DNA of 64,000 bases from Pelagibacterium halotolerans B2. GTDB lineage: Bacteria > Pseudomonadota > Alphaproteobacteria > Rhizobiales > Devosiaceae. Positions 1 through 64,000 of this stretch are shown here, piece by piece. The notes under the pieces are model-generated. The model was not told where the DNA came from. It saw only the letters and a program-made list of their open reading frames with translations, and ran no database searches. The stretch covers positions 2,937,001-3,001,000 of the forward strand of contig NC_016078.1 of the NCBI RefSeq assembly GCF_000230555.1, in the 5' to 3' direction. Numbering within the stretch: the stretch's first letter is position 1; every line of letters begins with the position of its first letter. A program made the translations under genes and the position numbers.

Positions 1-460
1 TGACCACATAGTCGATATTGGACCCCGCCTCCCCCACGGCGCCATCGACCAGCGCCAACTGCTCCTCGAGCGAAAGCCGCCCTGCATATTGGGGATGTTT
101 GGGATCGGCAACGAAGGTCAGGGTTTCAACCACCGCCCCACTGGCCAGCTTGGCCGGACGATGGGTTTCCAGATACACCATCGTCACCTGTTCGCGCGCC
201 CGCAGATAGTCGCGCACCTCGTCCCAATCGCCCTCGGCGATCTTGAACGCCATCCCCACGCACGCCCCGCCGCGCTCGAGCCCGAACACGAGGCCCGGCC
301 GCTCCACGGTCCCCCGATGCAGGTGCGAATAGATGCAAAGCCGCCGGTGCACGCCGCGCAACAGCGCCCGCTCGGCGCGCTCGAACACGAAACCGGGCCG
401 CCAGATCAGCGATCCGTAGCCGAAAACCCAGTGCGAGGATGGTTCGGAAGTCATGGACAT
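1..460 (-). CDS. ChaC-like gamma-glutamylcyclotransferase (C-terminus cut by window edge)
   Basis: The protein starts MSMTSEPSSHWVFGYGSLIW and continues RPGFVFERAERALLRG. The FGYGSLIWRP stretch is the conserved N-terminal loop of the ChaC gamma-glutamylcyclotransferase family, which in known members cleaves glutathione in the cytoplasm to 5-oxoproline and Cys-Gly. Further on, the YLETHRPAKL and YAGRLSLEEQL segments also fit the family. About 153 codons are visible; a typical ChaC has 180-220, so roughly the last 30-60 residues lie outside the window. Two in-frame ATGs (positions 460 and 454) are possible starts. The gene lies downstream of, and on the same strand as, the DUF2339 gene. Substrate specificity is inferred from the family only. 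Confidence 0.85.
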   Translation of the reverse strand, partial: MSMTSEPSSHWVFGYGSLIWRPGFVFERAERALLRGVHRRLCIYSHLHRGTVERPGLVFGLERGGACVGMAFKIAEGDWDEVRDYLRAREQVTMVYLETHRPAKLASGAVVETLTFVADPKHPQYAGRLSLEEQLALVDGAVGEAGSNIDYVV

Positions 461-503
461 GGAGCAAGATGTGGCACGCCCTTTGCGGGCGCGCAAGATG
501 GCC

Positions 504-3146
504 TCATGCCGGTGACGCACTCGCCTCCCCCGCGGCGCCGCCTTCCTGGCCATGGCGCCCGCCCACCCCGAAGACGAACCGCGCGTAAAACCAGCTCACC
601 CCCAGCAGCGCCAGTCCGAGCCCCAGAAACGAGCCGATCCGCCACAGCCCTTCCAGCCCGCCCATGTCGAAGACGAACAGCTTGCCCACCGTCGCCAGCG
701 CCACGGCCAGCGAGGCAATGCGGATGGCCTGCGCGTCGCGCGCCGTGCCCAGCCACAACAGCCCAAAGGCAAAGGCCAGCATGCCGCCCGTATAGCCGTA
801 ACGCTCGACCCGCAGCGTCTCGCCCTGCAACAGATCGGGGTGAAACCCGTGCCTTATGGTCACCAGCATCCAGACAAAGGCAGTAACCCCGCCAAGCGCC
901 TGGAACCCGATCCCGGCCCAACGCCCCGCTTCCCCGCCCGTCGGCTTTATGAGCCTGCCGATCACCACCAGCAACCCGCTGGCGAGGACCAGCGTCACGG
1001 TTGCAAGATTGAAAATGGCGATCCCCGCAATCTCCATGCGTGGCCAGAAATCGGTGACCGGCACGACCACCAGCCGCACAAGCGCCAGCCCGGCCAGAAC
1101 GGCAATGATCGATCCGCCCCAATAAAGCCCCTGCCGCCCAAACCGGGACGCCACCCAAAGCGCAGCAGCGGCTGTCCCCAGATGCAGCGGGAACCACAGC
1201 GGCCCGAAAACGAACACCGTGCGCACCGGATCGGCCCCCGCCAGCGGGGCAATGGCAAGATGCACCCCAAGCGCCAGCACCAAAAGCCCGGCGAAATCGA
1301 TGACGGCCACCAGCCTGTCGCGCACGGCAAGCGCAAACAGCGTTGCCCCGGTCACAAGCGCAACGCCGGGCACGATCAGCGTCTGCCAGGGCGCATCGTC
1401 GAGCGCCAGAACCGGAATGAACCGGCCATAGGGCCAGGACGTGATATCGCCCGCAAACTCGGTGGCAACCCCATGGCCCAGCGCAATCAGGCCCAGATAG
1501 CCAGCCACATAGACCATCGCCAGATAAAGCAGCGTGCGCACCCTGTAGCGCCAGAACACCAGCCCCAGCCCGGCCACCTGCAGCGCGGCCGAAAGCGCGT
1601 AATAACCCGGCTCGACGACAAGACCGATGGCCACCGACGCCAGCCCGCTCGCCCCCGCCGCCAGGGGCGGCGCGATCTGGCGCGAAGTGCTTGTGCCGCG
1701 CAGGGCAACAAGGATCGCAACGATCGCCACCGCCAGCCCCACGCAAAGGATCGCCCAGATTTGCGGAACGTCGCGCGCTCCCGCCCAGCCGTCGAAATCG
1801 ACGAGCGAGGAGAGAACGCTGACCATGAGGATCGCCACACCGGCGCTCGCCCAGATCCGCTGCGCCCGCCCCGCTGCGATATGGATCACCGCTGCGCCAA
1901 GCACAATCGGCAGCGCCGGGATCAGAACCCCCAGCCGCACCCCCGGCTCGGGATCGCGCCAGAGAACCAGCGCGACGACAAATCCCCCCATGGCGACCCC
2001 GGCCAGATCCATCCGTCGCGGCCGCAGCACCGATGCGATGGCCAAAAACGCCATCCAGGCCACAAAGCCCGGCCAGAACGCGGCGCCCGGCAGCGCCTCG
2101 ACCCCCAGCAAGATCAGCATCAGCGCCGAACCGCCCGCCGCGGCCACCGGACCATCGCGGCGCATGATGGCGATCCTTTCATCCGCCCGCGCCACAAGTT
2201 CGGCCGCCACCGGCGCCATGGCAATGGCCAGCAGCCACAGCGTCAGGTCGAGGCCGGAATCCCACCTCGGATTGTGGATGAAAAAGCCCCAGACCGCGCC
2301 CCACAGCAGCGCCAGCCCGCTCGAAAACAGCGCGCTCGTCCACCAGCCGCGCCACCCCGCCACCGCGTGAGACGCGACAAGCACCGTCGTCAGATAGGCC
2401 AAGAGCGTCCAGCCATCGGCCAATTCGCCCAAAAGGACCGGCGCCAGATATCCGCCGAGCAGCCCCAGCACCAGAACGAGTCGGCCAAAGACCAGCGCAA
2501 TGGCAATCGCCACGAGCCCCACCAGCCCGCTCCCGGCGGCACCCCAGAGCGGCGGCCAGAAGGCGAAAACCGCCGTCGCGAGATAGCATGTGGCATAGCC
2601 CAGCCCGATGGCCACGGCAGCCAGCGCGCCTGAAATCCGCCCCCAATTGGCAATTTTGCGCCAGCGCGCGAAAAACGCCGCCGCCAGAAATATTGCCGCA
2701 CCGGCCCCGCACGCCCACACCCTCACGGCGGGCGTAAAGACGCCCTGCTCCATGGCATAGCTGGCAAAAAGGAACGCCGCGAACAGCAACAAGGCCGCCC
2801 CGCCCCACACCGGCAGGCGCACCCCAAGCATATGCTCCCAGTTGAACCCGCGCTTTTCGGTCCCGGGCCCGCCCCCCGTTTCGCGCTCCTCCCCGACACC
2901 CGCCGCCACCCGCGCCTGTGCCGCCATCCATGGCCCCTGCGCGACATTGGAAGCCGGTTCGGGCTCGGCGGCCGGCTCCGCCGTAGGCGCCGCGCTTGCC
3001 GCTTCGCGCTCTGCGCTGTCATCGGCCCGTGCCGATGCCCCCGCTTCGAGCACGCCGACGCGCCTTTTGAGCGCCCTGATGTCCAGATGGGCCTGAAAGG
3101 CCATGAACGCCAGGATCAAGATGATGATGAGCAGATAATCAGCCAT
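504..3146 (-). CDS. DUF2339 multi-pass membrane protein
   Basis: This 880-residue protein begins MADYLLIIILILAFMAFQ with one membrane helix and then a short coiled-coil-like stretch (ALKRRVGVLEAGAS). An Ala/Glu/Pro-rich linker follows (to about residue 105), and then more than twenty hydrophobic helices up to the C-terminus. That architecture matches the DUF2339 family of inner-membrane proteins, whose function is unknown. I chose the ATG at 3146 because GGAGG lies just upstream; an in-frame extension to 3194 lacks such a site. The gene diverges from the DUF2125 gene with about 115 bp between starts, and is followed on the same strand by the ChaC-like gene. No catalytic motif is evident. Confidence 0.85.
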   Translation of the reverse strand: MADYLLIIILILAFMAFQAHLDIRALKRRVGVLEAGASARADDSAEREAASAAPTAEPAAEPEPASNVAQGPWMAAQARVAAGVGEERETGGGPGTEKRGFNWEHMLGVRLPVWGGAALLLFAAFLFASYAMEQGVFTPAVRVWACGAGAAIFLAAAFFARWRKIANWGRISGALAAVAIGLGYATCYLATAVFAFWPPLWGAAGSGLVGLVAIAIALVFGRLVLVLGLLGGYLAPVLLGELADGWTLLAYLTTVLVASHAVAGWRGWWTSALFSSGLALLWGAVWGFFIHNPRWDSGLDLTLWLLAIAMAPVAAELVARADERIAIMRRDGPVAAAGGSALMLILLGVEALPGAAFWPGFVAWMAFLAIASVLRPRRMDLAGVAMGGFVVALVLWRDPEPGVRLGVLIPALPIVLGAAVIHIAAGRAQRIWASAGVAILMVSVLSSLVDFDGWAGARDVPQIWAILCVGLAVAIVAILVALRGTSTSRQIAPPLAAGASGLASVAIGLVVEPGYYALSAALQVAGLGLVFWRYRVRTLLYLAMVYVAGYLGLIALGHGVATEFAGDITSWPYGRFIPVLALDDAPWQTLIVPGVALVTGATLFALAVRDRLVAVIDFAGLLVLALGVHLAIAPLAGADPVRTVFVFGPLWFPLHLGTAAAALWVASRFGRQGLYWGGSIIAVLAGLALVRLVVVPVTDFWPRMEIAGIAIFNLATVTLVLASGLLVVIGRLIKPTGGEAGRWAGIGFQALGGVTAFVWMLVTIRHGFHPDLLQGETLRVERYGYTGGMLAFAFGLLWLGTARDAQAIRIASLAVALATVGKLFVFDMGGLEGLWRIGSFLGLGLALLGVSWFYARFVFGVGGRHGQEGGAAGEASASPA

Positions 3147-3261
3147 GCGTCCTCCGGCTGTTCTTGTAGCAGCCGCAGCCAGAGCCGCAACCACCCACCG
3201 CTCGCAGGTGCCTGCGCAATTGCCTCATGACGGACACGCGCGAACCCTATATGAAGCGCCT

Positions 3262-4230
3262 ATGAAGCGTTTTGTCATAATGATCGTCGCCGTTGTCGCC
3301 GTCTCGGTTCTCTGGATGGGTGGCTGGTTCTATATCGCCGGGCAGATCCGGGCCGAAATTGGCTATCTGGCCCAGGCCGATGGCGTCACCCAGCCACGGC
3401 TGGTCTGCGACAGGCTCGATATCGGCGGCGCGCCCTTTTCCTTTTCCCCCCGCTGCACCGATGCGCGGATCACCTCGGGCGATGTGACGGTCGAACTGGC
3501 CGCCATCACCGGTACGGCGCTGTTTTATACCCCCACTCATATCCAGCTCTTTGCCACCGGCCCCGCCCGCATCGCCGACGCCTTCACCGGCGCCACCCAG
3601 GAGGTCCGCTGGTCCAATCTCCATGCCAGCCTGCGGCTCGATGACGGCATGATCGAGCGTTTTTCGGCCCTCGCCGACGATCTGGTCTATGCCGACATGC
3701 TGATCGGGGAGACGGTGATCGGCACTGCCGCTCACGGCGAAATCCACCTGCTCGACGCCACCCCCGCCGATTCCCCACCGGGCACCGGCGCCATCTTCGA
3801 TGCCTACGTGACCCTCGAAGACGTCACAAGCCAGACCAACGACATCGCCAATGGCCGGCTTGTCGTCGATGCGCGGCTGTCCGGCCTGCCCGATCCTGCC
3901 CTCTGGGGCGATCCTCAGGTGCTCGGCTTCTGGCAGGCGCTGGGCGGCGAACTTGCGCTGCGCAGCATCGAAGCGAGCGCCGACGGGCTTTCCCTCACCG
4001 CCCAGGGCGCCGCCAGCCTCACCGATGCCGGCCTCGTCAACGGCAATCTCGAAATCGCCTCGCAGGGCGTTGCCGACCGTATAGCGACGCTGGTCGGCGA
4101 CCCCTCTGTGGCCCGGATCGTGCTTGGAAGTCCCGGCGAGGACGGCGTCTCCCATCAGACCTTGCAGGTCAGCGACGGCACCGTGGTGGTCGGCATCATC
4201 CCCGTCGCCAGCCTGCCGCCGCTATTCTGA
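3262..4230 (+). CDS. DUF2125 domain-containing membrane-anchored protein
   Basis: The 322-residue product starts MKRFVIMIVAVVAVSVLWMG, a single N-terminal signal-anchor helix, so the rest is probably periplasmic. The body contains a conserved cysteine pair (RLVCDRLDIGG and FSPRCTDARI) and a beta-rich fold (AAITGTALFYTPTHIQLFATG). These features fit DUF2125, an alphaproteobacterial family of unknown function. The reading frame is open from 3145, but the ATG at 3262 places the membrane anchor at the N-terminus and is preferred. Its stop overlaps the convergent tyrC stop by 9 bp. DUF2125 genes commonly neighbour the hisC-tyrC pair in this order (general knowledge). No function is proposed. Confidence 0.8.
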   Translation: MKRFVIMIVAVVAVSVLWMGGWFYIAGQIRAEIGYLAQADGVTQPRLVCDRLDIGGAPFSFSPRCTDARITSGDVTVELAAITGTALFYTPTHIQLFATGPARIADAFTGATQEVRWSNLHASLRLDDGMIERFSALADDLVYADMLIGETVIGTAAHGEIHLLDATPADSPPGTGAIFDAYVTLEDVTSQTNDIANGRLVVDARLSGLPDPALWGDPQVLGFWQALGGELALRSIEASADGLSLTAQGAASLTDAGLVNGNLEIASQGVADRIATLVGDPSVARIVLGSPGEDGVSHQTLQVSDGTVVVGIIPVASLPPLF

Positions 4231-5157
4231 GCCGGGCTCGGCGGGCTTTGCGTCCCCATGCGGACGCCCGAAATCGGGCGCCGCGGTTTCCTGTCCTGCA
4301 GCAATGATCGAGCGGCGCACCGCCCGCGTGCGGGTAAAGAGCGTTTCCAGCGCCTCCCCATCCCCGACCCGCACCGCGCGCTGAAGCACCGAAAGGTCCT
4401 CCAGAAATCGCCCGAGCATTTCGAGCACCGCGTCGCGATTGGTCAGGAACACGTCGCGCCACATCACCGGATCGGACGCCGCGATTCGGGTGAAATCGCG
4501 AAAGCCCGACGCCGAAAACTTGATGACTTCCGATTTAGTATCCTGTTCGAGATCGTCCACCGTCCCAACGATATTGTAGGCAACAAGGTGCGGCACATGG
4601 CTGGTGATCGCCAGCACCATGTCGTGATGGCCCGGGCTCATCGCCTCGACGTTCGACCCCAGCCCCTTCCAGAACGCGCTCAGCGTTTCCACCGCGCCGG
4701 GGTCGGTTCCCTCCGGTGGCGTCAGAACGCACCAGCGGTTTTCAAAAAGATCGGCAAACCCAGCCGATGGCCCCGAATGCTCGGTGCCCGCCAAAGGGTG
4801 GCCCGGCACGAAATGAACGCCCGCCGGTACATGCGGTCCCACCACGTCGACAACATGACCCTTGACCGAACCCACATCGGAAAGGATCGCGCCCGGTTTG
4901 AGATGGGGTGCAATCTGTTTGGCTATCGCCTCATAACTCCCCACCGGCGAGCACAGGATCACAAGATCGGCGTCCTTGACCGCCTCGGCGGCGTCGGTCG
5001 TATAGATATCCCCCAGCCCCAGCGCCCGCGCTTCATCGAGCGTTTCGGCCCGCCGCGTCGAAATGGCAATGGTCTTGGCCAGCCCGGCCCGCCGCGCGCC
5101 GCGCGCGATCGAGGACCCGATCAGCCCGATACCGATAAGGGCGAGTTTTTCAATCAT
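4222..5157 (-). CDS. tyrC: Prephenate/arogenate dehydrogenase (TyrA/TyrC family)
   Basis: This 311-residue cytoplasmic enzyme would oxidatively decarboxylate prephenate or arogenate with NAD(P) in tyrosine synthesis. The N-terminus carries the Rossmann motif GIGLIGSS (residues 8-15). The family signatures DVGSVKG, VPGHPLAGTEHSG and the helical-domain stretch LAITSHVPHLVAYN follow in order. Length fits the monofunctional form; no chorismate-mutase or ACT domain is attached. The start codon overlaps the hisC stop by 4 bp (ATGA), so the two are translationally coupled. The tyrC name follows use in related bacteria where this gene follows hisC. Whether prephenate or arogenate is preferred cannot be read from sequence. 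Confidence 0.93.
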   Translation of the reverse strand: MIEKLALIGIGLIGSSIARGARRAGLAKTIAISTRRAETLDEARALGLGDIYTTDAAEAVKDADLVILCSPVGSYEAIAKQIAPHLKPGAILSDVGSVKGHVVDVVGPHVPAGVHFVPGHPLAGTEHSGPSAGFADLFENRWCVLTPPEGTDPGAVETLSAFWKGLGSNVEAMSPGHHDMVLAITSHVPHLVAYNIVGTVDDLEQDTKSEVIKFSASGFRDFTRIAASDPVMWRDVFLTNRDAVLEMLGRFLEDLSVLQRAVRVGDGEALETLFTRTRAVRRSIIAAGQETAAPDFGRPHGDAKPAEPGSE

Positions 5158-6248
5158 TGTCCGTCCATGAAATCTTTAAGTGTCGTGGCGACAGCCTTCA
5201 TCGCCGCTTCGCTGCCGATCGAAATGCGCAAACCGTTGGCAATCCCATAGCCACCCATTTCCCGCACCACCAGCCCGCGTTCGAGCAGCGCGCCATTGGC
5301 CGCCCTGGCCGCCTCGGCATCGGCAAACAGAACGAGGATGAAATTGCCCTGGCTGGGCAGAACCCGCAGCCGGTTCGAGCCGATTTCTTCGCTCAGCCAC
5401 ACCCGCCATTTGTCATTGTGCGCGCGCAGCGCCTTGGTGAACGCAACGTCCCGCGTCGCCGCTTCCGCCGCCACCTGGCCCAGCACCGATACGTTGAACG
5501 GGCCCCGGATCCTGTTGACCGCATCGACCAGATGGGCCGGGCCATAAAGCCAGCCCACCCGCGCCGCCGCCAGTCCCATCTTGGAAAACGTTCTGACCAT
5601 CACGACATTTTCGCTGCGCTCGACCAGCGAAATCCCCACCCCGTAATCGGCCGCCGTCACATATTCGGCATAGGCGGAATCGATCACCAGCAGCACATTC
5701 GCCGGCAGCCCGGCATGCAGCCGATCCAGCTCCTCGGCAGTAAGGTACGTGCCCGTCGGGTTGTTGGGATTGGCCAGAAAGACGATTTTCGTCTTGTTCG
5801 TCACCGCCGCCAGAATGGCATCCACATCGGCGCAATAATCGGTTTCCGGCGCCACCACGGGCGTCCCGCCCGCCGCGCGGGTGATGATGGGATAGACCAT
5901 GAACCCGTATTGGCTCATCACCGCCTCGTCCCCGTCCCCGATATAGGTCTGGGCCAGAAGATGGAGCACTTCGTCCGAACCGGCGCCCACCACGATCCGC
6001 TCAGGATCGATGCCATGCACCTCCCCCAGCGCCGCGCGGAGTTCGCGCGATGAGCCTTCGGGATAGATCTCGAGCTTTTCGGCAGCCGCCTTCACCGCCT
6101 CGATGGCTTTCGGGCTCGCCCCGAGCGGGGATTCATTGGCCGAGAGCTTGATCGTGTCGCCCGCCTTCTTGCCCGGCGCGCTCGAGCGGCCCGGCACATA
6201 GGGGGCAATGGTCAAAATCCCCGGCTGCGGAACGGGTCTGTCACTCAT
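5154..6248 (-). CDS. hisC: Histidinol-phosphate aminotransferase
   Basis: A 364-residue class I/II PLP aminotransferase. It converts imidazole-acetol phosphate to histidinol phosphate in histidine synthesis, and members paired with tyrC often also act on aromatic keto acids. Visible signatures are LSANESPLGASP near the N-terminus, FLANPNNPTGT in the middle, the PLP-lysine region TFSKMGLAAARVGW, and the C-terminal arginine region NGLRISIGS. It overlaps tyrC by 4 bp and is the first gene of the two-gene unit. The pairing suggests a dual role in histidine and phenylalanine/tyrosine transamination, which is inference. Confidence 0.93.
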   Translation of the reverse strand: MSDRPVPQPGILTIAPYVPGRSSAPGKKAGDTIKLSANESPLGASPKAIEAVKAAAEKLEIYPEGSSRELRAALGEVHGIDPERIVVGAGSDEVLHLLAQTYIGDGDEAVMSQYGFMVYPIITRAAGGTPVVAPETDYCADVDAILAAVTNKTKIVFLANPNNPTGTYLTAEELDRLHAGLPANVLLVIDSAYAEYVTAADYGVGISLVERSENVVMVRTFSKMGLAAARVGWLYGPAHLVDAVNRIRGPFNVSVLGQVAAEAATRDVAFTKALRAHNDKWRVWLSEEIGSNRLRVLPSQGNFILVLFADAEAARAANGALLERGLVVREMGGYGIANGLRISIGSEAAMKAVATTLKDFMDGQ

Positions 6249-6426
6249 GGCGCTTCACACAATTGAGACTGGTGTACCCCCTGTTACGGGGCCGCGCGGA
6301 CCATAGTGAAAGGGACACCCTAAAGCAATCGCCTCCAATAGCGGTCCCGACACCATTGGCGGTTGATCGGCGCCGGTCATGGCGGCATGATTGGCACCCG
6401 CATCGTTCCGATTTCAAGGCCAGCCC

Positions 6427-7062
6427 ATGACATCCACCGAAACCGAACCCACGCCCGTGGAGGTTCAGATCGGTGGCCTGCTCGACGCCCTCCACGCCTC
6501 CCAGCAAAAGCCCGATCCACGCTTCACCGTCGCCAGCCTCATCGCCGCGCTCGGCGTTCATTCCCATATCGTTGTGATTCTGGTCTTTTCCGTCCTCAAC
6601 ATGGTGCCCGGCCCGCCCGGCTATGGCGGCACCATCGCCTTTGCCATGATCGGCATTGCCCTTGCCATGCTGGTCAATGCGCCCCTTACGCTGCCGGGCT
6701 GGATCAGGCGGCGCAAGCTTCCCGCAAAAGCGCTGATGCGCGTGACCAAACTCTTTGCCCGCATGGCCGGCCTCATGGGCCGCTTTTCGCGCCCGCGCCT
6801 GAAAATGGCATCCGCCCCTGCGCTTCGTCCCGCCCTGGCCCTGTTCGTCATCGCCGTCAGCCTGCCCATGATGCTGCCCATCCCCTTCATCAACGCCGTG
6901 CCCAACACAGGTATCTGCATTTTGTGCCTGGGCTGGATCAACCGCGACGCCTTCGTCATCGTCGCCGGCATCGTCATCGCGCTGGTCGGGCTCACAATCG
7001 CCGGAGCCGCCATCTGGGGCGCCTGGCATCTGGCAAATGCCGCCGTCGGAGCCGTGCAATGA
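6427..7062 (+). CDS. ExoD-family membrane protein
   Basis: The 211-residue product has about four to five hydrophobic helices, with the motif FSVLNMVPGPPGYG after the first and LPIPFINAVPNTGICILCLG further on. These fit the ExoD family, named after a rhizobial gene affecting exopolysaccharide production and alkaline tolerance; its biochemical role is unknown. The ATG at 6427 is preferred over an in-frame ATG at 6391 because AAGG lies upstream and the alignable sequence begins after it. The stop codon overlaps the start of the next gene by 4 bp, so the pair is probably co-translated. Confidence 0.85.
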   Translation: MTSTETEPTPVEVQIGGLLDALHASQQKPDPRFTVASLIAALGVHSHIVVILVFSVLNMVPGPPGYGGTIAFAMIGIALAMLVNAPLTLPGWIRRRKLPAKALMRVTKLFARMAGLMGRFSRPRLKMASAPALRPALALFVIAVSLPMMLPIPFINAVPNTGICILCLGWINRDAFVIVAGIVIALVGLTIAGAAIWGAWHLANAAVGAVQ

Positions 7063-8789
7063 TGCCGGTCTTCGGGCCCATCAGGCCGCTCCGCCACTTC
7101 GTCCTCGGCCAGCCCGCCGGCGGCGTGTTTCTGGGCCTTGTCTTCTTCGCGCTTTCGCTCACCCCCTCGCTCATCCCCCGCCATTTCCTCATCCAGGGCA
7201 TATTGTCGGGCTGCGTCTTTGCCGCCGGTTACGGCATCGGCGTCTTTCTCGAATGGCTCTGGAACTTCATGGGGCTCAAACCCCCGCCCCGCCGCTGGGT
7301 CCGGTACGCCCAATGGGCGATGATCGGCACGGGAGCAGCCTTCGCATTTATTTGCCTGTGGCTCTCGACCGGTTGGCAGAATTCGATCCGGGCGGTGATG
7401 GACATGCCCTCGGTCGAATCCAACCAGCCCATCTATGTCGTTGCCATCGCCATTGTGCCCGCCCTGATCCTCATCGCCCTGGGCACGCTGATCGTCTCGG
7501 GCGTCCGGCTGGTCTCGGGCTGGCTGCGGCTCATCATTCCCCCGCGCGTCGCGCTGGTGGGCGGCATAATCGTTGTGATGATCGTCACCAACATCACGGT
7601 CAATGGCGTGTTGGGCCGCTGGGCCTTTGCCGCCGCCGACCGGTTCTACGCCAATCTCGACACCCTCGCCGGCGCCTATGAGGAACAGCCCACCGACCCC
7701 CTGCGCTCGGGCAGCGCCGCCTCGCTCGTCAGTTGGTCGACCATCGGTCTCGACGCCCGCGTCTATGTTCAGTCGGGGCCCACCGCCGCCGAAATCGAAG
7801 CGATAACCGATAAGCCCGCCATCGATCCCCTGCGCGTCTATGTCGGGTTGCGCTCGGCCGAAACCGTCGAGCAGCGCGCCCGCCTCGCGCTCGCCGAAAT
7901 GCTGCGGGTCGGCGCCTTCGAACGTTCGGTTCTCGTGCTCATCATGCCCGTGGGCACCGGCTGGGTTCAGCCTCCCGCCATCGATACGCTCGAATTCCTC
8001 CATGGGGGCGACGTGGCCAGCGTCGCCCTGCAATATTCCTATCTCACCAGTTGGCTGTCGCTGGTGTCCGAACCCGATGTGGGGGTCGAATCCGCCCGCG
8101 CCCTGTTCGACATCGTCTATCGCTACTGGTCCACCCTGCCCGTCGAGACCCGTCCCGAACTCTACCTGCATGGCCTCAGCCTCGGCGCCTATTCCTCCCA
8201 GGCCTCGATCAACCTTTTCGATATTCTTTCAAACCCCATCGCAGGGGCGCTCTGGGTCGGCCCGCCCTTTGCCAGCCAGATCTGGCGCGAGGTGACCGGC
8301 GCGCGCAATCCGCTGAGCCCCGCCTGGCTGCCGCAAGTGGGCGACGGCTCGATCGTGCGCTACGCCAACCAGTTTTCCGGCCTTGAAGCCGATGGCCGGA
8401 CCTGGGGGCCGCTGCGCCTGTTCTACCTCCAATACGGTTCGGACCCCGTGGTGTTTTTCGATCCGGGCATGATCTATCGCAGCCCCGCCTGGCTCGACGG
8501 GCAGCGCGCGCCCGATGTCTCGGCGGCACTCAACTGGTATCCGGTCGTCACCTTCCTTCAACTGGCCTTCGATCTCGTCCTCGCCCAGACCTCCCCGGTC
8601 GGCTATGGCCACGTCTATGCACCCCAGCACTATCTCAAGGCCTGGATCGAGGTGACAGAGCCCGAGGGCTGGACCCGGGCCGAACTCGACACCCTCACCG
8701 AGCGCCTCACCCGCACCGGCACCTATCGCGATATCGTGGGCGGCTGGTTCCGCGAGCCGGCCATTGCCTTGGCGCGACCCGGTCAATAA
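7059..8789 (+). CDS. Membrane-anchored alpha/beta-hydrolase (Abhydrolase_9 / DUF2319 type)
   Basis: A 576-residue protein. The first ~220 residues hold several membrane helices (for example GVFLGLVFFALSLTPSLIP and IYVVAIAIVPALILIALGTL). The rest is a soluble alpha/beta-hydrolase-like domain with the nucleophile elbow LHGLSLGAYSSQ (GxSxG). Domain order and length fit the Pfam families Abhydrolase_9_N plus Abhydrolase_9, which are of unknown substrate. Although the frame is open from 6363, the ATG at 7059, overlapping the exoD-like stop (ATGA), gives the correct family N-terminus (MMPVFGPIRPLRHFVLGQ). The tight overlap suggests the two membrane proteins act together. Confidence 0.85.
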   Translation: MMPVFGPIRPLRHFVLGQPAGGVFLGLVFFALSLTPSLIPRHFLIQGILSGCVFAAGYGIGVFLEWLWNFMGLKPPPRRWVRYAQWAMIGTGAAFAFICLWLSTGWQNSIRAVMDMPSVESNQPIYVVAIAIVPALILIALGTLIVSGVRLVSGWLRLIIPPRVALVGGIIVVMIVTNITVNGVLGRWAFAAADRFYANLDTLAGAYEEQPTDPLRSGSAASLVSWSTIGLDARVYVQSGPTAAEIEAITDKPAIDPLRVYVGLRSAETVEQRARLALAEMLRVGAFERSVLVLIMPVGTGWVQPPAIDTLEFLHGGDVASVALQYSYLTSWLSLVSEPDVGVESARALFDIVYRYWSTLPVETRPELYLHGLSLGAYSSQASINLFDILSNPIAGALWVGPPFASQIWREVTGARNPLSPAWLPQVGDGSIVRYANQFSGLEADGRTWGPLRLFYLQYGSDPVVFFDPGMIYRSPAWLDGQRAPDVSAALNWYPVVTFLQLAFDLVLAQTSPVGYGHVYAPQHYLKAWIEVTEPEGWTRAELDTLTERLTRTGTYRDIVGGWFREPAIALARPGQ

Positions 8790-8823
8790 GCTCGCACAGT
8801 CCCATCATCTGAAAGCTGACGAA

Positions 8824-9195
8824 ATGATCCATGCAGTCCTCTGGCAACGCATCGAGGGATTTGCCGTCCTGGCGGCGGGCCTTGCCCTTTTCGTCCATCT
8901 CAACGACGCACTGCCATGGTGGGCTGCCCTTTTGATCTTTTTTGCCCCGGACCTGAGCTTTATCGCCTATGCCCTCGGCCCGCGCGTCGGCGCGTTCTGC
9001 TACAATCTCGTCCACATCTACGGCCTGGGCGCCGCCCTGCTGGCCATCGGCCTTCTGGCCGCTGTGCCGCTGGCCGCTGCGCTCGGCGCGCTCTGGCTGG
9101 CCCATTGCGGCCTCGACCGCATGCTCGGCTACGGCCTGAAATCGCCCGAGGGGTTTTCCATTACCCATCTGGGCCGCATCGGCAGGCAGAAATAG
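8824..9195 (+). CDS. DUF4260 small membrane protein
   Basis: A 123-residue protein with about four hydrophobic segments (FAVLAAGLALFVHL, ALLIFFAPDLSFIAYALG, YGLGAALLAIGLLAAV, ALGALWLAHCGLDRMLGYG). The APDLSFIAYALGP and HCGLDRMLGYGLK stretches match the DUF4260 family, function unknown. The start at 8824 (MIHAVLWQR) is preferred; an upstream ATG at 8764 would overlap the hydrolase gene. It follows that gene by 34 bp and may be in its operon. A tandem palindromic repeat lies immediately downstream. Confidence 0.75.
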   Translation: MIHAVLWQRIEGFAVLAAGLALFVHLNDALPWWAALLIFFAPDLSFIAYALGPRVGAFCYNLVHIYGLGAALLAIGLLAAVPLAAALGALWLAHCGLDRMLGYGLKSPEGFSITHLGRIGRQK

Positions 9196-9200
9196 CCGAA

Positions 9201-9303
9201 GCGCTTCCAGGATAAGTGGCTACCGGTTATCCGGTTCGGAAGCGCGACAAGACTTGGAGCGCTTCCAGGATAAGTGGCTGGCGCTTATCCGGTTCGGAAG
9301 CGC
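9201..9303. repeat. Tandem pair of palindromic RIME-like elements
   Basis: Two near-identical 45-bp palindromes occur in tandem with a 58-bp period (9201-9245 and 9259-9303). Each has arms GCGCTTCC and GGAAGCGC around an inner GGATAA/TTATCC pair. They belong to the same family as the elements near 12.7, 15.0, 22.2, 34.0, 39.1, 42.8 and 49.8 kb. They lie between the DUF4260 stop and the binding-protein remnant. Confidence 0.9.
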
Positions 9304-9312
9304 TGAAATGCG

Positions 9313-9515
9313 CTATTTCGGCGACAGCGTCTCCGCCACAACCTCGAGAAACGCCAACTGCCCGCTTGGCGAGCCGAACACCATTTCCATGTCGAAGGGT
9401 ACGATGTGCCCGTCCCTGACGAAATCGAGCCGCGACCACAGCGGATTTTCCGCCGCCTCGTCCATGAGCGCTTCATGCGCCGAGCGCCCCTCTTCGCCCG
9501 CCCAGCCTCAAACGG
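9313..9515 (-). pseudogene. 3' remnant of an iron-siderophore ABC binding-protein gene
   Basis: Reading the minus strand, an open stretch of about 65 codons ends in TAG at 9313-9315 and encodes AHEALMDEAAENPLWSRLDF, then VRDGHIVPFDMEMVFGSPSG and QLAFLEVVAETLSPK. This resembles the C-terminal end of FecB/FepB-type siderophore-binding proteins (a variant of the ..W..LPAV..G..Y.. segment, as in the intact gene at 19066). There is no start codon or N-terminal domain, and an in-frame stop lies just upstream at about 9515. The remnant abuts the left copy of a 44-bp direct repeat, so the deletion and the repeat probably have a common history. Confidence 0.6.
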
Positions 9516-9520
9516 CTGTT

Positions 9521-9564
9521 CCTAAAACCCCTCCCGCGCCGTCTGCTGAGCACGTTCCGGCGCA
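9521..9564. repeat. Left copy of 44-bp direct repeat (methyltransferase 3' end)
   Basis: This segment matches 10879-10922 at about 40 of 44 positions; the first 26 bases are identical. On the minus strand it would encode the tail APERAQQTAREGF and TAG, against GAPELAPQTAREGF and TAG at the end of the methyltransferase gene. It is therefore a displaced copy of that gene's last codons. Confidence 0.85.
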
Positions 9565-9597
9565 CCGCAATCATATCGTCTTTACAAAATATGATAT

Positions 9598-9628
9598 TTG
9601 ACATAGATGATCTTTCATTTAGATCATT
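9598..9628 (+). promoter_or_regulatory. Putative promoter and operator of the azoreductase gene
   Basis: A perfect 7-bp inverted repeat, ATGATCT - 7 bp - AGATCAT (9607-9627), lies 14 bp before the start of the azoreductase gene. A TTGACA hexamer (9598-9603) precedes it and a weak TAGATC (9620-9625) could be the -10 at a 16-bp spacing. A repressor bound there would cover the promoter. The MarR-type protein encoded downstream is the natural candidate, which is inference. Confidence 0.5.
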
Positions 9629-9640
9629 TACAGGTGCCCC

Positions 9641-10294
9641 ATGCCCACTCTTTTCCGCCTCGACGCTTCCATCCGCAATACTGGCTCGGTCACCCGCGCC
9701 CTCGCCGATACGCTCGAAGACGCCCTCGTCTCCAACGCCCCCGGGATCGCCCCGATCAAGCGCGAAATCGGGCTCGACCCGTTGCCCTCCACCGCATGGG
9801 CCGACGCGGTTTTCGCCCCTCACATTCCCCAGGACCAGCGCAGCGCCGCCCAGCTCTCGTCGCTGCAACTGGCGAGAACGCTTGCCGACGAGCTCATCGC
9901 CGCCGACGTCTATCTGTTTGCCGTACCCTTCTATAATTTCGGCGTCTCCCAGCACTTCAAGACCTGGGTCGACCTCGTTCTCACCGACCCACGCCTCTCC
10001 TCGGGCGTCGAAAGCCCGATCAAGGGCCGCCCCGCGACCCTCATCGTCGCCCGTGGCGGCGGCTATGGTCCGGGCACGCCCCGTCACGGATGGGATCACG
10101 GCACGGCATGGTACAGGCGCGTGCTCGAAGACATCTGGATGCTCGACCTCAGGATCGTCGAATGCGAACTGACCCTGGCCGACGTGACCCCCGCCATGGC
10201 CGAACTGCGCGGACTGGCCGCCGAAAACCTTGAAAACGCCCATGCTCTGGCCGGGGACAGCGGACGGCGCCTGGCCGGGCGCCTTGCGGCCTGA
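9641..10294 (+). CDS. FMN-dependent NADH-azoreductase / flavodoxin-fold oxidoreductase
   Basis: The 217-residue product begins MPTLFRLDASIRNTGSVTRA, the flavodoxin-like FMN-phosphate loop in the style of AzoR (xASxR..SxTxxLA). It continues with VYLFAVPFYNFGVSQHFKTW, matching the P-x-YNF-x-xP-x-xLK-x-W region of that family, and ARGGGYGPGTPRHGWDHG. Members are cytoplasmic two-electron reductases of azo dyes and quinones. It is 41 bp upstream of a MarR-type regulator on the same strand, a common arrangement for electrophile-responsive reductases. Both genes lie between the two copies of the 44-bp direct repeat, which suggests they arrived together. Confidence 0.8.
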   Translation: MPTLFRLDASIRNTGSVTRALADTLEDALVSNAPGIAPIKREIGLDPLPSTAWADAVFAPHIPQDQRSAAQLSSLQLARTLADELIAADVYLFAVPFYNFGVSQHFKTWVDLVLTDPRLSSGVESPIKGRPATLIVARGGGYGPGTPRHGWDHGTAWYRRVLEDIWMLDLRIVECELTLADVTPAMAELRGLAAENLENAHALAGDSGRRLAGRLAA

Positions 10295-10335
10295 CACGCC
10301 TCGACTTGCGTGCCGCCGGACGCTAAAATGGTACC

Positions 10336-10860
10336 ATGGACACTTCGGACCAAGCCCCGGCGACACCTGCGCTCCCCGTCAATCTTGGCTGGGCCCTGGC
10401 AACGTTGCTGCGCACCTATCAGCAACAGGTCGAGGCGGCGCTGACGGGGCTGCCGGGTGGCGCGCGCGGCTTTCTGGTGATGACGCTCGTCGAGCGGGAA
10501 ACCTGCCAGAGCCAGGCCGCCATCGCCGAGCGGATCGGTCTGGACAAGACCATCCTGACCTATCTGCTCGACGGGCTCGAAAAGGAAGGGCTCGTCACCC
10601 GCACCCCCGACCCGCAGGACCGCCGCATCCGCCACATCAATCTCACGGCCAAGGGCCAGAAAACCCTCGCCGGGCTGACCCGAACCGTCGAAGGGGTCGA
10701 AAAACAGGTGCTCGCGCGCCTCGCGCCCGAGGAAGCGGCGTGGTTCCAGCGCTCCATCGCACGGGCCGCCGGGCTCGATTCGGACAATTCGCGTCCGTCC
10801 GGCCAACACGACAGCGTTGAAATCTGCCAGGCCGCCCTGGGCGCCGGCGAAGCCTGCTGA
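10336..10860 (+). CDS. MarR family transcriptional regulator
   Basis: A 174-residue winged-helix protein. After an N-terminal dimerisation helix (GWALATLLRTYQQQVEAALT) comes the HTH (QAAIAERIGLDKTILTYLLD) and the wing (GLVTRTPDPQDRRIRHINLT), with the typical DxxDRR motif. The C-terminal helix completes the dimer interface. It probably represses the upstream oxidoreductase gene until an electrophile or quinone binds. A 10-bp palindrome ATGGTACCAT (10328-10337) overlaps its start codon and could be an autoregulatory site. It is the last gene inside the repeat-flanked cassette. Confidence 0.88.
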   Translation: MDTSDQAPATPALPVNLGWALATLLRTYQQQVEAALTGLPGGARGFLVMTLVERETCQSQAAIAERIGLDKTILTYLLDGLEKEGLVTRTPDPQDRRIRHINLTAKGQKTLAGLTRTVEGVEKQVLARLAPEEAAWFQRSIARAAGLDSDNSRPSGQHDSVEICQAALGAGEAC

Positions 10861-10878
10861 CCGGCCTATCGCACCGCC

Positions 10879-10922
10879 CCTAAAACCCCTCCCGCGCCGT
10901 CTGCGGAGCAAGTTCTGGCGCG
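10879..10922. repeat. Right copy of 44-bp direct repeat
   Basis: This copy lies within the last codons of the methyltransferase gene (stop codon 10880-10882). It matches 9521-9564, so the azoreductase/MarR cassette (about 1.3 kb) is bracketed by direct repeats. Confidence 0.85.
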
Positions 10923-11614
10923 CCCAGTGCCTTTTCGGCCCGCTTGCGCCGGGCAATGGCCGGAAACTGTTCCTTTTTCGCCCGCACGCACATCGCCCCG
11001 GCAAAGGTCGGGCCGAACATTTTGCTGGCCTTTTCGATCATCCGCGCCGACCGCAGGATCGGCCCGGAATGAATGGGCGGGAAAAACAATCCGTCGCGCC
11101 AGACTTCGGGCGTGAACGAATGGTCGCGCAGCAGCTTGTCCATCTGCCCGCGCGAATAAGGCTGGCCATAACCGAAGGGATTGGTGTCGAGCCCCGCCCA
11201 CAGCCCGCGCCGCCGCGGCACCACGATGATAACCCGCCCATTGGGCGCGCAGATGCGCCACAATTCGCGCATCATGTCTTCGGGGTCCACTACATGCTCG
11301 AACCCGTGAATGACGATCACCATGTCCATGGCCGCATCGGTCAGCGGCATTTCCAGCGGGTCGCAAAGCACCGTATGCGAGGGCCCTTCGCGCGGCCAGC
11401 TCGAAGCGCCCTGCCGCGCGGGCATGAAGGCCAGCACCCGCTCGGCCCCCTTGAGCGCCCCGCGCAGATAGGGCGTGGCAAATCCGAGCCCCAAAAGCCG
11501 CAACCCGGTGACGTCTCCGGCCAATTCGCTCACCTGCTGGCGAATCGCCTGCCGCGTCAGCCGGCCCAGGGGCGATTTGTAGAAACGGATCAGACCGTCG
11601 ACGTCAGGGGTCAT
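10880..11614 (-). CDS. Class I SAM-dependent methyltransferase
   Basis: A 244-residue protein with a degenerate SAM motif I (GLRLLGLGFATPYLRG), the motif II/III region (PLTDAAMDMVIVIHGFEHV) and the post-motif LWRICAPNGRVIIVVPRRRG. This fits the methyltransferase-11 group. Genes of this type commonly stand divergent to gloB in alphaproteobacteria (general knowledge), as here, with 131 bp between the two starts. The substrate is unknown. The last 14 codons are duplicated 1.36 kb away, so the present 3' end may have been supplied by a recombination event. Confidence 0.85.
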   Translation of the reverse strand: MTPDVDGLIRFYKSPLGRLTRQAIRQQVSELAGDVTGLRLLGLGFATPYLRGALKGAERVLAFMPARQGASSWPREGPSHTVLCDPLEMPLTDAAMDMVIVIHGFEHVVDPEDMMRELWRICAPNGRVIIVVPRRRGLWAGLDTNPFGYGQPYSRGQMDKLLRDHSFTPEVWRDGLFFPPIHSGPILRSARMIEKASKMFGPTFAGAMCVRAKKEQFPAIARRKRAEKALGAPELAPQTAREGF

Positions 11615-11745
11615 CGATTTGTGTTCACTCGCGCCAGATGCAAACAGATCGCTTCTATGTGGGCGGTTTGCTCTCCAACGTCAAACCTTGCATGTGACGG
11701 GCGCCCGCCATACCCTCCGGGCAAATCAAACAGGAGGCTCGGCTC

Positions 11746-12513
11746 ATGTCCCTCGAAATCGCCGTTTTCCCAGCGCTCAGCGACAATTTCGGCTATCTCG
11801 TCCGCGATACCGCCTCGGGCCGCGTCGCCGCCATCGACGCCCCCGAGGAGGCCCCGATCCTGGCCGAGTTGAACAAACGCGGCTGGCCCCTCACCGACAT
11901 TTTCATCACCCACCACCACCCCGATCACACCGACGCCATTGCCCCGCTCAAGCGCCATTTCGATTGCAATGTCATCGGTCCCAGAAAGGAAGCGGGCAAG
12001 ATCGCCGGTCTCGATGCGCTGGTCGGCGGCGGCGATACGGTGACGCTGGGCGAAACCGTCTTCGAAGTCATCGACGTGCCCGGCCACACGCTGGGCCACA
12101 TCGCCTTTTTCGCGCCCGGGGAAAAAATCCTGTTTTCGGCCGATGCCCTGTTCTCGCTGGGCGTGGGCCGCATGTTCGAAGGCGATGCGCAATCGATGTG
12201 GGCCGGGCTCGAACGGCTCAAAAAGCTGCCGCCCGAAACCATGGTCTATTGCGGCCATGAATATACGCTCGCCAACGCAAGGTTCGCCCTTTCGATCGAC
12301 CCGGACAACAAAGCGCTTCAGGCCCGCGCCAAACAGGCGCAGGACCAGATCGATGCGGGAAAACCCACAATTCCCTTCAATCTGGGCGAGGATTTCGCCG
12401 CCAACCCCTTCCTGCGCGCCGATACCCCCGAAATGGCCCACGCCATGGACCACGAAGACGCCCCCGCCTGGCAGATCTTCGGCGCCATCCGCAAGGCCAA
12501 GGACAATTTCTAG
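11746..12513 (+). CDS. gloB: Hydroxyacylglutathione hydrolase (glyoxalase II)
   Basis: A 255-residue metallo-beta-lactamase-fold enzyme. The metal-binding motif THHHPDHTD lies near residue 60, followed by PGHTLGHIAFF, LFSADALFSLGVGR and YCGHEYTLANARF. The C-terminal glutathione-binding domain of glyoxalase II (NPFLR, and the KDNF end) is present and length is normal. It hydrolyses S-D-lactoylglutathione to D-lactate and glutathione in methylglyoxal detoxification. AGGAGG precedes the start. Confidence 0.93.
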   Translation: MSLEIAVFPALSDNFGYLVRDTASGRVAAIDAPEEAPILAELNKRGWPLTDIFITHHHPDHTDAIAPLKRHFDCNVIGPRKEAGKIAGLDALVGGGDTVTLGETVFEVIDVPGHTLGHIAFFAPGEKILFSADALFSLGVGRMFEGDAQSMWAGLERLKKLPPETMVYCGHEYTLANARFALSIDPDNKALQARAKQAQDQIDAGKPTIPFNLGEDFAANPFLRADTPEMAHAMDHEDAPAWQIFGAIRKAKDNF

Positions 12514-12540
12514 AGGCCCCAGGCCCGCCACACCCCACCT

Positions 12541-12595
12541 GTCACCCCGGCCTTGCGCCGGGGTCCAGTACACTCGTCGCCCGAGATAAAACCAC
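12541..12595. repeat. Dispersed GTCA(C/T)CCCGGCCTT.. repeat, copy 1
   Basis: The segment contains a CCCCGGCCTTGCGCCGGGG hairpin followed by TCCAGTACACT. The same block recurs at 34166 (CCCCGGCCTTGAGCCGGGG, CCAGTACACT) and 59681 (TCCCGGCCTTGAGCCGGGA, CCAGTACACT). It is a widespread class of intergenic repeat in alphaproteobacteria; no function is known. Confidence 0.8.
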
Positions 12596-12651
12596 CTGCG
12601 CTGCCCCGCGACGGCACTTTTCAGGGACGGACAAATGTTGATCCGCCCTAA

Positions 12652-12752
12652 AGCGCGTCCAGCAAAAGTGGAAACGGTTTTGCGGTTCGGACGCGCGACG
12701 AAACAACAACTTAGAGGATTTTCGCGATTCGAAGAAAAGCGGAAATGCCCTA
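12652..12752. repeat. RIME-like composite palindromic element, interrupted at its tail by an IS
   Basis: Module A (GCGCGTCC...GGACGCGC around AAAAGTGG/CGGTTTTGC) is followed by module B, a hairpin starting TTAGAGGATTTTCGC and ending GCGGAAATGCCCTA. The inverted copy at 42715-42818 is nearly identical and shows the intact tail (GCTCTAG form). Here the tail CTA directly abuts the insertion sequence at 12753. Confidence 0.85.
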
Positions 12753-13618
12753 GGCTGAATCGACATTCAACGCATCCATAGCATTGCAGCGGCGAGGTGG
12801 AGGAAGCTGAGGAAGTGGATGGCGCGCCGGTCGAAGCGTGTTGCGATGCGTCGGAAGTGCTTGAGCTTGTTGAAGCATCTCTCGATGGTATTGCGGACCT
12901 TGTAGGCCTCGAAGTCGTAGGGGATCGGCTGCTTGCGGGTTGGATTACAGGGGATGACCGCTTCGGCGTCCATACTGGCGATCAGGCGGCGCAGGGCGTT
13001 GGAATCATAGGCTTTGTCGGCAAGCACACGGCGCGGGGAGAGCCCTTCGAGCAGGGCCGGGGCGAGTGGTGCATCGCCGCGTTGTCCGGGTGTGAGGATC
13101 AGCTTAAGCGGTCGGCCCAGCGCGTCCACGGCCATGTGGATCTTGGTCGTCAGTCCTCCTCGGGAACGCCCCAGAGCCTGCTCCCCCCTTTTTGGCCGCC
13201 GCCCTTGCCGGTGGCCGCCTGCTGGTGAGCGCGCACAAGGCTGGAGTCCAGGCTGACATACTCATTGTCCGGATCACGGATCAGATGCGTGAACACGCGC
13301 TCCCACACGCCGGCCTTGGCCCAGCGGGTGAACCTCTTGTGGACCGTCTTCCACTTGCCGTACCGCTCGGGAAGATCGTGCCAGTGCGCCCCGGATCGCA
13401 AAACCCAAAGCACGCCGTTCACGAAGGTCAGGTTGTCAGCGCCCGATCGCCCCGGATCGCCGGGCTTGCCAGGAAGCAAGTCCTTGATCCGGTCCCACTG
13501 CTCGGGGCTCAGTTCGTAGCGCTTCGGTCGCGACATGGCGGGGCTCCAGAAAACGAATCTGGAGCCCTATGAATCACACGTCGCCTGCCTTCGTGAACCC
13601 CTGAATGTCGATTGACCC
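12753..13618 (-). mobile_element. IS5-family (IS427-type) insertion sequence, 866 bp, apparently intact
   Basis: Imperfect terminal inverted repeats start GG(C/G)T(G/C)AATCGACATTCA (15 of 17 matching) at both ends. A TA target duplication flanks the element (12751-12752 and 13619-13620). Two overlapping transposase frames fill the element on the minus strand. Size, ends and TA duplication fit the IS427 group. The site of insertion is the CTA tail of a RIME-like repeat. Confidence 0.88.
12767..13536 (-). CDS. IS427-type transposase made by programmed -1 frameshift (orfA 13150-13536, orfB from 12767)
   Basis: OrfA (128 aa, start MSRPKRYELSPEQWDRIKDL) carries the DUF4096-type N-terminal domain and the first catalytic Asp (YVSLDSSLVRAHQQA), and stops at 13150. 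The downstream frame reads EQALGRSRGGLTTKIHMAVD and then LADKAYDS (second Asp) and NTIERCFNKLKHFRRIATRF (Glu). Joining the two needs a -1 shift, and an A5G6 run (CAAAAAGGGGGGAGC) sits just upstream of the point where the frames swap, a good slippery site. All three DDE residues are present, so the fused enzyme is probably functional. Confidence 0.88.
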
Positions 13619-13773
13619 TAAAGCCCCTGCCGCAGCTCGTCGATCCGCTGGATATGGGTTTCGAGCTCGGATTTGAGCGCGATCTTTTGCGCATCGGTAT
13701 AGCGGTTGACCGCCACGGTTCGCTCGAGCTCCTCTATGGCGCGGGTCAGTTTGGCGAGGGCCGGGGCGGACAT
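13618..13773 (-). CDS. Small helical protein of 51 aa, function unknown
   Basis: The product MSAPALAKLTRAIEELERTV continues AVNRYTDAQKIALKSELETH to IQRIDELRQGL. It is charged, with heptad-like leucine/isoleucine spacing, so probably a coiled coil. GGAG lies 7 bp upstream of the ATG. The stop codon TAG is formed by the TA target duplication plus the first base of the IS; before insertion the same TAG would have been read from the repeat tail, so the IS leaves the protein unchanged. I do not recognise the family. Confidence 0.6.
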   Translation of the reverse strand: MSAPALAKLTRAIEELERTVAVNRYTDAQKIALKSELETHIQRIDELRQGL

Positions 13774-13925
13774 AAGGCGTCTCCAGGAACAGGGCAGAAT
13801 GGTGACGGGGAGCGGAGGAACCGCAAACCCGGGCAAGTCGGTTCAAGGCCGCAAGCTGCGGCCCGGGCTTTCGCCCGCCGCGCCGCAGGGCCAGGCCTTT
13901 TCGTAGCGCCTCGCGAGGCAAGAAA

Positions 13926-14002
13926 TGGTGATCCCGACTGGATTCGAACCAGTGACCCTCAGATTAGGAATCTGATGCTCTATCCTGCTGAGCTACGGGA
14001 CC
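13926..14002 (-). tRNA. tRNA-Arg (anticodon CCT)
   Basis: On the minus strand the sequence folds into a cloverleaf: acceptor GGTCCCG/CGGGATC, anticodon stem TCAGA/TCTGA with loop TTCCTAA (anticodon CCT), T-arm with GGTTCGAATCC, and an encoded CCA end. It reads AGG codons. It lies alone between the small gene at 13773 and a membrane protein gene. Confidence 0.95.
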
Positions 14003-14110
14003 ACGCGTAAAGCGCTTAGCAAAATCGGAGGTTGATGGGAACCTGTATTTCCCTGCGGAAACCCCGCCCGCCGCACGTTTGACGTCAGTGCCGCCCTTGC
14101 TGCCCCACAC

Positions 14111-14431
14111 TCAAAACAGGAGTACCAGGCCCAGCCAAAAGAACCCGAACAGCATGAAAAAGCCCGGGATCAGAAACTGAAGTTCCCCCAAAAGCCCGTC
14201 ACCGGCCACGAGTGTGAACACGATGACCAAACTTGTGCTGGCGAAAAAAGCGAGCACGGCCGCTTCGCGCCACCCCAACCCGGCGTCGAGAGCCTCCACC
14301 AAACCACCAAAATTGACAACCATGAGCGCCGCCGCGGCCAGCCATAGGACACAAAGCGCAACAAGGATCAGCCCGATCCTCTGCATGGCCCTGGCGTCTT
14401 TGCCGCCATCACTTTTCAACGGATCGCTCAT
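14111..14431 (-). CDS. Small three-helix membrane protein
   Basis: A 106-residue protein with a polar N-terminus (MSDPLKSDGGKDARAMQR) and three hydrophobic helices (IGLILVALCVLWLAAAALMV, AAVLAFFASTSLVIVFTLVA, FLIPGFFMLFGFFWLGLVLL). It overlaps the stop of the upstream PH-domain gene by 4 bp, so they form an operon. No family is recognised. Confidence 0.7.
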   Translation of the reverse strand: MSDPLKSDGGKDARAMQRIGLILVALCVLWLAAAALMVVNFGGLVEALDAGLGWREAAVLAFFASTSLVIVFTLVAGDGLLGELQFLIPGFFMLFGFFWLGLVLLF

Positions 14432-14826
14432 TGGACCTGCTGCAAACTGCTTTGGTGACGGCGGACCAGATCGCGCACCCTGTTCGGTTCCGCAATCCCC
14501 GAAATCGTCGCCTCGGGACTATCCCCGGCGGTATAGATATCGACGCGGCCCACGTTGAAAATGCGGTCAGCAAAGCTTTGATCGACCCGCACGGTGCGCA
14601 CGCTTGTCAGCGACACTTCGGTGCTGTTTTTGTTGAGGATGCCCTTTTCGATCAGCATGGCGTGCTCGGAAATCGCGATCCGCTCCCCGATCGACCGCAA
14701 CCACATGGCAATCAGGATCACGATCCCGACGACGATGGGAATGGTGATGACGCCAAGAAGAAAGACCAGCGGATTGGCCCGAAACATTTTGGGGTGCTCA
14801 TCGAGCAACAGGTTGGTTTCATCCAT
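14428..14826 (-). CDS. Bacterial PH (bPH2, YdbS-like) domain membrane protein
   Basis: A 132-residue protein. A membrane helix at about residues 20-42 (PLVFLLGVITIPIVVGIVIL) is followed by a PH-like beta sandwich: ERIAISEHAMLIEKGILNKN, TEVSLTSVRTVRVDQSFADR and the signature FNVGRVDIYTAGD. This pattern is typical of the DUF304/bPH_2 family, whose role is unknown but membrane-associated. It is coupled to the small membrane protein downstream by a 4-bp overlap. Confidence 0.82.
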   Translation of the reverse strand: MDETNLLLDEHPKMFRANPLVFLLGVITIPIVVGIVILIAMWLRSIGERIAISEHAMLIEKGILNKNSTEVSLTSVRTVRVDQSFADRIFNVGRVDIYTAGDSPEATISGIAEPNRVRDLVRRHQSSLQQVQ

Positions 14827-15012
14827 GGAAGCGTCCTAATCTGATCGACCGGCGGAGCGATGATCTGCTCACGGTTTTGCTTTTGCTATCAGATACGGTG
14901 TTTTTCGACCAGCATCATCCGGGGCAGCGCTCCAAGCGAGGGGAACGGGGCGTTTTGCGTCAAAAAAGCGCAAGCGCGTCCCCGGCGCGGCGCATGGCAG
15001 AAGCGGAAATGC

Positions 15013-15141
15013 TAGAGCGTGTCCAACAAAACCATGTCCTCGACGCGATCGGGGATGGAAACGGTTTTGCGGTTCGGACACGCGACAAAACAAAAGGTTA
15101 GAGCCGAGGATTTGATTCAATCAAATCCTGAACGGCTCTAG
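15013..15141. repeat. RIME-like element with a strong terminal hairpin, overlapping the slam stop codon
   Basis: TAGAGCGTGTCC ... GGTTCGGACACGC forms module A. Module B is a long hairpin: TTAGAGCCG plus AGGATTTGATT (15107-15117), a 1-nt centre, then AATCAAATCCT (15119-15129) plus CGGCTCTAG. The last bases include the TAG stop of the slam-like gene (CTA at 15138-15140 on the plus strand). It may act as a bidirectional transcript end. The rest of the 311-bp gap (14827-15137) shows nothing else. Confidence 0.85.
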
Positions 15142-16421
15142 AACGCCTTGGTCAACCCCAGGCTGACATCGTGGCTGTCATGGTCGAAAAAGCTCACATT
15201 GGAAAATTGCCGCGTATAGCTGTAGCTCAGCGCCGGCGTAAAACCGCCCAGATCGATCTGGCTGTTGGAAACCGTGATCCCGGCGCTCAACCGCTCATCG
15301 AGGCGCGGCGTGCCGGTGCCGGGGTAATTGCCCAGATACTGGTCGCGAGCGTAGCGCACAAACAGCGCCGTCGAAAATCCGCCCCGCCAATCGCTCACCA
15401 CCCGTACGTCTCCAAACACCCCATCCCGGTCGAGATGAGCGGCTTGCGTACGCTCGATATCCGCGCCCAGTTGCAGGCTCGCCCGCACGGCCGGGGTGAA
15501 GGCATGGGTCACTTGCGCCCCCGCCAGCACCCGAAACCCGTTGCGATAGGCCTGCGAGGCATAGTCCTGCCCCAGCACCGTAAAGCTCAGCCCCACGAGA
15601 TTTTGCCCGCCAACCGGAACATTGAGCGTCCCGCTCAAGCCATAGCGCACCAGATGCGGATCGAACCCTGAATAGCTCACATCGGCAATCGGGCCGAGGC
15701 CAAACCGGGAATTGCCCAAACGCCCCTGCCAGTTCAGCCCCGCGCTCAGCGAAAGCTGTTCGGCCCGTGTGCCCTCGATATCGGTGGTCAGATCGACCGC
15801 CGCATTTGCAATGACGGCCTGCCCGTTGCCAAGGGAAAAGCTGTGATAGGCGCTGCCCCCGATGGTGATGCCCGTCCCCGCGGTCCGGCGCGAATCGGGG
15901 TCGATCGCAAAATCCATCCCGCCTGCGGCAAAAATCCGGTGCGCGCTGCCCCGGTTGAGATTGCTCGATGGCGCGATGGAAAAATGCATCTGCGCGCCAT
16001 AACCGCGATTGGCCCGGATATGGTCGAGGCCCGCCTGCGCAATCGTGCGAATTGCGTCGTCGGCGTTGAGCGCGAGACTATCGAGATGGTGCTGCGCGCC
16101 TTCGAAATTGCGCGTGGCGAGCAGACTTTTTGCCAGTTCGACACGCGCCGCAACGAAACCGGGGTCGATGGCCAGAACGGCGCGAAAAAGCGCAACGGCA
16201 TCGGCCGACCTGCCCTGCTGCCGGGCGATCAATCCTTCGAGATGGGTGCGATAAAGGGCATGCAGCGCCGGTTCGGAGACGGCGGCGGCAAGATGGGCTC
16301 GCGCGCCGTCATGGTCCCCTAAGGCCATAAGCCGCGCCAGCAGCGCGCCGTCCGGTCCGCGGGCCGCCACCGCCCCGGTCAGTGTCAGCCCCAGTGCCAG
16401 AGCGAGGATCAGAATGCGCAT
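15138..16421 (-). CDS. Slam-type surface lipoprotein translocon (DUF560)
   Basis: A 427-residue outer-membrane protein. It has a signal peptide MRILILALALGLTLTGAVAA, then an alpha-helical TPR-like region (LEGLIARQQGRSADAVALFR, VAARVELAKSLLATRNFEGA), then from about residue 145 an amphipathic beta-barrel ending in the aromatic strand DVSLGLTKAF. TPR plus DUF560 barrel is the Slam architecture, which moves lipoproteins to the cell surface in Neisseria and relatives. The gene lies just downstream of a TbpB-like lipoprotein gene, the typical Slam substrate pairing. The ATG at 16421 is chosen because it starts the signal peptide; the frame is open to 16457. Confidence 0.85.
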   Translation of the reverse strand: MRILILALALGLTLTGAVAARGPDGALLARLMALGDHDGARAHLAAAVSEPALHALYRTHLEGLIARQQGRSADAVALFRAVLAIDPGFVAARVELAKSLLATRNFEGAQHHLDSLALNADDAIRTIAQAGLDHIRANRGYGAQMHFSIAPSSNLNRGSAHRIFAAGGMDFAIDPDSRRTAGTGITIGGSAYHSFSLGNGQAVIANAAVDLTTDIEGTRAEQLSLSAGLNWQGRLGNSRFGLGPIADVSYSGFDPHLVRYGLSGTLNVPVGGQNLVGLSFTVLGQDYASQAYRNGFRVLAGAQVTHAFTPAVRASLQLGADIERTQAAHLDRDGVFGDVRVVSDWRGGFSTALFVRYARDQYLGNYPGTGTPRLDERLSAGITVSNSQIDLGGFTPALSYSYTRQFSNVSFFDHDSHDVSLGLTKAF

Positions 16422-16433
16422 CGGCTGTATCCT

Positions 16434-16475
16434 CTTGAAAAAAAGGGGTACGGCCAATTCACGCCGTACCCCTTT
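16434..16475 (-). terminator. Rho-independent terminator between lipoprotein and slam genes
   Basis: A perfect 13-bp stem (AAAGGGGTACGGC at 16442-16454, GCCGTACCCCTTT at 16463-16475) with an 8-nt loop is followed on the minus strand by a T run (seven As at 16438-16444 on the plus strand). It lies 19 bp after the lipoprotein stop and 20 bp before the slam start. Partial read-through would make much more lipoprotein than translocon. Confidence 0.88.
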
Positions 16476-16494
16476 GCAGGTTGGAGGTCTGGCC

Positions 16495-17457
16495 TCAGTC
16501 CTGGGTGGCCGAGAAATAGCCAGTACCTACCGTTTCCTCGCCGCTCAGCGCCATGACGCCGCCCACCTCCTCACCGTCCGCACCGTAGAACTTGCCGCTA
16601 TAGGTGCCGCCCAGATCGGTGAGCGAAAACGCCGTCAGAAGGTCGCTGTCGGCGGTGATGGTTCCGCTGAACCCCGTCCCCGTGATTGCCGCGCTGTCGA
16701 GGGCGGCAGTGCCGTTGACGCATGCGGGACCCACGCCGCCGCTGCACGCCCCAAGACCGATCACCGCGATATTGTCGACAAGCCCCGATATCTGGCCGGC
16801 GTTGAAATCCGCCGACATCGCCAGCTCGCCCACGATGCGCGTGGTGTCGTTGAAGGTGCCGCTGTCGGTCAGCGCCGCACCCGCCGCGCCCGAATATGTG
16901 GCATTGGCCTTGCCCTCCAGAGCCTCCGGCATGGTTTCGGTGCCCACCACCGCAAAGCCGCTGATCGGCTCGCCTGCGGGATCCCAGAAATAGCTCCACA
17001 CCTGGTGATGGGCGGTGTTGGACACATCGAGCACATCCACGATATCCCCGTCCCAACTGTTGAGCCGGTAATAGGGCCCCATTCCGCCGGGATCGTCGAA
17101 CTCGAAGGCATTCCCGCTGATGTCCGCGTCGGTAAAGCTGTAGGCAACGCCGTCGATGATCACATCGAGGCCGCCCTGGTCATTGGCGGCAATCGAAAAC
17201 GTGGTGCCATCGAGCGCCCGCGTCTCGCCCGCGTCGAAATCGTGCTCGACGGCAGCGCTCATCAGGCTGTTATACGCCATCAGCGTCTCCCCATCCGCCA
17301 AAGCCTCGCTCGCCGTGCCCGCCGATGCGGCAAACAGTGCCGGCGAGGGCGTCCCCCCGCCGCCCCCGCCGCCTGCACCACCCCCGCCGGTCGAAGAGCA
17401 GCCCGCCAAAAGCGTGCCTGAAAGTCCAATAAGAAAAAACGGAGCATATCTGTGCAT
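16495..17457 (-). CDS. TbpB-like surface lipoprotein, probable Slam substrate
   Basis: A 320-residue lipoprotein: signal MHRYAPFFLIGLSGTLLAGC with lipobox LLAGC, then a Gly/Ser linker (SSTGGGGAGGGGGGGT). The C-terminal half has the pattern of transferrin-binding-protein barrel domains: ATYSGAAGAALTDSG, LAMSADFNAGQISGLVDNI, TGFSGTITAD and GTYSGKFYGADGEEVGGVMA. A cysteine pair (GACSGGVGPACVNG) could form a disulfide loop. Presence of the barrel, the linker and the adjacent slam gene make surface display likely. The ligand is unknown; iron or haem is suggested by the neighbouring Fur box and binding protein. Confidence 0.82.
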   Translation of the reverse strand: MHRYAPFFLIGLSGTLLAGCSSTGGGGAGGGGGGGTPSPALFAASAGTASEALADGETLMAYNSLMSAAVEHDFDAGETRALDGTTFSIAANDQGGLDVIIDGVAYSFTDADISGNAFEFDDPGGMGPYYRLNSWDGDIVDVLDVSNTAHHQVWSYFWDPAGEPISGFAVVGTETMPEALEGKANATYSGAAGAALTDSGTFNDTTRIVGELAMSADFNAGQISGLVDNIAVIGLGACSGGVGPACVNGTAALDSAAITGTGFSGTITADSDLLTAFSLTDLGGTYSGKFYGADGEEVGGVMALSGEETVGTGYFSATQD

Positions 17458-17618
17458 GAGATCCCCTCTGAAGCTGCCTCCGAACGCGCCGCAACCAGAA
17501 CTGCCGCGCGATCGGATTTCTGTCGGAAAGGACGCTACCAACCGGTCGGGGCGCGCAATATCCCCCACCCGGGGGAGGAGAACGCGGCGACGATCGAAAT
17601 TCGCCCCGCCCGCAGATG

Positions 17619-18722
17619 TCAGCCGGGCCGCCGCGCCGTGATCGAGCGAACCAGCCCGACAAGAGCGCTTTGCCGGTTGGTGTCGGTCTTGAAAAATATG
17701 GACTTGAGATGCGTCTTGGCGGTTTCCCGGCCCATCCCGCACCGATCCGCCGCCTCTGTGAGGCTCAGACCGGATGTAAGCTCAAGCGCAATCCGGGCTT
17801 CCGCCGGGGTAAGTCCGAACGCCTTTTTGAGCAGCGCGGCGCTGGGCAGAGGCCGGCGGTCGAGATCGGTCAGCAACACGATCAACCGCGCAAAAAAGAA
17901 CACGCCGTCAAACCGGTTTGGCACCGGCAGCACATCGAGCAGCAACGGACGCCGTCCGGGCCTTTCGATACGCAGGGGCGCGGAATCGTCCGGGCCCTTT
18001 GCAACCACCTTGCTTATGGCCGCCGAAACGCTGCGGGCAACCGTCCGATTGTGGGATGTCACCCTGCGGCCAATCACCGTCAGGCTCTCCCCCATCAACC
18101 GTTCGGCGCCGCGTGTCATCTCGATCACCTGCCCCTGGCCGTCGAGCAGGATTGCCGCCTCGTCGAGCGCATCGAGCATCCCCAACCCCAGCGTCGTCTG
18201 CACCCAGCCCACGCGCTCGGCCGTCGTCACGATGCGCGCCAGATGTCCCGACACCGCCTGGAAAAGCCTGCGGTCCTCCTCGGAAAACATTCCGCCCTTT
18301 TCACCGCGAAACACCGACAACACGTATTGGCGTTCAGGTGTATTGAACGTGATCCCTCCCCACCATTTCTTGTCGAAAGGCAGCATCAGTTCCTGGTAGT
18401 AGGGGTTATCGCTATGAACGTCCTCTGTCGCGATATCCTGCTCGAGCACAATGGTCTGTCCCCGGTCGGTCCGCGGCCAGCCGCGGTTGGCCCGGTAGTC
18501 GTCTAGGTACCACCCGTCGGCCACAAAACGTTCGGCAAACTCGGCAAGCTCGGACGAAAACGGCAGGTTGATCGTGTCCTCGGCGGCCACCCGTGGCACG
18601 GTGATGGCCGAATCCGCCCCGATCGCGTCGCACAATTGCGCCAGCCCCGCCTGCCACAACCCGCGCTCGAACCCGGCCTCGTAAAGCCGGTCCACGGCCT
18701 CCCGGACGCCCTCTGGCAGCAT
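17619..18722 (-). CDS. LuxR-type HTH regulator with PAS/GAF-like sensor region
   Basis: A 367-residue protein. The N-terminal ~290 residues look like a sensor (DEAAILLDGQGQVIEMTRGA resembles a PAS core). The C-terminus has a LuxR HTH: FGLTPAEARIALELTSGLSL, TEAADRCGMGRETAKTHLKS, IFFKTDTNRQSALVGLVRS. The ATG at 18722 is used; the frame is open to 19088 but that stretch is AT-rich promoter DNA. The gene lies between the lipoprotein gene and the divergent iron-binding protein gene and may control either; the signal is unknown. Confidence 0.8.
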   Translation of the reverse strand: MLPEGVREAVDRLYEAGFERGLWQAGLAQLCDAIGADSAITVPRVAAEDTINLPFSSELAEFAERFVADGWYLDDYRANRGWPRTDRGQTIVLEQDIATEDVHSDNPYYQELMLPFDKKWWGGITFNTPERQYVLSVFRGEKGGMFSEEDRRLFQAVSGHLARIVTTAERVGWVQTTLGLGMLDALDEAAILLDGQGQVIEMTRGAERLMGESLTVIGRRVTSHNRTVARSVSAAISKVVAKGPDDSAPLRIERPGRRPLLLDVLPVPNRFDGVFFFARLIVLLTDLDRRPLPSAALLKKAFGLTPAEARIALELTSGLSLTEAADRCGMGRETAKTHLKSIFFKTDTNRQSALVGLVRSITARRPG

Positions 18723-19065
18723 GCTCGACCCCCCGAAAACATAGCTTGGGTATTTAAGATCATTACTATGTATAAAGCAAATCCGGGCCTGTATTTCCGC
18801 TAATGATCGACCTCGCCCCGGCGTGTATTCGGACAATATATTTCGCTCAGAACTGACCAAATCCCGAAATTTCCACCCCTGTCCTTCAACTATATTGCGG
18901 CAAGGCAGGGTCCCGGGCCCTTCGGTCCGGTGGGTATGCCGGACATCGAAGCGGCGGACACGTCTCCACCGCAGCCGCCCCATCTCGAAGAATCGCATAA
19001 TAACTTGACAATAATTATCATATAATTTTATTGGCCGCTGTCCTGTTCGCGCAAGGAGCCAGTCC
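18723..19065. other. 343-bp divergent regulatory region
   Basis: This AT-rich gap separates the LuxR gene (minus) from the iron-binding protein gene (plus). It holds the Fur-like box described separately and no convincing small gene. A clear sigma-70 promoter with normal spacing is not obvious. Confidence 0.6.
19006..19020 (+). promoter_or_regulatory. Fur-box-like operator (7-1-7)
   Basis: TGACAATAATTATCA matches the classic 7-1-7 Fur consensus TGATAATNATTATCA at 14 of 15 positions counting the N (13 of 14 defined). It lies 45 bp upstream of the iron-complex binding protein start. The match is unusual for GC-rich DNA and supports iron repression of the downstream gene by a Fur-family protein. 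Confidence 0.75.
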
Positions 19066-20022
19066 ATGTCCCCGTTCGATCGCCGCACGTTTCTTTCCGG
19101 TTCCGGCGGACTGTTGCTTGCAACGGCGCTCGCGCCGGCCCCCGCCTCGGCCCAGGACGGCGGCTGGCGCTTCCTCGATGACAGGGGTATCGAAATTGTC
19201 CTGCCCCATCGCCCGCTCAGGATCGCCGCATCCTATCCCGTCCTCACCACCCTTTGGCCCTATGGCATTCACCCCATCGGCCTGATTGCCCATCGCGAGC
19301 CGGCGGCCCTGCCCGGGCTGGAGCAGGCGGGTGTGGACATGAGTGCGGTGGAGATCTTGAAAAACGCGGTGGATGGCTGGAATTTCGAAGCCGTTCTCGC
19401 AGCCCAGCCCGACCTGATCGTAACCCATGTCACAGCCGACGGTGTGATGTGGGGCATAGGCGGGAACACCGCCGATCTCGAGCGGCTCCAAAGCATCGCG
19501 CCGATCCTCGCCCTGCGCGGCGATCTTCCCGTTCCGGCCGGCATCGCGCGCCACCGTCAACTGGCCCAGGCCTTGGGTGCGCCCGCTTCAGCGCTCGATA
19601 CGGGACGCGCGGACTTCGAACAGACCGTCGACGCGCTCCGCGAAGTCGCCGCCGAAAAGCCCGACCTCAAAATCCTCGTCGCCGCCCCCGGCGAAGATTC
19701 GATTTTCGCCATGTCGAGCGGCCCCGAGTTCCCCGATCTGGCCTTTCTGGCCGAACTGGGCATCGCCATCGTCGATGGCGGCACAAAGGATTTGAGTTGG
19801 GAGCAGATCCTCGATTATCCCGCCGACATCATCGTGACCGACGACCGCAGCGGCATCCCCCAGCTCGACCATATTGCGATGTGGACACGCCTGCCCGCCG
19901 TCGCCGCCGGGCAGATCTACCCCATCTGGCGCTACCAGCCGCCCTACAGCTATCTCGGCTACGCCCAGGCCTACCGCCCCATCCTCGACGCCCTCCGGAC
20001 CGCCCGCAAGGTCACCGACTGA
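19066..20022 (+). CDS. Iron-siderophore/haem ABC transporter substrate-binding protein
   Basis: A 318-residue periplasmic protein with a Tat-like leader (DRRTFLSGSGG, hydrophobic core, ASAQ cleavage). The fold is FecB/FepB-like: IEIVLPHRPLRIAASYPVL, FEAVLAAQPDLIVTH in the first lobe, a long linking helix (GRADFEQTVDALREVAAEK), and ILDYPADIIVTDDRS in the second. It would capture a ferric complex. No permease or ATPase gene is adjacent, so it must share a transporter encoded elsewhere. A Fur-like box lies upstream. A broken relative remains at 9313-9515. Confidence 0.85.
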   Translation: MSPFDRRTFLSGSGGLLLATALAPAPASAQDGGWRFLDDRGIEIVLPHRPLRIAASYPVLTTLWPYGIHPIGLIAHREPAALPGLEQAGVDMSAVEILKNAVDGWNFEAVLAAQPDLIVTHVTADGVMWGIGGNTADLERLQSIAPILALRGDLPVPAGIARHRQLAQALGAPASALDTGRADFEQTVDALREVAAEKPDLKILVAAPGEDSIFAMSSGPEFPDLAFLAELGIAIVDGGTKDLSWEQILDYPADIIVTDDRSGIPQLDHIAMWTRLPAVAAGQIYPIWRYQPPYSYLGYAQAYRPILDALRTARKVTD

Positions 20023-20156
20023 CGCGGTCACGGGTTCGCACAGAGCCGTCGGCGCCGGACCGGTCGCCGTGGCTTTAACCATCGCCGCGGCATCGGCTTG
20101 CCCCCGGCTCCATGGTCTCGCAATCTTGCCGGAACTTTCCCGAGTGCGGTGACGCA

Positions 20157-21188
20157 ATGCATTCAAGACCGGGCGGCCCGGTTGGGCACAAAAGACCCTG
20201 GGAGCTTCCCGACACCGCCAAAATCGTCGAAAGGCGATGGCCCCCCGTACACACATCGCCATCGTTCTGGGTCGCTGTTGTTATTGTTTTGCTCACGGCG
20301 CTTCTGTGGTTTCCAACCACGGCAACTCTTGTCGCCATGCTTGGCGGGCTCCACCTCTACGTGCTGCTTATCACTTTGCTGGCGCTGTCACTGACCCTCG
20401 AGGCCCTGTTCGGAGCGATCCCCCGCTGGCTTTTGGCGCTGCCGGTGCTCTATTTCGGCGGCTATTACGCGGCCCTGGAAACAGAACGCCGACAGGTCCA
20501 GGCCATCGAACTGCGGCTGCAGTCGGAAAACGCCCGGACAGCCCTCCAATCCGACATCGGCGAGGTCTCCGTCATGGTGCCCTACGCCTACCGCATGCTG
20601 GCAGCACGCCATGAACTCGACAGCGTCCTCGCAGCACCCGGGCCCGGGCCAACCAGAGAGCACGTCACACAATGGACACCGATTATCCAGAATGCGGCGC
20701 CCCATGGGTCCGAGGCCGGAACCCTGCCCTGCGCAAAAAACGGTTTCTACGCCCGTGACAGCGCTGGCAATTGGCTCCTGCCCCAAACCGATCACCTTCT
20801 GACGCGCGAAGACATCGGACAGGACGATCGCACGATTTCACTTTGCGTTCGCGTCGCCGTGATCGACCCGCTCCCGCAAGGTCTCGAAATCCGCGAAACG
20901 CCTTATGAAATGGCAGGCGTTGGCAATGATTTTCAGGCGACCCGGTTTTCCGCCACGCGCAATGGCGCGCTTGTCGGGTCCGCGATCACCGCGCGAACCT
21001 GGCTGCTCGGCCCGTTCCCGGTTCCCATGTTTGGATGTTTCCTGATTTCCGGTCCCTCGGCGAGGACCGAATGCGGCGCACAATTTCGCAGGAATTTGAC
21101 GACCCTTTCAACCGACCCCGATCCCGCACCGGGCTTTGACCGCTCGGGACCAGCCATGGCGCTGGATCTGAAGGCTCGCGCCATATAG
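20157..21188 (+). CDS. Membrane protein of unknown function
   Basis: A 343-residue protein with two or three N-terminal helices (SFWVAVVIVLLTALLWFP, LVAMLGGLHLYVLLITLLAL, WLLALPVLYFGGYYAALE). A charged helix (TERRQVQAIELRLQSENART) and a mostly extracytoplasmic domain with several cysteines (LPCAKNGFYA, ISLCVRVAVI, GCFLISGPSARTECG) follow. Start is uncertain between ATGs at 20112 and 20157. No family is recognised. A TTAACCAT octamer at 20075-20082, a CtrA half-site-like sequence, precedes it. Confidence 0.65.
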   Translation: MHSRPGGPVGHKRPWELPDTAKIVERRWPPVHTSPSFWVAVVIVLLTALLWFPTTATLVAMLGGLHLYVLLITLLALSLTLEALFGAIPRWLLALPVLYFGGYYAALETERRQVQAIELRLQSENARTALQSDIGEVSVMVPYAYRMLAARHELDSVLAAPGPGPTREHVTQWTPIIQNAAPHGSEAGTLPCAKNGFYARDSAGNWLLPQTDHLLTREDIGQDDRTISLCVRVAVIDPLPQGLEIRETPYEMAGVGNDFQATRFSATRNGALVGSAITARTWLLGPFPVPMFGCFLISGPSARTECGAQFRRNLTTLSTDPDPAPGFDRSGPAMALDLKARAI

Positions 21189-21207
21189 TGCCGGTCCGGT
21201 TGCCCGC

Positions 21208-21636
21208 TCACCGTTCCGCCACCTCTTCCAGGCAAAGCGCCCTCCGGGCCAGCGTCCGGTACTCGGGAGCGGCCAGCGGTTCGAGACTGTCGATTTCCTC
21301 CGGTGTGAACCACCCTATTTCCGAATGTTCGTCGCAAATGTTTGCCGGCTCGCCCCCGGACCAGTCCAGCACGGCAAAAATGGTCAACAGGTGCGCAGCC
21401 CCATTGGCAGAGGCCGGATGCGCGATATCGGCGAGAAATACCGATTGGAGAACGCGGACCCCGATCTCTTCGCCGATTTCACGGATCAGCGCCTGGTCCG
21501 CGGTTTCGCCGGGTTCCAGCCGTCCCCCTATGGCATCCCAATGGTTGGGCCAGTTGGGCTTCCAGGCGGCGCGGTGGCCAAAAAGAACCCTGCCGTCCCT
21601 GACCAGCAGCCCCGCCGCGACCCTTTGAACAGCCAT
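21208..21636 (-). CDS. Nudix hydrolase
   Basis: A 142-residue cytoplasmic enzyme with a full Nudix box, GGRLEPGETADQ then ALIREIGEEIGV (GX5EX7REUXEEXGU). Members hydrolyse nucleoside diphosphates linked to another group; the exact substrate cannot be read. The start at 21636 (MAVQRVAAGLLVRDG) has GGGAG upstream and is preferred over an in-frame ATG at 21669. It converges on the membrane protein gene. Confidence 0.9.
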   Translation of the reverse strand: MAVQRVAAGLLVRDGRVLFGHRAAWKPNWPNHWDAIGGRLEPGETADQALIREIGEEIGVRVLQSVFLADIAHPASANGAAHLLTIFAVLDWSGGEPANICDEHSEIGWFTPEEIDSLEPLAAPEYRTLARRALCLEEVAER

Positions 21637-21794
21637 CCCACGCTCCCCAATCGAGACCGATCGCCCCAACTATCGAAAGCTCGATCCCGGCTTCAAATGG
21701 CGCATGGCGAGAGGACAGGCAAAGCCGAGCCTTTTTGCCGACCCTGTTGGCAAGCCGGTTTTGCGCCCGGCCCTGTAGCGCGGTAGGGCTCTAT

Positions 21795-22139
21795 TCAGGC
21801 CGCGTTGCGCCCCAGCGCCCTTCGGCTGCCTTCGAGATCCCACACAAGCGTCATCACCGCCAGCGGATCGTTTGGTGCCGCAAGCGAGAGCATGCGGGCC
21901 CCGGCCGCGCTCAGCCTGCGGAATTTCTCCCGCGCCCGATGATCCCCGATAAGGTCCTCGGCGGTGCCGGCCCAGCCGATCACCCCATTGTCGTCGAGCG
22001 CGTAGAGACGGCTCGGCGCCATGGCGACTCCGGCCTCCCGCTCGCGCTCCATCAGATAGCGCCGGCCAGACCGTCCCGTCCAAAGGACGCTGGCCGCCTC
22101 GCCCCCGCCCGAATCCGCAATGCTGTCATATCCGATCAT
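21795..22139 (-). CDS. Conserved-looking hypothetical protein, 114 aa
   Basis: The product MIGYDSIADSGGGEAASVLW contains segments RRYLMEREREAGVAMAPSRL and YALDDNGVIGWAGTAEDLIG. No signal peptide or membrane helix is visible. Its bias toward third-position G/C resembles neighbouring real genes and it has a plausible ATG at 22139; family not recognised. Confidence 0.55.
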   Translation of the reverse strand: MIGYDSIADSGGGEAASVLWTGRSGRRYLMEREREAGVAMAPSRLYALDDNGVIGWAGTAEDLIGDHRAREKFRRLSAAGARMLSLAAPNDPLAVMTLVWDLEGSRRALGRNAA

Positions 22140-22165
22140 GGCCACCCTCGAAAAACGGCCTCGCA

Positions 22166-22235
22166 TTAGAGTGTTTCCGGGACAAGTGGATGCCACTTAT
22201 CCGTTTCGGAAACGCGACAAGACAAAACCTGGAGA
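22166..22235. repeat. RIME-like palindromic element
   Basis: TTAGAGTGTTTCCGG ... CGTTTCGGAAACGCG with the GACAAGTGG/CCACTTATC-type core identifies another copy of the family. The rest of the 352-bp gap 22140-22491 is AT-richer than its surroundings and shows no convincing gene. Confidence 0.8.
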
Positions 22236-22491
22236 CCTTTCGCCATGCAAAAATGGCGGAAATACCCTGGCCCGCTCCCCGAAAGAAGCGAAAATCTGAT
22301 TGCCGACCGGCGACCGCGATGGCCAACCGACCCAAAGAGAACAAAATTAGAACAAATTGAAGGAAGCGTCAATCCCATGCACCTTCAAATCGTCCCACTC
22401 CTTGCAAGCGATGTCAAGATATTGTGTCCCGATTGCGGCAAAACACAATCTATCGCGTTCCAGTGATAAAAATCGCCGGCGACGGGAAAGC

Positions 22492-23301
22492 TCAGGACGC
22501 GGTCCCCGATTGCGCCTCAAGTTCGTCGAGCCGCGCCCGCAGCCGTGGCGAGATCGGCCGGGCCAGCCCCTTGCGCGCGTCCTCGAGCACCATGGCATCG
22601 GTCTCGGATTCGATGCGCGCGATCAGCGTCTTTAAAAAGTCCTCGCCCGACAATCCCGGCGCGATCGGCTCGAGAAATTTCGCCCGCGCCGTGCCCGGCC
22701 ACAAAATGAGGCTGTTGCGTCCCCAATAGAGCCCCGAGGTCAGCGCCACGGGCACCACGGGCACATCCATGGCCAGATACATCCGCACGATGCCCGAGCG
22801 GTAGGCCGGCGTGTCGAGCGGCGCCCTTCGCGTGCCCTCGGGAAAGATGATGACCCGGCAGCCCCGATCGAGCGCGTCGCGCGCCTCCTCCATCATGGCC
22901 GGCAGCGCGTCCTTGCCCTTCTTGCGGTCCACCGAGATCGTATCGATCCACCGCGCCGCCCAGCCGAACAGCGGAATGTCGAGCAGCTCCTTCTTGGCGA
23001 TGAAGGCCGGGTGCCCCACATGGGGCAGGATGGCAAAGATGTCCCAATCCGACTGGTGCTTGGCCCCGATGATGCAGCCGCCTTGCGGGATGTTTTCCAC
23101 CCCGGTCACCTCGGTCCTGATCCCCACCACCCAGCGCAGGAAAAAAAGGTTCGAGCCGTTCCAGTACTGCGCGATCCCCCAGCCCACGGATTTCAGCCCC
23201 GGCGTCAGCTTGGCCATCAGCCCCACGATGATCGCCAGGATGATCGTGTGCAAAAAGAACAACAGATAGAACACCGCCGAGCGGATAGCCTGGACGATCA
23301 T
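22492..23301 (-). CDS. plsC: 1-acyl-sn-glycerol-3-phosphate acyltransferase (PlsC-like)
   Basis: A 269-residue inner-membrane enzyme. The N-terminal hydrophobic segment (FYLLFFLHTIILAIIVGLM) is followed by the acyltransferase block I KHQSDWD (HX4D) and block III IIFPEGTRR, with VPVVPVALTSGLYWG further on. It would acylate lysophosphatidic acid to phosphatidic acid in phospholipid synthesis. It lies 21 bp downstream of the ftsX stop on the same strand and may be co-transcribed with ftsEX. Confidence 0.9.
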   Translation of the reverse strand: MIVQAIRSAVFYLLFFLHTIILAIIVGLMAKLTPGLKSVGWGIAQYWNGSNLFFLRWVVGIRTEVTGVENIPQGGCIIGAKHQSDWDIFAILPHVGHPAFIAKKELLDIPLFGWAARWIDTISVDRKKGKDALPAMMEEARDALDRGCRVIIFPEGTRRAPLDTPAYRSGIVRMYLAMDVPVVPVALTSGLYWGRNSLILWPGTARAKFLEPIAPGLSGEDFLKTLIARIESETDAMVLEDARKGLARPISPRLRARLDELEAQSGTAS

Positions 23302-23322
23302 GGCAAGGCCCTCCCCGGGCCG

Positions 23323-24243
23323 TCAGGAAATCTGCAAAAAAACCCGCCGCACCGTCAAGCGCGAGGTGATCGCCGTCAGCCCGGCAATCACCAGCACGAC
23401 GCCCACGATCCCCAATATGCCGCTGATCCCCAGCGCGAACTGCCCGAACAGAACGCCCAGTTGCGCGCTCGATTGTTCGGGCACCACGGTGCTCATCGCC
23501 GTTCCGGCAATGATGAAGAAGACGATGGCCGCCAGCCCGCCCACCAGCCCGCCCTTGAGCCCGAGCAACAAAAACCGCCCCTGGAATTCCCCCGCGATGA
23601 ACGTGTTGGACGCCCCGATGAAATGGAGCACATCGACGATTTCCCGGTTGGTCGACATCGTCCCGCGCGTCGCGAACACGATGGCCAGCGCCGTCGCCAC
23701 AAGGATCAGCGCCAAAACCAGTATCCCCGACACGACGATCGTCCCCGCCATCGTGTTGAGCTGCACCCGCCAGGCCGCATGGGTTTCAAGCGTCGCTCCG
23801 GGAATGGCCGAAATCTCGCTTTCCAGCCGCGCGATATCGGCCGCATTGGGATCGGCAAGTTGCACGATCACCAGCCGCGGGATGGCGAGATCGGAAAGGT
23901 CCAGCCCCTGCCCCAGCCAGGGCGCCAGCAACTCTTCGCTCTCTTCGATCGAAACCACCCGCGCGCTCGCCACCCCCGGCACCGCTTCGGAAAGCGACAC
24001 GGCCAGCCGCAAATTGGATTCGATCACCTCCCCGTCGAGCGGGCGGATCTGGATGGTCAGCTCGCGCCCCACCTCGGCCGACCACCCCATCGCCGATTTC
24101 TGCACCAGCAGCACGCCGCCGAACGTCACGCAGGACAGAAACGTCATGATGCCGATGAGCAGCATCAGCGTGCGCCCCGCCACCGATTGCGCCGGAACGA
24201 TCGGATTGGGGCGGGAAAAATTGAGTTTCAGCCCCTCACTCAT
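23323..24243 (-). CDS. ftsX: Cell-division ABC transporter permease FtsX
   Basis: A 306-residue protein with one N-terminal helix (TLMLLIGIMTFLSCVTFGGV), an extracytoplasmic domain (ELTIQIRPLDGE ... ARLESEISAIPGATLE) and three C-terminal helices (VVSGILVLALILVATALAIV, GRFLLLGLKGGLVGGLAAIV, GISGILGIVGVVLVIAG). This matches FtsX, which with FtsE signals to periplasmic peptidoglycan hydrolases at the septum. The start at 24243 overlaps the ftsE stop by 8 bp, so the pair is translationally coupled. Confidence 0.92.
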   Translation of the reverse strand: MSEGLKLNFSRPNPIVPAQSVAGRTLMLLIGIMTFLSCVTFGGVLLVQKSAMGWSAEVGRELTIQIRPLDGEVIESNLRLAVSLSEAVPGVASARVVSIEESEELLAPWLGQGLDLSDLAIPRLVIVQLADPNAADIARLESEISAIPGATLETHAAWRVQLNTMAGTIVVSGILVLALILVATALAIVFATRGTMSTNREIVDVLHFIGASNTFIAGEFQGRFLLLGLKGGLVGGLAAIVFFIIAGTAMSTVVPEQSSAQLGVLFGQFALGISGILGIVGVVLVIAGLTAITSRLTVRRVFLQIS

Positions 24244-24895
24244 GGATGGTGAGCTCCCCTTCATTGAGCAGCATGCGCGGATAGGCGAACTTGTCGAGCA
24301 GCGCCACCTCGTGGGTGGCGAGGATGATCGTCGTGCCCATCTTGTTGAGCTGTTCGAACAGATGCAAAAGCCGCTCGGACAATTCGGGGTCCACATTGCC
24401 CGTCGGCTCGTCGGCCAGCAAAATGTCGGGATTGCCGATCACCGCCCGGGCAATCGCCGCGCGCTGTTTTTCCCCGCCCGAAAGCACCGCCGGATGCGCG
24501 TCCATCCTGTCGCCCAGCCCCACCCAGTCGAGCAATTCTTCCACATTGCCGCGATAGCTCGCTTCCGCCTGCCCGCGCACGCGCAGCGGCAGGGCGACGT
24601 TTTCGAAGGTCGTGAGATGATCGAGCAGCCTAAATTCCTGGAACACGATGCCGATATGGCGCCGCATCTGCAACAGCCTGTCGCGGTCGAGCGCCGAAAC
24701 GTCCTCCCCGAACATCGAGACGGACCCGCGCGTGGGCTTGAGCGAGAGCAGCAACAGCCGCAAAAGCGAAGTCTTGCCCGACCCCGAGGGTCCGGTGAGA
24801 AAATGAAACGAGCCCGGCGAGATCGCAAAGGTCAGGTCTTTGAGGATTTCCGGCCCGTGCCCGTATCGAAGGCCCACATTTTCGAACGCGATCAA
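24236..24895 (-). CDS. ftsE: Cell-division ATP-binding protein FtsE
   Basis: A 219-residue ABC ATPase: N-terminus MIAFENVGLRYGHGPEILKD, Walker A GPSGSGKTS, signature LSGGEKQRAAIARA and Walker B ILLADEPTGNVD. It energises the FtsEX complex at the inner membrane. It is the first gene of the ftsE-ftsX(-plsC) unit and diverges from the MJ0042 gene with 148 bp between the starts. Confidence 0.94.
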   Translation of the reverse strand: MIAFENVGLRYGHGPEILKDLTFAISPGSFHFLTGPSGSGKTSLLRLLLLSLKPTRGSVSMFGEDVSALDRDRLLQMRRHIGIVFQEFRLLDHLTTFENVALPLRVRGQAEASYRGNVEELLDWVGLGDRMDAHPAVLSGGEKQRAAIARAVIGNPDILLADEPTGNVDPELSERLLHLFEQLNKMGTTIILATHEVALLDKFAYPRMLLNEGELTIHE

Positions 24896-25043
24896 ACCGC
24901 TTTTCTCCGCGAATCACCCTGTTGCCGCCACTCTATCAGCCATCACCCCCCAATGGCCGCATCATGGCGGCGTTTCAAGAGTTTTAACCCGGCCCGCTTA
25001 GGGTCGGGGCACGGATTTTCGCTCAACCCCTTCGGTCCCGCGC

Positions 25044-25916
25044 GTGATTATCACCTGCCCCAATTGCCAGACGCGCTACAAGCTCGGCTCCGATGCCCTC
25101 AGCGCGGCCGGCCGGCAGGTCCAGTGCGCCGCGTGTTCCGAGCTCTGGTACGCGACCCCGAGCTTTCCCAAGCCCGCCGCCCCGCGCCGCGATCCCGAAC
25201 CCACCGACGATGAACTGATCTTTCGCGCCGACGCCGATACGCTGTTTTCCACCGCCGACGAGGAGATGCTCGACGCCTCCTTTCTGCGCGCCCAGCCTCA
25301 GTTCCGCGCCGAAAATCACGATCCCGGGCATCAGTCCCCCGCCGACAGCGAGCCGCCGTCCGACCCGATCGATGGGGGCTCCTCGATCGACACCGCCGGC
25401 AACCGCGCCCGCATCGAGGCGCTGGCCAAGCGGCGCAACGGCATGCTTGCCGCCCATCCCATCGCCCGCTTCCGCCGCTTTTTCCGCATCGTGCTTGGTG
25501 TGTTCATCGTGGCGGCGCTGGTCGCCGCCTTCGCCCTGCGCACCGAAATCGTCTCCGCCGTGCCCCAGCTCGATGGGCTCTATCGCCTTGTGGGGCTGGG
25601 AACAAATGTGGTCGGACTTGATTTTACCGAGATTAAGACTTTGCGAACCACGCAGGACGGAAGCCCCGCCATTATCGTCAACGCCAGGATCTCCAACGTG
25701 ACGAATCGCATAACCTACGTGCCATCGGTGCTCGTCAGCCTCCTCGATCAGGCCGGCGCCATTCTCTATGAATGGACGGTGACCCCGGCCACGCGCAACG
25801 TCCTGCCCGGCGATACCCTGGCCATCGACGCGCAACTGATCGGACCGCCCCAGGGCGTGACAAACATAAGACTGAGCTTCGTCGACGGCGCCAACGGCTC
25901 GCCGGCGGGGACCTGA
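25044..25916 (+). CDS. MJ0042-type zinc-ribbon membrane protein with DUF3426 domain
   Basis: A 290-residue protein starting at a GTG. The N-terminal zinc ribbon MIITCPNCQTRYKLGSDAL, then VQCAACSELWYA, supplies two CxxC pairs (residues 5-35). An acidic linker, one membrane helix near residue 155 (IVLGVFIVAALVAAFAL) and a C-terminal periplasmic DUF3426-like beta domain (INARISNVTNRITYVPSVLV) follow. Such proteins commonly lie next to ftsE and cpdR in alphaproteobacteria (general knowledge). The role is unknown. Confidence 0.85.
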   Translation: MIITCPNCQTRYKLGSDALSAAGRQVQCAACSELWYATPSFPKPAAPRRDPEPTDDELIFRADADTLFSTADEEMLDASFLRAQPQFRAENHDPGHQSPADSEPPSDPIDGGSSIDTAGNRARIEALAKRRNGMLAAHPIARFRRFFRIVLGVFIVAALVAAFALRTEIVSAVPQLDGLYRLVGLGTNVVGLDFTEIKTLRTTQDGSPAIIVNARISNVTNRITYVPSVLVSLLDQAGAILYEWTVTPATRNVLPGDTLAIDAQLIGPPQGVTNIRLSFVDGANGSPAGT

Positions 25917-25992
25917 AACGACCGGACAACAAGTCCATTCGAGCCAATCCAAAACGGCGCCTCGATGGTCTGAAGAATAAGGGTAGAGCCCC

Positions 25993-26397
25993 ATGGCACG
26001 CATACTGGTGGCCGAAGACGACGATAACGTCCGCGCCTTCGTAACCCGCGCCCTCGAAATGAGCGGCCACGACGTGATCGACGCCTCCGACGGCGGCCTC
26101 GCGCTGGAAATCGCCAATGAGCACAATGGCAATTTCGATCTTCTGGTCTCCGACATCAAGATGCCCGTCATGGACGGCATCGGCCTGGCCCTCGCCATCG
26201 GCGCCCAATACCCCGCCATGACCATCCTGTTGATGACCGGCTTCGCCGACCAACGCGAACGCGCCCACGGCCTGGACGCCCTGATCTACGACGTCCTGGG
26301 CAAACCCTTCTCGCTGGCCCAACTGATCGAAAAAGTCGACGACGCACTGGCGGGGAAACCGGCCGAGATTATTCCGCTGGCACGCTCGGCGCTGTGA
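25993..26397 (+). CDS. cpdR: CpdR-like single-domain response regulator
   Basis: A 134-residue receiver domain without an output domain. The acidic pocket AEDDD (residues 8-12), phosphoacceptor Asp54 in LLVSDIKMPVMDG, the Thr/Ser switch in LLMTGFAD and Lys in LGKPFSLAQL are all present. The sequence and its place after the MJ0042 gene match CpdR. In Caulobacter, unphosphorylated CpdR primes ClpXP to degrade cell-cycle regulators such as PdeA and directs CtrA proteolysis; the role here is inferred by family. Confidence 0.85.
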   Translation: MARILVAEDDDNVRAFVTRALEMSGHDVIDASDGGLALEIANEHNGNFDLLVSDIKMPVMDGIGLALAIGAQYPAMTILLMTGFADQRERAHGLDALIYDVLGKPFSLAQLIEKVDDALAGKPAEIIPLARSAL

Positions 26398-26454
26398 GCG
26401 TCGAGGCCGAACGGGGCCCTCGACCGCCCGGAACTGTCCCCGCCCTTCCCCTTC

Positions 26455-26520
26455 GTCGTCCTCGGGCTCGACCCGGGGACCCGCAACCCTTCCGCGTTCG
26501 CAAAGGAAATGGTTGTCACG
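26455..26520. repeat. Dispersed CTCGGGCTCGACCCGGGG-type repeat
   Basis: The block CGTCGTCCTCGGGCTCG, then ACCCGGGGACCCGCAA, resembles widespread alphaproteobacterial intergenic repeats with a central CCTCGGGC/GACCCGGGG partial palindrome. It lies between cpdR and the fusion gene. No other copy was found by eye in this window. Confidence 0.45.
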
Positions 26521-26586
26521 CGCCGGCGCGATTGTTCGACTGACAAAACAGCGCGAACGCCGCCCGCATTGATCGGAGGGGCGAAT

Positions 26587-26754
26587 ATGGCAAAATGGCC
26601 CAGAATCAATTTCGACCCGCGCATGGGCAGCTCGAGCCCGAATTCTGATTGGAATGACTTTGAAGTCGCCGCCTATGCCAGTCATCGCTGTTGCCGCGAT
26701 GACCGCTATCTTGTTCTGGAGCCTGAAACCGGTATTCGTCGCAACAATTGGTGA
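26587..26754 (+). other. Possible 55-codon leader ORF overlapping the fusion gene start
   Basis: The ORF starts MAKWPRINFDPRMGSS behind an excellent GGAGGGG site 5 bp from its ATG, and ends 100 bp inside the next gene in a different frame. The fusion gene's own start (26654 or 26675) has no comparable ribosome site. Translation of this ORF could therefore deliver ribosomes to the fusion start, or it may be chance. It resembles no protein I recognise. Confidence 0.35.
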
Positions 26755-29371
26755 TCGCGCGACCTTTGCCGAGATTTTCGTTGTCGCCGGGGCCATTGCT
26801 CTGATCTGCAGCCTCGCGGGTGCCGCCATTATGTGGCGCGACACACTCAGGCTCGTTCGCAGTCGAGCTGTATTCTATGGGGCTGCGAACGCGGTTGCGG
26901 CCGGTTTCTTTCTGGCGCTTTGGTACTACGGATTTTATCGCGGTCTCTACAACTCGCAGAAGGCTGACGTCACCATCATTGCGTTTACCTGGCCGCTGAT
27001 CGCCATATTCGCAATGCAGATCTTTGCACCGAGCCTGGCCAGGCGCCTTTCGCGCATGGAATTGTCGCTCGTTCTGGTCGCATTCTTTGGCGCCGTTGCC
27101 ATCGGCCTGGGGCGCCTGACAAGCCTCGATCTCACCGCCAACAGCGAGATATTGTTCGCATTTCTTGCCGCGTTCGGATCAGGCGTTTACCTGCCGTTCA
27201 GCCTCAAGGCGCTGATCGCGTTCGAGAACATCATTGGCTCCAAGGTCAAGGCAACCTTCTTCAGTGTCTCGCTCGCTAACGCCGCGGCGTTAGCGTTCGT
27301 GCTTTGCTATTTCGGGGCAACCGGACAACGGCTCTACTTTTACGCGTTCGATCCGACGGTCTGGGCCATCTGCGCGCTCATCGGGATCGGCACCTATCTT
27401 TTGGCCGAGATGACGTGGAACTGGGCCTTTACCGAGTTCAAGTCTCTCACCCTTTCCTCGCTCGTCTATTTTTCCCCTGCGCTCTCGGTCGTCTATCTCT
27501 ACGTGTTCTTTGACGTGCCCGTATCGTCGCTCTCGGTGTTCGGCCTGGTGCTGATCCTGTTCGCGAACATGACCCTCCATGGGCGATACCAGTTGAACAA
27601 CGCGCTGTTTTCGGCGCTGATCGGCACGCTTTTTGTGGCCCTTTGTTCATTTTTTGTTGTGCCGACCGACACACGATTTCTCACCGATCTGCTCTATTTC
27701 CTGTCGGGTGTCTTTGCCATTCTGGCCGGTTTCATTCTGAGCCGGGTCAGCGGGCGCAGAGCGCAGGAGATCGATGTCCGGTCCGATCTGGTTCGTAGCC
27801 TGCTTGAACTGCGCGACGGAGTGCAGGACAGGGACGACCTGATCGACACCCTGCTCCAATTGCTCATCGAAATCGAATTCACTCCCATTCTCGCCGAAAA
27901 GCAGAAAAGCGCTGTCGCATTCCGGGAAGGACTCAAGCAGATCGAGCCGTCGGAGCGGCTCCGTCAGACGCGGGCGGTTTTCGACCAATGGTACAACATT
28001 CACCGCGACCGCTTGTCGCTGGGGGAAAAGGCAGCCATTTGGCTCACAGGTGGCGGCAGTATCCTGTTCCTGGTGCTGGTGCGCGGTGACGACGTGCTCA
28101 GCCAGATCGGCGTGTTCATGCTCTCCGCCGGCATCTTGCTGGTGCTCTTTACGATCAGCGATTACGAAAAGAGCAATGTCCAGGGCTTCAGAAAACAGTT
28201 TCTGCGGCTTCAGGAAGGATTTTCCGAGCTTGGACGAACACTTTTCGTACCACGCTCGGTGGTCGAAAGCCGAGAGATCGGCAGTCTGGACGGCATCGAC
28301 ACCCTACGATTCCGCAATAACGCCGGGGAGATCGAAACCATATCGACCGGACGCGACCGGTCCGGCTTCCGCATAGTGTATTCGGGCACCGCTTTGCTCA
28401 TGCTCGGCGCCCTATTTGCACTTCCCCTGTCCTCCAGCGACTATTCAGGCAATCAGCTCGACCGCATCATAAGGCCCGGCGTAGCCAACACAGGGCTTCA
28501 ACTGCCATTCTTTTCCGATGAGAGCGACATCGTAATTGCCAGCTTCGCCTGGGACGCCAGCAAGGTGATTGCTGAAATCATCAGGCAGACCATCAGCGAC
28601 AGGCTCGGCTATTCGGCTGCAGTTCAGGAGGCGAACCTGAACGATGTCTTTGCTGCGATGGCCGACCCCAATGGCCGCATAGATGTCCACCCCGATTTCT
28701 GGCTGCAAAACCAGCCAGAAAACCTCATACGCTATGTGAGAAACGAAGGCAGCGTTGCCCTTAACACGCAAAGTTACGAAGGAACGCAGGGAATATACGT
28801 CGCCGCGCCGTTCCCCGAGGCTGTGACGCGGATTTCAGACCTCGCCAACGCTGCCGTGTCGGCACGATACGATACAAACGGCAACGGCAGGGGCGAAATA
28901 TGGATCGGTGCAGGCGACTGGCTCTCCACGGCCATCGTCAGGCAGCATCTGGAACGGTTCGAACTGGATCGGTTCTGGGATTTTGAGGTCTACGGAGAAA
29001 GCATCTTCCGGGCCAAGCTCGCCAGCTTCCAGGCACGCGGGGAATCGCTCGTGTTCTACGGCTATGAACCCGATTGGGTCCACGCCACATACAATACGAT
29101 CGAACTTGATTCAGCGTGCCCGGCCGATGAACCCAATGCAGACGGTGACTGCGAATTGGCAAGCGTCGATGTTCACGTGGCCTACAGCGCGGCGCTCGAA
29201 GAGGACATGCCCTCCGTGTCCCAACTGCTTTCACGCATCCGGTTCCGGGCGCAGGATTTGAACGCCTGGCTCAGCGCGACCGCCCGAAGCGGGGTCGCAC
29301 CAGAGGCCGTCGCCGCGCAATGGATCGCCGAGCACGAAACAATCGTTCAGGGTTGGCTCGAGGGTTCGTGA
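26654..29371 (+). CDS. Fusion: EamA/DMT-like transporter domain plus C-terminal OpuAC (glycine betaine-type) binding domain
   Basis: A 905-residue protein. Residues 8-308 have ten helices with EamA/DMT features (AVAAMTAILFWSLKPVFVAT, ITIIAF-type TIIAFTWPLIAIFAM, and LAEMTWNWAFTEFKSLTLSS). Two more helices follow (about 314-364), then a cytoplasmic helical region (365-455), two helices (460-503), a soluble stretch and a last helix (574-593). Residues about 600-905 match OpuAC/ProX binding domains: IVIASFAWDASKVIAEIIRQ, LGYSAAVQEANLNDVFAAMA, IDVHPDFWL, WIGAGDWLSTAIVRQHL and VFYGYEPDWVHATYN. Candidate aromatic cage residues are W633, W683, W756, Y804 and W808. About 15 helices put the binding domain in the periplasm. 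The gene looks less GC-rich than neighbours. No ABC partner is adjacent. Start may instead be ATG 26675. Confidence 0.8.
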   Translation: MTLKSPPMPVIAVAAMTAILFWSLKPVFVATIGDRATFAEIFVVAGAIALICSLAGAAIMWRDTLRLVRSRAVFYGAANAVAAGFFLALWYYGFYRGLYNSQKADVTIIAFTWPLIAIFAMQIFAPSLARRLSRMELSLVLVAFFGAVAIGLGRLTSLDLTANSEILFAFLAAFGSGVYLPFSLKALIAFENIIGSKVKATFFSVSLANAAALAFVLCYFGATGQRLYFYAFDPTVWAICALIGIGTYLLAEMTWNWAFTEFKSLTLSSLVYFSPALSVVYLYVFFDVPVSSLSVFGLVLILFANMTLHGRYQLNNALFSALIGTLFVALCSFFVVPTDTRFLTDLLYFLSGVFAILAGFILSRVSGRRAQEIDVRSDLVRSLLELRDGVQDRDDLIDTLLQLLIEIEFTPILAEKQKSAVAFREGLKQIEPSERLRQTRAVFDQWYNIHRDRLSLGEKAAIWLTGGGSILFLVLVRGDDVLSQIGVFMLSAGILLVLFTISDYEKSNVQGFRKQFLRLQEGFSELGRTLFVPRSVVESREIGSLDGIDTLRFRNNAGEIETISTGRDRSGFRIVYSGTALLMLGALFALPLSSSDYSGNQLDRIIRPGVANTGLQLPFFSDESDIVIASFAWDASKVIAEIIRQTISDRLGYSAAVQEANLNDVFAAMADPNGRIDVHPDFWLQNQPENLIRYVRNEGSVALNTQSYEGTQGIYVAAPFPEAVTRISDLANAAVSARYDTNGNGRGEIWIGAGDWLSTAIVRQHLERFELDRFWDFEVYGESIFRAKLASFQARGESLVFYGYEPDWVHATYNTIELDSACPADEPNADGDCELASVDVHVAYSAALEEDMPSVSQLLSRIRFRAQDLNAWLSATARSGVAPEAVAAQWIAEHETIVQGWLEGS

Positions 29372-29385
29372 GCGACGGACGACGC

Positions 29386-30666
29386 TCAATCCCCCGCCCG
29401 CACCCACTCCGGCACACTATCGAGCCCAATCAGCTCATCCAGCGTCTGCCGTGGCCTCACCACATGCCACTTCCCGCCCTCGACGAGCACTTCGGCGATC
29501 AGCGGGCGGGTGTTGTAGGTCGAGCTCATCACCGCGCCATAAGCGCCCGCGCTCATCACCACCAGTAGATCGCCCTCGGCCACCTCCGCCATCTCCCGGT
29601 CGAGCCCGAGATAATCGCCCGTCTCGCACACCGGCCCCACGATATCGGCGCGAATGGTGTTGGCCCCCGCCCCCGCTTCCTGCATGGGCAGAATATCGTG
29701 ATGGGCCTCGTAAAGCGTGGGGCGGATCAGATCGTTCATCGCCGCATCGACGATGACAAAGCTCTTTTTGTCGGTCTTTTTGACATATTCGACCCGCGTC
29801 ACCATCACCCCGGCATTGCCCGCGATCAGCCGGCCCGGTTCAAGGATCACCTTGCACCCCAGCGGATCGGTATGCCGCCGCACCAGCTTGGCATATTCCA
29901 CCGGATCGGGCGGGGGTGAATTGTCCTGTTGGTACGGTATCCCCAGCCCGCCCCCGACATCGACATGGCCGATGTCATGCCCCGCCGCCCGCAGCCGTCC
30001 GACCAGTTCGGCCAGCAGCTTAAAGGCGTTGTCGAACGGTTCGAGTTCGGTGATCTGGCTGCCGATATGCATATCGACGCCCACCGCCTTCAAATTCTTG
30101 CACGCCGCGATCCGTCCATAGACCGCCTCGGCCCGCGCGTAGGGAATGCCGAACTTGTTTTCCGATTTGCCCGTCGAAATCTTGGCGTGGGTTTTCGCGT
30201 CCACATCGGGATTGATCCGCACCGAGACCGGCGCGATCCTGTCCATCTCGGCGGCCACCGCGTTGAGCCGTTCCAGTTCGGGTTCGCTTTCGACGTTGAA
30301 ACACAGGATTCCCACGTCCAGCGCCCGCCGCATCTCGGCCCGGCTCTTGCCGACCCCCGAAAAGATGATCTTTTGCGCCGGTATCCCGGCCCGCAGCGCC
30401 CGCTCCAATTCTCCCAGCGACACCACATCCGCCCCGATGCCCTTTTGCGCGGCAATCGCCAGCATCGCCTGGTTGGAATTGGCCTTCATGGCATAGGCGA
30501 CCAGCGTGTCGGTGCCCGAAAACGCGTTCATCATCACCTCGATATGCCGGGTGAATGTCGCCTGCGAATAGCAATAGAACGGCGTGCCGATCTCCTCGGC
30601 CACCGCCGTCAGATCGACATCCTCGGCAAACATCCAGCCGCCGCGATAGGTAAAATGATGAACCAT
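29386..30666 (-). CDS. lysA: Diaminopimelate decarboxylase
   Basis: A 426-residue PLP enzyme of the alanine-racemase-fold decarboxylases. The PLP lysine is in YAMKANSN; then come GADVVSLGELERAL, the phosphate-binding DVGGGLGIPY, EPGRLIAGNAG, and the CETGDYLG active-site cysteine region. It makes L-lysine from meso-DAP in the cytoplasm, the last lysine step. The ATG at 30666 (MVHHFTYRGG) is the family start; the frame is open to 30699. It is downstream of argH on the same strand, a frequent arrangement in this group. Confidence 0.94.
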   Translation of the reverse strand: MVHHFTYRGGWMFAEDVDLTAVAEEIGTPFYCYSQATFTRHIEVMMNAFSGTDTLVAYAMKANSNQAMLAIAAQKGIGADVVSLGELERALRAGIPAQKIIFSGVGKSRAEMRRALDVGILCFNVESEPELERLNAVAAEMDRIAPVSVRINPDVDAKTHAKISTGKSENKFGIPYARAEAVYGRIAACKNLKAVGVDMHIGSQITELEPFDNAFKLLAELVGRLRAAGHDIGHVDVGGGLGIPYQQDNSPPPDPVEYAKLVRRHTDPLGCKVILEPGRLIAGNAGVMVTRVEYVKKTDKKSFVIVDAAMNDLIRPTLYEAHHDILPMQEAGAGANTIRADIVGPVCETGDYLGLDREMAEVAEGDLLVVMSAGAYGAVMSSTYNTRPLIAEVLVEGGKWHVVRPRQTLDELIGLDSVPEWVRAGD

Positions 30667-30715
30667 TATATCGTCCAAATCCAAAATCGGCGGCGCCAAT
30701 CCAACTCAAGCACCC

Positions 30716-30780
30716 GCCCTTTGAGCCCCTTCGCCCCGCCGGGGAGAAGGGACGGGGATGAGGGGCCGCATCGGCCACGC
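30716..30780. repeat. Palindromic intergenic repeat between argH and lysA
   Basis: The block GCCCCTTCGCCCCGCCGGGG, then AGAAGGGACGGGGATGAGGG, contains a CCTTC..CCCCGCCGGGG..GAAGG hairpin. It is related in style to the CCCTCTCCCC..GGGGAGAGGG repeats at 34.8 kb. It is probably an intergenic repeat rather than a terminator, as no T run follows. Confidence 0.5.
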
Positions 30781-30804
30781 CGATGCGTCAGCCAAGGGCC
30801 CAAA

Positions 30805-32187
30805 CTAATTCCCCAGCCGCTCGCGCCAGCCCGCAACCTGCGCCATGACGTTTGCCGGCGCCGTCCCGCCGAAACTCGTCCGCGACTTGACCGAATTGTC
30901 CACCCCCAGCACCTTGAACACCTGGGAGGTGATCCGCTCGTCGATCTCCTTGAAATCCTCGATGGTCAGCCCTTCCAGCCCGCAGCCCTTTTCCTCCGCC
31001 GCCGCCACCGCGCGCCCGGTGATGTGATGGGCATCGCGGAACGGCACGTTGGCCGCCCGCACCAGCCAGTCGGCCAGATCGGTCGCCGTCGAAAACCCGG
31101 CCCCCGCCGCCTGTGCCATCTTCTCGCGGTTGACGGTCAGATCCCCCATCATCCCGGTCATCGCCGCCAGCGCCAGCGAGAAATTGTCGAGCGCGTCAAA
31201 CGCGATTTCCTTGTCTTCCTGCATGTCTTTCGAATAGGCCAGCGGCAGCCCCTTCATCACCATCAGAAGCGATGTGAACGCAGCAAAGATCCGCCCCACC
31301 TTGGCCCGGATCAGCTCCGCCGCATCGGGATTGCGCTTTTGCGGCATGATCGAGGACCCGGTCGAAAACTTGTCGGAAAGCTTGACGAAAGCAAACTGCG
31401 CCGACGACCAGATCACAAGCTCTTCGGAAAGCCGCGACAGATGCATCGCGCAGATCGACGCCGAAGACAGCGTCTCCAGAATAAAATCCCGGTCCGACAC
31501 CGCGTCGAGCGAATTGGCCATCGGCCGGTCGAACCCCAGCGCCTCTGCCGTCATCTCCCGATCGATCGGAAACGATGTCCCCGCCAGCGCCGCCGCCCCG
31601 AGCGGGCTTTCATTGAGCCGCGCCCGCGCATCGAGCAGCCGCCCCTTGTCGCGCTCGAGCATTTCCACATAGGCCAGCATGTGGTGCCCGAAGGTCACCG
31701 GCTGGGCGCTCTGCAGATGGGTAAACCCTGGCATAACGGTTCCCGCTTCGGCCTCGGCCTTGTCCACCAGAACCTTCTGCAGCGTCTCGACCTGCGCCGC
31801 CAGCATATCGAGCGCGTCACGCACATAGAGCTTGAAATCGGTCGCCACCTGGTCGTTGCGCGAGCGCGCCGTGTGCAGCCGCCCGGCCGGCTCGCCGATC
31901 AGCTCTTTCAACCGGCTTTCCACATTCATGTGGATGTCCTCGAGCGCTCGCGAGAAGGTGAACGCACCCGCCTCGATTTCCCCCCGAACGGTCTCTAGAC
32001 CCGAGACGATGGCGTCCTTATCGTCGCGCGTCAGAATGCCGGCTGCCTCCAGCATTGTCGCATGCGCTATCGATCCGGCGATGTCGTGCTTGTAAAGGCG
32101 CTTGTCGAAGCCGATAGAAGCGTTGATCTCTTCCATGATGGCGTCGGGGCCGGACGAAAACCTGCCTCCCCACATGCGATTGCTCAT
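30805..32187 (-). CDS. argH: Argininosuccinate lyase
   Basis: A 460-residue fumarase/aspartase-superfamily enzyme. Signatures in order are [20 protein letters not shown] at the N-terminus, [19 protein letters not shown], the TGFTHLQ-like [17 protein letters not shown] and the family motif [11 protein letters not shown]. Length is normal. It splits argininosuccinate to arginine and fumarate, the last step of arginine synthesis. It diverges from the TlpA gene with a 39-bp gap. Confidence 0.95.
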
Positions 32188-32226
32188 CGGCGCCTCTACC
32201 TTAAATAAATTTGCGAGTGAAGGTTT

Positions 32227-32874
32227 ATGGATCAGGACGAAAAGCGAAAATCCCCTCGCCCCATCATCGTCGGCACGGGCCTTTTCGCAGCGGCGCTAGG
32301 TATAGCCGTGGCCGTCTGGGTTAGCAATGGCGGCGCCAACGCGGCAACCTGCCCGGTGCGCGCCGAGGCGGCCCAGGCCATCGACGACGCCGCAACCGGC
32401 GAGCTCGCCGCCCTTCTGCCCTCGTCCCAATGGCGCGATTATTCCGACCTGGCCTTCGAGGATGAAAACGGAAACCCCGTCACCCTCGCCGATTTCGCCG
32501 GGAAAAAGCTGCTCATCAATTTCTGGGCCACTTGGTGCGCGCCCTGCCGCGAGGAAATGCCCTTCCTCGATGCGCTTGAATCCCGATATGGCGGCGACGA
32601 TTTCGAAGTCGTCGCCATAAGCCTCGATGTCGGCTCGGACGGTCCCACCGCCGCCGCGCTGTTTCTTGAAGAGATCGGCACGCAAAACCTCAAACTCTTC
32701 GCCGATCCCACCTACAAGCTCTTCGAGCGGCTGCGCAATGAGGCGGTGACGCTGGGCCTGCCCGCCACCATCCTCGTCGATGACGAGGGATGCGAGCTGG
32801 CCGTCCTGCAGGGCCCCGCCCATTGGGACACCCCCGATGGCCACCGGGTCATCGAGACGCTGCTCGATATCTGA
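32227..32874 (+). CDS. TlpA-like membrane-anchored thioredoxin
   Basis: A 215-residue protein with an N-terminal signal anchor ([20 protein letters not shown]) and a periplasmic thioredoxin-fold domain of the AhpC/TSA-Redoxin type. The active site is [17 protein letters not shown] (WCxPC), followed by [12 protein letters not shown] and the cis-proline region [12 protein letters not shown]. It resembles TlpA/CycY proteins that reduce cysteines in cytochrome c or Cu-site assembly. Its place divergent to argH is typical in this order. Confidence 0.88.
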
Positions 32875-32980
32875 TCGCAATCGGGGTCCGTATTTCCGCT
32901 TACTAAAAATTGACGGTTGGAGCGCAGACTGATCCGTGGAGGAGCCGTCGATCGCGGCGGCGGGATTGCGGATTTAAAGA

Positions 32981-34045
32981 TTGGCCGGTTCGAGCGTAGC
33001 TGTTCTGTTGGTCACCGATGCACCCTCGGGAGCATCGTTCCCGGTTGCCCGCTGGCCGGCCATTGCGCGGGTCGAACCCCTCAGCGAACTCGGAAAAATC
33101 GACCTGTCGCCCTTTTCCGCCATCCTTGTTGACGCCGATCTTTCCAGCAGTTCGACCATCGACCGGCTCAAAAAGAGCCTCCTCGCCCTTGAGCGCAACA
33201 TCCCGCGTTATTTCCTCGTCACAGAGGGCCGTCGCGTTGAAATGGTCCAGGCCAACGTACTGGGCGCCCACGCCACCGAAACACGCCCGCTTACCGCCGA
33301 AGGGCTCCAGCGCCTGCTCACCAGCACGCTGCGCGAACCGCTCGATGAGTTGCCCGACACCGCGGTCACGGTCGTGGCGCAGGCCGCCTCGAAAGCCCTC
33401 GGCAGCGCATTTGAAGCCCTGCGCGCCGATACCACCCTCGATTCGGCCGCAATGGCCGCGGCCAGCAACGACATCGTCGACAGCGTCGGCGCGGGCGGGC
33501 TCGGCCAGTGGCTCGATACCGTGCGCGCCCATCATCATGGCACCTACCAGCACTGCCTGCTGGTCACCGGCGTCCTCACCAATTTCGCCCAGAAGGTGGG
33601 CATGAGCGGCGCCGATATCTCGAAACTCACCACCGCCGGCCTCCTGCACGACATCGGCAAGGCCACAATCCCCGTCGCCATCCTCGAAAAGCCCGGCAAG
33701 CTCACCCCTGAAGAATTTGCCGAGATCGCGCGCCATCCGGTCGAAGGCTTTGACTATCTTACGGCCCACGCCAATCTCGGCCCCGATATTCTGGCCGCCG
33801 TCCGCAGCCACCACGAATATCTCGACGGCAGCGGCTACCCCGATGGCCTCATGGGCTCCCAGATCGGCGATCTCACCCGCATCGTCACCATCTGCGACAT
33901 CTACGGCGCGCTCAGCGAACGCCGCGCCTACAAGCCCGCCATGAGCCCGCCCGAAGCACTGGCCATTCTCGAAGACATGTGCACCGCCGGCAAACTCGAA
34001 ACCGCCCTGGTCCGCGCCCTGCGCGAAGCGGTGGAAGCGCGCTAG
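32981..34045 (+). CDS. HD-GYP domain protein (candidate cyclic-di-GMP phosphodiesterase)
   Basis: A 354-residue protein. The first ~175 residues form a receiver-like region (VAVLLVTDAPSG, FSAILVDADLSSSSTIDRLK) without a clear phosphoacceptor triad. The rest is an HD-GYP domain: YQHCLLVTGVLTNFA, LHDIGKATIPVAILEKPGKL, RSHHEYLDGSGYPDGL and CDIYGALSERRAYKPAMSP. The metal-binding HD and the GYP motif are intact. It starts at a TTG, the only reasonable start in frame. Its TAG stop is the first three bases of a RIME-like element. Confidence 0.85.
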   Translation: MAGSSVAVLLVTDAPSGASFPVARWPAIARVEPLSELGKIDLSPFSAILVDADLSSSSTIDRLKKSLLALERNIPRYFLVTEGRRVEMVQANVLGAHATETRPLTAEGLQRLLTSTLREPLDELPDTAVTVVAQAASKALGSAFEALRADTTLDSAAMAAASNDIVDSVGAGGLGQWLDTVRAHHHGTYQHCLLVTGVLTNFAQKVGMSGADISKLTTAGLLHDIGKATIPVAILEKPGKLTPEEFAEIARHPVEGFDYLTAHANLGPDILAAVRSHHEYLDGSGYPDGLMGSQIGDLTRIVTICDIYGALSERRAYKPAMSPPEALAILEDMCTAGKLETALVRALREAVEAR

Positions 34046-34076
34046 AGCGCGTCCAGCAAAAGTGGAAATGCTCTAG
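34043..34076. repeat. Short RIME-like element overlapping the HD-GYP stop codon
   Basis: The 34-bp sequence joins the left half of module A (TAGAGCGCGTCCAGC) to the tail of module B (GTGGAAATGCTCTAGG), as if the middle had been deleted. Its first TAG is the HD-GYP stop. Confidence 0.75.
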
Positions 34077-34165
34077 GACCCGTTCGGCGCCGGCCGAACA
34101 CCAGGATGGCAAGCGCGAACCGTTCTCGAGCGCCAGCGGGTCCTTCCCTTTCCCAATCCACCACC

Positions 34166-34266
34166 GTCACCCCGGCCTTGAGCCGGGGCCCAGTACACTC
34201 AGTGCCTGAGATAGAGTCACCACGCCGCCGCTTACTGGATCCTAGGTCTCCGCCCGCGATGACAGC
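34166..34266. repeat. Dispersed CCCCGGCCTTGAGCCGGGG repeat, copy 2
   Basis: GTCACCCCGGCCTTGAGCCG, then GGGCCCAGTACACTC, matches copies at 12541 and 59681. The block continues to GATCCTAGGTCTCCGCCCGC and GATGACAG, apparently a longer version of the element. The rest of the gap 34046-34313 shows nothing else. Confidence 0.75.
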
Positions 34267-34313
34267 GCCGCGCGGGCAAAACTGTCCCATTCTCGCCCTC
34301 AGCGAAAAAGCCC

Positions 34314-34508
34314 TCAGGCGCTCTTGTCGATCTGATGCGTCGCTTCGGCCCCCGCCGCAGCGCCAGGAGCATCGAGCCGCTCGAGGGCCTTTTGGACCAT
34401 CATCGCACCGCGCTCCCTGGCGATCAGCGCGGTTGTGGCCTCAAGGCTGCCTGCCTCGATCCTGGCCATGCGGTGCAAAAGGATTTCGGCCGAATGCCGG
34501 ATCAGCAT
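34314..34508 (-). CDS. Small protein of 64 aa downstream of yjfB-like gene
   Basis: The product MLIRHSAEILLHRMARIEAG continues with SLEATTALIARERGAMMVQK and ALERLDAPGAAAGAEA. It is helical, without a signal. It starts 15 bp after the stop of the YjfB-like motility protein gene and is probably in its operon. Family not recognised. Confidence 0.5.
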   Translation of the reverse strand: MLIRHSAEILLHRMARIEAGSLEATTALIARERGAMMVQKALERLDAPGAAAGAEATHQIDKSA

Positions 34509-34523
34509 GAGAGCGGCGCCAGC

Positions 34524-34712
34524 TCAGGCCCGCTTGTCGACATTGGCGCCCATCCCGGCAGGCGCCGGTGCGGGAGTGTTCTCGACGGCCTCGGTCAGCA
34601 TGGAAATCATGCTCATTTCCATCTCGTGCTGCTTTTTGACCATCAGCATCTGGGCGGTCTGAACGGTCTGCGCCTGTTTCATCGCCACCGCCGTCGCGGC
34701 AATATCGCTCAT
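34524..34712 (-). CDS. YjfB-like putative motility protein
   Basis: A 62-residue protein, MSDIAATAVAMKQAQTVQTA then QMLMVKKQHEMEMSMISMLT, ending in a Pro/Ala-rich tail. The AxAxxMxQxxxxxxxQxxxxKKxxE pattern matches the YjfB family of putative motility proteins. A perfect TTAACCAT octamer (34786-34793), a CtrA half-site, lies 74 bp upstream of the start, consistent with motility control by CtrA in alphaproteobacteria; this is inference. Confidence 0.65.
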   Translation of the reverse strand: MSDIAATAVAMKQAQTVQTAQMLMVKKQHEMEMSMISMLTEAVENTPAPAPAGMGANVDKRA

Positions 34713-34796
34713 TTTGGCCCGTCCCCGTCGCTTCTGCGTTCGGACCAAGTCTAGCCCGACCCGCCTAAGAAACCCTTACCCCCGATTAACCATTGC

Positions 34797-34941
34797 CGCT
34801 CAAGGCCCCCTCACCCAACCCTCTCCCCCAAGGGGAGAGGGAGCCCCCGGCGCTGCATTTTATCGCTGACGCTTCAGCAGGAAAAACCCTCTCCCCTGGG
34901 GGGAGAGGGTGGCCGGCAGGCCGGTGAGGGGGCCTTGAGCG
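34797..34941. repeat. 145-bp palindromic element with 19-bp perfect terminal inverted repeats
   Basis: CGCTCAAGGCCCCCTCACC at 34797-34815 is the exact inverse of 34923-34941. Inside are two smaller hairpins built from CCCTCTCCCC and GGGGAGAGGG. Both arms meet at a short unique centre (GCATTTTATCGCTGACG). It lies between two minus-strand genes. The form suggests a MITE or nested REP element. Confidence 0.85.
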
Positions 34942-34971
34942 CTCGCAAAGGTCACACCCGCAAGCCTCTCC

Positions 34972-35652
34972 CTACCCGCCCCACAGCGCAACCTGACGCC
35001 GCTTGAACACAACCACCAGCACCACCCCGGCCACGACCCCGCCCAGATGCACCCACCAGGCCACCCCGTCATCACCCCAGATGAACACATAGAAAAGCTG
35101 CGTCGCGACCCACAGCCCCAGCACCGCCCAGGCGGGCAGCGCCAGGGGAAAGGTGATGATCAGCCTGTTGAGAACGAACACCCGCACCTTGGGATAAAGC
35201 ACGAGATAGGCCCCGATGATCCCGGCCACCGCCCCCGATGCGCCCACCAGCGGCCCCATGGCATCGGGAAACAGCCACAAATGCGCCAGCCCGCTCAACA
35301 CCCCGCAGGCGAGATAGAACACCAGATATTTCCAATGCCCCATGGCGTCTTCGACATTGTCGCCGAACACCCACAAAAACAGCATGTTGGAGAGAAGGTG
35401 CAGCCAGTCGGCATGCAGGAACATATAGGTGAAAACCGTCGCCTGATCGGGCAGCCAGGGCGCCGGGCCCTCTACGGCCCCGCTCACCACCGCCGGGATC
35501 ATCCCATAGGTGATCTGGCCGAAATAAAGCCCGTCCTGACCGCCCGCCCATTGCAAGAGGAACACGACGATATTGAGCCCGATCAGCCCGTAATTGACGA
35601 AGGGCCGCTCGATATGGGCGATCTTGTTGCTGTCATAGAGCGGCAGAAACAT
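34972..35652 (-). CDS. Rhomboid family intramembrane serine protease
   Basis: A 226-residue protein with six helices. The N-terminal amphipathic loop (RPFVNYGLIGLNIVVFLLQW) is followed by TYMFLHADWLHLLSNMLFLW (the rhomboid HxxxHxxxN helix). The catalytic Ser is in GASGAVAGIIGAYL and the catalytic His in WWVHLGGVVAGV. All key residues are present. It cleaves membrane proteins within the bilayer; substrate unknown. It is followed by a palindromic element. Confidence 0.9.
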   Translation of the reverse strand: MFLPLYDSNKIAHIERPFVNYGLIGLNIVVFLLQWAGGQDGLYFGQITYGMIPAVVSGAVEGPAPWLPDQATVFTYMFLHADWLHLLSNMLFLWVFGDNVEDAMGHWKYLVFYLACGVLSGLAHLWLFPDAMGPLVGASGAVAGIIGAYLVLYPKVRVFVLNRLIITFPLALPAWAVLGLWVATQLFYVFIWGDDGVAWWVHLGGVVAGVVLVVVFKRRQVALWGG

Positions 35653-35694
35653 AGCTGGTTTCCCTTCGATGCCGGGCGAACCGGCTCTGTGCCT

Positions 35695-36288
35695 CTATCC
35701 GTCCTTGGCCGTCCCAGTATTCCTGCCTGGCTCCCACAAGACGTCCTTGCTGCCATTGCCATTGGCCACCCGGCCCAGAACGAACAGCAGGTCCGAGAGC
35801 CGGTTGAGGTAGCGGATCGCTTCGGGGTTGAGGTCGGGCTCGGCTCTTTTCGTCGCGACGCACACCCGTTCGGCCCGCCGCGTTATGGTCCGCGCCAGAT
35901 GCAGCGCCGCCGAAAGCGCCGTGCCTCCGGGCAGAACGAACGAGGTGAGCGGCTTGAGCGCTTCGTTGAACGCATCGATCTGGCCCTCGAGCCATTCGGT
36001 CTGCCGCGCCGTCACCCGCAGCGCCGTATAGGCCCGCCCTTCGTCGGGCCCGGGCGTTGCAAGGTCCGACCCCAGATCGAACAGATCGTTCTGGATGCGC
36101 CCCAGCGCATGATCGACCCGCGCCATGTCCTTTGTGTGCAGCCGCGCCAGCCCGATCGCCGCATTGGCCTCGTCCACCGTGCCATAGGCCTCGACCCGCA
36201 GATCGTCCTTTTGCCGCCGCGGCCCGTCCACCAGCCCGGTCGTGCCGTCATCGCCTGTCTTTGTGTAGATCTTGTTGAGCTTGACCAT
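35695..36288 (-). CDS. ATP:cob(I)alamin adenosyltransferase, PduO type
   Basis: A 197-residue cytoplasmic enzyme starting MVKLNKIYTKTGDDGTTGLV, the N-terminal ATP-binding signature of the PduO family. It continues with EAYGTVDEANAAIGLAR and the C-terminal helix RAERVCVATKRAEP, then AIRYLNRLSDLLFVLGR. It transfers the adenosyl group of ATP to Co(I) corrinoid to make adenosylcobalamin, for example for methylmalonyl-CoA mutase. No other B12 gene is near; the rhomboid gene lies downstream by 42 bp. Confidence 0.93.
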   Translation of the reverse strand: MVKLNKIYTKTGDDGTTGLVDGPRRQKDDLRVEAYGTVDEANAAIGLARLHTKDMARVDHALGRIQNDLFDLGSDLATPGPDEGRAYTALRVTARQTEWLEGQIDAFNEALKPLTSFVLPGGTALSAALHLARTITRRAERVCVATKRAEPDLNPEAIRYLNRLSDLLFVLGRVANGNGSKDVLWEPGRNTGTAKDG

Positions 36289-36313
36289 CAGAAAATACCT
36301 GGGATGTCCAAGC

Positions 36314-36424
36314 GGGGTCAGGATGAGGCGAAAGCGGTAAACCGTGAGAACCGGAGCGAAGCGTATTTGAGATACATGAGCACCGGAAGCGCAGCGGTTT
36401 GCCGTTTGCAGCCCATCCTCACCC
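36314..36424. repeat. 111-bp imperfect inverted-repeat element
   Basis: Arms GGGTCAGGATGAGGCGAAAG and TTTGCAGCCCATCCTCACCC face each other, with inner pairs GCGGTAAACCG/CGGTTTGCCG and GAACCGGAGCG/GCACCGGAAGCGC around a TATTTGAGATAC centre. It fills most of the gap between the adenosyltransferase and the twin-helix gene. Codons read across it look non-coding. Confidence 0.7.
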
Positions 36425-36427
36425 TGC

Positions 36428-36625
36428 TCAGCGTTGAGGACCGAAGAAATACAATGCCGCCATCAACAGCGCCACCGCTATGGCCTGCATGATGACGCGG
36501 GCCCGCATCAGCTTCTGGCTGGTGTTGCCCGATCCGCCCTTGAACATGTTGTAGAGCCCCATGCCCAGAATGACCGCCACCGCAAGGACGGCAAGAACGA
36601 TCACGATATTGAGGGAGGTCTGCAT
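36428..36625 (-). CDS. Twin transmembrane helix small protein (HIG1-like)
   Basis: A 65-residue protein with two helices: SLNIVIVLAVLAVAVILGMG and MQAIAVALLMAALYFFG, joined by YNMFKGGSGNTSQKLMRARV. The loop resembles the QKLMRxRVxxQ motif of bacterial HIG1/twin-helix proteins, seen in respiratory supercomplexes. GGAAAG 7 bp upstream supports the ATG at 36625. Confidence 0.8.
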   Translation of the reverse strand: MQTSLNIVIVLAVLAVAVILGMGLYNMFKGGSGNTSQKLMRARVIMQAIAVALLMAALYFFGPQR

Positions 36626-36793
36626 GGGATCGCTTTCCAAAAAGGTCTCGATACGGAACTATACGATAGGGCGTCACCATCGGGTCATGCCCCATTTTGT
36701 CACCCCGTTCCACCCATTGCGGCAATGTTTGCAAATGTCGGGGTCCCGAACGCACAAGTCCATAGCTCTTCGCGCCATTGTTTGCGCCAAAAT

Positions 36794-37651
36794 TCAGAAT
36801 CCCAACCGCGCCCTGATGTCTTCGGGCGTAATCCCCAGCGCCCGCAGTCCGGCCAGGCTTTCCGACCCCCTGGACTTGGAAAGCTTTTCCGCATCCTCGC
36901 CGACAATCAACCGATGATGGGTATAGACCGGGCTCGGCAAACCCATAAGTTCTTGTAAAACAACATGAATATCACTCGAGGCGTAAAGATCCATCCCCCG
37001 GGTCACATGCGTTATCCCCTGGATGGCATCGTCGACAACCACCGAGAGATGATAGCTGGTCGGCGTGTCCTTGCGCACGATCAGCACATCCCCCCACCGC
37101 CCGGGCTCGGCCAGCCGCTCGACCACCGCGCAAGAAGGGTCCGGCATCGCCTCGCGGATCAAAAATTCCTTTTTTCTATCAAGTGCTTGCCCCATATCGA
37201 GCCGCCACTGCACGGGCACTCCGGCCTCGAGTTTTTCCAGCCTTTCGCCCCCCGAAAGATGCCGGCAGGTCCCCGGATAGATCGGCGCCCCGTCCGGATC
37301 GGTCCGCCCATCGCCCGCCGCCCGGATTTCGGCCCGCGTACAAAAGCACGGATAGAGCAAACCCTTGCTTTTCAGGCGATCCGCGGCAGCCCGATAATCA
37401 TCGAAATGGGCCGACTGCACCCGCACCGGCTCGGGCCATTCAAGCCCAAGCCATTGTAAATCAACAAAAACCGCGTCGACAAATTCGGGTCGACACCGCG
37501 CAATATCGATGTCTTCGATCCGCAGCAGGAACGTACCGCCCAGCGCTTTGGCCCAATGGTCGGTATAAAGCGCCGAATAGGCATGCCCCAGATGCAAAAG
37601 CCCGTTCGGGCTTGGCGCGAAGCGGAAAATAGTTTGAGATGGGAACGACAT
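36794..37651 (-). CDS. gluQ: Glutamyl-Q tRNA(Asp) synthetase
   Basis: A 285-residue truncated GluRS-like enzyme. It starts MSFPSQTIFRFAPSPNGLLH, with HLGH (HIGH class-I motif) and the KLSKS (KMSKS) motif near the end. A zinc-site cluster CFC...YPGTCRH lies in the middle. The anticodon-binding domain of full GluRS is absent. It glutamylates the queuosine base at position 34 of tRNA(Asp). It diverges from the AlkA-like gene with 34 bp between starts. Confidence 0.9.
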   Translation of the reverse strand: MSFPSQTIFRFAPSPNGLLHLGHAYSALYTDHWAKALGGTFLLRIEDIDIARCRPEFVDAVFVDLQWLGLEWPEPVRVQSAHFDDYRAAADRLKSKGLLYPCFCTRAEIRAAGDGRTDPDGAPIYPGTCRHLSGGERLEKLEAGVPVQWRLDMGQALDRKKEFLIREAMPDPSCAVVERLAEPGRWGDVLIVRKDTPTSYHLSVVVDDAIQGITHVTRGMDLYASSDIHVVLQELMGLPSPVYTHHRLIVGEDAEKLSKSRGSESLAGLRALGITPEDIRARLGF

Positions 37652-37685
37652 GACCAGGACCAGATCCTCTTTGAAAGCCCCTACC

Positions 37686-38345
37686 ATGAGCGCCCTCGCC
37701 ACTCCAGCCCGGCTTCACGACGCCGAAGCGCTGGCCGTCCATCTCGAGGGATTAAGCCAGCGCGATCAACGCCTTGCCGCTGCCATCGCCCGGGCCGGCG
37801 AAGTGACCCTGCGCACCTCGCCATCGGGTTTTGAGGGCATGGCGCGCATCGTCTGCGGTCAGCAGCTCTCGGTCGCCTCGGCCCGCGCCATCTGGGGCCG
37901 GGTCGAAGCTTTGGGCGCGATAACCCCTGACGCCTATCTCGGCTTTAACGAAGAAACCCTGAGGAAAACCGGGCTGTCGCGCGGAAAATTCGAAACGATT
38001 CGCGGCGTCGCCCTCGCCATCACCGAACAGGGCCTGGACTTTTCCCAGGTCGACATGATGGAGCCCGATGCGGCCATCGAAACCCTCACGCGCCTCAAGG
38101 GCATCGGCCCCTGGACCGCCGAAATCTATCTCCTGTTCTGCGCCGGCCACCCCGACATTTTCCCCGCCGGCGACCTCGCGCTGCAAAAAGCCGTCGAACA
38201 CGCCTTCGACCTTCCCGCCCGTCCACTGCCAAAAGAGCTGATCCCGCTGGCCGCCCAATGGTCGCCGCATCGCGGCGCCGCGGCCCTGATGTTCTGGCGC
38301 TATTTCTCGGCTATGAAGAATTCCGATGCCTGGGACGCGCTCTGA
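37686..38345 (+). CDS. DNA-3-methyladenine glycosylase II-like (AlkA family)
   Basis: A 219-residue protein with an HhH-GPD core: hairpin LTRLKGIGPWTAEIYLLF and catalytic Asp in IFPAGDLALQKAVEHAF. SGFEGMARIVCGQQLSVASA precedes it. It lacks the N-terminal AlkA TBP-like domain, as usual for this shorter group. It removes alkylated purines in base-excision repair. The ATG at 37686 is preferred; an upstream ATG at 37650 would overlap the gluQ start. Confidence 0.9.
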   Translation: MSALATPARLHDAEALAVHLEGLSQRDQRLAAAIARAGEVTLRTSPSGFEGMARIVCGQQLSVASARAIWGRVEALGAITPDAYLGFNEETLRKTGLSRGKFETIRGVALAITEQGLDFSQVDMMEPDAAIETLTRLKGIGPWTAEIYLLFCAGHPDIFPAGDLALQKAVEHAFDLPARPLPKELIPLAAQWSPHRGAAALMFWRYFSAMKNSDAWDAL

Positions 38346-38370
38346 TTTTTCCAACTCCCAAGGACCATTA

Positions 38371-39030
38371 ATGACCGAACCCGTAAAGCTCTCCGGCCCC
38401 ATGCTGCCCGCTGTTTCGGGCGCCGCGAAAAGCCTCGTCGTGCTCCTGCACGGCTATGGTTCGGACGGCCGCGACCTGATCGCCCTCGGCCAGTTCTGGC
38501 GCGACAGTTTCCCCGACACCATGTTCGTCGCCCCCAATGCCCCACATGTCTGCGGCGGGAATCCGTTCGGCTATGAGTGGTTTCCCCTCGACCTCGAACG
38601 TGACCGCACCCTCGCACGCCTCGCCGGCGCCGAAACCGCCCATCCGGTTCTCGACGCTTTCCTTGCCGACCTCTGGGCTCAGACCGGTCTTGGCCCCGCC
38701 GACACGATCCTCGTGGGCTTTTCGCAGGGCGCCATGATGGCGCTTTATACCGGCCTGCGCCTTCCCGAACCCCTCAAGGCCATCATCGCCTTTTCCGGCC
38801 TCATCGTCGCGCCGGAAAAGCTCGAGGCCGAAATCGCCTCAAAACCGCCCGTGCTGCTGATCCATGGCGATCTGGACGATGTGGTCCCGGTCATCGGCAG
38901 CGAAACCGCGCTGCCCAAACTCATCGATCTCGGAATAGACGCGCGGCTCCATATTTCTCAAGGCTCCGGTCACACCATCGCCCAGGATGGCCTGGACACC
39001 GCCACGGCGTTCCTGCGCGAGATCCTCTAG
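38371..39030 (+). CDS. Phospholipase/carboxylesterase family alpha/beta-hydrolase
   Basis: A 219-residue serine hydrolase: oxyanion region VVLLHGYGSDGRDLI, nucleophile GFSQGAMMALYTG (GxSxG), Asp in HGDLDDVVPV and His in QGSGHTIAQDGL. The set matches the YpfH/carboxylesterase_2 type. It follows the AlkA-like gene by 25 bp and is probably co-transcribed. Natural substrate unknown. Confidence 0.88.
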   Translation: MTEPVKLSGPMLPAVSGAAKSLVVLLHGYGSDGRDLIALGQFWRDSFPDTMFVAPNAPHVCGGNPFGYEWFPLDLERDRTLARLAGAETAHPVLDAFLADLWAQTGLGPADTILVGFSQGAMMALYTGLRLPEPLKAIIAFSGLIVAPEKLEAEIASKPPVLLIHGDLDDVVPVIGSETALPKLIDLGIDARLHISQGSGHTIAQDGLDTATAFLREIL

Positions 39031-39113
39031 CGGATTGGATTCCCCGCACCTTTTCAACAAAGTTCTTCACAGCCCTGTCACAAGAGGCGTACACTATCAC
39101 CATGGAATCGCCG

Positions 39114-39161
39114 GAGCGCTTCCGGCACGCGGTGAGAGCGCATTCAGGTTTGGAAGCGTGA
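39114..39161. repeat. Degraded RIME-like palindrome
   Basis: GAGCGCTTCCGG ... TTTGGAAGCGTGA keeps the outer arms of the family but the core has diverged. It lies between the hydrolase gene and the HNH gene. Confidence 0.6.
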
Positions 39162-39194
39162 CGGGGAGGTTTAGTCCATGCCCCGGAGGATTTT

Positions 39195-39752
39195 GTGACA
39201 ATTCACGTGTCACCCCAGGCCTGCCCCGCTCTCGTTCTGAACGCTGATTTCAGGCCGCTCAGCTATTATCCCTTGTCCTTGTGGAACTGGCAGGACGCGA
39301 TAAAGGCCGTGTGCCTCGACCGGGTCCATATCGTCTCCGAATACGACAAGGTGGTCCGAAGTCCGAGCTTCGAGATGCGCCTGCCGAGCGTCATTTCGCT
39401 CAAAGACTACGTCCAGCCCGCCAAATACCCCGCCTTTACCCGCTTCAACGTTTTCCTGCGCGATCGTTTCCAGTGCCAGTATTGCGGCTCGCGCCACGAT
39501 CTGACTTTCGATCACGTCCTGCCCCGCTCCAAGGGTGGCCGCACGACCTGGGAAAATATCGTTGCCGCCTGCTCGCCCTGCAATCTGCGCAAGGCCAATC
39601 GCACGCCGCGTGAAATCGGCATGATCCCGCGCCAGAAGCCCTATCAGCCCACGGTGCACGACCTGCACAACAACGGCCGGGCCTTCCCGCCCAACTACCT
39701 TCACGATAGCTGGCTCGATTATCTCTATTGGGATATCGAACTCGAGCCGTAA
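39195..39752 (+). CDS. HNH endonuclease family protein
   Basis: A 185-residue protein starting at GTG, with GGAGG 5-6 bp upstream. The ββα-metal HNH core is CQYCGSRHDLTFDHVLPRSK, then GGRTTWENIVAACSPCNLRK, with two CxxC zinc pairs. The N-terminal half (VLNADFRPLSYYPLSLWNWQ) is the conserved extension of the chromosomal HNH proteins found in most alphaproteobacteria. Biological role unknown; no defence genes are adjacent. Confidence 0.85.
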   Translation: MTIHVSPQACPALVLNADFRPLSYYPLSLWNWQDAIKAVCLDRVHIVSEYDKVVRSPSFEMRLPSVISLKDYVQPAKYPAFTRFNVFLRDRFQCQYCGSRHDLTFDHVLPRSKGGRTTWENIVAACSPCNLRKANRTPREIGMIPRQKPYQPTVHDLHNNGRAFPPNYLHDSWLDYLYWDIELEP

Positions 39753-39758
39753 GCCGCT

Positions 39759-40265
39759 TTACGCCTTGCGCAACTGCCCGATGATGGCCAGCACCAGCAG
39801 CACCACGATGGCTGCCGAAATCAGCGCGTTGAACCCGGCCAGCGAGATGCCCAGCATCTCCCACTGAATGGCGTCGCAGGGCACGATCCGCACGTCGCTC
39901 ATGTCCGAAAGCATGTCGAGACTGACAGCCGCCTCGCCGACCCCGGTGCAACTTTGCGGCCCGGGCCAGAACCCCCATTCGACGCCTGCGTGATAGCCGC
40001 CGACCCAGGCTCCCCACGCAAACAGCGCGGCAACCACGCCCATCAGCCCCGCGCGGAACGGCGTTGGAAGCTTGCTCCACACGACAAGCGCCAATGCCAG
40101 CAGCGGCAGCCCGATATAATAGGGCCAGCGCTGGGTCAGGCACAATTCGCACGGATAGAGCCCCCCGAGGAACTGGAATGCCAGCGCCCCGAGAATGGCG
40201 GCAAGCCCAAGACCGAAGGCCACTCCGGCCTTGAGCCGGTCCGATTCCGATAAAAGCAATGTCAT
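39759..40265 (-). CDS. Disulfide bond formation protein B (DsbB family)
   Basis: A 168-residue inner-membrane protein with four helices. The first periplasmic CxxC (YPCELCLTQRWPYYIG) and a second cysteine pair (SCTGVG and VPCDAIQWEM) are both present. It reoxidises DsbA-like thiol oxidases using quinone. It is 10 bp downstream of the yqaA gene stop on the same strand, and converges with the HNH gene. Confidence 0.88.
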   Translation of the reverse strand: MTLLLSESDRLKAGVAFGLGLAAILGALAFQFLGGLYPCELCLTQRWPYYIGLPLLALALVVWSKLPTPFRAGLMGVVAALFAWGAWVGGYHAGVEWGFWPGPQSCTGVGEAAVSLDMLSDMSDVRIVPCDAIQWEMLGISLAGFNALISAAIVVLLVLAIIGQLRKA

Positions 40266-40275
40266 GAGTTTGGTC

Positions 40276-40857
40276 CTAAGCCAGATAGCGGATGGCGACA
40301 AAGCCGCCAACCAGAAGCACTGTAAAAACGATTGTGACCAGACCAAGCCGCTGCTCGATGAAATCGCGGATCGGGGGTCCGAAGAAATAGAGCAGCGTTG
40401 CCACCAGAAAAAACCGCGCGCCGCGTGAAATGATCGAACCGAGAATGAAAACCGGCAGCGATAGCCCGGCAAAGCCCGAGGCGATGGTGAACACCTTGTA
40501 GGGCACCGGCGTGAACCCGGCGACGAAAACGATCAGCAAGCCGTAATCGGCGAACCATTGCTGGAGTTGCTCGAAAGCCGCGTCGTAATGGTAGAATTCG
40601 ATGATCGGCCGGGCCAGCGGCTCGAACAGGAATGCTCCGATCACATAGCCGAAAATGCCGCCCAGCACCGAGGCGATCGTGCAGATCGTCGCGTTCCACC
40701 ACGCCGATTTTCGATCCGCCACCACCATGGGGATCAGCATCACATCGGGGGGAAGCGGAAAGAACGAGCTTTCGGCAAAGCTCACTCCGGCCAGGGCATA
40801 GGGAGCCTGTCGGCTCGCGGCCATTTTCATGGCCCAGTCATAAAGGCGGCGAAGCAT
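40276..40857 (-). CDS. YqaA/DedA-like membrane protein
   Basis: A 193-residue SNARE-associated-domain protein: MLRRLYDWAMKMAASRQAPY, FAESSFFPLPPDVMLIPMVV (the family E...P.PP.D motif), SVLGGIFGYVIGAFLFEPLA and FTPVPYKVFTIASGFAG. It probably has four to six helices. DedA relatives move undecaprenyl phosphate or phospholipids across the membrane, but for YqaA the role is unproven. It is upstream of dsbB. Confidence 0.85.
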   Translation of the reverse strand: MLRRLYDWAMKMAASRQAPYALAGVSFAESSFFPLPPDVMLIPMVVADRKSAWWNATICTIASVLGGIFGYVIGAFLFEPLARPIIEFYHYDAAFEQLQQWFADYGLLIVFVAGFTPVPYKVFTIASGFAGLSLPVFILGSIISRGARFFLVATLLYFFGPPIRDFIEQRLGLVTIVFTVLLVGGFVAIRYLA

Positions 40858-41025
40858 GTATCTGGTCGTCCCCAACTGGCGGGTGAGCGGGCCGGCAAGC
40901 CATGCTCCATCCGCACGCACTTTTCAATCGCGATCACGCCGGATTTACGGCATGGATCGACAGCACTTCGCAAACCCTAGCGGCAAAAGGTTCAAAAAGG
41001 GCCAAAGCCCGCGCAAAATGCACAC

Positions 41026-41385
41026 CTATTGCACCGCGCGCGACAGAGCCTTTCGGGTTGCCTCAAGCACGGCCACAAAACGCTTCGACCGTTCGATCGA
41101 GGCTTTGATCTCGGCGATTTTTCCCGCGAGAAAGCGATCGGCGTCGAAGGTCTCGAGATCGCCCGTTTCCATTACCCGGACCAGAACTTCAAGCTCCGCA
41201 ATACTCATTCCGGCATCTCGGGCCTGCGCGATCATGTCCAGCCGGTCCACGGTGTCGTCGGGATAGTCGCGATAGCTGTTGGAAGGGTCTTGGGAGGGCC
41301 GGGACGAAATCAGCCCCCTGCGCTCGTAAAACCGGATCGTATCCCGCGTCATGCCCGTCTGCCTTGCCAGGGCGCCCACCCGCAT
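41026..41385 (-). CDS. MerR family transcriptional regulator
   Basis: A 119-residue protein: MRVGALARQTGMTRDTIRFY then ERRGLISS is the MerR winged HTH, followed by YPDDTVDRLDMIAQARDAGM and a dimerisation helix. It lacks the metal-binding C-terminal cysteines of CueR/ZntR. It is divergent from a zinc-ribbon gene, with 47 bp between starts. A MerR-type regulator usually acts on such a shared promoter. Confidence 0.88.
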   Translation of the reverse strand: MRVGALARQTGMTRDTIRFYERRGLISSRPSQDPSNSYRDYPDDTVDRLDMIAQARDAGMSIAELEVLVRVMETGDLETFDADRFLAGKIAEIKASIERSKRFVAVLEATRKALSRAVQ

Positions 41386-41432
41386 CGCAACTCCAAAACC
41401 GTTGACTGCACTCCATGGTTCTATTAAGGTCC

Positions 41433-41735
41433 ATGCCCAATGGTGTCAAGATGACCGACCGGCCGGGAATGGAGGCTGTTGTGGGACCGATATGCCAAAG
41501 CTGCTCCATGCCCATGAGCAAGGACCCCCAGGGCGGTGGCACCAATGCCGATGGTAGCCGATCGACCGTTTATTGCTCGCTGTGCTGGCGGGATGGCGCG
41601 TTCGCCCAGCCTGGCTTTACGGTCGGGCAGATGCAGCAATACTGCATCGAACAATTGCGCAAGCAGGGCATGCCACACGTAATGGCATGGGCGTTCACCC
41701 GCTCCCTGCCGCGCCTGCAGCGCTGGCGGAACTAG
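41433..41735 (+). CDS. Zinc-ribbon domain protein
   Basis: A 100-residue protein with two CxxC pairs: CQSCSMPMSKDPQGGG and VYCSLCWRDGAFAQPGFTVG, continuing QMQQYCIEQLRKQGMP. This matches the putative zinc ribbon family (PF12674 type), known from small stress-type proteins. The start at 41433 has AAGG upstream; ATGs at 41415 and 41451 are alternatives. It overlaps the next gene by 49 bp and may be regulated by the divergent MerR protein. Confidence 0.7.
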   Translation: MPNGVKMTDRPGMEAVVGPICQSCSMPMSKDPQGGGTNADGSRSTVYCSLCWRDGAFAQPGFTVGQMQQYCIEQLRKQGMPHVMAWAFTRSLPRLQRWRN

Positions 41736-42361
41736 CCTTGGGCGTTCTCGACCAACTCGCCGGCGCCCTGGGCCGCAATGATGAACAACCCAATATCGCC
41801 CTTGCCGAACGGCTCGTTGCCCAAAGAGACCGCGCCGCCATTGCCATCCTGGTCGATGCGCTGCAGGGAACCGGAAAAGCCGTTGCCAACGACGCCATCA
41901 AGGTGCTTTACGAGATCGGCTATCGCGCACCCGAGCTTATCGCGCCTCATGCAAGCGCCTTTCTCTCCCGCCTTGGGATGAACGCCAATCGCCAGACCTG
42001 CGGCACTTTGAAAGCTCTTCAAACCCTTGCGCCGCTTGAACCGGATTTGCTGGCCGGGCATCTCGATACCATTCTGGCCGCCGCTGACGCCGGCTCGGTT
42101 ATCGCCAAAGATGCAGCCATGGAAATTCTGGCGGCGCTGGCCCGTACGGGCCACTACGAAAAAGCGGCCCCGATCATGCTCGATCGAATCGAAACGGCCC
42201 CCGTCAATCAATTGCCCGCCTATGCCGAGCTCGCCGCCACGATCGCGACCGGCCAGGACCGACCACGGCTTCTTGCCATCCTCGAAAACCGGGTCGCCGC
42301 GATCTCCCAGCCTGCAAAGCAAAAGCGCATCGCCAAAATAATCCGCACCCTCTCGCGCTGA
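41687..42361 (+). CDS. HEAT-repeat-like helical protein
   Basis: A 224-residue protein made of repeated helix pairs: AERLVAQRDRAAIAILVDAL, NDAIKVLYEIGYRAPELIAP, TCGTLKALQTLAPLEPDLLA and KDAAMEILAALARTGHYEKA. It resembles ARM/HEAT solenoids. The start at ATG 41687 overlaps the zinc-ribbon gene (stop 41735), so the two are coupled. No signal sequence. Likely a protein-binding scaffold; the partner is unknown. Confidence 0.65.
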   Translation: MGVHPLPAAPAALAELALGVLDQLAGALGRNDEQPNIALAERLVAQRDRAAIAILVDALQGTGKAVANDAIKVLYEIGYRAPELIAPHASAFLSRLGMNANRQTCGTLKALQTLAPLEPDLLAGHLDTILAAADAGSVIAKDAAMEILAALARTGHYEKAAPIMLDRIETAPVNQLPAYAELAATIATGQDRPRLLAILENRVAAISQPAKQKRIAKIIRTLSR

Positions 42362-42465
42362 TCGGTGGTGCCCGGCAACAAAATCGCGCAGGAACTCAAA
42401 AAGGCCGCCATGGGGCAATTGACGCGACGTCCTGTTTGCCTATAGTCCGCCGCGACAAATCTGCT

Positions 42466-42550
42466 GCGGGTGTGGTGGAATTGGTAGACGCGCTGGACTC
42501 AAAATCCAGTTCCGAAAGGAGTGCCGGTTCGATCCCGGCCACCCGCACCA
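42466..42550 (+). tRNA. tRNA-Leu (anticodon CAA)
   Basis: An 85-nt class II tRNA: acceptor GCGGGTG/CACCCGC, anticodon loop CTCAAAA (CAA), a variable arm CGAAAGGAG, T-arm GGTTCGATCCC and encoded CCA. It reads UUG codons. Confidence 0.95.
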
Positions 42551-42714
42551 TAATTTGCTCCGGCGCTCATGCGTGTCACGCGGCGCAAAAAGCATACTCC
42601 GACTCCCGGTCCGACTGGACTGCTCAGGCCCGCGCTATCCGCCTCCTTGCGGACAACTGCCCCTCTCCCATGTGAGTCGGGGGCATCCTGGAAACCGTCG
42701 CGCTGTCACGGCCC

Positions 42715-42818
42715 AGAGCATTTCCGCTTTTCTTCGAATCGCGAAAATCCTCTAAGTTGTTGTTTCGTCGCGCGTCCGAACCGCAAAACCGTTTCCACTT
42801 TTGCTGGACGCGCTCTAG
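42715..42818. repeat. RIME-like composite element (inverse of 12652-12752), overlapping CYTH/CHAD stop
   Basis: Running AGAGCATTTCCGCTTTTC ... GTTTCCACTTTTGCTGG, ACGCGCTCTAG, it is almost the exact reverse complement of the element at 12652. The CTAG at its right end contains the TAG stop of the CYTH/CHAD gene. Confidence 0.88.
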
Positions 42819-44266
42819 CGCCAGAAGGGTTTGAGGCCGACCAGCGCGTCGCGCGCCGCCTCCGCTTTCGCCAGCGTATCGGTTGCGTCGGCGCCCGACA
42901 GCACGCCCTCGGCGCCTGCCATGTCGTCCAGTCCGTTCCGGGCCAGAAGACCGGGCGCCGCCGCAAGATCGTTGAGCGTGCCCAGCTTGTCCTGCACGGC
43001 CTGCAGCCCGTCGATGAACCGGGCATGGCGCTTTGCGGCCTTCTTGCCGGTATAGAGCCCGGCAAAAAATTCGCTGCCATAGCGCAGCTTCTTGGCCAGC
43101 TTGCGCACCTCGTGCCGGTCCTCGTCCCCCAGTCGGGTCAGCCCATCGCTGCGCTTTTTGAATTTGCGGAACGATTTTTCCAGTGCCTCGGCAGCAAATT
43201 CGCCGATCCCGCCCCCGCGCGCCGCATCGGGAGCGTCCCGCCACGCCCCCACGGCGACCCACCCGGCAAGATCGACCATCAGCGCCCGGGCCCGCGCCGA
43301 ACCCAGAACCGCTTCGAGCCCGCCATGCGCGTCTTCGCGCAACCGGGCAATGGCAATCCGCAACTCTCCGGACCGCGCCCGGTCATAGAGCACGTCGAGA
43401 TCGCGAACATCACCCAATTGTTTCGCCAGCCATTTGAGCTCGTCGCGAAAATGGGAATACCGCTCGTCCTCGACCACCGGCTTGAACAGCGTGAGCGCCG
43501 AGCGCAGGCGCCGCAGCCCCACCCGCGCCTGATGCAGCGCCTCGGGTGGGTGCCGGCGCAATACGATATCTTCATTGAGCCTGTACTGCCGCAGGCAGGC
43601 CCCGGCAATCGCCGCAAAACCGTCCTCGACCCGCTGATCGGCCGAAAGCGGGATGAACTCGGCCTTTGCGCTTTCCGCCACCGCATCGAGCAGCCGGTAG
43701 CCGCGCTCCGATTTTGTTGTCACCCCGAGCCGCACCCCGGCCAGCGCGTCGAGCTCCCGGGCCAGTGCGAACAGCGCGTGGGGCGCGCCCGATTTCAGTT
43801 CCAGTTCGATCTCGCAGAACGCGCTCCGCCGGTCGTCGGCAAGGACAATCCCATTATCGACCGCCACCTCGATAACGCTGTCGCCGCGCACGATATCGAG
43901 ACCGTGCCGCTCCACCTCGAGCGAAAACAGTGGCGCCAGAGCGTCCAGCGTTTGCGGCGGCAATCCGGCCAGCGGGGTATCCGCGCCGAGCTCGGGCCAT
44001 TCCGATGACACGGGCTTTTCCCATTCCCGGCGCGCGAAAAGCCCGGCAGACTTGCCCTGCGCCGCCTTGACCGTCTGGACGTGACGCGTCCCGTCAAATC
44101 GCGTCCTGAGCGACAGGCCCGCCATGGCCAGTGAGCGGCCGGGCGTGTCGAAATAGACGGAGCGTAAATTCCGCCGTTCCATCTCCCCCTGCGCCTCGCC
44201 CCACTGAAGAACGGGCCCCGCAGCCTGCGGCGCGATCTGGAGCTTGAGTTCGATTTCGTTGGCCAT
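42815..44266 (-). CDS. CYTH and CHAD domain protein (inorganic triphosphatase-like)
   Basis: A 483-residue protein. Residues 1-200 form a CYTH tunnel domain (N-terminal MANEIELKLQI with the ExExK signature, YFDTPGRSLAMAGLSLRTRF, EIELELKSG). Residues about 215-480 form a CHAD helical domain with conserved histidines and basic residues (ALHQARVGLRRLRSALTLFK, DEDRHEVRKLAKKLRYGSEF, ARFIDGLQAVQDKLGTLND). In E. coli YgiF this fusion hydrolyses tripolyphosphate, and CHAD domains bind polyphosphate. The role here is inferred. Confidence 0.9.
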   Translation of the reverse strand: MANEIELKLQIAPQAAGPVLQWGEAQGEMERRNLRSVYFDTPGRSLAMAGLSLRTRFDGTRHVQTVKAAQGKSAGLFARREWEKPVSSEWPELGADTPLAGLPPQTLDALAPLFSLEVERHGLDIVRGDSVIEVAVDNGIVLADDRRSAFCEIELELKSGAPHALFALARELDALAGVRLGVTTKSERGYRLLDAVAESAKAEFIPLSADQRVEDGFAAIAGACLRQYRLNEDIVLRRHPPEALHQARVGLRRLRSALTLFKPVVEDERYSHFRDELKWLAKQLGDVRDLDVLYDRARSGELRIAIARLREDAHGGLEAVLGSARARALMVDLAGWVAVGAWRDAPDAARGGGIGEFAAEALEKSFRKFKKRSDGLTRLGDEDRHEVRKLAKKLRYGSEFFAGLYTGKKAAKRHARFIDGLQAVQDKLGTLNDLAAAPGLLARNGLDDMAGAEGVLSGADATDTLAKAEAARDALVGLKPFWR

Positions 44267-44353
44267 GGAAAGAACCGCCGGGTCGCAAAAACACCCTACA
44301 CAATACGAAATGCAATTTCAGGGCAATCGCGGAACGGCTGGAGGTCTTTTGCA

Positions 44354-44378
44354 TTAACCTTTTGTCCATCAAGGTTAA
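44354..44378. promoter_or_regulatory. Inverted repeat upstream of the GNAT gene
   Basis: TTAACCTT (44354-44361) and AAGGTTAA (44371-44378) form a perfect 8-bp palindrome with a 9-bp spacer, 22 bp before the start codon. It could be an operator or a 5' hairpin. No regulator is known. Confidence 0.4.
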
Positions 44379-44399
44379 CGGGTCCCGGGGAATACGGCC

Positions 44400-45149
44400 A
44401 TGCTGTCCATCGAACCGCTGAACCAGGCCGATATCCCGGCAACGGCCAATCTGCATCGCCAGAATCTGCGTCTGGGACTTTTTCCCAAACTCGGCCGGCA
44501 TTTCCTCGGCCTCTATCAGGAAAGCTTCGCCCGCTCCCCCTACGGCATCGCGCTTGTGGCCCGCGACGAGGATGCGGTCGTCGGCGCTCTGTTCGGCACC
44601 ACTTCGAACGCCGAACACTACCGCTGGGTCACCCGCAATTTCGGCTCGAAGCTCGCGCTGGCCGGCTGCGGCGCCATGATCACCCGCCCCCAGGTCGCTC
44701 TCGATTTCGCCCGCACCCGCGCCGGACGCTACGCAAGAGGCGTAGCCCGCCATATCGGGCTCTTGCCGTCAGTGTCGAGCGCCTCCAATGGCGCCCCGCG
44801 CCCGGTTTCGGTCCTCAGCCACATCGTCACCGACGTCAATGTCCGCCGTCGCGGCATCGGTCGCCGGCTGATCGAGGGCTTTGCCGACCGCGCGACGGTG
44901 CAGGGTGTCCATCGCGCCCTTCTGGTCACCGAGGAGGGTGGACTGGGCACGCCGTTCTTTGAAAGACTGGGCTGTCGTCTGGTCGGCCGGCACAAGAGCC
45001 AGGACGGAGCCACACTGAGGGAATACAGGCTGATACTCGATGAGGAAGGTGCTTATGAGGATCTGGATGGCGGTCGCGTCGCTTACACTGTTGTGCGCGC
45101 CTATCCAAAACGGCTGGGCGCAGCGCCCTCCCTCTCCCAGCGCCCCTGA
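44400..45149 (+). CDS. GNAT family N-acetyltransferase
   Basis: A 249-residue protein: MLSIEPLNQADIPATANLHR, GIALVARDEDAVVGALFG, and the acetyl-CoA binding motif A HIVTDVNVRRRGIGRRLIEG (V..xxRRxGIGxxL). A C-terminal FFERLGCRLVGRHKSQDG segment fits motif B. The acceptor substrate is unknown. Its last 95 bp overlap the next gene in another frame. Confidence 0.82.
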   Translation: MLSIEPLNQADIPATANLHRQNLRLGLFPKLGRHFLGLYQESFARSPYGIALVARDEDAVVGALFGTTSNAEHYRWVTRNFGSKLALAGCGAMITRPQVALDFARTRAGRYARGVARHIGLLPSVSSASNGAPRPVSVLSHIVTDVNVRRRGIGRRLIEGFADRATVQGVHRALLVTEEGGLGTPFFERLGCRLVGRHKSQDGATLREYRLILDEEGAYEDLDGGRVAYTVVRAYPKRLGAAPSLSQRP

Positions 45150-45990
45150 AATCGTCAGTCCGGCCACCCATCAGAACGGGGCCGAACCGCTTTCTCCCAA
45201 CGAGACTCATCCCAACGCCAAGCGCCTGGCCAGTGAAGTGGCATTGGCGCTGACCACCTATTCCCAGGCCGAAACCACCGGCCAGATCGCCGAACGGCTC
45301 GATTTTGCCGGCCCCGGGGCAGAGGCGTTGGCGGCCACCTTTCATGTGCCCGGCGCGTGGTCGCAGGGCCGCATCATCTATCCCCAATTGGGCGGTCTCG
45401 GCACCGGCGCCGCTTCGGTGATGGTCGTCGTCGAACAGATGGTCGGCACCCCCGAGGGAATACAGGTCTTCATCCGCACCCTCGATGTCAGGCTGGCGCT
45501 GTCGGGTGGGGTCTGGCGCTTTGCCGATCTCGCTTCGATCGGCGGCACGCTGATAACCGAGCCGGCCCCGCTCACGCAACAAGCCCTCGCCGTCCTCAAC
45601 GATCCCCGCATCGAAATGCCCGATTCGGCCCGTTGGGATATTCTTTCGGGCGGCATCTCTCCCGATCTTCTCGCCATCATGGCGCGTCTCGCAGAGCGCA
45701 CCCCCTATGGCGTCGTCACGCTATCCCAGGGCCATCCCTATGAAGTGTTCGGCACCGACCGCCAGTCCGATCACACACGGGGCCGGGCGGTCGATATCTA
45801 CAGGCTGGGCGACACGCTGGTCATCGACGGCCGGGCGGAGGGTTCGGAGATTCACCGGGCCGTGCAATGGCTCTACGACCAGCCCGAAATCCGCCAGATC
45901 GGCTCCCCCTGGGCCCTCGATGGGGTCGGCGGCAAATCGTTCACCGATCGCCTGCATCAGGACCATCTGCACATCGCGGTAGCGCGATGA
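45055..45990 (+). CDS. Periplasmic M15-like (D-Ala-D-Ala peptidase fold) protein
   Basis: A 311-residue protein with a signal peptide MRIWMAVASLTLLCAPIQNG. The C-terminal domain has an M15-like zinc motif: SDHTRGRAVDIYR (HxxGxAxD) and HQDHLHIAV (final His). A Zn-dependent cell-wall peptidase role is plausible. GAGGAAGG lies just before the ATG at 45055, so I choose it over an upstream ATG at 45040. The gene overlaps the GNAT gene by 95 bp, unusually long. Confidence 0.72.
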   Translation: MRIWMAVASLTLLCAPIQNGWAQRPPSPSAPEIVSPATHQNGAEPLSPNETHPNAKRLASEVALALTTYSQAETTGQIAERLDFAGPGAEALAATFHVPGAWSQGRIIYPQLGGLGTGAASVMVVVEQMVGTPEGIQVFIRTLDVRLALSGGVWRFADLASIGGTLITEPAPLTQQALAVLNDPRIEMPDSARWDILSGGISPDLLAIMARLAERTPYGVVTLSQGHPYEVFGTDRQSDHTRGRAVDIYRLGDTLVIDGRAEGSEIHRAVQWLYDQPEIRQIGSPWALDGVGGKSFTDRLHQDHLHIAVAR

Positions 45991-45997
45991 ACAAAGA

Positions 45998-46402
45998 TCA
46001 GGCGCGCCGGCGTTCGGGCTCCTCTTGTCCCGCCTGCGCGCGATCGTAAAGCATGCGCGCCCGCGCCACTTCATCCTGATGCGCCGCCGCCCAGTCCCAC
46101 AGCGCTCCGATCGGGCCGGTCAGCGTAGAGCCCATTTCGGTCAGCGTATATTCCACCCGCGGCGGAATTTCCGCATAAACGGTGCGCGTCACCAGCCCGT
46201 CGCGCTCGAGATTGCGCAGGGTCAGCGTCAGCATGCGTTGGGACACCCCGTCGATGGCCCGGCGCAACTCGGAAAACCGCATGGTGCCACCCTTGAGCCG
46301 GCCCACCACCATGACGCTCCATTTGTCGCCGATCCGGTTGAGGATATCGCCCATCGCGGTGCAAACCGTCGCTTCGTCGGGCTCGATATTGGCCATGGCC
46401 AA
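45998..46402 (-). CDS. HxlR family transcriptional regulator
   Basis: A 134-residue winged-helix protein: TAMGDILNRIGDKWSVMVVG (HxlR entry motif with DKW), RFSELRRAIDGVSQRMLTLT, LRNLERDGLVTRTVYAEIPP, RVEYTLTEMGSTLTGPI. The N-terminal Cys (VCTAMG) may be redox active. Start chosen at 46402 with GGTGG upstream. Two overlapping palindromes TTGGTTACCAA and CCAAAGGGAACCCTTGG (about 46440-46464) lie in its promoter and may be operators. Confidence 0.88.
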   Translation of the reverse strand: MAMANIEPDEATVCTAMGDILNRIGDKWSVMVVGRLKGGTMRFSELRRAIDGVSQRMLTLTLRNLERDGLVTRTVYAEIPPRVEYTLTEMGSTLTGPIGALWDWAAAHQDEVARARMLYDRAQAGQEEPERRRA

Positions 46403-46438
46403 ACCACCTTTCAGATTGAATTAAGGTACATATAGGCC

Positions 46439-46466
46439 CCTTGGTTACCAAAGGGAACCCTTGGCC
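46439..46466. promoter_or_regulatory. Palindromes upstream of the HxlR gene
   Basis: CCTTGGTTACCAAAGG-type and CCAAAGGGAACCCTTGG-type palindromes overlap each other 40-60 bp upstream of the HxlR start. They are plausible autoregulatory operators. Confidence 0.5.
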
Positions 46467-46573
46467 AAAAAGCCACACGCTCCAGCTTGCCGTGCACAGA
46501 GCCGGCGCGGGCATTGTTTAGCCAAAATTGCCCTGTTATGGATCGAACCAAGCTTTAACTGAACGATAACGGA

Positions 46574-47713
46574 GTGAGCGCGGTGCAGTCTGTCCGGCGG
46601 TTGCTGTCCATTTGTGTCCTGGTTCTCGGCACCCTTTCGGCCACCCTGTCCTCAGCCCTCGCGCTGCCCCAGTTGCTCATCGACATGCGCACCAATGAGG
46701 TGCTGTTCGAAAACGAGGCGGGCATCCCCTGGCATCCGGCTTCGCTGACCAAACTGATGACCGCGCTCATCGCCTTCGAGGCCATCGAGACCGGCCAGGC
46801 CTCGCTCTCCACACCGGTCATCACCTCGGCAAACGCCCTTTCGGTCGCGCCTTCGAAACTGGGCCTGCCCGAAGGGACCGCGATCACGCTCGAGGACGCG
46901 CTTTACATCCTTGTCGTCAAATCGGCCAACGACATCGCCGTCGCCATCGGCGAAACGATCGCCGGCAGCGAGCCGGCCTTTGTCGATATGATGAACGCCC
47001 GCGCCGCGATCATGGGATTGACCGGCACCCATTTCGTCAATCCCCACGGCCTGCACGATCCCGCCCAGGTGACCACCGCGCGCGACATCGCCATGATCGC
47101 CCTCACCATCAGGGCGCGTTTCCCCCAGTATGATGCGTTGTTCTCCACCCGCACCGTGGCGCTGGGCGAGTCGCGCTCCCATTCCAACAACGAGCTTCTG
47201 ACCGGTTTTTCGGGCACCGACGGCATGAAGACCGGCTATGTCTGCGCCTCCGGACTCAATATCGTGGCCACCGTAACCCGCGGCGGACGGCAATTGATGG
47301 CAGTGACCTTGGGCGCCAACTCATCGCGCGAGCGCGGCGAAATGACCGCTCAGATGATGTTCTCGGGCTTTGCCGGCGGCTATCGCGGCACCGGCCGCAC
47401 CGTGACCGCCATCGCCAATCAGGCCGGCCTTGCTCCCGTCGACATGCGGCCCAACATCTGCGGCGCCGGCGCGCCCGACTATTCCGAGCAGCGCGCCGAA
47501 ATCTTTTCGGCCGGCCTTGATGGCCAGATATCCTACCTCACCGACACCATTGTGCCTCCCACCCACACGGTGGCGACATTGGGCAGGCTCGCCGATGTGC
47601 CCCTGCCCCGCCCACGGCCCGATTCGGCCATGGCACAAGCGGGCATTCCCGGCCAGTTGCCCGCCAGCGGCTTTGGCGATTCCTCGATAGTTTCGCTCAC
47701 GCCAAGCCCCTGA
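46574..47713 (+). CDS. D-alanyl-D-alanine carboxypeptidase (peptidase S11)
   Basis: A 379-residue penicillin-binding protein with a signal peptide (LLSICVLVLGTLSATLSSAL). The active-site motifs are SLTK (SxxK), SAN (SxN) and KTGYV (KTG). It resembles DacA/DacF without a long C-terminal amphipathic anchor but with a Pro-rich tail (LPRPRPDSAMAQAG). It trims peptidoglycan stem peptides. Start is GTG, either 46574 or 46583; the second has GGAG 8 bp upstream. Confidence 0.9.
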   Translation: MSAVQSVRRLLSICVLVLGTLSATLSSALALPQLLIDMRTNEVLFENEAGIPWHPASLTKLMTALIAFEAIETGQASLSTPVITSANALSVAPSKLGLPEGTAITLEDALYILVVKSANDIAVAIGETIAGSEPAFVDMMNARAAIMGLTGTHFVNPHGLHDPAQVTTARDIAMIALTIRARFPQYDALFSTRTVALGESRSHSNNELLTGFSGTDGMKTGYVCASGLNIVATVTRGGRQLMAVTLGANSSRERGEMTAQMMFSGFAGGYRGTGRTVTAIANQAGLAPVDMRPNICGAGAPDYSEQRAEIFSAGLDGQISYLTDTIVPPTHTVATLGRLADVPLPRPRPDSAMAQAGIPGQLPASGFGDSSIVSLTPSP

Positions 47714-47718
47714 AATCC

Positions 47719-47952
47719 CTATTCGCCCGCCCGGGCTTTCGTGACCTCATAGCGGGTTGCCGCGTCCTCCTCGCGCATGGCGAGCCCGTGGCCCTGCTGG
47801 CGGCAATAAAGCGCTATGTCGATCCGCGCCACCGGATCGGTCGCCAGAACGGCGATTGTGTTTCCCGCCCCGACACCTGCCAGGGCCTTTTCCAGCTTGA
47901 GCACCGGCAGCGGACACTTGAGCCCGCGCGCGTCGATAACAATATCGCTCAT
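47719..47952 (-). CDS. TusA-like sulfurtransferase
   Basis: A 77-residue protein, MSDIVIDARGLKCPLPVLKL, with the TusA signature CPLPVLK and catalytic cysteine. TusA proteins relay sulfur in tRNA thiolation or molybdenum-cofactor pathways; the partner is unknown here. The ATG at 47952 is chosen as the family start. It converges on the carboxypeptidase gene. Confidence 0.88.
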   Translation of the reverse strand: MSDIVIDARGLKCPLPVLKLEKALAGVGAGNTIAVLATDPVARIDIALYCRQQGHGLAMREEDAATRYEVTKARAGE

Positions 47953-48075
47953 TGCTTTACTCACCTTTGCGCCCGAAGGGACAGTTTCCGGGGTGAGCGG
48001 GAAAACGTCGAATTGGAAACACAATATTCACTCCGCAATAATACTGTTGGGGACTTGCTGTAGGGGGACAGTACC

Positions 48076-48771
48076 ATGGCCCAGGCCAGACAGGCAGTGC
48101 CGCGCAAGGCCGAACCGCCCCGGCTCGACGACCGTTTGAGGTTCCTGACCAATATGCCCGGACGCTATCGTCTGGAAAAGTGGGACGGTGCCGAGCGCAA
48201 GATTCCCTATTTCGCATGCCGCGTGCAGCGCATTTCGCCGGTGACCATGTTCCTGTCCGCGCCGATCGGCGGCAATGTCAACGATTGGGTGACCGCCCAT
48301 TTCGAGGAGTTCGGCGTGTTGCGCGGCCAGATCACCCGTCCTTTGGGTTTCGGCTTTGCCATGTCGCTCGAAATGAGCCAGGAGGAGCGCGAACGGCTCG
48401 CCTCCCACGTTCTCTGGCTCGAAAAGCACAAGAATTTCGAAGTCTCCGAACATCGCCGCTACCGGCGCATCACGCCCAAGAACCCGCAATCGACGCTCAT
48501 TGTCGCGGATGGTTCGATGATCGATTGCTTTGTGATCGACATGAGCATGACCGGCGCCGCGGTGTCCGCCGATCTCGATGTCGAGATCGGCATGCCGATG
48601 GCCCTGGGCACCGTCGTGGGTCGGGTGGTGCGCATGCTCGATCCCGGCTTTGCCATCGAATTTCTCGCCCGCGTCGATTTCGACGGTCTCGAGCACCAGC
48701 TCATCTGCCCCCGGCCGGACCTGCGCAAGCGGCTTGCGGCCGCGTCCAAAACGCTTCCGGAGAAGTGCTGA
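48076..48771 (+). CDS. PilZ domain protein
   Basis: A 231-residue protein. The N-terminal half is PilZ-like (RFLTNMPGRYRLEKWDG ... FACRVQRISPVTMFLSAP). The C-terminal half has the cyclic-di-GMP signature RRYRRITPKN (RxxxR type) and VIDMSMTGAAVSAD (DxSxxG). It probably binds cyclic-di-GMP and acts downstream of enzymes such as the HD-GYP protein at 32981. Single-gene unit convergent on the CAP gene. Confidence 0.85.
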   Translation: MAQARQAVPRKAEPPRLDDRLRFLTNMPGRYRLEKWDGAERKIPYFACRVQRISPVTMFLSAPIGGNVNDWVTAHFEEFGVLRGQITRPLGFGFAMSLEMSQEERERLASHVLWLEKHKNFEVSEHRRYRRITPKNPQSTLIVADGSMIDCFVIDMSMTGAAVSADLDVEIGMPMALGTVVGRVVRMLDPGFAIEFLARVDFDGLEHQLICPRPDLRKRLAAASKTLPEKC

Positions 48772-48795
48772 AATACCCCTGGCGTTTCGCCGGCC

Positions 48796-49281
48796 CTATT
48801 GTCCCAGCAGCATCACCCAATGGGTGCCATAGGCCGAGTTGGCATCGTAAACGGCGGCGAACCCGGCCCGGCTCGCATCGGCCTGCGCCAGGACATCCGC
48901 ATCGGCCGGACTGTTGCGCCAGCCCGAAAAAGTTTCCGCGAAATTGGTGTATCCGGCCGAAAGCCGCATATTGGCGACCCCCGCCGGCCGGGCCGGAGGA
49001 TTGCCGGTGCTTGCATACTGGGCAGCAACGGTCTGGGCCTGCGCGTCGAGCGCCGGATCGGCGCTCAACGGCGCCGCGCCGCGCGTCGCGCGATACTGGT
49101 TGACGATCCCGAGCGCCGCCTGCCGATCCATCTGCGCGCCCGGTGCGCTGATCTGGGCGACAAGGCCCGGCGCCAGCCCGCCCCCGCCTGAGGGCGCGCC
49201 CGAACAGGCGGCGAGCCCGCCAACGCAGAACAGGGCAAGCGCCACAGCGCTCAGGCGGGCGGGAGCTATCTGGGGGGTCAT
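48796..49281 (-). CDS. CAP/SCP-domain lipoprotein
   Basis: A 161-residue lipoprotein with lipobox GGLAAC after a signal helix. The CAP domain shows VNQYRATRGAAPLSADPALD, AQAQTVAAQYAST, NFAETFSGWRNSPADADVL and HWVMLLGQ. Members are secreted and may bind lipids or calcium. Function unknown. Confidence 0.8.
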   Translation of the reverse strand: MTPQIAPARLSAVALALFCVGGLAACSGAPSGGGGLAPGLVAQISAPGAQMDRQAALGIVNQYRATRGAAPLSADPALDAQAQTVAAQYASTGNPPARPAGVANMRLSAGYTNFAETFSGWRNSPADADVLAQADASRAGFAAVYDANSAYGTHWVMLLGQ

Positions 49282-49555
49282 GGTCGGGCCTCTCTCATCC
49301 GGGGAAATCTCCTGCCCCTAAGAGCGCAACAAAGCCGCAAAATTGCGGCGCATCCGTTACCGCCTGGTTAACCCTGCCCGCCATGCGGGCCCAGAACCGA
49401 ACCAGCCCCCCGACGTTAACCATGCGCCCGATTGCCTGTGGCAATCGTTAACAAAACATTGCCAACTGGCACACAGATTGCGACGTCTGGGGAGAATGGC
49501 GCCCAATGCGTGCCAGAACGGGACACATGTCCCAGATTGAAACGGAACCGCGCAA
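49282..49555. other. Divergent intergenic region with TTAACCAT site
   Basis: No gene is seen in this 274-bp gap between the CAP gene and the 85-aa gene. It holds three GTTAA-containing sequences, one a perfect TTAACCAT (49416-49423), resembling CtrA half-sites. Confidence 0.4.
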
Positions 49556-49813
49556 GTGGACACGAGCAACACCGAGAAAAGGACGATTTCGGGACACCAC
49601 CTCCCGGTCAGCCTTTCCGTGCCCCGCGCCCGGCCGTCCCTCGCCCGCTCGGCGCCCCAGGCGGCTTTCCTCGCCCAATTGATTGAATCGGCCCGCGCCG
49701 GCACATCGGCCTCCGCTTCGCGCGAAACCCGCGCCAGCCAGTTCTATCGCTTTACCGAAACCAGCGACGAAAAGCGCGTCCCCATGGGCTACCGCAAATC
49801 GGTCTCGGCCTGA
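49556..49813 (+). CDS. Small protein of 85 aa
   Basis: Starts at GTG: MDTSNTEKRTISGHHLPVSL, then AAFLAQLIESARAGTSASAS and ETRASQFYRFTETSDEKR. The AAFLAQLI stretch recurs in small proteins of Hyphomicrobiales that I recall only as hypothetical. No signal or membrane segment. Start codon and reality are moderately supported. Confidence 0.5.
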   Translation: MDTSNTEKRTISGHHLPVSLSVPRARPSLARSAPQAAFLAQLIESARAGTSASASRETRASQFYRFTETSDEKRVPMGYRKSVSA

Positions 49814-49817
49814 TCCG

Positions 49818-49889
49818 GAGCATTTCGAGCGAAAACATGTCCGCGACCGGATCGGGGATGGGCGCCACTCTTGCGGTTCGGAAACACGG
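49818..49889. repeat. RIME-like element with ATGTCCGCGACCGGATCGGG variant core
   Basis: GAGCATTTCGAGCG ... TTGCGGTTCGGAAACACGG shares its CATGTCC..CGATCGGGGATGG type core with the element at 15013. It lies between the 85-aa gene and the pectin locus. Confidence 0.65.
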
Positions 49890-49905
49890 CCGGCCCGAAA
49901 AAGCC

Positions 49906-50985
49906 TCAGACGGCCACGACACCTTCGCTTTCGGCCACCGCCATCATGAGCGGCCCCACGCCCTTGGAATCGTCGGGCGCTACAGCTTCGGAAACGTAAT
50001 AGGCCGCGGTGCCGTCACGATATCGGCCACCGAACCCGCCCAGCCCCGCCACGTGGCAGATGTCGTTGAGGACCAATCGGCCCGTGCCATCCTTGCGCAG
50101 CGAGTGTTTCTCGAGCCCTTCCAGGGCCTGCCTGCCCGGTTCCCCGTCCACTCCGGAAATCCCCATCCGGCTGCCCGCCAGATAGAAATAGGCAAACATC
50201 GCCGTCGCCGAAGCCTCCGCATAATTGCCCATAAGGCCGGGCTGGTCGGTCACCTGGTTCCAGCGCCCGTCGGATCGCTGGTGCCGGGCGAGCCCTTCGG
50301 CAAGCGCGCCGATGGCGGTATCGAGCCAGTCGATTGGCCCCACCAGCGCGCGAACATCGACAAGCGCCATCGCCAGCCACCCCATGGCGCGCGACCAGAG
50401 CGCGCGCGAGCGGCGCGTCTCGGGGTCTGCCCAATCCTGCGCCCCAGCCGCGTCATAGCCGTGGCTGTAAAGCCCCGTGCCCGGATCGGCCAGCAGCGAC
50501 AGTGCCGATTTTAGCTGGGACAGCGCGTCTTCGATAAGATCGGGACGGCCGAAATGCTGCCCGTATTCGATCTGGAACGGCAGCCCCATATAGAGCCCGT
50601 CGAGCCAGACCTGATGGGGATAGCGCAGCTTGTGCCAGTAATTGCCTGCCGCGATCCGCGGATGGCGGGCGAGCTGGCCGGCAAGGCGGTCGGCGGCGAG
50701 CCGGTATTTGGCCTCACCCGTCCGGTCCAGCAGCGCGATCAGGGCGCGGCCCGAATGGATATTGTCGATATTGAATTCGTCCGGATCGTATCCGGCCAGC
50801 GCGCCATCGGCGCTCACCTGCGCGTCCACGAGCCGTTTGAGATGGGAAAACCATGGCCCCTGCGGATCGGCGGCATCGAGCAGGATGAGCCCGCGATAGA
50901 TGCAGCCGTCTTCATAGCACCAGTCGCCCTGCTTGTAGGACGCATAGGAGGACGCATAGGCGTCGAAATAGGTTTCGAGCATCAT
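49906..50985 (-). CDS. Glycoside hydrolase family 105 (unsaturated rhamnogalacturonyl/galacturonyl hydrolase)
   Basis: A 359-residue alpha6/alpha6-barrel enzyme. Segments HQVWLDGLYMGLPFQIEYGQ (catalytic Asp in WLDGLYM), RSRALWSRAMGWLAMALVDV, DGRWNQVTDQPG, NYAEASATAMFAYFYLAGSR and VCxx-like NDICHVAGLGGFGG match GH88/GH105 YteR-type proteins. It removes the unsaturated uronyl residue from oligosaccharides left by lyases, probably in the cytoplasm (no signal peptide). The start overlaps the GH28 stop by 4 bp. Last gene of the operon. Confidence 0.88.
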   Translation of the reverse strand: MMLETYFDAYASSYASYKQGDWCYEDGCIYRGLILLDAADPQGPWFSHLKRLVDAQVSADGALAGYDPDEFNIDNIHSGRALIALLDRTGEAKYRLAADRLAGQLARHPRIAAGNYWHKLRYPHQVWLDGLYMGLPFQIEYGQHFGRPDLIEDALSQLKSALSLLADPGTGLYSHGYDAAGAQDWADPETRRSRALWSRAMGWLAMALVDVRALVGPIDWLDTAIGALAEGLARHQRSDGRWNQVTDQPGLMGNYAEASATAMFAYFYLAGSRMGISGVDGEPGRQALEGLEKHSLRKDGTGRLVLNDICHVAGLGGFGGRYRDGTAAYYVSEAVAPDDSKGVGPLMMAVAESEGVVAV

Positions 50986-52508
50986 GCGCGTTCCCTGATC
51001 GTATCGGTCTGTGTGGTCCCGGTGATCCCCGCGATCTGGGGGTAAAGGACGTTTTCGGTGATGATTCCGCCATGGCGGAGCGACGGAAGCCCGAGGGCCA
51101 TGTCCGGCACGTCCGCCACCGCTTCGGGCGCATAGGTCACGCTCACATCGGCGATGGTCAAACCGCTGACCGGCGCCTCGGCCAGCCCCAGCACATAGGC
51201 CAGCGCATGATGGGCATTTTTCACCTCGGTGCGCTCGAACCTGATATCGCCGATCTTAGGCGTTGCCGCGCTGACCGGCGCCGGCGCCCGGTTCTGGACA
51301 GCGTCCGATCTTCCGTCCGGATCGCAGAAATAATGGGAATTGATCGACAGGGGCGTTTTCACCCCGTCCATCAGGCAATCGCTGAGCACGATCCGCGCCA
51401 CCGCGCCGCCCCGTCCGCGCCGCGTCTTGATCCTGAGGCCCCGATCCGTATCGCGCATGGTGCAGAACGCCACCGTAACATCGGTCACCGACCCGCTCAT
51501 TTCCGACCCGATCACCACGCCCCCATGCCCGCGCTCCATAAGGCAATGCCGCACCGAGACATTGCGCGTGGGAGCCGGTACCGTACCGTCGGGCCAGATC
51601 TTGCCCGCCTTTATGGCAATGCAGTCGTCGCCGACCGAAAAGCGCACCCCCACGATCTCGATATCGGTGGAACTTTCGGGATTGAGCCCGTCGGTATTGG
51701 GGCTGTCGGGTGGATTTTCGATAGCGAGATCGGCAAACACCGCCCCGGCACAATCGAGCGGATGGATCGTCCAGCTCGGTGAATTGCGCACGGTGAGCCC
51801 CGACATCTTCAATTGCGTGCAGCGATTGGCGAAAACCGTACGCGGTCGCCGCGCGCCCTCGCGCGTTTCCTTGGGCCATTCCCACCAGTCGCCCTCGGCG
51901 CCCGCCCCGTCGATCACCCCCTTGCCCGCGATGGTCACACCGTCGGCATCGATGGCGGTCAGCAGCGAGCCATAGCATCGGGCCGGAACACCCTCCCAGC
52001 TTGCCTGCTGCCGCCCATCGGCGCCAAACGCCTCGAGCATCCTATAGGCGCCACGGTCGGCCACGCCCTTGATCGTTGCCCCCTCGGGCACATGCACGAA
52101 CAGGCCCGATTTGAGAAAGACGGGCCCGGTGCGCCAGATGCCCGGCGGCACATAAAGCGTTGCCCCTTCGGGCGCGGCGCTGATCGCCGCCGCAAAGGCG
52201 CTCCCATTGTCCGCCGCGCTCTCGATGGCGCCATGGTCACGAATATCGACAAGACCGGTTTCAGGCGGCGTGACAAAGTCGATATTTCCCATCCGCTCGA
52301 CGGCCAGTTGGTACCCGATCCCCGGCACCAGCCCTTCAAGGGTCACGACCGGGCGCTCGGTCAGCCCGTCCTGGGCAATCATGCCCTCCGAAAAGAGCTG
52401 CCAGCGCAATGGCTTGTCCAAACGGTCCCTGCCCCCGCAGCCGGCGAGTTCCACCGTCAGGAGGCGGGGCGCGAGGACCAGCACATTGATGTTGACGTCA
52501 AAAGACAT
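50982..52508 (-). CDS. Glycoside hydrolase family 28 (polygalacturonase-like)
   Basis: A 508-residue right-handed beta-helix enzyme. The catalytic motifs NTDGLNPESS, GDDCIAIKAG (two Asp), GHGGVVIGSEMSG and RIKTRRG (RIK) are all present. An N-terminal fibronectin-like stretch precedes a beta-helix start (IRDHGAIESAADNGSAFAAA). No signal peptide is visible, so it probably acts on imported oligogalacturonides as an exo-enzyme. It overlaps GH105 by 4 bp and follows the binding-protein gene. Confidence 0.92.
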   Translation of the reverse strand: MSFDVNINVLVLAPRLLTVELAGCGGRDRLDKPLRWQLFSEGMIAQDGLTERPVVTLEGLVPGIGYQLAVERMGNIDFVTPPETGLVDIRDHGAIESAADNGSAFAAAISAAPEGATLYVPPGIWRTGPVFLKSGLFVHVPEGATIKGVADRGAYRMLEAFGADGRQQASWEGVPARCYGSLLTAIDADGVTIAGKGVIDGAGAEGDWWEWPKETREGARRPRTVFANRCTQLKMSGLTVRNSPSWTIHPLDCAGAVFADLAIENPPDSPNTDGLNPESSTDIEIVGVRFSVGDDCIAIKAGKIWPDGTVPAPTRNVSVRHCLMERGHGGVVIGSEMSGSVTDVTVAFCTMRDTDRGLRIKTRRGRGGAVARIVLSDCLMDGVKTPLSINSHYFCDPDGRSDAVQNRAPAPVSAATPKIGDIRFERTEVKNAHHALAYVLGLAEAPVSGLTIADVSVTYAPEAVADVPDMALGLPSLRHGGIITENVLYPQIAGITGTTQTDTIRERA

Positions 52509-52534
52509 GGAACCACAAACCGGAAGGAAAGGAC

Positions 52535-52561
52535 CGGCGCGGGGAAATGTCCCCCGCGCCG
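52535..52561 (-). promoter_or_regulatory. Hairpin after the sugar-binding protein gene
   Basis: A perfect 10-bp stem CGGCGCGGGG / CCCCGCGCCG separates the binding-protein stop (52574) and the GH28 start (52508). No T run follows, so it is more likely a stabilising or attenuating hairpin that keeps binding-protein mRNA abundant. Confidence 0.6.
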
Positions 52562-52573
52562 CTTGCTCTGAAA

Positions 52574-53845
52574 TCAGCGCGTGGCGCGGGCCAGCGCGTC
52601 ATTGGTACCATCGATGATGGCTTGCGCGGCCTCTTCGGCCGAGAGCAGCCCATAGGCGAACTCTTCGAGCACGCCCTCATAGGCAGACCGCACGCCCGGA
52701 TCCTCGAAATAGGGCGAGGGCTCGGGCGCATCGGCCGCCAGGACCAGGCGATTGGCTTCCAGATCGGCACTGGCGAGCAGGCCCTCGGCCTCGAGGATGT
52801 CCACAGCCGCCTGCGACGCGGGGATCGCCCGCTGGGTGCCCATCGGAATGACCCCGTCTTCCTCGACCATCAGGCAGTTGAGGATTTGCGCCGCCGCTTC
52901 GGGATTGTCCGAATTGGCCGAAATGGCGAAGGTCATCGAAGGCTTGCGGAAGATACCGTCATTGACCGCGCCTTCGATGCGCGGAGCCGGGAACGGAGCG
53001 AGGGGCGATTCACCCTCGAACGGACCCGAGATCTGCGAATAGGTCGAGTTCCATTCATAAGAGGAAGCAACTTCCCCCGCCGCCCAGTCGCCGCGTTCCT
53101 GAAGATTGGGATTGCCCATGCCCGCAATGGTTTCCCAGGATTTGACGACGCCATTGTCCACAAGGCCCTGGTAGAATTCGATCGCCTCGGCGAGCGTGGC
53201 CACATCCCAGGCGATCTCGTTGCTGACGGGATCGATAAAGCCCACGCCGGTCTTCTGGCTGGCATAGAGCGCGGTGATCAGCATGGCGTTATAGGTCGCC
53301 GCATCGAACGGGTAATAATTGTCGCCCAGTTCCGATTTGAACGTTGCTGCGGCCTCGGTCATCCCGTCCCAGCTATCGGGCACATCGATGCCGGCTTCGG
53401 CGAACGTTTCGGTGTTGGCAAACAGCACCCGGCCGGTGATCGAAACCGGCAGGCCATTGAGATGCCCATTGCGCGTGCCGGTCGCCAGAAGGCTGTCGCT
53501 CCACTGGCTCAGATCGATGATGTCGGCATAATCGTTGAGATCGGCCAGGCCCGTTCCATCGGGCGAAAACAGCGGCAGCCACGGCCAGTTGACCTGCATC
53601 AGGTCGGGCTCGGTGCCGCCGGCCAGTTGCGTGGTCAGGCGTTCGAGATGGCCGTCGAAGCCCGTAAATTCGGGGCTGATATTGTGGCCGTGTTTCTCGC
53701 CGCAGATCTGCAGCGCTTCCTGGGTTGCAGCGTGGCGGGCATCGCCGCCCCACCAGGAGACACGCAGGTCGGCGGATTGTGCGGCGCTCAGCGCCGTTGT
53801 GGCCATGAGGCCGCTGGCGAGAACCAGAGTGACTGTACGTTTCAT
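52574..53845 (-). CDS. Sugar ABC transporter substrate-binding protein (TogB-like)
   Basis: A 423-residue periplasmic protein with a signal peptide MKRTVTLVLASGLMATTALS ending AAQSAD. It is a group I (maltose-type) binding protein: LRVSWWGGDARHAATQEALQ, TEPDLMQVNWPWLPLFS, GLPVSITGRVLFANTETF. The WWGGDARHxA start and W-rich NWPWLP region resemble oligogalacturonide-binding TogB proteins. The adjacent GH28/GH105 genes support that ligand. Confidence 0.85.
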   Translation of the reverse strand: MKRTVTLVLASGLMATTALSAAQSADLRVSWWGGDARHAATQEALQICGEKHGHNISPEFTGFDGHLERLTTQLAGGTEPDLMQVNWPWLPLFSPDGTGLADLNDYADIIDLSQWSDSLLATGTRNGHLNGLPVSITGRVLFANTETFAEAGIDVPDSWDGMTEAAATFKSELGDNYYPFDAATYNAMLITALYASQKTGVGFIDPVSNEIAWDVATLAEAIEFYQGLVDNGVVKSWETIAGMGNPNLQERGDWAAGEVASSYEWNSTYSQISGPFEGESPLAPFPAPRIEGAVNDGIFRKPSMTFAISANSDNPEAAAQILNCLMVEEDGVIPMGTQRAIPASQAAVDILEAEGLLASADLEANRLVLAADAPEPSPYFEDPGVRSAYEGVLEEFAYGLLSAEEAAQAIIDGTNDALARATR

Positions 53846-53883
53846 CGGAAAATTCCTCCCTTCGATGTGTTGCAGTCAGAGAT

Positions 53884-53905
53884 CGGCGCCCTCCTCCGGG
53901 CGCCG
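53884..53905 (-). promoter_or_regulatory. Hairpin between ATPase and binding-protein genes
   Basis: CGGCGCCC - 6 nt - GGGCGCCG is a perfect 8-bp stem in the 76-bp gap between the ATPase stop and the binding-protein start. It may separate mRNA stability of the two parts. Confidence 0.5.
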
Positions 53906-53921
53906 GCCGGATTGACGATCC

Positions 53922-55046
53922 TCAGTTGGCGGCCAGGGAGACGTTCTGGCCGGTGTTCGGATCGAACAAATGGAGCTGGGATTCCGAAGGGCTGAGCGAA
54001 ATCGCGCCATCGGAAACCATTGAAGGATTGTATTGGTCGCCGGGCACCACGACGGTGAATTTGTGGCCCTCTATATCGACATAGAGGTTGACCTCATGGC
54101 CCATGAATTCGACATGGCTGACAGTGCCGGAAAACGCGTTCGGCGTACCCATCGGCACCACCGCCAGATGCTGGGGACGCACCCCGAGCGTGAAATTACC
54201 GCCCGCATCGGCGGCCAGCCGGCTGGCAAGCTGATTGCCGAAAGTGACCGTCTGGCTGCCCAGCGAAAGGGCCGGCGCCCCGTTGCGCATCAGTTCGACC
54301 GGCACCAGATTCATTTCCGGCGACCCGATGAACCCGGCGACAAATTCGTTTTCCGGGCGGTTGTAAAGCGTCACCGGATCGGCAACCTGCATGATCCGCC
54401 CCTCCTTCATGACGCAGATCCGATCACCCATCGTCATGGCTTCGGTCTGGTCGTGGGTGACATAGACGACGGTCGAGGAGGTCGAGGCCTGCTTGAGCTG
54501 CTTGTGCAGATCGGTGATCCGCACCCGCATCGAGGCGCGCAGCTTGGCGTCGAGATTGGAAAGCGGCTCGTCGAACAGGAACACTTCGGGCTGCTTGATC
54601 AGCGCCCGGCCCACCGCCACGCGCTGGGCCTGCCCGCCCGAAAGCTGCTTGGGGAGCCGTTCCAGCAATTCCCCGATTTCGAGCATCGTCGAGACCCGCT
54701 CGACCCCTCCGGCGATTTCGCCCTTGGGCCGGCGCTTGATCTTCAATCCGAACGAGAGGTTGTTCCTCACCTTCATATGCGGATAGAGCGCGTAGTTCTG
54801 AAACACCATGGCGATGCCGCGATCGCCCGGAACGAGGTTGTTGATCACCTTGTCCCCGATGCGGATTTCACCGCCCGTGATGGTTTCGAGCCCCGCGATC
54901 ATGCGCAGCGTTGTGGATTTGGCGCAGCCCGAGGGCCCCACCAGCACCATGAACTCCCCGTCCTTGACCTCCAGATCGATCCCGTGGACGGCCTTGAACG
55001 CGTTGCCATAAACCTTTTCGACGCTCGAAAGCTTTAGATTTGCCAT
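53922..55046 (-). CDS. Sugar ABC transporter ATP-binding protein (UgpC/MsmK/TogA-like)
   Basis: A 374-residue ATPase: Walker A GPSGCAKST, signature LSGGQAQRVAVGRAL, Walker B VFLFDEPLSNLD and the C-terminal TOBE regulatory domain (LGVRPQHLAVVPMG ... VEFMGHEVNLYVDIEGH). It powers the two permeases encoded just upstream (5-bp gap). Length and TOBE domain fit the MalK/UgpC class. Confidence 0.93.
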   Translation of the reverse strand: MANLKLSSVEKVYGNAFKAVHGIDLEVKDGEFMVLVGPSGCAKSTTLRMIAGLETITGGEIRIGDKVINNLVPGDRGIAMVFQNYALYPHMKVRNNLSFGLKIKRRPKGEIAGGVERVSTMLEIGELLERLPKQLSGGQAQRVAVGRALIKQPEVFLFDEPLSNLDAKLRASMRVRITDLHKQLKQASTSSTVVYVTHDQTEAMTMGDRICVMKEGRIMQVADPVTLYNRPENEFVAGFIGSPEMNLVPVELMRNGAPALSLGSQTVTFGNQLASRLAADAGGNFTLGVRPQHLAVVPMGTPNAFSGTVSHVEFMGHEVNLYVDIEGHKFTVVVPGDQYNPSMVSDGAISLSPSESQLHLFDPNTGQNVSLAAN

Positions 55047-55050
55047 TTTC

Positions 55051-55980
55051 TTATCCTTTCACGCCGCCGGTCGAGATGCCCTCGATGAAGAATTTCTGCG
55101 CGACGAAGAACACGAGCAGCGAAGGCAGCAGGGTCATCACACTCATGGCGAGGATCTGGTTCCACTGAAACGCCTCCGTGATGTCGAGCGAGAGCCGCAG
55201 GGCGAGGGAAACCGGGTATTTTTCCACCGATGACACATAGATCAACGGCCCGAGAAAATCGTTCATCGACCACATGAACTGGAACAGGCACACCGAAACG
55301 ATGGCCGGCGCCAACATGGGGATGACGATGAACACCAGCGTCTGGATGGTGTTGGCGCCATCGACCCGCGCCGCTTCCTCCATGTCGCGCGGAATGGCGC
55401 GCAGGAACTGGATCAGCATGAAGACGAAGAACGCATCCCCCGCCAGCGCCGAAGGCACCCAGAGCGGCAGATAGCTGTCGAGCCACCCCAGATCGCGAAA
55501 CAGCAGATATTGCGGAATGCGCGTTACCACATTGGGCAGCAGCAGCGTGGCGATCACCGTTGCGAACAGGATCTTTTTGAACGGAAATTCGAACCGCGCG
55601 AACCCGTAGGCCACAAGCGTCGCCGAAATCGCCGTACCGATCACCTTGGGAATGATGATCCACATGGTGTTGAGAAAGAAGTGCCCGAAATTGTACTGGG
55701 TCGAGGTGTTCCAGGCATTGACGAACCCGTCGGTTGTCGGATTTTGCGGAATGAAGCCCGGCGAGGAAAAGATTTCCGAATTGGTCTTGAACGCCGCCCC
55801 GATCAGCCAGAGCAGCGGATAGATCATGATGAAACCCACCCCGGCCAGAATCGCGTAGCGGATGATCGCCGAGATCTTCTGGTTGCGCCGCGTCCTGGCG
55901 TTGTGGGCCTCGGCCTGGGCCAGGGCGCGCGTCGCTTCGGACGGCGTATTAAGGCTGGAGGCTGAAATATGCGTGCTCAT
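55051..55980 (-). CDS. Sugar ABC transporter permease (MalG/TogN-like)
   Basis: A 309-residue permease with six helices and the EAA loop EEAARVDGANTIQTLVFIVI. N-terminal region ISAIIRYAILAGVGFIMIYP is the first helix. It is separated from the MalF-type gene by 1 bp and from the ATPase by 4 bp. Confidence 0.9.
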   Translation of the reverse strand: MSTHISASSLNTPSEATRALAQAEAHNARTRRNQKISAIIRYAILAGVGFIMIYPLLWLIGAAFKTNSEIFSSPGFIPQNPTTDGFVNAWNTSTQYNFGHFFLNTMWIIIPKVIGTAISATLVAYGFARFEFPFKKILFATVIATLLLPNVVTRIPQYLLFRDLGWLDSYLPLWVPSALAGDAFFVFMLIQFLRAIPRDMEEAARVDGANTIQTLVFIVIPMLAPAIVSVCLFQFMWSMNDFLGPLIYVSSVEKYPVSLALRLSLDITEAFQWNQILAMSVMTLLPSLLVFFVAQKFFIEGISTGGVKG

Positions 55981-55981
55981 C

Positions 55982-56872
55982 TCAATTCCTCCTGTCGCCG
56001 GCGTAATAGACCCAGTGGCGCGACGACCAGAAGGCGATGACGGTCAGAACCATGATGATCGCGAACAGGACCCAGGCAATGGCCGAGGCGTAGCCCATGT
56101 CGAACTGGCGGAACGCCTTGTCGTAGATGTAGAGCGGCAAAAGATAGGTCGAGCGCAGCGGCGCCCCCGTGCCGTCGGTGATGATGAAGGGCCCGTTGAA
56201 CTCCTGGAACGCCTCGACCATCTGCAGGATCAGGTTGAAAAAGATCACCGGGGTCAAAAGCGGCAGGGTTATGTAGAAAAAGATCTGCCGCTTGTTGGCC
56301 CCGTCGATGGCCGCCGCCTCATAGACATGGGTGGGGATCGACTGCAGCGCGGCAAGGAAGATCACCATGGCCGAGCCGAACTGCCAGACCCGCAACAGGG
56401 TGATCGTATAAAGCGCGTAATCGGGATCGCCGAAAAAGCTGATCGGCTCGAACCCCAGCGAGGTGATCACCATGTTGACCAACCCCACATCGGCGAACAT
56501 GTAGCGCCAGAGCACAGCGATCGCCACCGACCCGCCAAGGATCGAGGGCACGTAATAGGCGGTGCGGAAAAAGCCGATGAACTTGAGCTTGTAGTTCAGC
56601 ACATAGGCGATAAACAGCGCGAAGGTCAGCTTGATCGGCACGGTGACGAACACATAGGTCAGCGTCACCTGCAGCGCCTTGTGGAAGGTGCGGTCGGTAA
56701 AGAGCAGCCGCGTATAATTCTCCAGCCCCACCCAGATCGGATCGGACAGCAGCGGATAGTCGGTAAAGGACAGATAAAAGGAAGCGGCGAACGGGATCGC
56801 CGTGAACACAAGAAGCCCGATGACATAAGGGGCCACATAGACAAGCCCCATCCATTTGTTTTCGCCGCCCAT
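55982..56872 (-). CDS. Sugar ABC transporter permease (MalF/TogM-like)
   Basis: A 296-residue permease starting MGGENKWMGLVYVAPYVIGL, with six helices and the EAA motif YEAAAIDGANKRQIFFYITL. I use the ATG at 56872 with GGGGAG upstream; the frame is open to 57091 but that region contains the divergent promoter. It is the first gene of the tog-like operon. Confidence 0.9.
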   Translation of the reverse strand: MGGENKWMGLVYVAPYVIGLLVFTAIPFAASFYLSFTDYPLLSDPIWVGLENYTRLLFTDRTFHKALQVTLTYVFVTVPIKLTFALFIAYVLNYKLKFIGFFRTAYYVPSILGGSVAIAVLWRYMFADVGLVNMVITSLGFEPISFFGDPDYALYTITLLRVWQFGSAMVIFLAALQSIPTHVYEAAAIDGANKRQIFFYITLPLLTPVIFFNLILQMVEAFQEFNGPFIITDGTGAPLRSTYLLPLYIYDKAFRQFDMGYASAIAWVLFAIIMVLTVIAFWSSRHWVYYAGDRRN

Positions 56873-57059
56873 CACATTTCTCCCCGGTTGGCCGTCGAGC
56901 CCCAGAAAAGACAAGTGCCGGTCCGGTGACAAGCATGGCCGATGGCGGAACGGCCGGGCGATGGTCGTGTTACGAAAATGTGCATCATGACGCTGGGTTG
57001 AAGCGCTGCCCGCGGCCTCCCGACCGAAAGGACAGCACCCTTTCCCTATCTCCTCCCCT

Positions 57060-57088
57060 ATAACTTGCCCGATATCGGAACAAGTTAT
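57060..57088. promoter_or_regulatory. Inverted repeat between AraC and transporter operon
   Basis: ATAACTTG (57060-57067) and CAAGTTAT (57081-57088) form a perfect 8-bp palindrome with a 13-bp centre. ATCATATG follows directly (57087-57094). The site lies in the divergent promoter and may bind the AraC protein or the GntR regulator of the locus. Confidence 0.55.
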
Positions 57089-57150
57089 CATATGTCTTGC
57101 ATTAGACAGGCGTGTGCGGCAAAACGGAATTCACGGTTTCGGAGAAAAAG

Positions 57151-58047
57151 ATGGATAAAACCGAAGGTCTGGTTCTTTCGGGCATTCCCGCCGATGCCCT
57201 GTCTCTCAAGCTGTCGCGCTCGACCATCAAGATGCGCCACACGGCGACCTGGCGCGTGGAAAAATCCAACGAGGTGCATGACCTTGTCGTCTGCATTTCG
57301 GGCAATGCCCATTACGAGCTCGATGGCGAACCCGCCTCGCTCTCACCGGGCGAAGCCATGCTGATTCCCGCCGGCGCCCGCTTTGTGGGCCGCATGGGTC
57401 CCGGCCCGGTCTATACCGGCTTTGCCCAGCATTTCACGCTCGATCTGTTCGGCCATGTCGATCTCATCAGCCAGATGGATCTCAAGCGCACCGCCCGCTT
57501 TTCGCGCTGGCGCGTTATCGAACCGCTTGTACGCCATTACCGCGAGATCGCCCCCGCCTCCTCGACCACACTGGCCCAGTATCACATCTTCATGGTGATC
57601 CTGATCGAGTTCATCGAGGAAGCCTTCATCCGCTGGCGTGAACAGGCCCTCGTCAACAGCGCCGGGCCCGATGCGCTCTCTTTGCACATCATGCTCACCG
57701 CATCGCTCATCGCCGGCAATCCGTTCAAGCCCGGCATTTTGGAAGATGCGCTGGGATCGCTCCCCTATAATCCCGACTATTTCCGCCGCGCCTTCAAGGA
57801 TCGCATCGGCTACACACCGGCCAAATTCTGCGAGTTCAAACGCCTTGAGCAGGCCATGAACATCCTGTCGGCCGGCCATTCGGTCAAGGAAACCGCCGCC
57901 ATCACCGGATATCCCGACGTCTATTACTTCTCGCGCCAGTTCAAGCGCTATATCGGCACCTCGCCCTCGGCCTACCGTCTTTTGAACCGGGCGCGGGAAT
58001 CCGGCCAGTTCATCGACGGCGTTTCGCGCGGTCCGGAAAATCCATGA
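57151..58047 (+). CDS. AraC family transcriptional regulator
   Basis: A 298-residue protein. An N-terminal cupin domain (HDLVVCISGNAHYELDGEPA, SPGEAMLIPAGARFVG) senses a ligand. The C-terminal double HTH is LPYNPDYFRRAFKDRIGYTP then KETAAITGYPDVYYFSRQFK, RYIGTSPSAYR. It is divergent from the transporter operon and probably activates it. GGAG 6 bp upstream supports the ATG at 57151; a GTG at 57112 is a less likely start. Confidence 0.88.
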   Translation: MDKTEGLVLSGIPADALSLKLSRSTIKMRHTATWRVEKSNEVHDLVVCISGNAHYELDGEPASLSPGEAMLIPAGARFVGRMGPGPVYTGFAQHFTLDLFGHVDLISQMDLKRTARFSRWRVIEPLVRHYREIAPASSTTLAQYHIFMVILIEFIEEAFIRWREQALVNSAGPDALSLHIMLTASLIAGNPFKPGILEDALGSLPYNPDYFRRAFKDRIGYTPAKFCEFKRLEQAMNILSAGHSVKETAAITGYPDVYYFSRQFKRYIGTSPSAYRLLNRARESGQFIDGVSRGPENP

Positions 58048-58073
58048 ATCTGTAATATAATTATTCAATTGAA

Positions 58074-58083
58074 ATCATATATG
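58074..58083 (+). promoter_or_regulatory. ATCATATATG motif upstream of the dehydrogenase gene
   Basis: One of four ATCATAT-containing sites (57087, 58074, 61125, 63890) placed before transcription units of the pectin locus. Candidate shared operator. Confidence 0.4.
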
Positions 58084-58140
58084 TTGTGCCTATAGTGGCG
58101 GCACTCCTGCCCACCCACCCCCATTTTCGGAGATTTTCCC

Positions 58141-59655
58141 ATGAGTTTTGACCCCACCGGCAAGCATCTGATCGCGGGCGAATGGGTTTCCGGCGCGGGG
58201 ACGTTTGCGTCCGAGCCGGCCTCGGGTCCCAGCCATGACTTCGCCATGGGCACGCCCGAGCTTGTCGATCGGGCCGCAAAGGCGGCCGAAGAGGCGTTCT
58301 GGTCCTATGGCTATTCCTCCCGCCAGGAGCGCGCGGCGTTTTTGAACCTGATCGCCGACGAGATCGAGGCGCGCGGCGCCGATATCACCGAGATCGGCAC
58401 TCAGGAAACCGGGCTGCCCGCCGCCCGCCTCGAGGGCGAACGCGGTCGCACCACGGGCCAGTTGCGCCTCTTTGCCGAACACATCGAAAAGGGCGATTAT
58501 CTCGACCGCCGCCACGACGCGGCGCTGCCCGACAGAAAGCCCGCCCCGCGCCCCGACATCAAGATGGTCCAGCGCCCCATCGGCCCGGTTGCCGTGTTCG
58601 GCGCATCCAACTTCCCGCTCGCCTTTTCCACCGCCGGGGGCGATACCGCAGCGGCGCTGGCCGCCGGCTGCCCGGTCGTCGTCAAGGGCCATGGCGCCCA
58701 TCCGGGCACCGGCGAGATCGTCGCCCAGGCCATCGACGCGGCGCGCAAGGCACTCGGCCTGCATCCGGGCGTGTTTTCGCTGGTCCAGGGCGGCGACCGT
58801 TCGGTCGGCCAGGCGCTGGTCCAGCACCCCGACATCAAGGCCGTCGGCTTTACCGGCTCGCTCGGCGGCGGCAGGGCGCTTTACGATTTGTGCGCGGCGC
58901 GTCCCGAACCCATCCCGTTCTTTGGCGAGCTCGGGTCGGTCAATCCCATGTTCGTTCTGCCCGAAGCGCTCAAGGCGCGGGCCGGCGAGATGGGCAAGGG
59001 CTGGGCCGCATCGCTGTCGATGGGCGCCGGCCAGTTCTGCACCAATCCCGGCATTGCCGTCCTGATCGAAGGCGAGAGCGCAAGGAGCTTTGTCGAGAGT
59101 GCCAAATCGGCGCTGTCGGAAACCGGTCCCCAGACCATGCTCACCGACGGCATCGCCAAGGCCTATCGCGATGGAAGAGACAGGATCGCCGCCTCACAGG
59201 GTGTGCAGGAGCTTCTGACCTCGACCTGCGACCTGCGCAACGCCACGCCCTATCTGTTCGAGACCGATGGCGACACCTGGCTCGCCAACCACGACCTCGG
59301 CGAAGAGGTGTTCGGCCCGCTCGGTCTGGTCGTTACCGTCAGGGACGAAGACCAGATGCGCGCCATCGCAAAATCGCTGCAGGGGCAATTGACCTGCACG
59401 CTGCACATGGACGCCGGCGACACCGAACTGGGCCGTTCGCTGATGCCCATTCTCGAACGCAAGGCGGGCCGGGTTCTGGCCAACGGGTTCCCGACCGGCG
59501 TGGAAGTCGTCGATGCCATGGTGCATGGCGGCCCATATCCGGCCTCCACCAATTTCGGGCACACCTCGGTCGGCACCCTCTCCATCCGCCGCTTCCTGCG
59601 CCCCGTCGCCTACCAGAATATCCCCGACAACCTGCTGCCGGGCGATCTGCGCTAG
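58141..59655 (+). CDS. Alpha-ketoglutaric semialdehyde dehydrogenase (NADP aldehyde dehydrogenase)
   Basis: A 504-residue aldehyde dehydrogenase. The core motifs are FGASNFPLAFSTAGGDTAAA (N-terminal), TGSLGGGRALYDL, FFGELGSVNPMFVLPEAL (catalytic Glu) and GAGQFCTNPGIAVL (catalytic Cys). The sequence fits the branch of KGSA dehydrogenases that end the oxidative uronate/aldarate or pentose pathways at alpha-ketoglutarate. Its place in a pectin locus supports use in galacturonate or galactarate breakdown. Confidence 0.87.
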   Translation: MSFDPTGKHLIAGEWVSGAGTFASEPASGPSHDFAMGTPELVDRAAKAAEEAFWSYGYSSRQERAAFLNLIADEIEARGADITEIGTQETGLPAARLEGERGRTTGQLRLFAEHIEKGDYLDRRHDAALPDRKPAPRPDIKMVQRPIGPVAVFGASNFPLAFSTAGGDTAAALAAGCPVVVKGHGAHPGTGEIVAQAIDAARKALGLHPGVFSLVQGGDRSVGQALVQHPDIKAVGFTGSLGGGRALYDLCAARPEPIPFFGELGSVNPMFVLPEALKARAGEMGKGWAASLSMGAGQFCTNPGIAVLIEGESARSFVESAKSALSETGPQTMLTDGIAKAYRDGRDRIAASQGVQELLTSTCDLRNATPYLFETDGDTWLANHDLGEEVFGPLGLVVTVRDEDQMRAIAKSLQGQLTCTLHMDAGDTELGRSLMPILERKAGRVLANGFPTGVEVVDAMVHGGPYPASTNFGHTSVGTLSIRRFLRPVAYQNIPDNLLPGDLR

Positions 59656-59680
59656 GGAATCTCGGCCCGTTTCCACCAAT

Positions 59681-59730
59681 TGTCATCCCGGCCTTGAGCC
59701 GGGATCCAGTACACTGTGCGCTCAAATCCG
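59681..59730. repeat. Dispersed TCCCGGCCTTGAGCCGGGA repeat, copy 3
   Basis: TGTCATCCCGGCCTTGAGCC, then GGGATCCAGTACACTG, is the third copy of the family (others at 12541, 34166), between two convergent genes. Confidence 0.8.
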
Positions 59731-59746
59731 CGCACCAGCACCGCCC

Positions 59747-61036
59747 TTAGAGATCGATGCCGTTCTCGTTCAGCATCGCCGCCACATTGACCGTCCCGCC
59801 CGAAGCGATCGAGCGATTGGCGGCGATCCCGGTCAGGATCGACCAGGCGCCATCCACATGCGATGACGACCGCCCGTAAAGATCGGCATCCATCCCGCTC
59901 GCGTCAAAGAGATACCCCAGCATGATCGGGTCGGCCCCGCCATGCCCACCCGTTCCGGTCCACACATCGATCTGCCGCGGCGCTTCCCCCGCCATATGCA
60001 GCATGGTGGTCATGGCATCGTCGACCGGCTTTTCGCGCTTGCCGCCAAACACCCCATGCACTTCCACATGCTTGTGCACGAGTTCGCCCTTCGTGCCATG
60101 AAACCGGATTTCCAATCCCTCCCACGGGCTGTAGGCGCACAGCGTATAGTTCAGCATCGCCCCATTCCTGTACCCCGCCTGCACGGCCATCGTGTCCTCG
60201 ATGGTGATGTCAGCGGCAAAAACGCAGCGGTCGCGCTCATAGCCGTCGAAATCCTCGGCATCGAGATAGAGCGCCTTGAGCTTTTCGTCCTTTTCCAGAT
60301 CCATGCGCAGATCGCACCTCGCGGCCACCGGGCAGGTGTGGCACCGGTCCGAACGCCCTTCGAGCCCCATCGCGTCGGCCATTTCCGGCGCATAAAAGGC
60401 CCGCCGTCCCAGCGCCGAAACCGTTTCCGGCACCGATCCGAGCCACCAATTGACCAGGTCGAAATGATGGGTCGATTTGTGGACCAGAAGCCCGCCCGAG
60501 CGCTCCTTGTAGCGATGCCAGCGCCGGAAATAGTCGGCCCCGTGCACCCGGTCCAGATGCCAGGAAAAATCCACAGCAACGATCTCCCCGATCGCGCCCG
60601 ATTGCAGGATGTCCTTGATCTGGGTCCGGGCCGGCGTATAGCGGTAATTGAACGTCACCGACACCTTGCGCCCCGTTTCCCGCTGCGCGTCGAGGATCGC
60701 TTTGAGCCGGGTGAGGTCCGTGGTCATCGGCTTTTCGGTCATCACATCGCAGCCGCGCTTCATGGCGGCGACGATATATTCGTGATGAAGATCGTCGGGG
60801 ACCGTCACGATCACCGCATCGGGCTTCTGCTCGCTAATCATCTGCCCGAAATGCTCGGCGCGATAGGTCGCGACCCCGTTTCCGCCGCGCTCGGGTACGC
60901 TCTGCGCCGACAGCGCCAGCCTGTGCCCGTTGACATCGCACAACCCGACAAGCTCGGCCTTGCCTTCAAATGTGGTGGTGATGGCGTCGCGAAACATCGC
61001 ATGCCGCGCGCCGGTCCCGACGATAGCGTATTTCAA
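59747..61036 (-). CDS. Gfo/Idh/MocA family oxidoreductase
   Basis: A 429-residue NAD(P)-dependent dehydrogenase. The Rossmann start MKYAIVGTGARHAMFRDAIT, then VIVTVPDDLHHEY and the EKPMTTD motif (catalytic Lys region) are present. A midsection cysteine cluster DRCHTCPVAARCDL could bind a metal, unusual for the family. Within this locus it probably oxidises a uronate or related sugar; the true substrate is unknown. Confidence 0.85.
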   Translation of the reverse strand: MKYAIVGTGARHAMFRDAITTTFEGKAELVGLCDVNGHRLALSAQSVPERGGNGVATYRAEHFGQMISEQKPDAVIVTVPDDLHHEYIVAAMKRGCDVMTEKPMTTDLTRLKAILDAQRETGRKVSVTFNYRYTPARTQIKDILQSGAIGEIVAVDFSWHLDRVHGADYFRRWHRYKERSGGLLVHKSTHHFDLVNWWLGSVPETVSALGRRAFYAPEMADAMGLEGRSDRCHTCPVAARCDLRMDLEKDEKLKALYLDAEDFDGYERDRCVFAADITIEDTMAVQAGYRNGAMLNYTLCAYSPWEGLEIRFHGTKGELVHKHVEVHGVFGGKREKPVDDAMTTMLHMAGEAPRQIDVWTGTGGHGGADPIMLGYLFDASGMDADLYGRSSSHVDGAWSILTGIAANRSIASGGTVNVAAMLNENGIDL

Positions 61037-61124
61037 TGATCGATCCCCGATAAAATGCGTGCGATCGGCCCGGCCGGGCCAGCCACTCCACTATCGGATG
61101 CAAGCCGCCTTCAGTCAACAAGCT

Positions 61125-61131
61125 ATCATAT
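61125..61131. promoter_or_regulatory. ATCATAT motif upstream of Gfo/Idh gene
   Basis: AACAAGCTATCATATAAATT at 61118-61137 resembles AACAAGTTATCATATGTC at 57079-57096, the most similar pair among the four candidate sites. Confidence 0.45.
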
Positions 61132-61156
61132 AAATTTATAATATCAGACTGACAAG

Positions 61157-62002
61157 TCAGCCATGATGCTGGTTCCGCGTCCAGACAAAGCGCGGTTCAT
61201 ATCCGAAGGCCCGCCGCGCCTTGTCCGAGCTGAACCCCGACGCCACCCCCGCCGGCAGGCCGGAAATATCGGTACCCGGCGCATAGCGCGCGAACAGCTC
61301 CCGCGTTTCGATCCCGTGCAGATTTTCCGCGCCCGAAAGATTATAGACTCCCGATTCCACGCTCTGGGCCTCCAGCGCCTGACGGCACCCGATGGCGATG
61401 TCGCGCGCATCGGTCCGCGTCCACAACAGGAACCGGTCACGCTGCGGCTCGGCCAGCGCCCGCTCGATCTCACCCTTGAGATCCTGCGGCGCCCGCACCC
61501 CCATGATGCGGAAAGTGAGCACATTGAGCCCCTTTTTCGCAAAATAGCCCGCCGCCGATTCCCCGGCGATCTTGGAGAGCGCATAGGAATTGCCCGGCCG
61601 CAGGGGATGGTCTTCGCTCACCGGCGCGAACACCGGGTCCGCATCGGCAAACCCGTAAACCTGCGCGCTCGACGCCAGGATCACCCGCCCTACCCCCAGC
61701 GCCGCGCTGGCATCGAGGCAGTTGAAATGCCCCGCCACATTGTCCGCATAGGTCCGCGCATCGGGCACGATCCCCGGATCGGACCATGCCGCCATATGCA
61801 CCACCGCCTGCGGCCGCACGAAAGCGAACGTTCCAAAAACATCTTCGGGCCGCGAGACATTGCCCTGCATGTAGCGCACCCCCGCGATCCTTTCGGGCGC
61901 CGCCGCCAGATCGAGACTGGTCACCTCATGGCCGGCCCCGGCCAGTTCGGAAACAACGAACCGCCCCACCCGGCCCGACCCGCCCGTCACCACGATCCGC
62001 AT
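61157..62002 (-). CDS. NAD-dependent epimerase/dehydratase family protein
   Basis: A 281-residue extended SDR: MRIVVTGGSGRVGRFVVSEL (TGxxGxxG), VVHMAAWSDPG, ILASSAQVYG (catalytic Ser) and YALSKIAGES (YxxxK). GAGGAGG lies upstream. It may be a uronate dehydrogenase or a sugar epimerase; the sequence does not resemble the Agrobacterium Udh as I remember it closely enough to call that. It is divergent from the GntR gene. Confidence 0.8.
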   Translation of the reverse strand: MRIVVTGGSGRVGRFVVSELAGAGHEVTSLDLAAAPERIAGVRYMQGNVSRPEDVFGTFAFVRPQAVVHMAAWSDPGIVPDARTYADNVAGHFNCLDASAALGVGRVILASSAQVYGFADADPVFAPVSEDHPLRPGNSYALSKIAGESAAGYFAKKGLNVLTFRIMGVRAPQDLKGEIERALAEPQRDRFLLWTRTDARDIAIGCRQALEAQSVESGVYNLSGAENLHGIETRELFARYAPGTDISGLPAGVASGFSSDKARRAFGYEPRFVWTRNQHHG

Positions 62003-62038
62003 TTCAAACCTCCTCTTGGCAGCACGCTAAAATTAGTC

Positions 62039-62057
62039 ATACTGGTGCTAGTAGTAT
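62039..62057. promoter_or_regulatory. Possible GntR operator
   Basis: ATACTGGTGCTAGTAGTAT has matching ATACT/AGTAT ends and a central TGGT..., lying between the divergent epimerase and GntR starts, 17 bp before the GntR start. Candidate autoregulation site. Confidence 0.4.
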
Positions 62058-62074
62058 TAATATCAAGACGCAAG

Positions 62075-62782
62075 ATGAAAACCGACGCCCCGCCCAGCCT
62101 CGCCGCCCGGACCGCCGACCGCCTGCGCTCATGGATCGCCGCCAGCGGCCTGGTCTCGGGTGCCCGCCTGCCGCCCGAGCACGCCCTGATGGCCCAGCTC
62201 GATGTCAGCCGCACCGTCCTGCGCGAGGCCGTTGCCGGTTTGCGCGCCCAGGGCGAATTGACCAGCCGCCGCGGCTCGGGGGTCTTTGTCGCCCGCATGG
62301 CCGACGATGGTGGCATCCGCGTCCGCGAGGAGGGCGAGGCGGTCAATCCCCACGCCATCCTCAACCTGCTCGAGGTGCGCCTGGCGCTCGAGGTCGAGGC
62401 CGCCGGCCTTGCCGCCCGCCGCCGTTCGGCCTCCGATCTTGCCCGCATCGAGGCCGAATTTGCCGGTATGGAAGCGGCCCGCACCCGCGACGAACTCGTG
62501 GCGCGCGATTTCAGCTTCCACGTCGCCATCGCCGCAGCCACCGGCAATCCCCAGTTCATCTATGTCATCCGCCAGGTCGGCGACCGGGCCTTCCCGCGTG
62601 AGCGTGGTTGGTCCACCCCACCCGCCAATGGCGAGCGCTACGCCGAACTGCGCCTGCGCGAGCATCAATCCATCCTGCGCGGCATTGCCGAGGGCGACGC
62701 CGTCTTCGCCCGCGACGCCATGCGCCACCATATCCTCGCCAGCGCCCAGCGCTTCCGCGCCGCCATCGAGGCCAATTCATGA
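62075..62782 (+). CDS. GntR/FadR family transcriptional regulator
   Basis: A 235-residue protein: the winged HTH is RTADRLRSWIAASGLVSGAR, LPPEHALMAQLDVSRTVLRE, LRAQGELTSRRGSGVFVA; the C-terminal FCD ligand domain follows (LLEVRLALEVEAAGLAA, RDFSFHVAIAAATGNPQF, EHQSILRGIAEGDAVFARDA). FadR-type regulators often sense uronates or their breakdown products. The stop overlaps the next gene by 4 bp, so both are coupled. It is the likely local repressor. Confidence 0.88.
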   Translation: MKTDAPPSLAARTADRLRSWIAASGLVSGARLPPEHALMAQLDVSRTVLREAVAGLRAQGELTSRRGSGVFVARMADDGGIRVREEGEAVNPHAILNLLEVRLALEVEAAGLAARRRSASDLARIEAEFAGMEAARTRDELVARDFSFHVAIAAATGNPQFIYVIRQVGDRAFPRERGWSTPPANGERYAELRLREHQSILRGIAEGDAVFARDAMRHHILASAQRFRAAIEANS

Positions 62783-63858
62783 TCGTCACCGACCTTCGAA
62801 CCACCCCGCTCGTCCTGCCCCTCGACCGCCCCATCGGCAACGCCACGGCCACCATCACGAAATTTTCCTGCATCGCCATTCATCTGGAAACCGACGAAGG
62901 GCTTGTGGGTGAAAACCTCATTTTCACCATCCGCCCCGAACAGCACAAAATGCTCGACCAGATGGTGCATGTCCTTGCCGACGCGGTGATCGGCAAATCC
63001 CCCGATATGGTCACGGCCTTCTGGCAGGACGCCTGGCAGCGCATCAATTTCATCGGCTTTGTCGGCGTCTCGATCATGGGCATTTCGGCCATCGACGGCG
63101 CCCTGTGGGATTTGCGCGGCAAGGCCGCCAACCGCTCCATCGCCCAGCTTCTCGGCCAGGCCCGCACACGCGTTCCCGCCTATGCCAGCGGCGGGCTGTG
63201 GCTGAACCAGGACATTGACGAGATCGCCCGCCAGGCCGCCGATTTCGTCGCCGCCGGGTTCGGCGCCGTCAAATTGCGGCTGGCCGGCAACGCGGCGATC
63301 GATGTCCCGCGCGTCGCCGCCGTGCGCGAGGCGATCGGCCCTCAAGCCGGGCTGATGATCGACGCTAATCAGGCCCTCGACGCCAAAGCGGCCATCGCTT
63401 TGGCCCGCCAGCTCGAACCCTTCGCCATCGCCTGGTTCGAAGAGCCCGTCCCCGCCCACGATCTCGCCCATTCCGCCCAGGTGGCGCGCGCCCTCGATAT
63501 CCCCATCGCCTCGGGCGAAAACGAATACACGATCCACGGCTTCCGCCGCATGCTCGAAGCCGGCGCCGCCGATATCGTCATGCCAGACCTGCAACGGGTG
63601 GGCGGGGTCAGCGAGTTCATGCGCGTCGGCGCGCTGGCCGCGGCGTTCGATACCCCGGTCTCCTCCCACCTCTTCCCCCAGCAAAGCCTGTCGCTCATGG
63701 CCGCCATCCCCAACGCGACCCTGCTCGAACATCTCGATTGGTTCACCCCGCTCTATAGCGAACCCATGGAGTTCGAAAACGGCCACGCGCTGATGCCCGA
63801 CCGTCCCGGCTGGGGCTTTTCCTTCGACCCTGCCGCCCTTGCCCATTACGCCGCATAA
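62779..63858 (+). CDS. Enolase-superfamily (mandelate racemase/muconate lactonizing) enzyme
   Basis: A 359-residue enzyme. The N-terminal capping domain (MIVTDLRTTPLVLPLDRPIG) is followed by a TIM barrel: AVKLRLAG (KxR/K), the metal ligands LMIDANQALD, WFEEPV and IASGEN, and a C-terminal SSHLFPQQS with a His. These fit MR/MLE enzymes acting on acid sugars, for example a galactarolactone cycloisomerase or an aldarate dehydratase; which one is not certain. Coupled to the GntR gene by ATGA. Confidence 0.85.
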   Translation: MIVTDLRTTPLVLPLDRPIGNATATITKFSCIAIHLETDEGLVGENLIFTIRPEQHKMLDQMVHVLADAVIGKSPDMVTAFWQDAWQRINFIGFVGVSIMGISAIDGALWDLRGKAANRSIAQLLGQARTRVPAYASGGLWLNQDIDEIARQAADFVAAGFGAVKLRLAGNAAIDVPRVAAVREAIGPQAGLMIDANQALDAKAAIALARQLEPFAIAWFEEPVPAHDLAHSAQVARALDIPIASGENEYTIHGFRRMLEAGAADIVMPDLQRVGGVSEFMRVGALAAAFDTPVSSHLFPQQSLSLMAAIPNATLLEHLDWFTPLYSEPMEFENGHALMPDRPGWGFSFDPAALAHYAA

Positions 63859-63889
63859 GTAATAAGATAAGTTTTCTAACTTGTCTGTC

Positions 63890-63897
63890 ATCATATG
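63890..63897 (+). promoter_or_regulatory. ATCATATG motif upstream of the last gene
   Basis: CTTGTCTGTCATCATATGTA (63880-63899) precedes the enzyme gene at 63940; the core equals that at 57087-57094. AT-rich and preceded by AAGTTTTCTAACTTG, itself a short palindrome. Confidence 0.45.
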
Positions 63898-63939
63898 TAG
63901 TGATAGGACAAATCCGCTATTCGGTACGAGGGAAGAGAA

Positions 63940-64000
63940 ATGAAGATCGTCGACGTCAAGGTCCGGGTGTTTGTCACCACCACACGGCGGCATCAGGACG
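63940..64000 (+). CDS. Second enolase-superfamily enzyme (5' end only)
   Basis: Only 20 codons are visible: MKIVDVKVRVFVTTTRRHQD. The MKIVDVKV start followed by a basic/His loop is typical of mandelate-racemase-like acid-sugar dehydratases. A good site (GGGAAGAG) lies upstream. The rest lies beyond the window, so the call is provisional. Confidence 0.6.
   Translation, partial: MKIVDVKVRVFVTTTRRHQD

What the first reader, a model, noticed from the sequence alone, without database searches (positions are those of the whole stretch)
26654..29371. Single-chain fusion of a DMT-type transporter and an OpuAC betaine-type binding domain
One 905-residue protein joins a 10-12-helix EamA/DMT-like region, a further three-helix linker and a C-terminal ProX/OpuAC-like binding domain with several tryptophans in cage-like positions. 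OpuAC domains normally serve ABC transporters. DMT proteins normally act without a binding protein. The odd helix count puts the binding domain in the periplasm, tethered to a secondary transporter. If real, it is a self-contained osmolyte or quaternary-amine uptake (or sensing) protein of a kind I do not know described. There is no ABC gene nearby.
Basis: partly seen in the sequence, partly recalled or inferred. Interest (0 to 1): 0.82.

Follow-up and report, generated by a model that had tools for sequence, protein, structure and literature searches.

The report
Transporter, channel-like module, binder in one
One bacterial protein joins a membrane carrier, a module shaped like a bestrophin ion channel and a betaine/choline-type binding domain in a single chain; it is probably a self-contained uptake machine for small methylated amines, which is untested.

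Summary
ORF 26654-29371 (+, 905 aa) is one uninterrupted protein: a 10-helix EamA/DMT carrier, a middle part, and a C-terminal ProX/TmoX-type OpuAC domain outside the membrane. It is no assembly error: 43 of 47 database relatives have the same order; the other 4 end in out-of-frame or adaptor-like tails. The 'three-helix linker' is more: TM11-14 with two cytoplasmic segments fold like a bestrophin and match the Pfam 'Bestrophin-like' family PF14023 by profile comparison (96%, E 4e-9; 0 of 200 shuffles as good), though no Pfam model hits it. TM15 then places the binding domain outside. The DMT half resembles, in fold, the choline importer LicB among other DMTs; 42 of its residues are invariant in 44 fused and 15 stand-alone sequences, so it is probably still a carrier. 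The aromatic cage of TmoX/ProX is kept. The gene sits alone at a variable cpdR-lysA junction. Best reading: a binding-protein-fed secondary importer for betaine/choline/TMAO-like solutes on a bestrophin-like scaffold; function untested. Such a non-elevator partner would test a published hypothesis about binding-protein-dependent secondary transport.

The parts
26654..29371 (+). whole gene, 905 aa: DMT carrier + bestrophin-like module + TM15 + ProX/TmoX-type binding domain (stop codon included)
   Evidence: same order in 43 of 47 relatives
26675..27586 (+). residues 8-311: 10-helix EamA/DMT carrier module
27587..28273 (+). residues 312-540: bestrophin-like module (TM11-14 and two cytoplasmic segments)
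27719..27733 (+). residues 356-360: I356 and F360, aligned with bestrophin neck positions I66 and F70 of KpBest numbering
   Evidence: register taken through PF14023 and E. coli YneE; invariant in 44 of 44; neck residues from PMC6591409 and PMC8496536
28364..28435 (+). residues 571-594: TM15, takes the chain out of the cytoplasm
28436..28516 (+). residues 595-621: flexible tether (pLDDT under 50 at 595-622)
28517..29368 (+). residues 622-905: extracytoplasmic ProX/TmoX-type substrate-binding domain
28550..28552 (+). W633, cage residue (TmoX W55, ChoX W43)
   Evidence: W in 44 of 44
28700..28702 (+). W683, cage residue (TmoX W102, ChoX W90)
   Evidence: W in 44 of 44
28919..28921 (+). W756, cage residue (ProX W140, TmoX W177)
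   Evidence: W in 44 of 44
29057..29065 (+). Y802 and Y804, cage residues (TmoX F220 and W222; ProX W188 = Y804)
   Evidence: Y802 in 44 of 44, Y804 in 43 of 44

Best explanation
A self-contained, binding-protein-fed secondary importer for small quaternary or trimethylated amines (glycine betaine, choline, TMAO or a close analogue). Shown here by computation: the chain has three modules, a 10-helix DMT carrier whose fold is near that of LicB, a bestrophin-like four-helix module with cytoplasmic helices, and, after TM15 and a flexible tether of about 27 residues, a ProX/TmoX-type binding domain outside the membrane. Inferred: the binding domain catches the solute in its aromatic cage and hands it to the outward-facing DMT carrier, which moves it in by alternating access driven by an ion gradient or by the charge of the solute. 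The bestrophin-like module makes the assembly oligomeric (probably a pentamer, as in bestrophins), so that five binding domains and five carriers cluster round one axis; it may also conduct or sense ions.
Against: No transport or binding datum exists. The DMT fold is shared by exporters, importers and exchangers; the LicB match is a fold match only, and no sequence match to LicB was seen. Stand-alone DMT relatives lack the binding domain, so it is not needed for whatever the carrier does there. Published binding-protein-dependent secondary transporters are, or are modelled as, elevators (PMC12344293), which DMTs are not known to be (recalled). A channel-like module is not needed for an importer. 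The genes I looked at around it (24000-32000, by eye) are housekeeping-like and point to no substrate. TmoX F106 falls on Q687 here, and TmoX E122 was not placed, so the ligand may differ.
Confidence: 0.5

Rival explanations
1. Ligand-gated channel: the outer binding domain senses betaine-type solutes and gates a pore formed by the bestrophin-like modules of five chains; the DMT module is an auxiliary carrier or ligand supplier.
For: Bestrophin fold and PF14023 profile match; I356 and F360, aligned with neck residues I66 and F70 of the Na+ channel KpBest, invariant in 44 of 44; TM12 is among the most conserved parts (mean identity 0.82 at 351-375).
Against: The first neck position is a glycine (G352), and the register is reached only through PF14023; a direct comparison with PF01062 bestrophins finds nothing (hhalign 0.2%; 0.1% global). 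Conductance of PF14023 proteins is not established in anything we read. Oligomeric state not tested. Does not explain why the DMT core is kept so strictly.
Confidence: 0.18
2. Transceptor or osmosensor: the protein mainly reports external osmolyte to the cytoplasm through its two cytoplasmic segments, transport being secondary.
For: Large cytoplasmic segments with invariant residues (W446, D503, Y504, P533); position after a response-regulator gene.
Against: No known output domain matched in the middle; no partner gene; the response regulator belongs to the ancestral junction, present in 13 of 13 genomes of the genus, not to the insert.
Confidence: 0.1
3. Exporter or exchanger of quaternary amines, the outer domain capturing or retaining the released solute, or working as a regulatory cap.
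For: Weak NCBIfam matches of stand-alone relatives, all far under cut-off, include exporters and amine carriers (YddG, 2A78, qac_SMR); several DMTs export (recalled).
Against: ProX-type domains serve import in every case known to us (recalled); LicB imports (PDB title; PMC13385700).
Confidence: 0.1
4. Sequencing or gene-calling artefact joining neighbouring genes.
For: None beyond rarity: 1 of 385, 397 and 398 genomes of class, order and phylum samples, which overlap.
Against: 43 relatives from many contigs with the same order.
Confidence: 0.01

Closest known systems
TAXI-GltS systems (Bordetella pertussis BP0403 with GltS; fused forms in Lachnospiraceae), PMC12344293
   Same: A substrate-binding domain joined to a secondary transporter in one chain; tethering makes sense in Gram-positives without a periplasm
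   Different: Different binding-protein family (TAXI), different carrier (GltS, modelled as an elevator), no bestrophin-like module described in the passages seen
TRAP and TTT transporters
   Same: Binding-protein-dependent secondary transport (proposed here)
   Different: Unrelated membrane parts; binding protein usually a separate chain (recalled)
OpuA of Lactococcus lactis (ABC importer with fused OpuAC domain)
   Different: Our chain has a DMT carrier and no ABC permease match; OpuA is an ABC importer
LicB choline importer (DMT)
   Different: No sequence match found; LicB is a stand-alone carrier
ProX / TmoX / ChoX binding proteins
   Different: Free periplasmic proteins of ABC importers (recalled); here one cage Trp is Tyr and the domain is membrane-tethered
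Bestrophins (PF01062) and Bestrophin-like family (PF14023)
   Same: Fold of the middle module; profile homology to PF14023; two of three neck positions
   Different: No Pfam-level match; no direct profile match to PF01062; embedded between a DMT and a binding domain

Membership tests
DMT / EamA (PF00892) | EamA model match over its cut-off | tested here: inconclusive
   This protein 18.9 bits, under 28.2; 7 of 9 relatives scanned are over it; 37 of 40 rows of A4 match at E<=10
DMT / EamA (PF00892) | 10-helix DMT fold | tested here: met
   (TPT 24.9, LicB 22.7, SLC35B1 21.9, 5i20 19.0)
DMT / EamA (PF00892) | carrier activity | not testable with these tools
   only indirect: 42 residues invariant in fused and stand-alone forms
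OpuAC / ProX binding proteins (PF04069) | sequence model and fold | tested here: met
OpuAC / ProX binding proteins (PF04069) | aromatic cage for the quaternary ammonium group | tested here: met
   W633, W683, W756, Y802, Y804 at TmoX/ProX/ChoX positions, kept in 43-44 of 44
OpuAC / ProX binding proteins (PF04069) | part of an ABC importer | tested here: inconclusive
   fused to a DMT; nearest PF00528 permeases 26 kb away; other relatives' neighbourhoods could not be seen
Bestrophin (PF01062) | Pfam model match | tested here: not met
   not among the 25 families shown (of 28) for 40 rows at E<=10, nor in the middle piece itself; hhalign 0.2% local, 0.1% global
Bestrophin (PF01062) | bestrophin fold, four helices with N and C ends in the cytoplasm | tested here: met
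Bestrophin (PF01062) | pentamer with a hydrophobic neck (IIF or IFF) | tested here: inconclusive
   G352/I356/F360 at the neck positions, register through PF14023; pentamer not testable here
Bestrophin-like (PF14023) | profile homology | tested here: met
   hhalign 96.1%, E 3.6e-9 (one comparison), against 31 members; global 96.9%; once-reversed, DMT and OpuAC profiles E>=0.01; 0 of 200 shuffles as good
Bestrophin-like (PF14023) | Pfam model match over cut-off | tested here: not met
   not among the 25 families shown of 28 found at E<=10, nor in the middle piece itself
Binding-protein-dependent secondary transporter | transport that needs the binding protein | not testable with these tools
   architecture only
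Binding-protein-dependent secondary transporter (TRAP, TTT, TAXI-GltS) | elevator-type membrane partner | tested here: not met
   membrane partner has the DMT fold; that DMTs are not elevators is recalled

The most novel reading that the evidence does not exclude
A pentameric machine in which one polypeptide supplies carrier, channel and receptor: betaine-type ligand bound outside both feeds the DMT carriers and gates a bestrophin-like ion pore on the common axis, so that osmolyte uptake and ion flux are coupled in one complex. No such carrier-channel-receptor fusion is known to us.
Probability: 0.15. Interest if true: 0.95.

Novelty: new variant of a known kind. Interest (0 to 1): 0.8.

Why it matters
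PMC12344293 asks why binding proteins serve so few secondary transporters, suggests that the elevator mechanism may be required, and says that further classes would allow this to be tested (passages). A conserved, natural fusion of a ProX-type domain with a DMT carrier would be such a class, with a partner that is not an elevator. It also puts a bestrophin-like module into a presumed solute uptake protein, which gives the PF14023 family a functional setting to test. It is one gene of 2.7 kb, simple to express. Several relatives carry the database name 'glycine betaine ABC transporter substrate-binding protein' or similar, so annotation hides the architecture.

Tried and rejected
Artefact or split genes: rejected. 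Middle as a plain linker: rejected. Canonical bestrophin membership by sequence: not met. First attempts at the PF14023 comparison were poor: one search picked wrong reading frames for 3 of 5 loci, and with 5 sequences gave 77%; one search used 31 of the 34 PF14023 loci (L093 dropped for its length; L104 and L105, under cut-off, not used). Bestrophin family PF01062 itself rang in 0 of 61 relatives and in 0 of 14 control genomes, so that search shows nothing; E. coli YneE and 11 plasmid copies were used instead. Sequence match of the DMT part to LicB: none (best was 5i20 at E 0.21). Neighbourhoods of other fused relatives could not be fetched: the genome-contig scan gave three loci that match only in the OpuAC part, the viral scan nothing, and of 25 plasmid records none holds a fused copy, one a stand-alone DMT. 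A try to find a Rhodobacterales handle through a Paracoccus protein led nowhere. Repeats at the insert ends: none convincing.

Rows dropped before counts: A1 holds 36 of the 41 relatives (without P0007, P0021, P0024, P0041, P0042); the fused set holds all 43 plus this protein. P0057, P0062 and P0065 were left out of the stand-alone set as short or from very short contigs, P0007 and P0042 as pieces of fused proteins. The tree lacks P0021 and P0024 and includes the DMT part of P0048. The genome searches with A2 scored only the best 5 candidates per genome.

Literature: 10 searches of open-access PMC, of which I saw the listings (at most 25 rows). EamA+OpuAC+fusion, and substrate-binding + drug metabolite transporter + fused + glycine betaine, gave 0 papers. 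No search paired bestrophin with OpuAC or DMT; subscription papers were not searched. Papers seen as passages found by terms: PMC12344293 (plus abstract), PMC13385700, PMC11923154, PMC4570203, PMC10087775, PMC2861598, PMC6591409, PMC5655127, PMC8496536; other papers only in listings.

Full report
Observation. The reading frame 26654-29371 (+) is open for 905 codons. Pfam finds OpuAC at residues 625-893 (E 5.4e-34) and a sub-threshold EamA match (18.9 bits, cut-off 28.2); NCBIfam's best hit is ProX (49.9 bits, cut-off 215). Of 9 relatives scanned, 7 pass the EamA cut-off.

Not an artefact. Two searches of 5.8 billion proteins gave 47 relatives. 43 align through DMT, middle and OpuAC (P0013 stops inside OpuAC); 4 lack OpuAC, and their tails are out of frame (P0007, P0041, P0048) or adaptor-like (P0042; that such a tail is a common artefact is recalled). 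In an alignment of 37 the others are 38-95% identical to this protein. The DMT half also exists alone: 19 hits, of which 14 were used (46-54% identity), and one on a Tsukamurella tyrosinosolvens plasmid (46.5% over residues 25-309). In a tree of 58 DMT domains, 9 of 15 stand-alone forms lie outside the fused group and 6 inside it (5 changes of state; midpoint root, so direction is unsure). This suits one fusion followed by losses of the tail.

Rarity and arrival. Of 61 genomes (the own one and 60 relatives) the full protein is only in the own one; the matches in 39 others fall in the OpuAC part, residues 598-905. The DMT profile at E<=1e-30 hits only the own genome in samples of 385 (class), 397 (order) and 398 (phylum) genomes, which overlap and in which 5 candidates per genome were scored. 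In the window it lies between a CpdR-like response regulator and a LysA-like gene (names recalled from sequence). In 4 of 12 congeners these two genes abut or overlap slightly; in 5 other DNA of about 1.3-5.2 kb lies between them (in one of these only the 3' end of lysA was seen); in 3 lysA was not found in the stretch fetched; none of the 12 stretches shows the fusion. The gene has 56-59% GC, the flanks mostly 60-68% (a few windows of the flanks shown are under 60). So it probably came in alone, with no partner gene. The nearest ABC import permeases are 26 kb away.

Topology. Hydropathy and the model give 15 transmembrane helices. With helix ends set by hand, over 37 sequences the loops assigned inside carry 0.10-0.41 K+R per residue, those outside 0-0.19; loops 31-35 (out, 0.19) and 255-263 (in, 0.10) do not discriminate; the OpuAC domain has about 24 K/R against 51 D/E. 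Overall this agrees with N in, C out.

Binding site. HMM alignments to ProX, ChoX and TmoX, numbered (ProX counted by eye), put W633, W683, W756, Y802 and Y804 on TmoX W55, W102, W177, F220 and W222, residues listed for TmoX in PMC10087775. They are kept in 44, 44, 44, 44 and 43 of 44 sequences. Of the other two TmoX residues listed, F106 falls on Q687 and E122 was not placed. W683 on ProX W65 is inferred; that alignment did not reach it. A loop DTNGNG (DxDGDG in most relatives; Ca-loop-like by recall) is shared with E. coli ProX.

Carrier. 42 DMT residues are invariant in 44 fused and 15 stand-alone sequences, among them W22, K25, W90, Y91, Y95, R96, W113, D233, E252, W255 and W257. A module that had become a mere anchor would not be expected to keep them.

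How it may work. Catch outside, hand-over to the DMT, release inside; coupling ion unknown; the bestrophin-like module as an oligomerising scaffold, possibly a pore. Only the architecture is shown; the substrate class is suggested by the cage; transport direction, coupling, oligomeric state and conductance are inferred. In actinobacteria, without a conventional periplasm, a tethered binding domain makes sense, as the TAXI-GltS authors argue for their firmicute fusions.

Known or new. PMC12344293 (abstract and passages) states that before it only TRAP and TT transporters were known to use soluble binding proteins among secondary transporters, adds TAXI-GltS, and suggests that an elevator mechanism may be required. 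My searches of the open-access library showed no paper on a DMT-OpuAC fusion (listings only); none was made for a bestrophin-OpuAC fusion. I rate it a new variant of a known kind (binding-protein-dependent secondary transport) for the best reading; the carrier-channel-receptor reading would be categorically new.

Noticed in passing
window 26397-29386 and loci L036, L039-L041, L051-L058: The cpdR-lysA junction of this genus is a variable site: the genes abut in 4 of 12 congeners and hold different DNA in 5 (among it a methyl-accepting-like protein, a phospholipase-D-like protein, a serine hydrolase with IS66-like and LysR/SDR genes, names recalled).
   Followed up: partly
L051 6137-6313 and 7831-8001: Two partial copies of the lysA 3' end, 90% and 95% like the window's LysA, on either side of a serine-hydrolase-like gene: possible trace of how the site takes in DNA.
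   Followed up: no
L028 7959-8900: A stand-alone DMT relative on a Tsukamurella plasmid, among FtsK/SpoIIIE, ParB-like and integration-host-factor genes, with no OpuAC gene annotated in the 16.9 kb shown.
   Followed up: partly
window 26587-26754: A short open frame (within the 26509-26754 ORF) whose ATG at 26587 follows GGAGGGG and which overlaps the start of the fusion gene in another frame; by eye the fusion's own start has no clear ribosome site. Possibly translational coupling.
   Followed up: no
PF14023 loci L072-L103: Bestrophin-like PF14023 and canonical bestrophins PF01062 are linked by profile comparison (hhalign 91.8%, E 7.5e-7), which supports the Pfam name.
   Followed up: partly
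G000:C1:323701-324561, 2267003-2267824, 3032100-3032933: The same genome has three further OpuAC matches outside the window. Two lie within 1.5 kb of a PF00528 permease on the same strand (324912-325397; 2265773-2266336) and look like ordinary ABC systems; the third (3032100) has none within 19 kb.
   Followed up: partly
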